From NCBI GenBank assembly GCA_014730235.1, contig WJIO01000234.1, positions 1 to 17,118 of the forward strand: a stretch of DNA of 17,118 bases, in the 5' to 3' direction. Origin of the DNA: Candidatus Poribacteria bacterium (GTDB lineage Bacteria > Poribacteria > DTPJ01 > WJIO01). Each line of letters opens with the position of its first letter. Within the stretch, counting starts at the first letter, position 1. Below are positions 1-17,118 of this stretch, piece by piece. The notes below the pieces were generated by a model, which saw only the letters and a list, made by a program, of their open reading frames with translations, had not been told where the DNA came from and did no database searches. A program made the position numbers and the translations under genes.

Positions 1-255
1 GAAAAAATGGTCAAAAGCCAGCTTTAATGTGCGTATCCCTCTCTTTTCTGCTGATTCGCATATTTCTCGCAGGCTTGTCATTCTTGGCTGAAATCCAGTG
101 GACAGGTTAAGGATTTTGTCCGGGTTTTCAACCATGTCGGTAAGCTCATGGTCGCTTACCAGTATAATTCCGGCATGTGGAATCTGAAAGGCCCAAGGGC
201 CGGGGTAGCTGATTAAATCACCACGATAAACGTCTTCCGGAACACGATTAGACAT
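1..255 (-). CDS. Conserved-looking protein of unknown function, N-terminal 85 residues only
   Basis: This is the last visible gene of the minus-strand operon; its 3' end lies beyond the left edge. The ATG at 255 is preceded by a strong ribosome binding site (GAGGTGG, about 5 bases upstream), and the frame is open for all 85 codons. It begins MSNRVPEDVYRGDLISYPGP and ends at the edge with FDHFF. No signal peptide or membrane segment is visible. The 'YRGDLxSYPGPWAF' opening reads like a conserved family found near carbohydrate genes in uncultured bacteria, but that is a recollection and not a search result, and I assign no function. It starts 67 bp after the glycosidase gene, so it is probably co-transcribed with it. 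Confidence 0.72.
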   Translation of the reverse strand, partial: MSNRVPEDVYRGDLISYPGPWAFQIPHAGIILVSDHELTDMVENPDKILNLSTGFQPRMTSLREICESAEKRGIRTLKLAFDHFF

Positions 256-322
256 ATTACCACCTCTAAAGTTAAGCAATTCCAAAAAATTTATTCTCTT
301 TCCTTAATAGGAATTTTTAGCA

Positions 323-1645
323 CTACTGAAACTGCTGAATTTTCGGTAATTTCCTGGATAAATCCAACAGGGATTTAACCGGAATCTGCCCGGGCCATTC
401 AAATAATGCCTTTACAAGACCTTGAGAATCCAATTCAGAAAGCCAGTTTGTAAGGTTTTCCCGCTGATTAGTCAGGCTTGATATCTGATTAAATATCCAA
501 TCCGGCAGCGGAGGAACGTATTGAGGTTTAAATTCCCCATTCTCTGCAAATACCGGCACTTCCAGCCATGCGTCGGGAGAAAAATCCGGGTTTGAGTCAC
601 CATTTCTGATTTGCATAGGAGCATATTCGGTAGTTGCGCCAATTATACCCGATGCTATAACTCCCAGAGTTCGCCGGGTATTCATGTAGTTATATGGTCT
701 GTGTTCATAATGCACCTGCGGCGGCATAATCTCCCGGATCATCCTGTTTTCAGCCAGGGCCTTTTCAAGCTGACCTTTGCGGAATTCCTCACCCTGGGGC
801 TGTATGGCTTGATAATATAAATTCCTTCTATTTTCCTGATCCTTATCCCAGCTATCCAGATGGGGCCAGTTGTGATACTGGCTGGCCCGCAGGTATCCGG
901 TAGCTTGAAAAACTGTGGTAAACCATTCGTAGCGTGGGTTCCAGTCTGGTGGACTCATGATTTCCGTTAATTTATCCTTAAGGATTGGTGTTCCGTCATG
1001 ACCTTTTACAGTCCATTTGCTTACCCATCCCACATGGTTTACGCCTATGTGCTGAAGATTTATATCCTCGTATTTCACTTTCAGGTTATGGCAAAGCCAT
1101 GTTACAAGCTGGGGAACCTCAACGCATGTACCGATGGATTTTATGCCAAAGGCCTTTTCAAAAGCACCTGACAATATATCAGTAGGATTAACCAGTGTGC
1201 TAAATATAGCTTTTGTGGAGGCCAGAGCGTGAATATCCTGGGCCAGCTTCCGCATATAGGGCCACAGGGAAGCTGCCTCAATAGCTGCCATAGGGGTTGA
1301 TTCACCATGAGGATGACCAATAATTCCACCAAGTTGTTCCCGAATCTCCCGGACTTCCTTCCAGGGCCCCACAGAGAAAAGAATCCAGTCCGAATCCCTG
1401 AGAGCTTCATCCCGGTTATCGGTGATTTTGACCTTAAGGTCAAGACCTGTTTCTGCCGCCGTAATTTCAGCATAACGGGCCATAGGTCTGGCCCGTTCTG
1501 GTGATATGTCCATCAATTCCAACTCAATCGGCCACCCCGCGTTTTTCAGTTTTTCAGCTTCACCAGCCAGACCATGCAAAAGAACCACAACAAACCGAGA
1601 GCCACCGCCTATGTACGTAATTTTTAATGAATCGGGTATAGCCAT
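323..1645 (-). CDS. Glycoside hydrolase family 4 protein (NAD-dependent glycosidase)
   Basis: The 440-residue protein has the usual length and layout of GH4 enzymes, which cleave alpha- or beta-glycosides by NAD+- and Mn2+-dependent redox elimination in the cytoplasm. The dinucleotide-binding loop is YIGGGS (11-16), with an acidic residue at the end of the second strand (ELMDIS, D46). NPTD lies at 153-156. The metal-binding Cys is C174 in CVEVP, and the partner His is H204 in GVNH. In GH4 the four residues starting at this Cys help define substrate class; CVEV is not one of the textbook versions known to me (CHSV, CDMP, CNVP), so the sugar cannot be predicted. The ATG at 1645 has an AAAGGGG ribosome binding site, rather far upstream (about 12 nt). 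It lies 43 bp downstream of the sialidase-like gene and probably acts on a sugar that enters the cell or is released by that protein. Confidence 0.88.
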   Translation of the reverse strand: MAIPDSLKITYIGGGSRFVVVLLHGLAGEAEKLKNAGWPIELELMDISPERARPMARYAEITAAETGLDLKVKITDNRDEALRDSDWILFSVGPWKEVREIREQLGGIIGHPHGESTPMAAIEAASLWPYMRKLAQDIHALASTKAIFSTLVNPTDILSGAFEKAFGIKSIGTCVEVPQLVTWLCHNLKVKYEDINLQHIGVNHVGWVSKWTVKGHDGTPILKDKLTEIMSPPDWNPRYEWFTTVFQATGYLRASQYHNWPHLDSWDKDQENRRNLYYQAIQPQGEEFRKGQLEKALAENRMIREIMPPQVHYEHRPYNYMNTRRTLGVIASGIIGATTEYAPMQIRNGDSNPDFSPDAWLEVPVFAENGEFKPQYVPPLPDWIFNQISSLTNQRENLTNWLSELDSQGLVKALFEWPGQIPVKSLLDLSRKLPKIQQFQ

Positions 1646-1688
1646 TTAATTAGAATTTCCCCTTTCAAAAAATATACAGCTTTATTGA

Positions 1689-2744
1689 TTAATTTTCTGC
1701 AACCAACCATTTTAGGTTAAAACATGCAATGGCAATAGTTTCGTATAATTTCTCTTCCCCTTTTTCAAAAAGCAAATATACATTACCATCTTTATCTGCG
1801 GTTATTGATGAATATGCGCTCAGACCTTCATAAACCAACCGCTTAACAGGCCAGGTATCGCCGCCGTCAAAACTTGCCCATACTGTCATTTTTATACGCG
1901 AGCCGCCCGGGTTATCCGGCGCGCTGTATAGTAAAACATCTTTGCCATCGGTAGCTTCCAGAGGTACTCGCACAAGACCTGCATTGCACCCATAGCTTGG
2001 TTTACGCCCATAACGAAAATAATGGGGTTGGGCAATCTCATAGAGTTCATCGGAAACCTGCCAGTCTGTAAACATATTGCCGCCGTCATAGCTCCAGGCG
2101 ATCCGCCTTCGATGGTCTACCGACATGTGGGAGCGGGAGTTATAATAAATATCACCACTGCTCAACTCCGCCAGCGTTCCTTCTCCTGTTCCGCTTTGAA
2201 CCGGGTAGCTCGTTTGCCAGATTTTGCCGCCGTCATCGCTGTATATTGCGGTGTTATAGTGATAGGGCCACCACTCCTGATCATTAGTACCCTTTGGGGC
2301 CATAATCCTGGCTGGCATAAGCAGGCGGCCTTTATATTCCCCATGCTGTAATGTAAGCCCTGATTCTGAGCATTCCGTCTGCACAGGTACGCCGTCAGGA
2401 GTTCCATGATTCAGGGCGTTTGGCTTTATAATGATCTCCTGCCGTTCCCAGCTTTTACCGTTATCATGGCTTCGCCAGAGATGCCCTTTGCTGGAATTTA
2501 CCACCATAACGTCACCGTTATTTTCGTCAACAATTGCGCTCCCGCCAGAATCATGGCCTACTTCCTGAACCGTCGTCCAGGTCTTACCTTTATCTTCGCT
2601 TCGACGCACCAGCTTCCCGCTCTTTGCAAAGGCTAAAATTGTTCCATCAGTCGTAACTACGATATTCGGTATACGCACAGATTCAAAAATATCCTGCATA
2701 AAAATAGCAGGTTCACCATTGGAATCAATAATCATATCAACCAT
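1689..2744 (-). CDS. Sialidase-like BNR/Asp-box beta-propeller glycosidase
   Basis: The 351-residue protein carries the sialidase (GH33-like) pattern. It has an RIP motif (R24-P26) and five Asp boxes: SEDKGKTW 49-56, SHDNGKSW 92-99, SDDGGKIW 169-176, SYDGGNMF 218-225 and SFDGGDTW 291-298. Candidate active-site residues follow the canonical order: E193 (LAELSSG), R204 (YNSRS), R283 (GGSRIK), Y311 (AYSSI), then the usual E328 (LLFEKG). R24, R204 and R283 would form the arginine triad that holds the carboxylate of sialic acid. However, only 25 residues separate R24 from the first Asp box, so the loop that normally carries the acid/base Asp appears to be missing. No signal peptide is seen, so it is probably cytoplasmic. 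The ATG at 2744 has a good AAGGAG site 5-6 nt upstream. It could be a sialidase with altered chemistry or act on another acidic sugar. Confidence 0.82.
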   Translation of the reverse strand: MVDMIIDSNGEPAIFMQDIFESVRIPNIVVTTDGTILAFAKSGKLVRRSEDKGKTWTTVQEVGHDSGGSAIVDENNGDVMVVNSSKGHLWRSHDNGKSWERQEIIIKPNALNHGTPDGVPVQTECSESGLTLQHGEYKGRLLMPARIMAPKGTNDQEWWPYHYNTAIYSDDGGKIWQTSYPVQSGTGEGTLAELSSGDIYYNSRSHMSVDHRRRIAWSYDGGNMFTDWQVSDELYEIAQPHYFRYGRKPSYGCNAGLVRVPLEATDGKDVLLYSAPDNPGGSRIKMTVWASFDGGDTWPVKRLVYEGLSAYSSITADKDGNVYLLFEKGEEKLYETIAIACFNLKWLVAEN

Positions 2745-2779
2745 TTTTACTCCTTTTAAGAAATAAACTGTTTAACCAT

Positions 2780-3703
2780 TCAATTTTTTCCAAGAAATTC
2801 ATCAACTTCCCCGATGACAGGCATAGAAGGCTGCGCGCCCATCTTTGTCACTGCCAGTCCGGCTACAGCATTGGCAAATCTAATGCCCTCCTTGATATAC
2901 ATTCCCGACGCCAGGGCAAAGGCAAAACCGCCGTTAAAAGCATCCCCAGCAGCAGTTGCATCCACAGCTTTGACGTTAAAAGCAGGTACAAGATAGCTTT
3001 CTTCTGTATTTATCAGCATAGCACCAGCTTTTCCCATAGTTATAATAATATTTTTCACTCCCATATCCAGCAGCTTATTGCCAGCCCTTTTAGCTGAGTT
3101 CTGATCATTAACTTTTATATCTGTAAGTATCTCAGTTTCCGTTTCATTAGGTGTAAGGTATGTTATCTTCTGAATAAGCCCTTCGGATAAATTCTGACCC
3201 GGTGCAGGATTCAGTATTACCGGAACACCTTTTTTATTGGCAATTTCAGCGCTTCTTTCCACAGCTTCCATGGTGGTTTCCAGTTGCAGAACCACAGCGT
3301 CAGCATTTTCAATCGCAGATAGAGCTTTATCAATGTCCGAACCTGAAAACTTCGCGTTTGCACCCTGAGCCGCCACGATCATATTTTCGCCTTCATCATC
3401 AACAAATATAAGGGCCACACCTGAAGGTGAGTCTTTGTCCCTGAATATAAAATCTACAATAATCCCATCCCTTTTAAAATTTTTCAGAGCCTCATCCCCA
3501 AAGTCATCCATGCCCAATTTGGCCACAAGGGTAACTTCCGCCCCTAATCGGGCTGCTGCAACTGCCTGGTTTGCCCCTTTACCTCCTGGTGCTTTGATAA
3601 ATTCGCTTCCCAGTATAGTTTCTCCCGGAACCGGCAGCTTTGGGGCTTTCACCACCAGATCTGTATTTGAGCTTCCTACGACAGTTATTTTTGGTTTGGT
3701 CAT
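2780..3703 (-). CDS. rbsK: Ribokinase (PfkB-family sugar kinase)
   Basis: This 307-residue cytoplasmic kinase phosphorylates a sugar, most likely D-ribose to ribose 5-phosphate. The ribokinase hallmarks are all present. The N-terminal sugar-binding stretch is GSSNTDLV (10-17). PfkB signature 1 is GGKGANQA at 40-47. NPAPG lies at 165-169 and TPNETE at 184-189. PfkB signature 2 is DATAAGDAFNGG at 248-259, with the catalytic base at D254, and the C-terminal GAQPSMP is at 289-295. Length and motif order match true ribokinases better than fructokinases or adenosine kinases. The gene starts only 11 bp after the upstream cyclase-like gene, and its AAAGG site overlaps that gap, which suggests translational coupling. 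The neighbouring glycosidases suggest that the real substrate could be a sugar released from a nucleoside or glycan. Confidence 0.93.
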   Translation of the reverse strand: MTKPKITVVGSSNTDLVVKAPKLPVPGETILGSEFIKAPGGKGANQAVAAARLGAEVTLVAKLGMDDFGDEALKNFKRDGIIVDFIFRDKDSPSGVALIFVDDEGENMIVAAQGANAKFSGSDIDKALSAIENADAVVLQLETTMEAVERSAEIANKKGVPVILNPAPGQNLSEGLIQKITYLTPNETETEILTDIKVNDQNSAKRAGNKLLDMGVKNIIITMGKAGAMLINTEESYLVPAFNVKAVDATAAGDAFNGGFAFALASGMYIKEGIRFANAVAGLAVTKMGAQPSMPVIGEVDEFLGKN

Positions 3704-3714
3704 ATTTTACCTTT

Positions 3715-4467
3715 CTAAGAAAGTCTGACAATAAAATCCAGAAAAGCTGATTTCAATTTCCCCTGGTAAACTGATGGATTACAGGGAATACCACAGCATC
3801 CCTCTATATCCAGTGGATTTATCTGAAGCACAATTTCCGTTTCCTGTATTTCACCCAGGTTCACCAGCGGCGCCAGTATCATATTGTGTTCTGTCTTATA
3901 AAATTCAGCTATCATATCAATCCCAAATCCCTCATGGGTTCTGGGATTGCTGAATGAAGGGAAATTCCCGGCCAGTACAGCAACTTCAGCATCAATTATA
4001 TCCTGCATGGCCTGTGGACTGAAATAAGGGCTGTTTAGGTTATAATCATCTGTGTCAATTATTCCGTCAGTATCTTCCAGCCATTTATCCGTATATTCAC
4101 CTGCATCAACAACAAGCGCATCTCCGGGTTTTACAGTATCCAGGTATTTTCCCAGATCCGCAGGTGAGATCTCTCCCCCCGGTTCTATATCCAGATGGAC
4201 AACAATACCCTTGTATAGATCGCCTTCCGGTCTATCCGAAAATATCTCCATCGGAAGAGGCCCATGAGTGGATATATGCCGTCTGGTTTCTATGTAAGTG
4301 CAGTCCAGGGATGTAAGGTGCATGTTCCATATTTCCACACCATCCCCTTTGACCGTTTTTATTGTCTCTATACAGGTTTTTTGCGGCTTAACCATTGGAT
4401 ACAGGTTAGTTTCATGTCTGATTGGCAAACCTATCCTGATAATTTCTTTTTCAATATTCCCCGGCAA
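3715..4467 (-). CDS. Cyclase/kynurenine-formamidase-fold protein with altered metal motif
   Basis: This 250-residue protein, first in the operon, resembles the cyclase family (PF04199), which includes metal-dependent hydrolases such as kynurenine formamidase. Family-like parts are KGIVVHLD (86-93), an acidic 'ISPADL' stretch (100-105), GDALVVDAG (115-123), SPYFS (146-150), and a C-terminal IEGCCGIPC (221-229). The signature HxGTHxDxPxH is badly changed: the matching stretch is CTYIETRRH (56-64), where the metal-binding His and Asp become Tyr and Glu, and the earlier His (position 54) is Leu. Only the last His (H64) is kept. Either the metal site is remodelled or the protein no longer hydrolyses. 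The start is TTG at 4467, supported by an AAGGAG site 7 nt upstream. Its link to sugar metabolism is inferred only from co-transcription with a sugar kinase and two glycosidases. Confidence 0.75.
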   Translation of the reverse strand: MPGNIEKEIIRIGLPIRHETNLYPMVKPQKTCIETIKTVKGDGVEIWNMHLTSLDCTYIETRRHISTHGPLPMEIFSDRPEGDLYKGIVVHLDIEPGGEISPADLGKYLDTVKPGDALVVDAGEYTDKWLEDTDGIIDTDDYNLNSPYFSPQAMQDIIDAEVAVLAGNFPSFSNPRTHEGFGIDMIAEFYKTEHNMILAPLVNLGEIQETEIVLQINPLDIEGCCGIPCNPSVYQGKLKSAFLDFIVRLS

Positions 4468-4480
4468 ATCGTATCTCCTT
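4465..4480 (-). promoter_or_regulatory. Ribosome binding site that fixes a TTG start codon
   Basis: On the minus strand AAGGAG (4475-4480) is followed by a 7-nt spacer and TTG (4467-4465). No ATG or GTG with comparable spacing is present nearby, so the cyclase-like gene very likely starts at TTG. Confidence 0.75.
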
Positions 4481-4484
4481 GATT

Positions 4485-4503
4485 TTCCTTTTCCAAAAAG
4501 GAA
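4485..4503. promoter_or_regulatory. Inverted repeat in the operon leader, possible operator
   Basis: TTCCTTTT and AAAAAGGAA flank a CC centre, giving an almost perfect palindrome between the predicted transcription start (about 4553) and the ribosome binding site of the first operon gene. It could be a repressor site or a leader hairpin, or it could reflect simple purine/pyrimidine composition. Confidence 0.3.
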
Positions 4504-4559
4504 TAAAAGGTGGTCTTATTTCCAAAAACTCACTTGCACAGCTATACAAAACAAAAACC

Positions 4560-4588
4560 ATTATAACTATACCTCGGATGATTATCAA
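4560..4588 (-). promoter_or_regulatory. Sigma-70-type promoter of the sugar operon
   Basis: On the minus strand, TTGATA (4588-4583) and a perfect TATAAT (4565-4560) are separated by exactly 17 bp. Transcription would start near 4553, leaving a leader of about 85 nt before the TTG start at 4467. All five minus-strand genes are closely spaced downstream, and no other promoter of similar quality was noticed among them. Confidence 0.7.
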
Positions 4589-4742
4589 GTATTAACATCA
4601 GGCAATATAAAATTACAATTTCATCCGAACAATAAATCCTTTTTTAACGTCTAAAATATACACAAAGCATAAATTTTACATCCTTGTGTTATTGCGAAGA
4701 ACGGAGTAACAAATAAAGTTTTTAGTCTGTATCAGAAGTTTT

Positions 4743-4884
4743 GGCTCATCCAGTTTGAGTGTGGAAGTGTAAAAAACATTGTCCAATTAAGAAAAAAATA
4801 TCCTCCATTTGTCATTCCTGCTTTCGCAGGAATGACAAGTTGAGAAAATTTTCAAATTATTACCATACTCAAATCAGAAGAGCC
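4743..4884. mobile_element. MITE-like element, copy 1 (ISL3-type ends)
   Basis: This is a 142-bp non-coding element. The left end (4743-4764, GGCTCATCCAGTTTGAG...) and the reverse complement of the right end (4863-4884, GGCTCTTCTGATTTGAG...) agree at 17 of 22 positions. The flanks are GAAGTTTT (4735-4742) and AAAGTTTT (4885-4892), an 8-bp target duplication with one difference. Ends starting GG and 8-bp duplications are typical of the ISL3 family. There is no transposase inside, so it would depend on a relative elsewhere. The diverged ends suggest that it is older than copy 2. Confidence 0.8.
4811..4855. repeat. 45-bp core repeat with perfect hairpin, copy 1
   Basis: GTCATTCCTGC (4811-4821) and GCAGGAATGAC (4826-4836) form a perfect 11-bp stem with a TTTC loop. 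They are followed by a second small palindromic stretch containing GAAAATTTTC. The 45 bases are identical to 5091-5135, although the left halves of the two host elements differ. Confidence 0.9.
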
Positions 4885-4930
4885 AAAGTTTTCACGAACA
4901 TAAATTTTATGCTTGGAAATATACAAAATC

Positions 4931-4959
4931 TTGCTTATATACAAGTATTATGTTAGTAT
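4931..4959 (+). promoter_or_regulatory. Possible promoter for the ABC exporter genes
   Basis: TTGCTT (4931-4936), a 17-bp spacer and TAGTAT (4954-4959) lie between the two MITE-like elements. The region is very AT-rich and other weak pairs exist, so this is only a candidate. If used, the transcript leader would run through the whole second element. Confidence 0.35.
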
Positions 4960-5043
4960 ATGGTAAACGCGTTTTCTCTTGAATTGATTATTCTGTATAT
5001 GTTAAAATTGATTCTTCGAACATAATAAACAATTAAATTATTT

Positions 5044-5163
5044 GGTTCTTCCGGATTTAGTGTGATAAAGATAAGAACCTTTTTTATGCTGTCATTCCTG
5101 CTTTCGCAGGAATGACAAGTTGAGAAAATTTTCAACTATAACCACACTAAATCCGGAAGAACC
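5044..5163. mobile_element. MITE-like element, copy 2 (ISL3-type ends)
   Basis: This is a 120-bp non-coding element. The left end (5044-5065, GGTTCTTCCGGATTTAGTGT...) matches the reverse complement of the right end (5142-5163) at 21 of 22 positions. A perfect 8-bp target duplication AATTATTT flanks it (5036-5043 and 5164-5171). The ends align without gaps to those of copy 1. The near-perfect repeats and perfect duplication indicate a recent insertion. Its right end is 29 bp before the first exporter gene. Confidence 0.88.
5091..5135. repeat. 45-bp core repeat with perfect hairpin, copy 2
   Basis: Base-for-base identical to 4811-4855. The stem arms are at 5091-5101 and 5106-5116. It sits inside the second MITE-like element and could fold in RNA upstream of the exporter genes. 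Confidence 0.9.
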
Positions 5164-5192
5164 AATTATTTTGAGTCCGGAGAAAAGTATAT

Positions 5193-6932
5193 ATGCCAAC
5201 ACTCAAAAGACTACTGGGATACCTCAAAAAATATTGGTTTTTCCTGTTACTTGCATTGCTTGCCTTGACCATTAATCGGGTGCTGACAATGGCTGTGCCG
5301 GAAATATCCCAACGGGCTATTGACATAGCCATAGGTCAGAAAAACTACAGCCTTCTGGTTATCCTTGCCATCAGCATAGTAGTTGTCACGATCTTCAGGG
5401 GTGTTTTCCATTTTGCCCAGGAATATACCCTTCAATACGCCGCTCAAAAAGCCATATATGATATCCGTAATACTATGTATGATCACCTCCAGCGTCTGCC
5501 CTTTAGCTTTTATGATAAATCCCAGACAGGTCAGTTGATCGCCAGGGCTACTGGTGATATTGATTCTTTACGCCGGTTCTTTACCTTCGGGATGCTCAAC
5601 TTCATAAGCAGCATATTTATATTCGTAGCTGTTCTTATTATAACTCTGATGAAAAACTGGCAGATGGCCCTTATTTCCCTTTCGGTTATGCCTGCCATTG
5701 CATACACAGGAACACGTTTTGGCCAGAAAATACGTCCTAAATTCAAAGAAATGCGCCAGAAACATGCCGATATAACTACTGCAATTCAGGAAAACGTAAC
5801 CGGAGCCAGCGTCGTCAGAACCTTTGCCCGGGAAGAACACGAGATCAAAAGATTCTCAAAACAGGTCTTTGGCCTGCTGAAAATGAATCTGGAAATAACA
5901 AAGCTATGGGCTTCGTATTTCCCATTTATGGATTTTATCGCAGTCGTGGGCAGGATCGCTATCCTGTGGTTTGGGGGATGGCAGATCATAAAGGGTAATC
6001 TAACCCTGGGTGAGTTTGTGGCTTTCAATATGTATCTGGTAATGCTTATGATGCCCGTAAGGATGCTGGGATTTATCATCAACGTATCTCAAGAGGCCAT
6101 AGCGTCGGGTCAGAGGATATTTGAAATACTGGATACCGAATCTGAGGTAAAGGAGTTAGATAATGCCAGAGCACTGCCGCCTATAAAAGGACTTATAAAA
6201 TTTGATGATGTATCCTTTAGCTACGAAACCGGCGATGGTCTGGTGCTTAAGAATTTCAGCCTTGAAGCAAAACCCGGGGAAACCATAGCTCTGTTAGGTG
6301 CTACCGGTTCGGGAAAAAGCACTGTGATAAACCTGATACCCAGGTTTTATGATCCCCTCTCCGGTAAAATAACCATTGATGGTATTGATATTAAGGAAGT
6401 GCAGTTAGAATCGCTAAGAAGACAGATCAGCATTGTTATGCAGGAAACATACCTCTTCGCCGCATCAATAAAAGACAATATAGCATATGGCAATACTGAA
6501 GCATCAATGGAGGAAATAGTAGAAGCCGCAAAAGCCGCAAATATACATGATTTTATCGTATCCCTGCCCAAAGGCTATGATACGGAGGTGGGTGAACGAG
6601 GTGTAACCCTCTCTGGAGGCCAAAAACAGCGCGTCGCCATCGCCCGGGCTTTGTTGATGAACCCAAGAATATTGATACTGGATGACTCCACATCCAGCGT
6701 AGATACCCAGACTGAACATATGATCCAGAACGCCCTTAACACTCTGTTAAAAGGCAGAACCGCTTTTGTTATTGCCCAGAGGTTATCTACAGTAAAACGG
6801 GCTGATAAAATTGTTATTCTGGAAGATGGTAAAATAGTGGAAAAGGGAACTCATGAATCACTCCTGAAAAAGGGTGGTATATACTCGGAGATATACGAAA
6901 TGCAGTTTAAACAGCAAGAGGAGGAAGACTAA
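5193..6932 (+). CDS. ABC exporter half-transporter with degenerate ATP site
   Basis: This 579-residue fusion of an exporter-type membrane domain (about 1-305, six hydrophobic helices) and an ATPase domain is one half of a heterodimeric exporter in the inner membrane. The Walker A motif is GATGSGKST (369-377), the Q-loop is Q417, and the signature is a canonical LSGGQ (473-477). Walker B ends ILILDD (493-498), so the catalytic Glu is replaced by D498, and the switch His is replaced by Q529 (VIAQRLS). The same two changes are known in TM287 of the Thermotoga TM287/288 exporter. The ATP site built on this subunit's Walker motifs should therefore bind but hydrolyse poorly. The ATG at 5193 has GGAGA 9 nt upstream. 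The stop is 4 nt before the ATG of the partner gene. Substrate unknown: drugs, lipids or peptides are all possible. Confidence 0.93.
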   Translation: MPTLKRLLGYLKKYWFFLLLALLALTINRVLTMAVPEISQRAIDIAIGQKNYSLLVILAISIVVVTIFRGVFHFAQEYTLQYAAQKAIYDIRNTMYDHLQRLPFSFYDKSQTGQLIARATGDIDSLRRFFTFGMLNFISSIFIFVAVLIITLMKNWQMALISLSVMPAIAYTGTRFGQKIRPKFKEMRQKHADITTAIQENVTGASVVRTFAREEHEIKRFSKQVFGLLKMNLEITKLWASYFPFMDFIAVVGRIAILWFGGWQIIKGNLTLGEFVAFNMYLVMLMMPVRMLGFIINVSQEAIASGQRIFEILDTESEVKELDNARALPPIKGLIKFDDVSFSYETGDGLVLKNFSLEAKPGETIALLGATGSGKSTVINLIPRFYDPLSGKITIDGIDIKEVQLESLRRQISIVMQETYLFAASIKDNIAYGNTEASMEEIVEAAKAANIHDFIVSLPKGYDTEVGERGVTLSGGQKQRVAIARALLMNPRILILDDSTSSVDTQTEHMIQNALNTLLKGRTAFVIAQRLSTVKRADKIVILEDGKIVEKGTHESLLKKGGIYSEIYEMQFKQQEEED

Positions 6933-6936
6933 AGTT

Positions 6937-8742
6937 ATGCGCGGGCCTCACATGCACTTTGATTCTGAAGAGGAATCCAACGTTGGATTTTATGATAAGC
7001 AACTTATGTCCCGGCTGATAAAGTTTGTCTCCCCTCATAAAGGCAAGCTTATAATCTCCCTTATACTAATGATTTTGGCTTCTGGATACAGCATGGTAAC
7101 GCCGTACCTGCAAAAAATTGCCATTGACGAATACATAATGCCACCGGATAAACCGGGAAACATAAACGGTCTTACCATGATAGCCCTTTTATATATAGGT
7201 CTGTCTATACTTAACGTTTTTATTTCCTTTGGACGCAGCTACATATTGGCCTGGATGGGGCAAAGCGTAATATATGATATAAGCGTTAAGCTTTTCTCTC
7301 ATATTCAAAAAATGTCTATGGAGTTTTTCGACAGAAGTGAAACCGGAAGGATAATCTCCCGAATTACCAACGATGTCCAGGCCCTGAATGAACTATTCAC
7401 CCGGGGTATAACGTCTATAATAGGTGACGTCGTAAGCATGATCGGTATAGTCGCTTTCATGCTTTATATGAATGTAAAACTGTCTCTTCTCAGCTTTACC
7501 CTGATCCCTTTGCTTTTTCTCGCGGGTATTTTGTTTCGCACCAAGGGCAGAAAGGCATTCCGGGAGGTACGGAAAAAGGTTGCCAACGTTACATCCAAGC
7601 TGGAGGAGGGAATTTCCGGCGTTCGCGTGGTAAAGTCCTTTTCCAGGGAGGACAAAAATATTGAGCATTTTGACAGAACCAACGAAGAAAACCTGTCAGC
7701 CAACATGCAGGCAGTCAAGGTATGGTCTATATATTTCCCCATCATAGAGGTAATAACAGCCGTCGGCACATCCATTGTTCTATGGAACGGCGGTGTCCAG
7801 ATAATGGGCGAACAACTCACCCGGGGTGAGTTGGTGGCCTTTCTGGGTTATGTGCATATGTTCTACATGCCGGTAAGACAGCTAAGCCGTATCTTTACAA
7901 CCATGCAGTCAGCCATGGCAGCCGCTGAACGTATATTTGAAATCCTTGATACAGAGCCGGAGGTTAAGGAATTACCCGATGCTGAGGAACTACCGGATAT
8001 TGTCGGCGAAGTTAAATACGAAGATGTATCTTTCGCCTATGAAGAAGATGAATATGTCCTCCATAACCTGAATCTAACTGCCGAACCGGGGCAGACCGTT
8101 GCCATTGTAGGCCCCACAGGCGCAGGTAAAAGCACTGTTGTTAATCTCCTGACCCGTCTTTATGATTTGGAAGAAGGTAATATTTATATAGATGGATATA
8201 ACATAAAAGATATAAAGCTCCATTCCCTGCGCAGTCAGATGGGAATAGTACTTCAGGACAGCTTCCTGTTTTCGGGAACCATAAGGGATAACATAGTCTA
8301 CGGAAATCTGGATGCTTCTGAGGAAGATATGATCCGGGCTTCTGAAGCCGTAAGCGCTCATCGGTTCATATCCCAGTTGCCAAAGGGATACGATACGGAG
8401 GTAGGAGAAAGAGGGGCAAAGCTGTCCATCGGTCAAAGGCAGTTGGTATCTTTCGCCAGGGCCTTGCTTGCCGATCCCAGGATACTGATTCTGGACGAAG
8501 CAACCTCAAGCGTTGATGCCTATACTGAAGTGTTAATACAAAAAGCTCTGGAAAAGCTGCTGAAAAACAGAACGTCCTTTGTTATCGCCCACAGGCTTTC
8601 AACCATCGTTAATGCTGATAAACTTATCGTTCTTGATAATGGTCGCATTGTGGAAACAGGTACACATCAGGAGCTTCTGGATAAAAATGGCCTATATAAA
8701 AAGCTGTATGACATGCAGTTTGTGTCCGAATCTGCATCATGA
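6937..8742 (+). CDS. ABC exporter half-transporter with catalytic ATP site
   Basis: This is the 601-residue partner of the preceding protein, with the same membrane-domain plus ATPase layout. Walker A is GPTGAGKST (392-400), the Q-loop is Q440, Walker B is ILILDE (516-521) with the catalytic Glu E521, and the switch His is H552. Its signature is LSIGQ (496-500) instead of LSGGQ, and this is the motif that faces the degenerate site of the partner. The working ATP site thus pairs this subunit's Walker motifs with the partner's LSGGQ, a classic asymmetric exporter. I chose the ATG at 6937 (opening MRGPHMHFDS, typical of this family) over an upstream in-frame GTG at 6874, which would overlap the partner by 59 bases. 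AGGAGG at 6919-6924 serves it, 12 nt away. Translation is probably coupled to the upstream gene. Confidence 0.93.
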   Translation: MRGPHMHFDSEEESNVGFYDKQLMSRLIKFVSPHKGKLIISLILMILASGYSMVTPYLQKIAIDEYIMPPDKPGNINGLTMIALLYIGLSILNVFISFGRSYILAWMGQSVIYDISVKLFSHIQKMSMEFFDRSETGRIISRITNDVQALNELFTRGITSIIGDVVSMIGIVAFMLYMNVKLSLLSFTLIPLLFLAGILFRTKGRKAFREVRKKVANVTSKLEEGISGVRVVKSFSREDKNIEHFDRTNEENLSANMQAVKVWSIYFPIIEVITAVGTSIVLWNGGVQIMGEQLTRGELVAFLGYVHMFYMPVRQLSRIFTTMQSAMAAAERIFEILDTEPEVKELPDAEELPDIVGEVKYEDVSFAYEEDEYVLHNLNLTAEPGQTVAIVGPTGAGKSTVVNLLTRLYDLEEGNIYIDGYNIKDIKLHSLRSQMGIVLQDSFLFSGTIRDNIVYGNLDASEEDMIRASEAVSAHRFISQLPKGYDTEVGERGAKLSIGQRQLVSFARALLADPRILILDEATSSVDAYTEVLIQKALEKLLKNRTSFVIAHRLSTIVNADKLIVLDNGRIVETGTHQELLDKNGLYKKLYDMQFVSESAS

Positions 8743-8856
8743 TGAAAGAAAATGAGATAAACTTTGAGGAATTTATAACGTCTATTTATTGGGTATTTGC
8801 TTGTAATAAAATTGTGTATTCTGGATAAAGTTTAAAAATGAGAAAATTCATATGCT

Positions 8857-8926
8857 GTCATTCTTGCGAAGGCAGGAATCCAGAAGCCTAATATGATGAC
8901 TGGATTCCTGCCTTTGAAAGAATGAC
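8857..8926. repeat. Long palindromic repeat related to the MITE core hairpins
   Basis: The arms 8857-8883 and 8900-8926 match at 25 of 27 positions (GTCATTCTT...GGCAGGAATCCAG) around a 16-nt loop. The outer part is a variant of the GTCATTCCTGC stem found at 4811 and 5091, and the flank to its right also shares AGAAAATTTTCAAAT with copy 1. No GG-type ends or target duplication were found around it. It may also act as a transcription end or mRNA-stabilising structure for the exporter genes. Confidence 0.8.
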
Positions 8927-9032
8927 ATGCTTAGAAAATTTTCAAATATTCTATATGTTTTCCTAAGTAAATGACATTCGGATTAAGGGGGATTCCCAGC
9001 ACAACAGAAAACCTTTAAATCATTTTATAGAA

Positions 9033-9060
9033 TTGCATAATGATTTTTATTTTATATAAT
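9033..9060 (+). promoter_or_regulatory. Sigma-70-type promoter of the giant surface protein gene
   Basis: TTGCAT (9033-9038), a 16-bp spacer and a perfect TATAAT (9055-9060). Transcription would start near 9067, leaving a leader of about 90 nt before the ATG at 9159. This suggests that the gene is transcribed independently of the exporter genes. Confidence 0.65.
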
Positions 9061-9067
9061 TCAATTT

Positions 9068-9102
9068 CAGGTGATTACCTGCAAATCTTTTAAAGGGCAG
9101 GT
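9068..9102 (+). promoter_or_regulatory. Alternative small hairpins in the mRNA leader
   Basis: ACCTGC (9077-9082) can pair either with CAGGT just upstream (9068-9072, 4-nt loop) or with GCAGGT downstream (9097-9102, 14-nt loop). The two pairings exclude each other. I do not recognise a known riboswitch family, and the stems are short. Confidence 0.3.
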
Positions 9103-9158
9103 TATAAACGCCAGCCGGGGAGGAAGTAATTTTGTTAGGAAACTTAAGAGGGAGTAAA

Positions 9159-12100
9159 ATGCCAAAGACTTTCACTGCGTTCCTTGCTTGTACGTTAGTC
9201 TTTGTTCTAGCGTATTCTGTTGCATCAGCGGATTTCTTCAAAAATAATCTGCTGCAAGTTGTAGATAGTCAATATAAAGATAAAGTATTCGGCGGAGATC
9301 AACAGCAGGAGCTTATCATCAAATTCACGCCAACCGTTGAATACGACGCTTACGCCGAGGACGTTCCCGATGCTGATTTTGATGAAAGCGTGGATGTAGT
9401 TGACAGCGCATACGATGACGAGACCTTCGGCGGCAGTGATCAGCAGGAATTGATTATATCTTTTACCCCTGAACTTACTAACGACGAAGGGGAATCAAGC
9501 AATGCCGATGGTGATTATGCCATCATTGTTGATACAGATGACGATAACGATTTTGACGACGATGACATCCTTTATCTTGGTACCGCTGTAGATGGTGAAC
9601 CTGTGACTTATCGTCTTCACGTAAACCGGCTTTCAGGTATACCCGATGGTCGTTACGAAGTTGCTGTAATTCTCGATAACGTGGCCAATGGCAAAATTGA
9701 CTGGGACGTGGCCGAAGAGGATTCTGAACGCTTTGTGCTTGATCGGGATATGACGATATACGACGTGGCCGTCAATCCTGAAATATTCTCGCCAAATGGT
9801 GACAATGTGAGGGATACGGTAAACATTTACTACAGCCTAAGCGATAATGTCTATGGCAACGATTCCAGTATAACCATAACCATAGGTGAAGGTAAGCTGG
9901 CAGCACCTGCAAAGCCCAAACCCGGAACAAGGGAAGGTAAAAACGTTGTAACATGGAATGGTAAGGATGCCCTGGGTAACTATGTGGAAGATGGCACTTA
10001 CACTATAGTTATTGAAGTTATGGATAAGGCTGGAAACGAAGCCACAGCCAGTATTGAGGTAGAGGTTAGAACAGAACTTCCCGAAGTCGCCGTAACTGTT
10101 CCTGAGATGGACTCTTACGTGTCTACCCTTACCGAGGTTAGCGCAACGTTGCAGGATAACAGCGGCGAGGGCATTGATCTGGATCAGTCCGAGATCGGCT
10201 TGCTGGATCCCGATGGTAATACGGTTGCTGGTGAAAAGCGGGACAACGGCTCTGATACCCTTCGATGGAAAATCACAACCCCATTCCCCGGCGATGGTTC
10301 TGCCGATGGCAGATACAGCATAGTCGTTACTGCTGTGGATAATGCCGGAAATTCCGCTCAGACTTCATACCCATTCTTCCTGGATACTGTAATACCTGAC
10401 GTGGTATCAGTTATGCCCCCTGACGACAGCTTCCTCTCTTCATCACCTTCAGAAATTACCGTTGTAATGAACGATGGAAGCGGAAGCGGACCCAACCTGA
10501 ATGCCGTCAGAGATACCATGATGTTAAAGCTTGACGGTGAATCAATTCCCGGCAGGATTACCCATAACGGCACTACTACTGTTAAATTCCAGCCCTTGCA
10601 GGACCTGGAAGAGGGAACTTACACCATCGAGATAACACCCATTGACATAGCGGGTAATAGTCTTGGACAGGCTTTAAAATATAACTTCACTATTATTGAA
10701 CAAATATCCGACATGTTCCCTGAGATAGTTTCTACAGAGCCAGCCGAAAGGGCTATGGTCAATAGCCTATCTCAGGTTAGCGCAGTATTGCAGAGCAATG
10801 TGGGTAAAGATATAGACCTTGAAAATTCCACCATAAGACTGGAAAACCCCGACGGTGTGGAAGTAACTGGTATCCAGACAGATGATGATGAATCCACCAT
10901 CACATGGGAACTCAGCGCACCCCTGCCCACCGACGGTACAGCCGATGGAACATATACAATTAAAGTGGTTGCCATTGATGACAGCGAAGCAACTAACGAA
11001 GAGAGCTTTGAATTTATTTACGACACCCAGGTTCCAGAGCTTTTAACAGTAACGCCTGAGAACGACAGCATGGTAACTGAAGCGCCTACGCAGATAGTTA
11101 TTACTGTAGCCGATAACACGACCAATGGTATTGACTTTGCCGCCAGCAAAGAATCCATGACCCTCAGCGTTGACGGTATGGAAATCCCCAACATACTGAA
11201 ACAGGACAACGGAGTTGATACAATAACCTTCAGCTTCGACGAGTTGGAAAACACCGGCAAGTATACCATGCTTGTAACACTCGTTGATAAAGCCGGAAAC
11301 CAGCACACATATCAATCTAAATTTGAATATGTGGAAGAGCCGGGTGACTTCTATCCTGACATAGCAAATGTTGAACCTGCTAACCGTTCTGCGGTAAACC
11401 TGATGACTCATGTCACAGCAACCTTAACCGACAACAGCGGTAAAGGTATTGATCTGGAACAGTCAACCATCAGGCTTGAGGATTCAACTGGAACAGAAAT
11501 TCCCGGTATACAGATAGATGACGACGATTCCACCATTACATGGGAACTGAATTCACCGTTACCAACTGATGGAACTGCCGACGGCGTGTATACCATAAAG
11601 GTAAAAGCCGCCGACAGGTCAGGTCGTGAAACTGAGTATACATCAACATTTACTTTCGATACCCAGGTTCCCGAGCTTTTGACTATAACCCCTGAAAACG
11701 ACAGCATGGTAACAGTAGCACCTACTCAGGTTGTGATTACTGTTACCGACGGCACAGGAAGCGGGATAGACTTCGCAGCCAGCAAGGCATCTATGGCCCT
11801 TATGCTGGAAGGCGTTGAAATTCCCAACATAGTAAGAGAGGACAACGGCATTGATACCATGACCTTCAGCTTCGCTGAGCTTGAAGAAACAGGTAAATAT
11901 ACCGTCCAGGTAAGTCTTATAGATAAAGCCGGAAACCAGCAGACATATCAGCCGGGATTTGAATATGTGGAAGAACCCCAGGACTTCTATCCCGACGTTG
12001 TTTCAGTTGAACCAGCAGAAAGGTCTTATGTAAATACTGTAACCCAGGTTACAGCCGTTCTCGTTGACAACAGCGATAAGGGCATAGACCTGGAACAATC

Positions 12101-15100
12101 AACCATTAGGCTTGAAAACTCAGCCGGTGAAGTAATCCCCGGTATTCAGATAGATGACGATGATTCCACCATCACGTGGGAACTGAATTCACCGTTGCCC
12201 ACAGATGGAACTGTTGACGGCGTATATACAATAAGGGTAAAGGCCATTGACAGGTCGGGAAGAGAAACTCAGTATTCATCCACATTCACCTACGACACCC
12301 AGGTTCCTGAGCTTACGTCTCTCGAACCAGCCGACGGCAGTGTATTGACCGAATCCCCCACCGTCATCACCGCCAAAGTTACCGACGGTAAAGGAAGTGG
12401 TGTTGATTTTGCAGCCAGCAAAGAGTCTATGGCTCTTATGCTAAACGGTGCGGAGATTCCCAATATAGTAAGGGAGGATAACGGTGTTGATACTATTAAC
12501 TTCACCTTTGCCCAACTGGAAGAACTGGGTAAATACACAGTACAATTGACTCTTAGCGATAAAGCCGGAAATGCTCAGACTTACAACTCAACCTTTGATC
12601 TGGTGGAGAAGAGCACAGATCTGCTTCCTGAAGTTGTGTCTGTAGATCCGCCAGAACGTTCTTTTGTGAACTCTCTGTTTCAGGTTTCCGCTGTGTTGCA
12701 GGACAACAGCGGCAAAGGACTGGATCTGGAAATGTCTACCATAATACTTGAGAATCCCGACGGTACAGTGGTAGCAGGCGTGCAGACTGACGATGATGAT
12801 TCTACAATAACATGGGAGCTGAATTCACCGTTGCCCACCGACGGCACAGCCGACGGAACGTATACTATCATTATAAAAGCTGTAGATAAAGCAGGCGGTG
12901 AGACGGATTACACTTCTACGTTCCTGTATGATACGTTAGAGGTAGAGGTTACATCTGTAACACCCGCTGACGGCGTAGTGTTGACAACAGCACCTACAGA
13001 GGTAGTGATACAGGTAACAGACGGTGCAGGAAGCGGAGTGGACTTCGCAGGAAGTCTTGAGAGCATGACGTTAAGTAACGTAGACCCGGAACGCATACTG
13101 CGTAAGGACAACGGCGTTGACACCATGACCTTCAGCTTCCCTGCTCTGGAAGATACGGGCCGATACACAGTGGACATAAACCTTATGGATAAAGCAGGTA
13201 ACCAGTATCCATATCAGGTTGAGTTCGACTACGTGGAGAAGAGCACCGACCTGCTGCCGGAAGTTGTGTCTGTAGATCCGGCGGAACGTTCTTTTGTGAA
13301 CTCTCTGTTTCAGGTTTCCGCTGTGTTGCAGGACAACAGCGGCAAAGGACTGGATCTGGAAATGTCTACCATAATACTTGAGAATCCCGACGGTACAGTG
13401 GTAGCAGGCGTGCAGACTGACGACGATGATTCTACAATAACATGGGAGCTGAATTCACCGTTGCCTACAAACGGCACAGCCGACGGAACATATACTATAA
13501 AGGTAAAAGCTGTGGACAAAACAGGCGGTGAGACGGATTACACTTTTACATTCCTTTATGACACACTTTCACCTTCGGTTGTATCCACCACACCAACTGC
13601 CAGCGATGTATTCTACGAGGGTATATCCCAGGTTACAGTGCAGCTTAACGACGGTGACGGAAGCGGCGTTGATCTGGATAATACTACGGTAACATTGCAG
13701 GGACCTGCTGGTGAAGTGGAGGCAGATAAAAACGATAATGGTGTAGATACTATAGTTCTCACGTTCTCAGCTTTAACAGAAGGTGGAAATTATACCATTA
13801 ATATCAGTCCAATGGACAGAGCCGGTAATTCGGGTTATCCTGTGACTGTTAAATTCTCCTATGTGCTTAAAGCCCCGGCTGTTGTGTCGGTAAGCCTGAC
13901 CAACCAGGCTTATGTAAAGACCCTGGACAGCATCGAAGCTGTATTGGAAGACCGCAGCGGCATAGGCCTTGACCTTTCGGAAACAGGCTCATCCATAGTT
14001 GTTACCGGGCCTGATGGTGAAATACAGGCTGACCAGACAAGCGTCGGCGAAGACACTCTGGTATGGAGTCCGGTTCATGCATTGGCTGATGACGGAACAG
14101 ACGATGGCGTATATACTGTAGTAGTAACACCAGTGGATACAACAGGAGCCAGCGGTCAGAGCCGCAGTTATACGGTTATATACGACACCCAGCCGCCGGA
14201 GGTAACATCGGCTTCACCTGTGGATATAAACGCAGATGTGACGCACATTGGCGAACAGTTGGTATCTGTAGAAGCCACACTGGTTGATGAAGGGCCTGCT
14301 GAGATAGAGATAGAAGACCAGCAGATATACCTGGAAGCCCAGGACGGCACTCAAATAGCCGGTGTAAAGACTGATAATGATGCTGACACAGTAAAATGGC
14401 GACTGAGTAAACCTTTAGCCAGGGACGGCAGCGCCGATGGTCTTTACAATGTGGTTGTATTGGCTGCGGATAAGGCCGGTAACCAGAGCGAATTCCGCTA
14501 TCCGTTGATGTATGATACTGTAGTTCCGGAAGTGCTGGAGGTAACTCCGGCGGATGATAGCCTGCTGGAAGCCGATATAACAGAGGTATCAGTTAAATTA
14601 CAGGATAACGAAGACGGTGAAATAGACTTCCAGAATTCGTCTATCCAGCTTCTTGATCCTAATGGTAACAATGTTTCAGGCGTGCTTAAGAACGATGGCA
14701 ACGAAAATATGACTTTGACCATATCCGGCTTGGATGAGAACGGAACCTTTACGGTTCTGGTGACTGCTGTGGATAAAGCAGGTAATGGTCTAGGGCTTAC
14801 TCATAGAACAGAGTTTGTATATGAAACAGGCCTTCCTGTGGTTTATTCCACAACGCCTATTACCGATTCAGCGGAAAGGGCATACCAGAGAACTCAACTA
14901 ATGGAAGTCAGGGCTGTGCTTCGGGCAACAGGCGGCGGAGGTATAAACCTTCTGCCTACAGGATCGACAATTGGCCTTAAAGGCCCTAACGGCAATATGC
15001 TGGTGGGTACCCAGTCTAATAACGGCGTAAATACTTTGATATTTAGACTAAGCCGACCCAGAGCTATTGACGGTACAGAGGATGGTGAATATGCCATTGT

Positions 15101-17118
15101 TGTTACCCCTGTAAACAACGCTAAACGCAAAGGCGAGGAAGAGGAACTTAAATTTATATATGACACCCAAAGCCCTGAGGTAGTATCGGTAACAAACCTA
15201 AACATAAAAGCTGATGTTTCGTATGTAAGTCAGCAGATAACTCAGTTGATAGCTACCCTTCAGGATGAAGGACTGGCAGGTATTGACATGTCCAAATCAT
15301 CCATGAGGCTTATCGATCCTAACGGTAACGCAGTTGACATGGATATGAGTAATAATGACGTTGATACCATAACAATTGAATTTCCCAATGGTCTATCAGT
15401 TGAAGGCAGATACATGCTTGAGATTACGGCTATGGACAAAGCCGGAAACAGCGCGCTGGAACGAATCAACTTTGTGTATTCAGTAAGTATGCCGGAAATT
15501 GTGTCTACAACTCCGACAACTATTCCAGCGGATGACGCATATGTAAACACAGAGGTTAGAGATGTAAGGGCTGAATTGGATGAAACAGGCAACAGCGGTA
15601 TCGATTTTTCACCTACTGGCTCTACCATAAGGCTAAGGGGCCCCAATGGAAACACCCTTGCTGGAGTGCAGAGCAACGACAGTGATAACACACTGATATA
15701 TACCCTTACAAAGCCGCTGGCTGCTGATGGTTCGGATGATGGTGTTTATACTATAGTTGTTACACCTGTGAACGCCGCCAAACTTAAGGGCGACGTTCAG
15801 GAACTTACATTTACATATGATACTGTAGCACCTGAGGTTGATATAGACGATATTATATTCTATTATGATATTGAAGCGGGTAATTCCCTTATCAGCATAT
15901 CGGCAGTTGTTACCGATGATGAACCAAGTTCCCAGATTGACTGGAAAAACGCAGACGGAAGCTGGATGAAGCTTGAAAATTCCAGCGGTCAGGATATACC
16001 CGGTATTGTTACTTTCAATAGAGAGGAATCAACTATCAACTTTGAGCTGGACGTATCGTTAGCCAGCAACGGAAGCGAAGACGGCTTCTATACGGTTATA
16101 ATTGATCCAGCAGACAAGGCCGGTAATAAGCCGGATTCAGCCATACAATATGAGTTCCTTTATGATACACGTCCACCAACTGTCAATAAAGCTGATATAA
16201 CCATAAATGAAAAGGTACTGCTGCTGGATTCATCCCTGGAAGAATATCCCACATCCCTTAACTCCAAGAGCGGTGTTACAATTGTGGCGAGTATGGAAGA
16301 TAGCGGAGTGGGTGTAGACCTGACCAGATCATCCATCAATATTACATCTCCTGACGGAAATATGATCTCCGGTAGTCTGATGCAGAACGGCATTGATACC
16401 ATCTGGTTTACCTCTGGGCCTTTGAGTGTGGAAGGTATATACTCAGTAGAGATAAACCCGGTTGATCTGGATGAAAACGGTTCCGGTAATTCAACAGAAA
16501 CAGTATTTACTGAATTCCTGTTTGATATTACCAGTCCAGTAGTTACAATAGAACCACCTTTAGATACGGAATCGGAAGATGAACCCATAAAGCTTCAGGG
16601 AACAGCAAGTGATCCGGGAAATCTATATAAGAATATTGGTTCATCTAGCGAAGAAGAAGGCGGAAATAAAATCGCTTCGGGTGTTGCTAAAGTTGAGATC
16701 GGTGGCGTTGGCCCTGGCGGAAAGCAGATTGACTGGATAGAAGCTGTTGACAAAAGCGAAGGAGATGAGATTCCCTGGAGCATATGGGAACTGGAATTCA
16801 TGCCCATTGAATCGGGAACTTATGATATAGAGATAAGAGTTTGGGATGAAGCAGGTAACTTTGAGATTTATGCCACAGACATTGAGCTTGAGTTTACCGT
16901 TTCCCTGGCCTTCCATGGAGACGCATACTGCTGGCCCAATCCCGTTACTGCTGGGGTGGCTCATATATCCTTTAAGCTCAACGTGCCGGGGAATCAAAAA
17001 GCTGACTTGACCCTTTACGTTTACGATGTTAGCGGCGATCTTGTATACGAGCATAAGTATTCGGGAGGTGTAACTTCCATGTCACGCACCAGTGTTGAAT
17101 GGGACTGCACAAACAACA
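9159..17118 (+). CDS. Giant secreted Ig-like repeat protein (at least 2653 residues, 3' end outside window)
   Basis: This frame is open from the ATG at 9159 to the right edge. GAGGGAG lies 4 nt upstream. Residues 1-24 form a signal peptide ending in ASA, so the protein is exported. Next come two copies of an unknown 25-residue motif (34-58 and 80-104), an acidic stretch (DTDDDNDFDDDD, 125-136), and a FlgD/CHU_C-like Ig module with FSPNGD at 210-215 and DGTYT (278-282) (about 197-304). Then 21 tandem Ig-like modules of about 105 residues follow (307-2583), recognised by Y/FDT...P at the boundaries, DNG/DDDxxTITW mid-strand motifs, DG-rich turns, YT.. strands and D.AGN near the ends. Residue 2584 onward (YCWPNP, then YDVSG) starts a C-terminal FlgD-like module that resembles secretion or anchoring tails, so the stop is probably near. 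There is no Cys between residues 11 and 2591. Likely a surface fibre or adhesin; the ligand is unknown. Confidence 0.92.
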   Translation, partial: MPKTFTAFLACTLVFVLAYSVASADFFKNNLLQVVDSQYKDKVFGGDQQQELIIKFTPTVEYDAYAEDVPDADFDESVDVVDSAYDDETFGGSDQQELIISFTPELTNDEGESSNADGDYAIIVDTDDDNDFDDDDILYLGTAVDGEPVTYRLHVNRLSGIPDGRYEVAVILDNVANGKIDWDVAEEDSERFVLDRDMTIYDVAVNPEIFSPNGDNVRDTVNIYYSLSDNVYGNDSSITITIGEGKLAAPAKPKPGTREGKNVVTWNGKDALGNYVEDGTYTIVIEVMDKAGNEATASIEVEVRTELPEVAVTVPEMDSYVSTLTEVSATLQDNSGEGIDLDQSEIGLLDPDGNTVAGEKRDNGSDTLRWKITTPFPGDGSADGRYSIVVTAVDNAGNSAQTSYPFFLDTVIPDVVSVMPPDDSFLSSSPSEITVVMNDGSGSGPNLNAVRDTMMLKLDGESIPGRITHNGTTTVKFQPLQDLEEGTYTIEITPIDIAGNSLGQALKYNFTIIEQISDMFPEIVSTEPAERAMVNSLSQVSAVLQSNVGKDIDLENSTIRLENPDGVEVTGIQTDDDESTITWELSAPLPTDGTADGTYTIKVVAIDDSEATNEESFEFIYDTQVPELLTVTPENDSMVTEAPTQIVITVADNTTNGIDFAASKESMTLSVDGMEIPNILKQDNGVDTITFSFDELENTGKYTMLVTLVDKAGNQHTYQSKFEYVEEPGDFYPDIANVEPANRSAVNLMTHVTATLTDNSGKGIDLEQSTIRLEDSTGTEIPGIQIDDDDSTITWELNSPLPTDGTADGVYTIKVKAADRSGRETEYTSTFTFDTQVPELLTITPENDSMVTVAPTQVVITVTDGTGSGIDFAASKASMALMLEGVEIPNIVREDNGIDTMTFSFAELEETGKYTVQVSLIDKAGNQQTYQPGFEYVEEPQDFYPDVVSVEPAERSYVNTVTQVTAVLVDNSDKGIDLEQSTIRLENSAGEVIPGIQIDDDDSTITWELNSPLPTDGTVDGVYTIRVKAIDRSGRETQYSSTFTYDTQVPELTSLEPADGSVLTESPTVITAKVTDGKGSGVDFAASKESMALMLNGAEIPNIVREDNGVDTINFTFAQLEELGKYTVQLTLSDKAGNAQTYNSTFDLVEKSTDLLPEVVSVDPPERSFVNSLFQVSAVLQDNSGKGLDLEMSTIILENPDGTVVAGVQTDDDDSTITWELNSPLPTDGTADGTYTIIIKAVDKAGGETDYTSTFLYDTLEVEVTSVTPADGVVLTTAPTEVVIQVTDGAGSGVDFAGSLESMTLSNVDPERILRKDNGVDTMTFSFPALEDTGRYTVDINLMDKAGNQYPYQVEFDYVEKSTDLLPEVVSVDPAERSFVNSLFQVSAVLQDNSGKGLDLEMSTIILENPDGTVVAGVQTDDDDSTITWELNSPLPTNGTADGTYTIKVKAVDKTGGETDYTFTFLYDTLSPSVVSTTPTASDVFYEGISQVTVQLNDGDGSGVDLDNTTVTLQGPAGEVEADKNDNGVDTIVLTFSALTEGGNYTINISPMDRAGNSGYPVTVKFSYVLKAPAVVSVSLTNQAYVKTLDSIEAVLEDRSGIGLDLSETGSSIVVTGPDGEIQADQTSVGEDTLVWSPVHALADDGTDDGVYTVVVTPVDTTGASGQSRSYTVIYDTQPPEVTSASPVDINADVTHIGEQLVSVEATLVDEGPAEIEIEDQQIYLEAQDGTQIAGVKTDNDADTVKWRLSKPLARDGSADGLYNVVVLAADKAGNQSEFRYPLMYDTVVPEVLEVTPADDSLLEADITEVSVKLQDNEDGEIDFQNSSIQLLDPNGNNVSGVLKNDGNENMTLTISGLDENGTFTVLVTAVDKAGNGLGLTHRTEFVYETGLPVVYSTTPITDSAERAYQRTQLMEVRAVLRATGGGGINLLPTGSTIGLKGPNGNMLVGTQSNNGVNTLIFRLSRPRAIDGTEDGEYAIVVTPVNNAKRKGEEEELKFIYDTQSPEVVSVTNLNIKADVSYVSQQITQLIATLQDEGLAGIDMSKSSMRLIDPNGNAVDMDMSNNDVDTITIEFPNGLSVEGRYMLEITAMDKAGNSALERINFVYSVSMPEIVSTTPTTIPADDAYVNTEVRDVRAELDETGNSGIDFSPTGSTIRLRGPNGNTLAGVQSNDSDNTLIYTLTKPLAADGSDDGVYTIVVTPVNAAKLKGDVQELTFTYDTVAPEVDIDDIIFYYDIEAGNSLISISAVVTDDEPSSQIDWKNADGSWMKLENSSGQDIPGIVTFNREESTINFELDVSLASNGSEDGFYTVIIDPADKAGNKPDSAIQYEFLYDTRPPTVNKADITINEKVLLLDSSLEEYPTSLNSKSGVTIVASMEDSGVGVDLTRSSINITSPDGNMISGSLMQNGIDTIWFTSGPLSVEGIYSVEINPVDLDENGSGNSTETVFTEFLFDITSPVVTIEPPLDTESEDEPIKLQGTASDPGNLYKNIGSSSEEEGGNKIASGVAKVEIGGVGPGGKQIDWIEAVDKSEGDEIPWSIWELEFMPIESGTYDIEIRVWDEAGNFEIYATDIELEFTVSLAFHGDAYCWPNPVTAGVAHISFKLNVPGNQKADLTLYVYDVSGDLVYEHKYSGGVTSMSRTSVEWDCTNN
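9258..9470 (+). repeat. Duplicated 25-residue N-terminal motif of the giant protein
   Basis: Residues 34-58 (9258-9332) and 80-104 (9396-9470) agree at 18 of 25 positions. The pattern is VVDSxYxDxxFGG, two variable residues, then QQELIIxFTP. The copies are 46 residues apart, separated by an acidic linker. They follow directly after the signal peptide. I do not recognise this as a known domain. Confidence 0.8.
9747..10070 (+). other. FlgD/CHU_C-like Ig module within the giant protein
   Basis: Residues about 197-304 include FSPNGDNVRDTVNIYYSLSD, TWNGKDALGNYVEDGTYT and MDKAGN. This order (FSPNGD, W-G-DxxGN, DGTYT, DxAGN) is that of FlgD-like and gliding-motility-associated Ig modules, which often cap or anchor secreted repeat proteins. 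It precedes the tandem repeat region. Confidence 0.75.
12603..12934 (+). repeat. Recently duplicated A module, copy 1
   Basis: This segment is nearly identical to 13233-13564, exactly 630 bp downstream. Positions 12654-12793 and 13284-13423 are the same at every one of 140 bases, including silent positions, and the identity continues after one change. Confidence 0.9.
13233..13564 (+). repeat. Recently duplicated A module, copy 2
   Basis: Partner of 12603-12934. Differences cluster at the ends: PPERS versus PAERS on the left, and PTDG versus PTNG, TIIIKAVDKAG versus TIKVKAVDKTG on the right. This suggests a conversion tract with defined borders. Confidence 0.9.
14832..15170 (+). repeat. Variant A module with PTGST insertion, copy 1
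   Basis: This module shares PTGSTIxLxGPNGNxL, QSN...NTLI, DGxxDGxYxIVVTPVNxAK and a charged KGEEEEL loop with 15489-15827. The pair is 657 bp apart, a second and different super-repeat (variant A plus B). Confidence 0.75.
15489..15827 (+). repeat. Variant A module with PTGST insertion, copy 2
   Basis: Partner of 14832-15170, with PTGSTIRLRGPNGNTL and VVTPVNAAKLKGDVQEL. The two copies are clearly related in protein but more diverged in DNA than the 12603/13233 pair. Confidence 0.75.
16908..17118 (+). other. Start of C-terminal FlgD/PNP-type module of the giant protein
   Basis: Residues 2584-2653 show YCWPNPV, HISFKLNVPG, LYVYDVSGDLVYEH and VEWDCTNN. This is the PNP...SF.L...V.D..G.LV...W.G.N order of C-terminal FlgD-like or sorting-type modules. 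About 20-30 further residues would complete such a module, so the stop codon is probably just outside the window. It holds two Cys residues (2591 and 2650), the only ones in the mature part that can be seen. Confidence 0.65.

What the first reader, a model, noticed from the sequence alone, without database searches (positions are those of the whole stretch)
9159..17118. Giant exported protein with 21 Ig-like modules in two alternating types
A single frame of at least 7960 bp encodes a signal peptide, unknown N-terminal repeats, a FlgD-like module, 21 Ig-like modules and a C-terminal FlgD/PNP-type module. The strict A/B alternation with a 636-bp period in the first half is unusual and suggests that the functional unit is an A+B pair. 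The DDDDST and DNGxDT motifs in every module could bind Ca2+ and rigidify a fibre.
Basis: partly seen in the sequence, partly recalled or inferred. Interest (0 to 1): 0.6.

Follow-up and report, generated by a model that had tools for sequence, protein, structure and literature searches.

The report
Giant surface fibre with alternating joints
This gene encodes a very long protein, built like beads on a string, that probably sticks out from the bacterial surface and in which calcium seems to lock only some of the joints between beads, in a pattern that repeats every two beads here and every three in many related bacteria.

Summary
One frame (9159-17117 +, 2,653 aa, no stop) encodes a signal peptide, two FlgD-like modules, 20 homologous Ig-like modules, a divergent 21st and a C-terminal FlgD/PorU-type domain cut by the contig end. 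Contig C40 starts with the missing tail, then a PorV/PorQ-family barrel gene. Relatives across the phylum carry the same giant gene, usually with that partner (23 of 26 loci). A and B modules share one CopC/Ig fold; they differ at the joints. A-to-next joints carry the side-chain positions of the inter-repeat Ca2+ site of RTX adhesins (DG, linker D, loop D/E, DxAGN); B-to-A joints lack three of the four. Linker Asp covaries with Asn of the next module (OR 10.6, p 1.5e-14 after de-duplication; 28 of 28 proteins positive). The period is 2 here but 3, 4 or 5 in relatives, so the pair is not a universal unit. DDDDST and DNGxDT share one alignment position and are not the joint ligands. Best reading: a Ca2+-stiffened surface fibre, exported by a divergent type IX-like route (SprA-like protein in 83 of 84 phylum genomes) and anchored by its own PorQ-like barrel. 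Ca2+ binding, export and adhesion are inferred.

The parts
9147..9154 (+). Shine-Dalgarno-like AGAGGGAG before ATG 9159
   Evidence: read from the sequence
9159..17117 (+). Giant Ig-like surface protein, 2,653 codons, open at the contig end; continues on contig C40
9159..9230 (+). Sec signal peptide MPKTFTAFLACTLVFVLAYSVASA, aa 1-24
   Evidence: read from the sequence; not run through a predictor
9258..9332 (+). Partial copy of the start of the next module (VVDSQYKDKVFGGDQQQELIIKFTP), aa 34-58
   Evidence: low-confidence part of the model
9378..9749 (+). FlgD-like beta-sandwich module 1 (degenerate), aa 74-197
   Evidence: alignment A3 with 17 relatives, model, fold match
9750..10073 (+). FlgD-like beta-sandwich module 2 (FSPNGDNVRDT...), aa 198-305
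   Evidence: PF13860 stretch at aa 258-288 (26.6-27.2 bits at cut-off 27)
10074..14183 (+). Ig-like modules 1-13, strict A/B alternation (A 103-105 aa, B 103-110 aa)
14184..16523 (+). Ig-like modules 14-20, order A B A B A A B
16524..16913 (+). Divergent module 21, aa 2456-2585 (13-24% identity to the others)
16914..17117 (+). C-terminal FlgD/PorU-type sorting domain, first two thirds; the rest lies on contig C40
11580..11582 (+). Example Ca2+-type joint A5-B6: Asp808 of DGVYT, 26 residues before the linker Asp
   Evidence: same spacing as Asp95-Asp121 of MhLap (PMC7493085)
11658..11663 (+). Example joint A5-B6: linker Asp834-Thr835
11748..11750 (+). Example joint A5-B6: loop Asp864, +30 from the linker Asp
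   Evidence: +28 in MhLap (PMC7493085)
11922..11936 (+). Example joint A5-B6: DKAGN of B6, Asn926 at +92 from the linker Asp
   Evidence: +84 in MhLap (PMC7493085)
12621..12929 (+). Module 9, near-copy of module 11 (13251-13559): 93.9% DNA identity, recent duplication or conversion

Best explanation
The gene encodes a cell-surface fibre about 23 domains long. Steps: (1) Sec export by the N-terminal signal peptide [read from sequence]. (2) Crossing of the outer membrane by a divergent type IX-like translocon that recognises the C-terminal FlgD/PorU-type domain [inferred; an SprA-like protein, C25 peptidases and PorV-family barrels are encoded in the same genome]. (3) Hand-over to, and probably retention by, a dedicated PorV/PorQ-family barrel encoded immediately downstream, as PorU is held by PorV and PorZ by PorQ in Porphyromonas [inferred]. 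(4) The 21 Ig modules extend the fibre. Joints after A modules are clamped by a Ca2+ ion bound by DG of the first module, the linker Asp, a loop Asp/Glu and Asn of DxAGN in the second. Joints after B modules lack this site and are longer, so they act as hinges or are fixed in another way [ligand pattern shown by covariation; metal and mechanics inferred]. (5) The fibre grows and shrinks by duplication of blocks of modules, which fixes a lineage-specific period [period and copy-number differences shown by comparison; duplication inferred from them]. Likely use: adhesion, spacing or matrix contact [inferred].
For: Module anatomy and period. Relatives: 38 of 39 phylum genomes match the query, with frames of about 2,100-4,000 aa, and 23 of 26 loci have a PorV-like gene directly downstream; partner checked by profile NF033709 at 145, 127 and 145 bits against cut-off 90. 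Own partner on C40. CTD: NF033707 PorU region in 25 of 25, FlgD_ig in 25 of 25, TIGR04183 in 10 of 25; PDB profile hit PorU 6za2 E 7e-9. Translocon: SprA_N in 37 of 39 genomes, 0 of 14 controls; SprA-like protein in 83 of 84 genomes, 55 of 55 good ones; TIGR04189 182 bits; C25 peptidase 12 of 12. Joints: linker Asp of n-1 versus Asn of module n [[123,20],[32,55]], OR 10.6, p 1.5e-14; opposite sign for the Asn of n-1 itself, OR 0.2; strongest at offset 0 in both period-2 and period-3 proteins, 28 of 28 proteins positive. Spacings 26/30/89-92 in the regular half against 26/28/84 in MhLap (PMC7493085). Fold: pLDDT 96, SiiE TM 0.47-0.51, SiiE E 2.4e-14. D+E 461 against K+R 143, pI 4.05.
Against: TIGR04189 is below its equivalog cut-off (182 and 143 against 200), so the SprA-like protein is a distant relative. 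GldM and GldN, parts of the type IX motor and ring, were not found, though the GldN search had no positive control. In the window itself the TIGR04183 score is below cut-off because the domain is cut. The join with C40 has no sequence overlap and rests on homology. No ligand-binding tip domain was recognised, so adhesion is not shown. Three of 26 loci lack an immediate PorV-like neighbour.
Confidence: 0.62

Rival explanations
1. The A/B alternation has no mechanical meaning. It is only the record of tandem duplication of two-module blocks, and the joint pattern is carried along with the blocks.
For: Period differs between lineages (2, 3, 4, 5), m9 and m11 are 94% identical in DNA, lengths vary 2,100-4,000 aa within the phylum.
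Against: The association of linker Asp with the next module's Asn holds within period-2 and period-3 proteins, has opposite sign for the neighbouring Asn, and survives removal of similar pairs. A modules that follow an A module (m14, m19) carry DxAGN, while A modules that follow a B module do not.
Confidence: 0.2
2. It is a T1SS-type RTX giant adhesin like SiiE or MpIBP.
For: Closest solved modules are SiiE and MpAFP; NF033510 Ca2+-stabilized adhesin repeat just above cut-off (52.7 against 50).
Against: N-terminal Sec signal peptide; C-terminal FlgD/PorU-type domain in place of RTX nonapeptides, none listed by Pfam; PorV-family gene next door.
Confidence: 0.03
3. It is a periplasmic or inner-envelope scaffold (FlgD-like capping or tether), not a surface fibre.
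For: FlgD-like modules at both ends; no recognised ligand-binding domain.
Against: The C-terminal domain is closest to that of PorU, which is on the outer surface held by PorV (PMC5562754), and the downstream partner is an outer-membrane barrel family.
Confidence: 0.1
4. Assembly artefact: repeats collapsed or expanded in a metagenome assembly.
For: Fragmented assembly (451 contigs), near-identical modules 9 and 11.
Against: Frame open over 7.96 kb; the same architecture in relatives, including single-contig genomes G019, G035 and G037. The exact module count may still be off by a pair.
Confidence: 0.05

Closest known systems
SiiE of Salmonella (BIg50-52, PDB 2yn3/2yn5)
   Same: Tandem Ig-like modules; type I inter-domain Ca2+ site with Asp of n-1 and two Asp of n (PMC5466336); best profile hit, E 2.4e-14
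   Different: T1SS substrate; 53 BIg domains, most with ligands for two Ca2+ ions; here only joints after A modules keep the ligand set, and the C-terminus is type IX-like
MhLap, AhLap and MpIBP extender regions (6xi3, 6xi1, 4p99)
   Same: Beta-sandwich extenders with inter-repeat Ca2+; MhLap ligand spacing 26/28/84 against 26/30/89-92 here (PMC7493085)
   Different: Ca2+ at the solved joints, single-module repeats, RTX/T1SS export
SprB-SprF of Flavobacterium johnsoniae
   Same: Very large surface adhesin whose shuttle barrel is encoded immediately downstream (PMC12618676)
   Different: Type B CTD and PorP/SprF barrel there; PorU-type CTD and PorV/PorQ-family barrel here
PorU-PorV and PorZ-PorQ of Porphyromonas gingivalis
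   Same: CTD closest to PorU (6za2, E 7e-9) and weakly PorZ (5m11, E 0.045); partner scores best against PorQ among the type IX equivalog models (84 bits); PorU and PorZ keep their CTD, PorU is held by PorV and PorZ needs PorQ for outer-membrane association (PMC5562754)
   Different: Those are secretion-system enzymes or factors, not fibres; the partner here is below the PorQ and PorV equivalog cut-offs
Titin I-band Ig arrays
   Same: Tandem Ig modules; structural match I67-I69 Z 10.1; super-repeat organisation known from general knowledge
   Different: No homology claimed; a eukaryotic intracellular protein

Membership tests
RTX (T1SS) giant adhesins | Tandem beta-sandwich extender with inter-repeat Ca2+ ligands | tested here: met
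   sequence ligand pattern with matching spacing at A-to-next joints only; metal itself not tested
RTX (T1SS) giant adhesins | C-terminal RTX nonapeptides and T1SS signal | tested here: not met
   C-terminus is FlgD/PorU-type; N-terminal Sec signal peptide
NF033510 Ca2+-stabilized adhesin repeat | Score over curated cut-off of 50 bits | tested here: met
   52.7 bits, two stretches; marginal
Bacterial Ig-like Big_13 / CopC-fold modules | Score over gathering cut-off and fold | tested here: met
   PF19077 230 bits at 27; CopC fold Z 12.8-14.2
Type IX secretion cargo, type A CTD | Sec signal peptide plus C-terminal domain over TIGR04183 cut-off | tested here: inconclusive
   window domain cut, 21.1 bits at cut-off 23; close relative G001 27.8; 10 of 25 relatives match at E<=0.01
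Type IX secretion cargo, type A CTD | SprA/Sov translocon in the genome | tested here: inconclusive
   SprA-like in 83 of 84 phylum genomes; TIGR04189 182 bits at cut-off 200
Type IX secretion cargo, type A CTD | PorL/M motor and PorK/N ring | tested here: inconclusive
   GldM 0 of 12, GldN 0 of 12 without a positive control; GldL and GldK not tested
Type IX cargo, type B (SprB-SprF) | PorP/SprF barrel encoded next to the substrate | tested here: not met
   partner matches NF033709 PorV/PorQ family and no PorP family
PorV/PorQ family (partner gene) | NF033709 cut-off of 90 bits | tested here: met
   145.4 bits, C40:206-1147

The most novel reading that the evidence does not exclude
A surface fibre in which calcium-clamped and calcium-free joints follow a genetically encoded rhythm, giving stiff blocks of two modules in this order and of three or more in other families of the phylum, exported by a phylum-wide, divergent type IX-like translocon that lacks the known motor genes and kept on the cell by its own PorQ-like barrel. 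If the phylum is Poribacteria, this supplies the secretion route that was reported missing in 2014.
Probability: 0.35. Interest if true: 0.75.

Novelty: new variant of a known kind. Interest (0 to 1): 0.57.

Why it matters
The solved Ca2+ extender fibres carry the ion at their joints. Here the ligand set is present or absent joint by joint in a rhythm, and the rhythm differs between lineages, so evolution seems to tune where a fibre bends; this can be tested with one three-module construct. The genome context also bears on an open question. Kamke et al. (PMC3909097) found type IX sorting domains in Poribacteria but no structural genes of the secretion system. The SprA-like protein, PorV-family barrels and C25 peptidases found here are candidates for it, if this phylum is Poribacteria.

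Tried and rejected
TRF finds no array, because module copies are too diverged and the period exceeds its limit. Genome-contig search gave only four distant hits, so no named relative. Loop-pattern calling of A and B by regular expression failed and was replaced by profile columns. DDDDST/DNGxDT as the joint site was rejected: both map to one alignment position in each module and are not among the columns that covary most with the linker in the following module. Type I secretion rejected by the C-terminus. Type B (SprB-like) partner rejected by family scan. PhyH count as a phylum marker: zero in the window's own genome, G001 and G016, 56 to 140 in six others, so the Poribacteria label is plausible but not proved. 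The absence of SiiE from the best 50 rows says nothing; Foldseek lists it.

Full report
OBSERVATION. The window is a whole contig, C163 of a 5.53 Mb genome bin in 451 contigs. A single frame runs from ATG 9159 to the last codon at 17117, 2,653 codons without a stop. The first 24 residues read as a Sec signal peptide. Residues 306-2585 divide into 20 mutually homologous Ig-like modules and a divergent 21st. Modules 1-13 alternate strictly between type A (103-105 aa, with a longer PLPTDGTADG loop) and type B (103-110 aa); the rest run A B A B A A B. Mean identity between modules is 47% at lag 2 and 29% at lag 1, z 6.7 against shuffled order.

COMPLETING THE ANATOMY. The C-terminal domain is cut by the contig end. 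Contig C40 of the same genome begins with 33 codons that continue it (DKVVTGIYVYRLEAELPDGQKANKVGKPMIIKN, stop), with about two codons missing between the contigs by comparison with relatives; there is no overlap, so the join rests on homology and gene order. The next gene on C40 is a 314-aa PorV/PorQ-family barrel, NF033709 145 bits at cut-off 90.

RELATIVES. The first 414 residues find matches in 38 of 39 genomes of the phylum. The corresponding genes are about 2,100 to 4,000 aa, and in 23 of 26 loci the immediate downstream gene is PorV-like (checked by profile in three, the others by their shared C-terminal sequence). In G003 a PorV-like gene follows one gene later (by eye); G016 and G004 are exceptions. 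C-terminal domains of 25 relatives all match the C-terminal part of the PorU model and FlgD_ig; ten match TIGR04183. A profile of them finds PorU (6za2, E 7e-9) and weakly PorZ (5m11, E 0.045) in the PDB.

FOLD OF A AND B. AlphaFold2 of A5-B6-A7 with 110 related stretches gives pLDDT 96 and pTM 0.73. Module A matches CopC at Z 12.8 and B at Z 14.2, so they are the same fold. DDDDST of A and DNGxDT of B fall at the same alignment columns. Among solved proteins the closest by profile is SiiE, the giant Ca2+ adhesin of Salmonella, E 2.4e-14, then MpAFP, E 0.005; SiiE also has the highest TM-scores in the first fifty Foldseek rows (0.47/0.51).

JOINTS. In SiiE the inter-domain (type I) Ca2+ site uses an Asp of module n-1 and two Asp of module n (PMC5466336). 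In MhLap the ligands are Asp95, Asp121, the backbone of Thr123, Asp149 and Asn205 (PMC7493085). In the window the corresponding positions are the Asp of DGxY, the linker Asp 26 residues later, a loop Asp 30 after that and the Asn of DxAGN 89-92 after it in the regular half. These are present at m1-2, 3-4, 5-6, 7-8, 9-10, 11-12 and 14-15, and with longer spacing at 13-14, 16-17 and 18-19. They are degenerate at 19-20 and 20-21. At the eight B-to-A joints the DG Asp, the DT-type linker Asp and the Asn are all missing. Over all relatives, 230 interfaces after removal of similar pairs, the linker Asp predicts the Asn of the next module (odds ratio 10.6, p 1.5e-14), also the DG Asp/Asn of the module before (odds ratio 7.1) and the loop Asp/Glu (odds ratio 4.4), and is negatively linked to the Asn of the module before (odds ratio 0.2). 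The association peaks at offset 0 in period-2 and in period-3 proteins and is positive in all 28 proteins. The p-values treat interfaces as independent; shared ancestry makes them too small, which is why the offset test and the A-after-A cases (m14, m19) matter more.

PERIOD. Identity by lag gives period 2 in the window, its nearest relative G001, and G003, G004, G033 and G037; period 3 in twelve others; 4 in G013; 5 in G007; mixed 3 and 5 in G034; none clear in several. So the pair is not a universal unit. Modules near the C-terminus are the best conserved between period-3 relatives. Modules 9 and 11 share 93.9% of their DNA, showing recent block duplication or conversion.

SECRETION CONTEXT. 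Every good-quality genome of the phylum (55 of 55; 83 of 84 overall) encodes an SprA-like protein; the own copy scores 182 bits on TIGR04189 at cut-off 200 and has a LysM domain. C25 (PorU-type) peptidases are in 12 of 12 genomes. GldM and GldN were not found, which is inconclusive. Kamke et al. reported type IX sorting domains in Poribacteria without secretion genes (PMC3909097). High PhyH counts in six phylum members fit the PhyH abundance reported there, but the window's own order has none, so the name Poribacteria is an inference.

MECHANISM. Most likely a surface fibre: Sec export, outer-membrane passage by a type IX-like translocon, and retention by a dedicated PorQ-like barrel, as PorU is held by PorV and PorZ depends on PorQ (PMC5562754), and as SprB is paired with the downstream SprF (PMC12618676). 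Ca2+ would clamp joints after A modules; joints after B modules would bend or be held otherwise. Shown: anatomy, homology, gene pairing, covariation, period change. Inferred: metal, mechanics, route, anchoring, adhesion.

NOVELTY. Module type, Ca2+ joint and type IX CTD are each known. New is their combination and the encoded rhythm of clamped and unclamped joints with a lineage-specific period. In the papers searched I found no report of either; the library is incomplete. Verdict: new variant of a known kind, interest 0.57.

Noticed in passing
G000 contig C249 (L054:2282-18589 -): A second giant Ig-like protein of 5,436 aa, with a PorV-family gene upstream, a PorP/SprF-like plus TPR gene downstream and a PilQ-type secretin nearby.
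   Followed up: partly
L070:1-627, 734-1438, 16704-17708; L058:330-1205, 17133-17924; L069, L071, L072: Many small proteins, several with a signal-peptide-like start, end in a short motif TTWGxLK; candidate C-terminal sorting or anchoring tag of this phylum.
   Followed up: no
L088:1644-8534: The SprA-like translocon of the window's genome carries a LysM domain at aa 113-159; Pfam listed none in the copy of G035.
   Followed up: no
window 8850-8935: Imperfect palindrome (GTCATTCTTGCGAAGGCAGGAATCCAG ... CTGGATTCCTGCCTTTGAAAGAATGAC) between the ABC transporter pair and the giant gene; looks like a small mobile repeat.
   Followed up: no
window 5193-8742: Two adjacent ABC exporter half-transporters directly upstream; no such link seen in relatives, so probably unrelated.
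   Followed up: partly
G000, 51 places: The genome has 51 FlgD_ig matches, mostly in large frames: a large set of possible type IX-like cargo.
   Followed up: no
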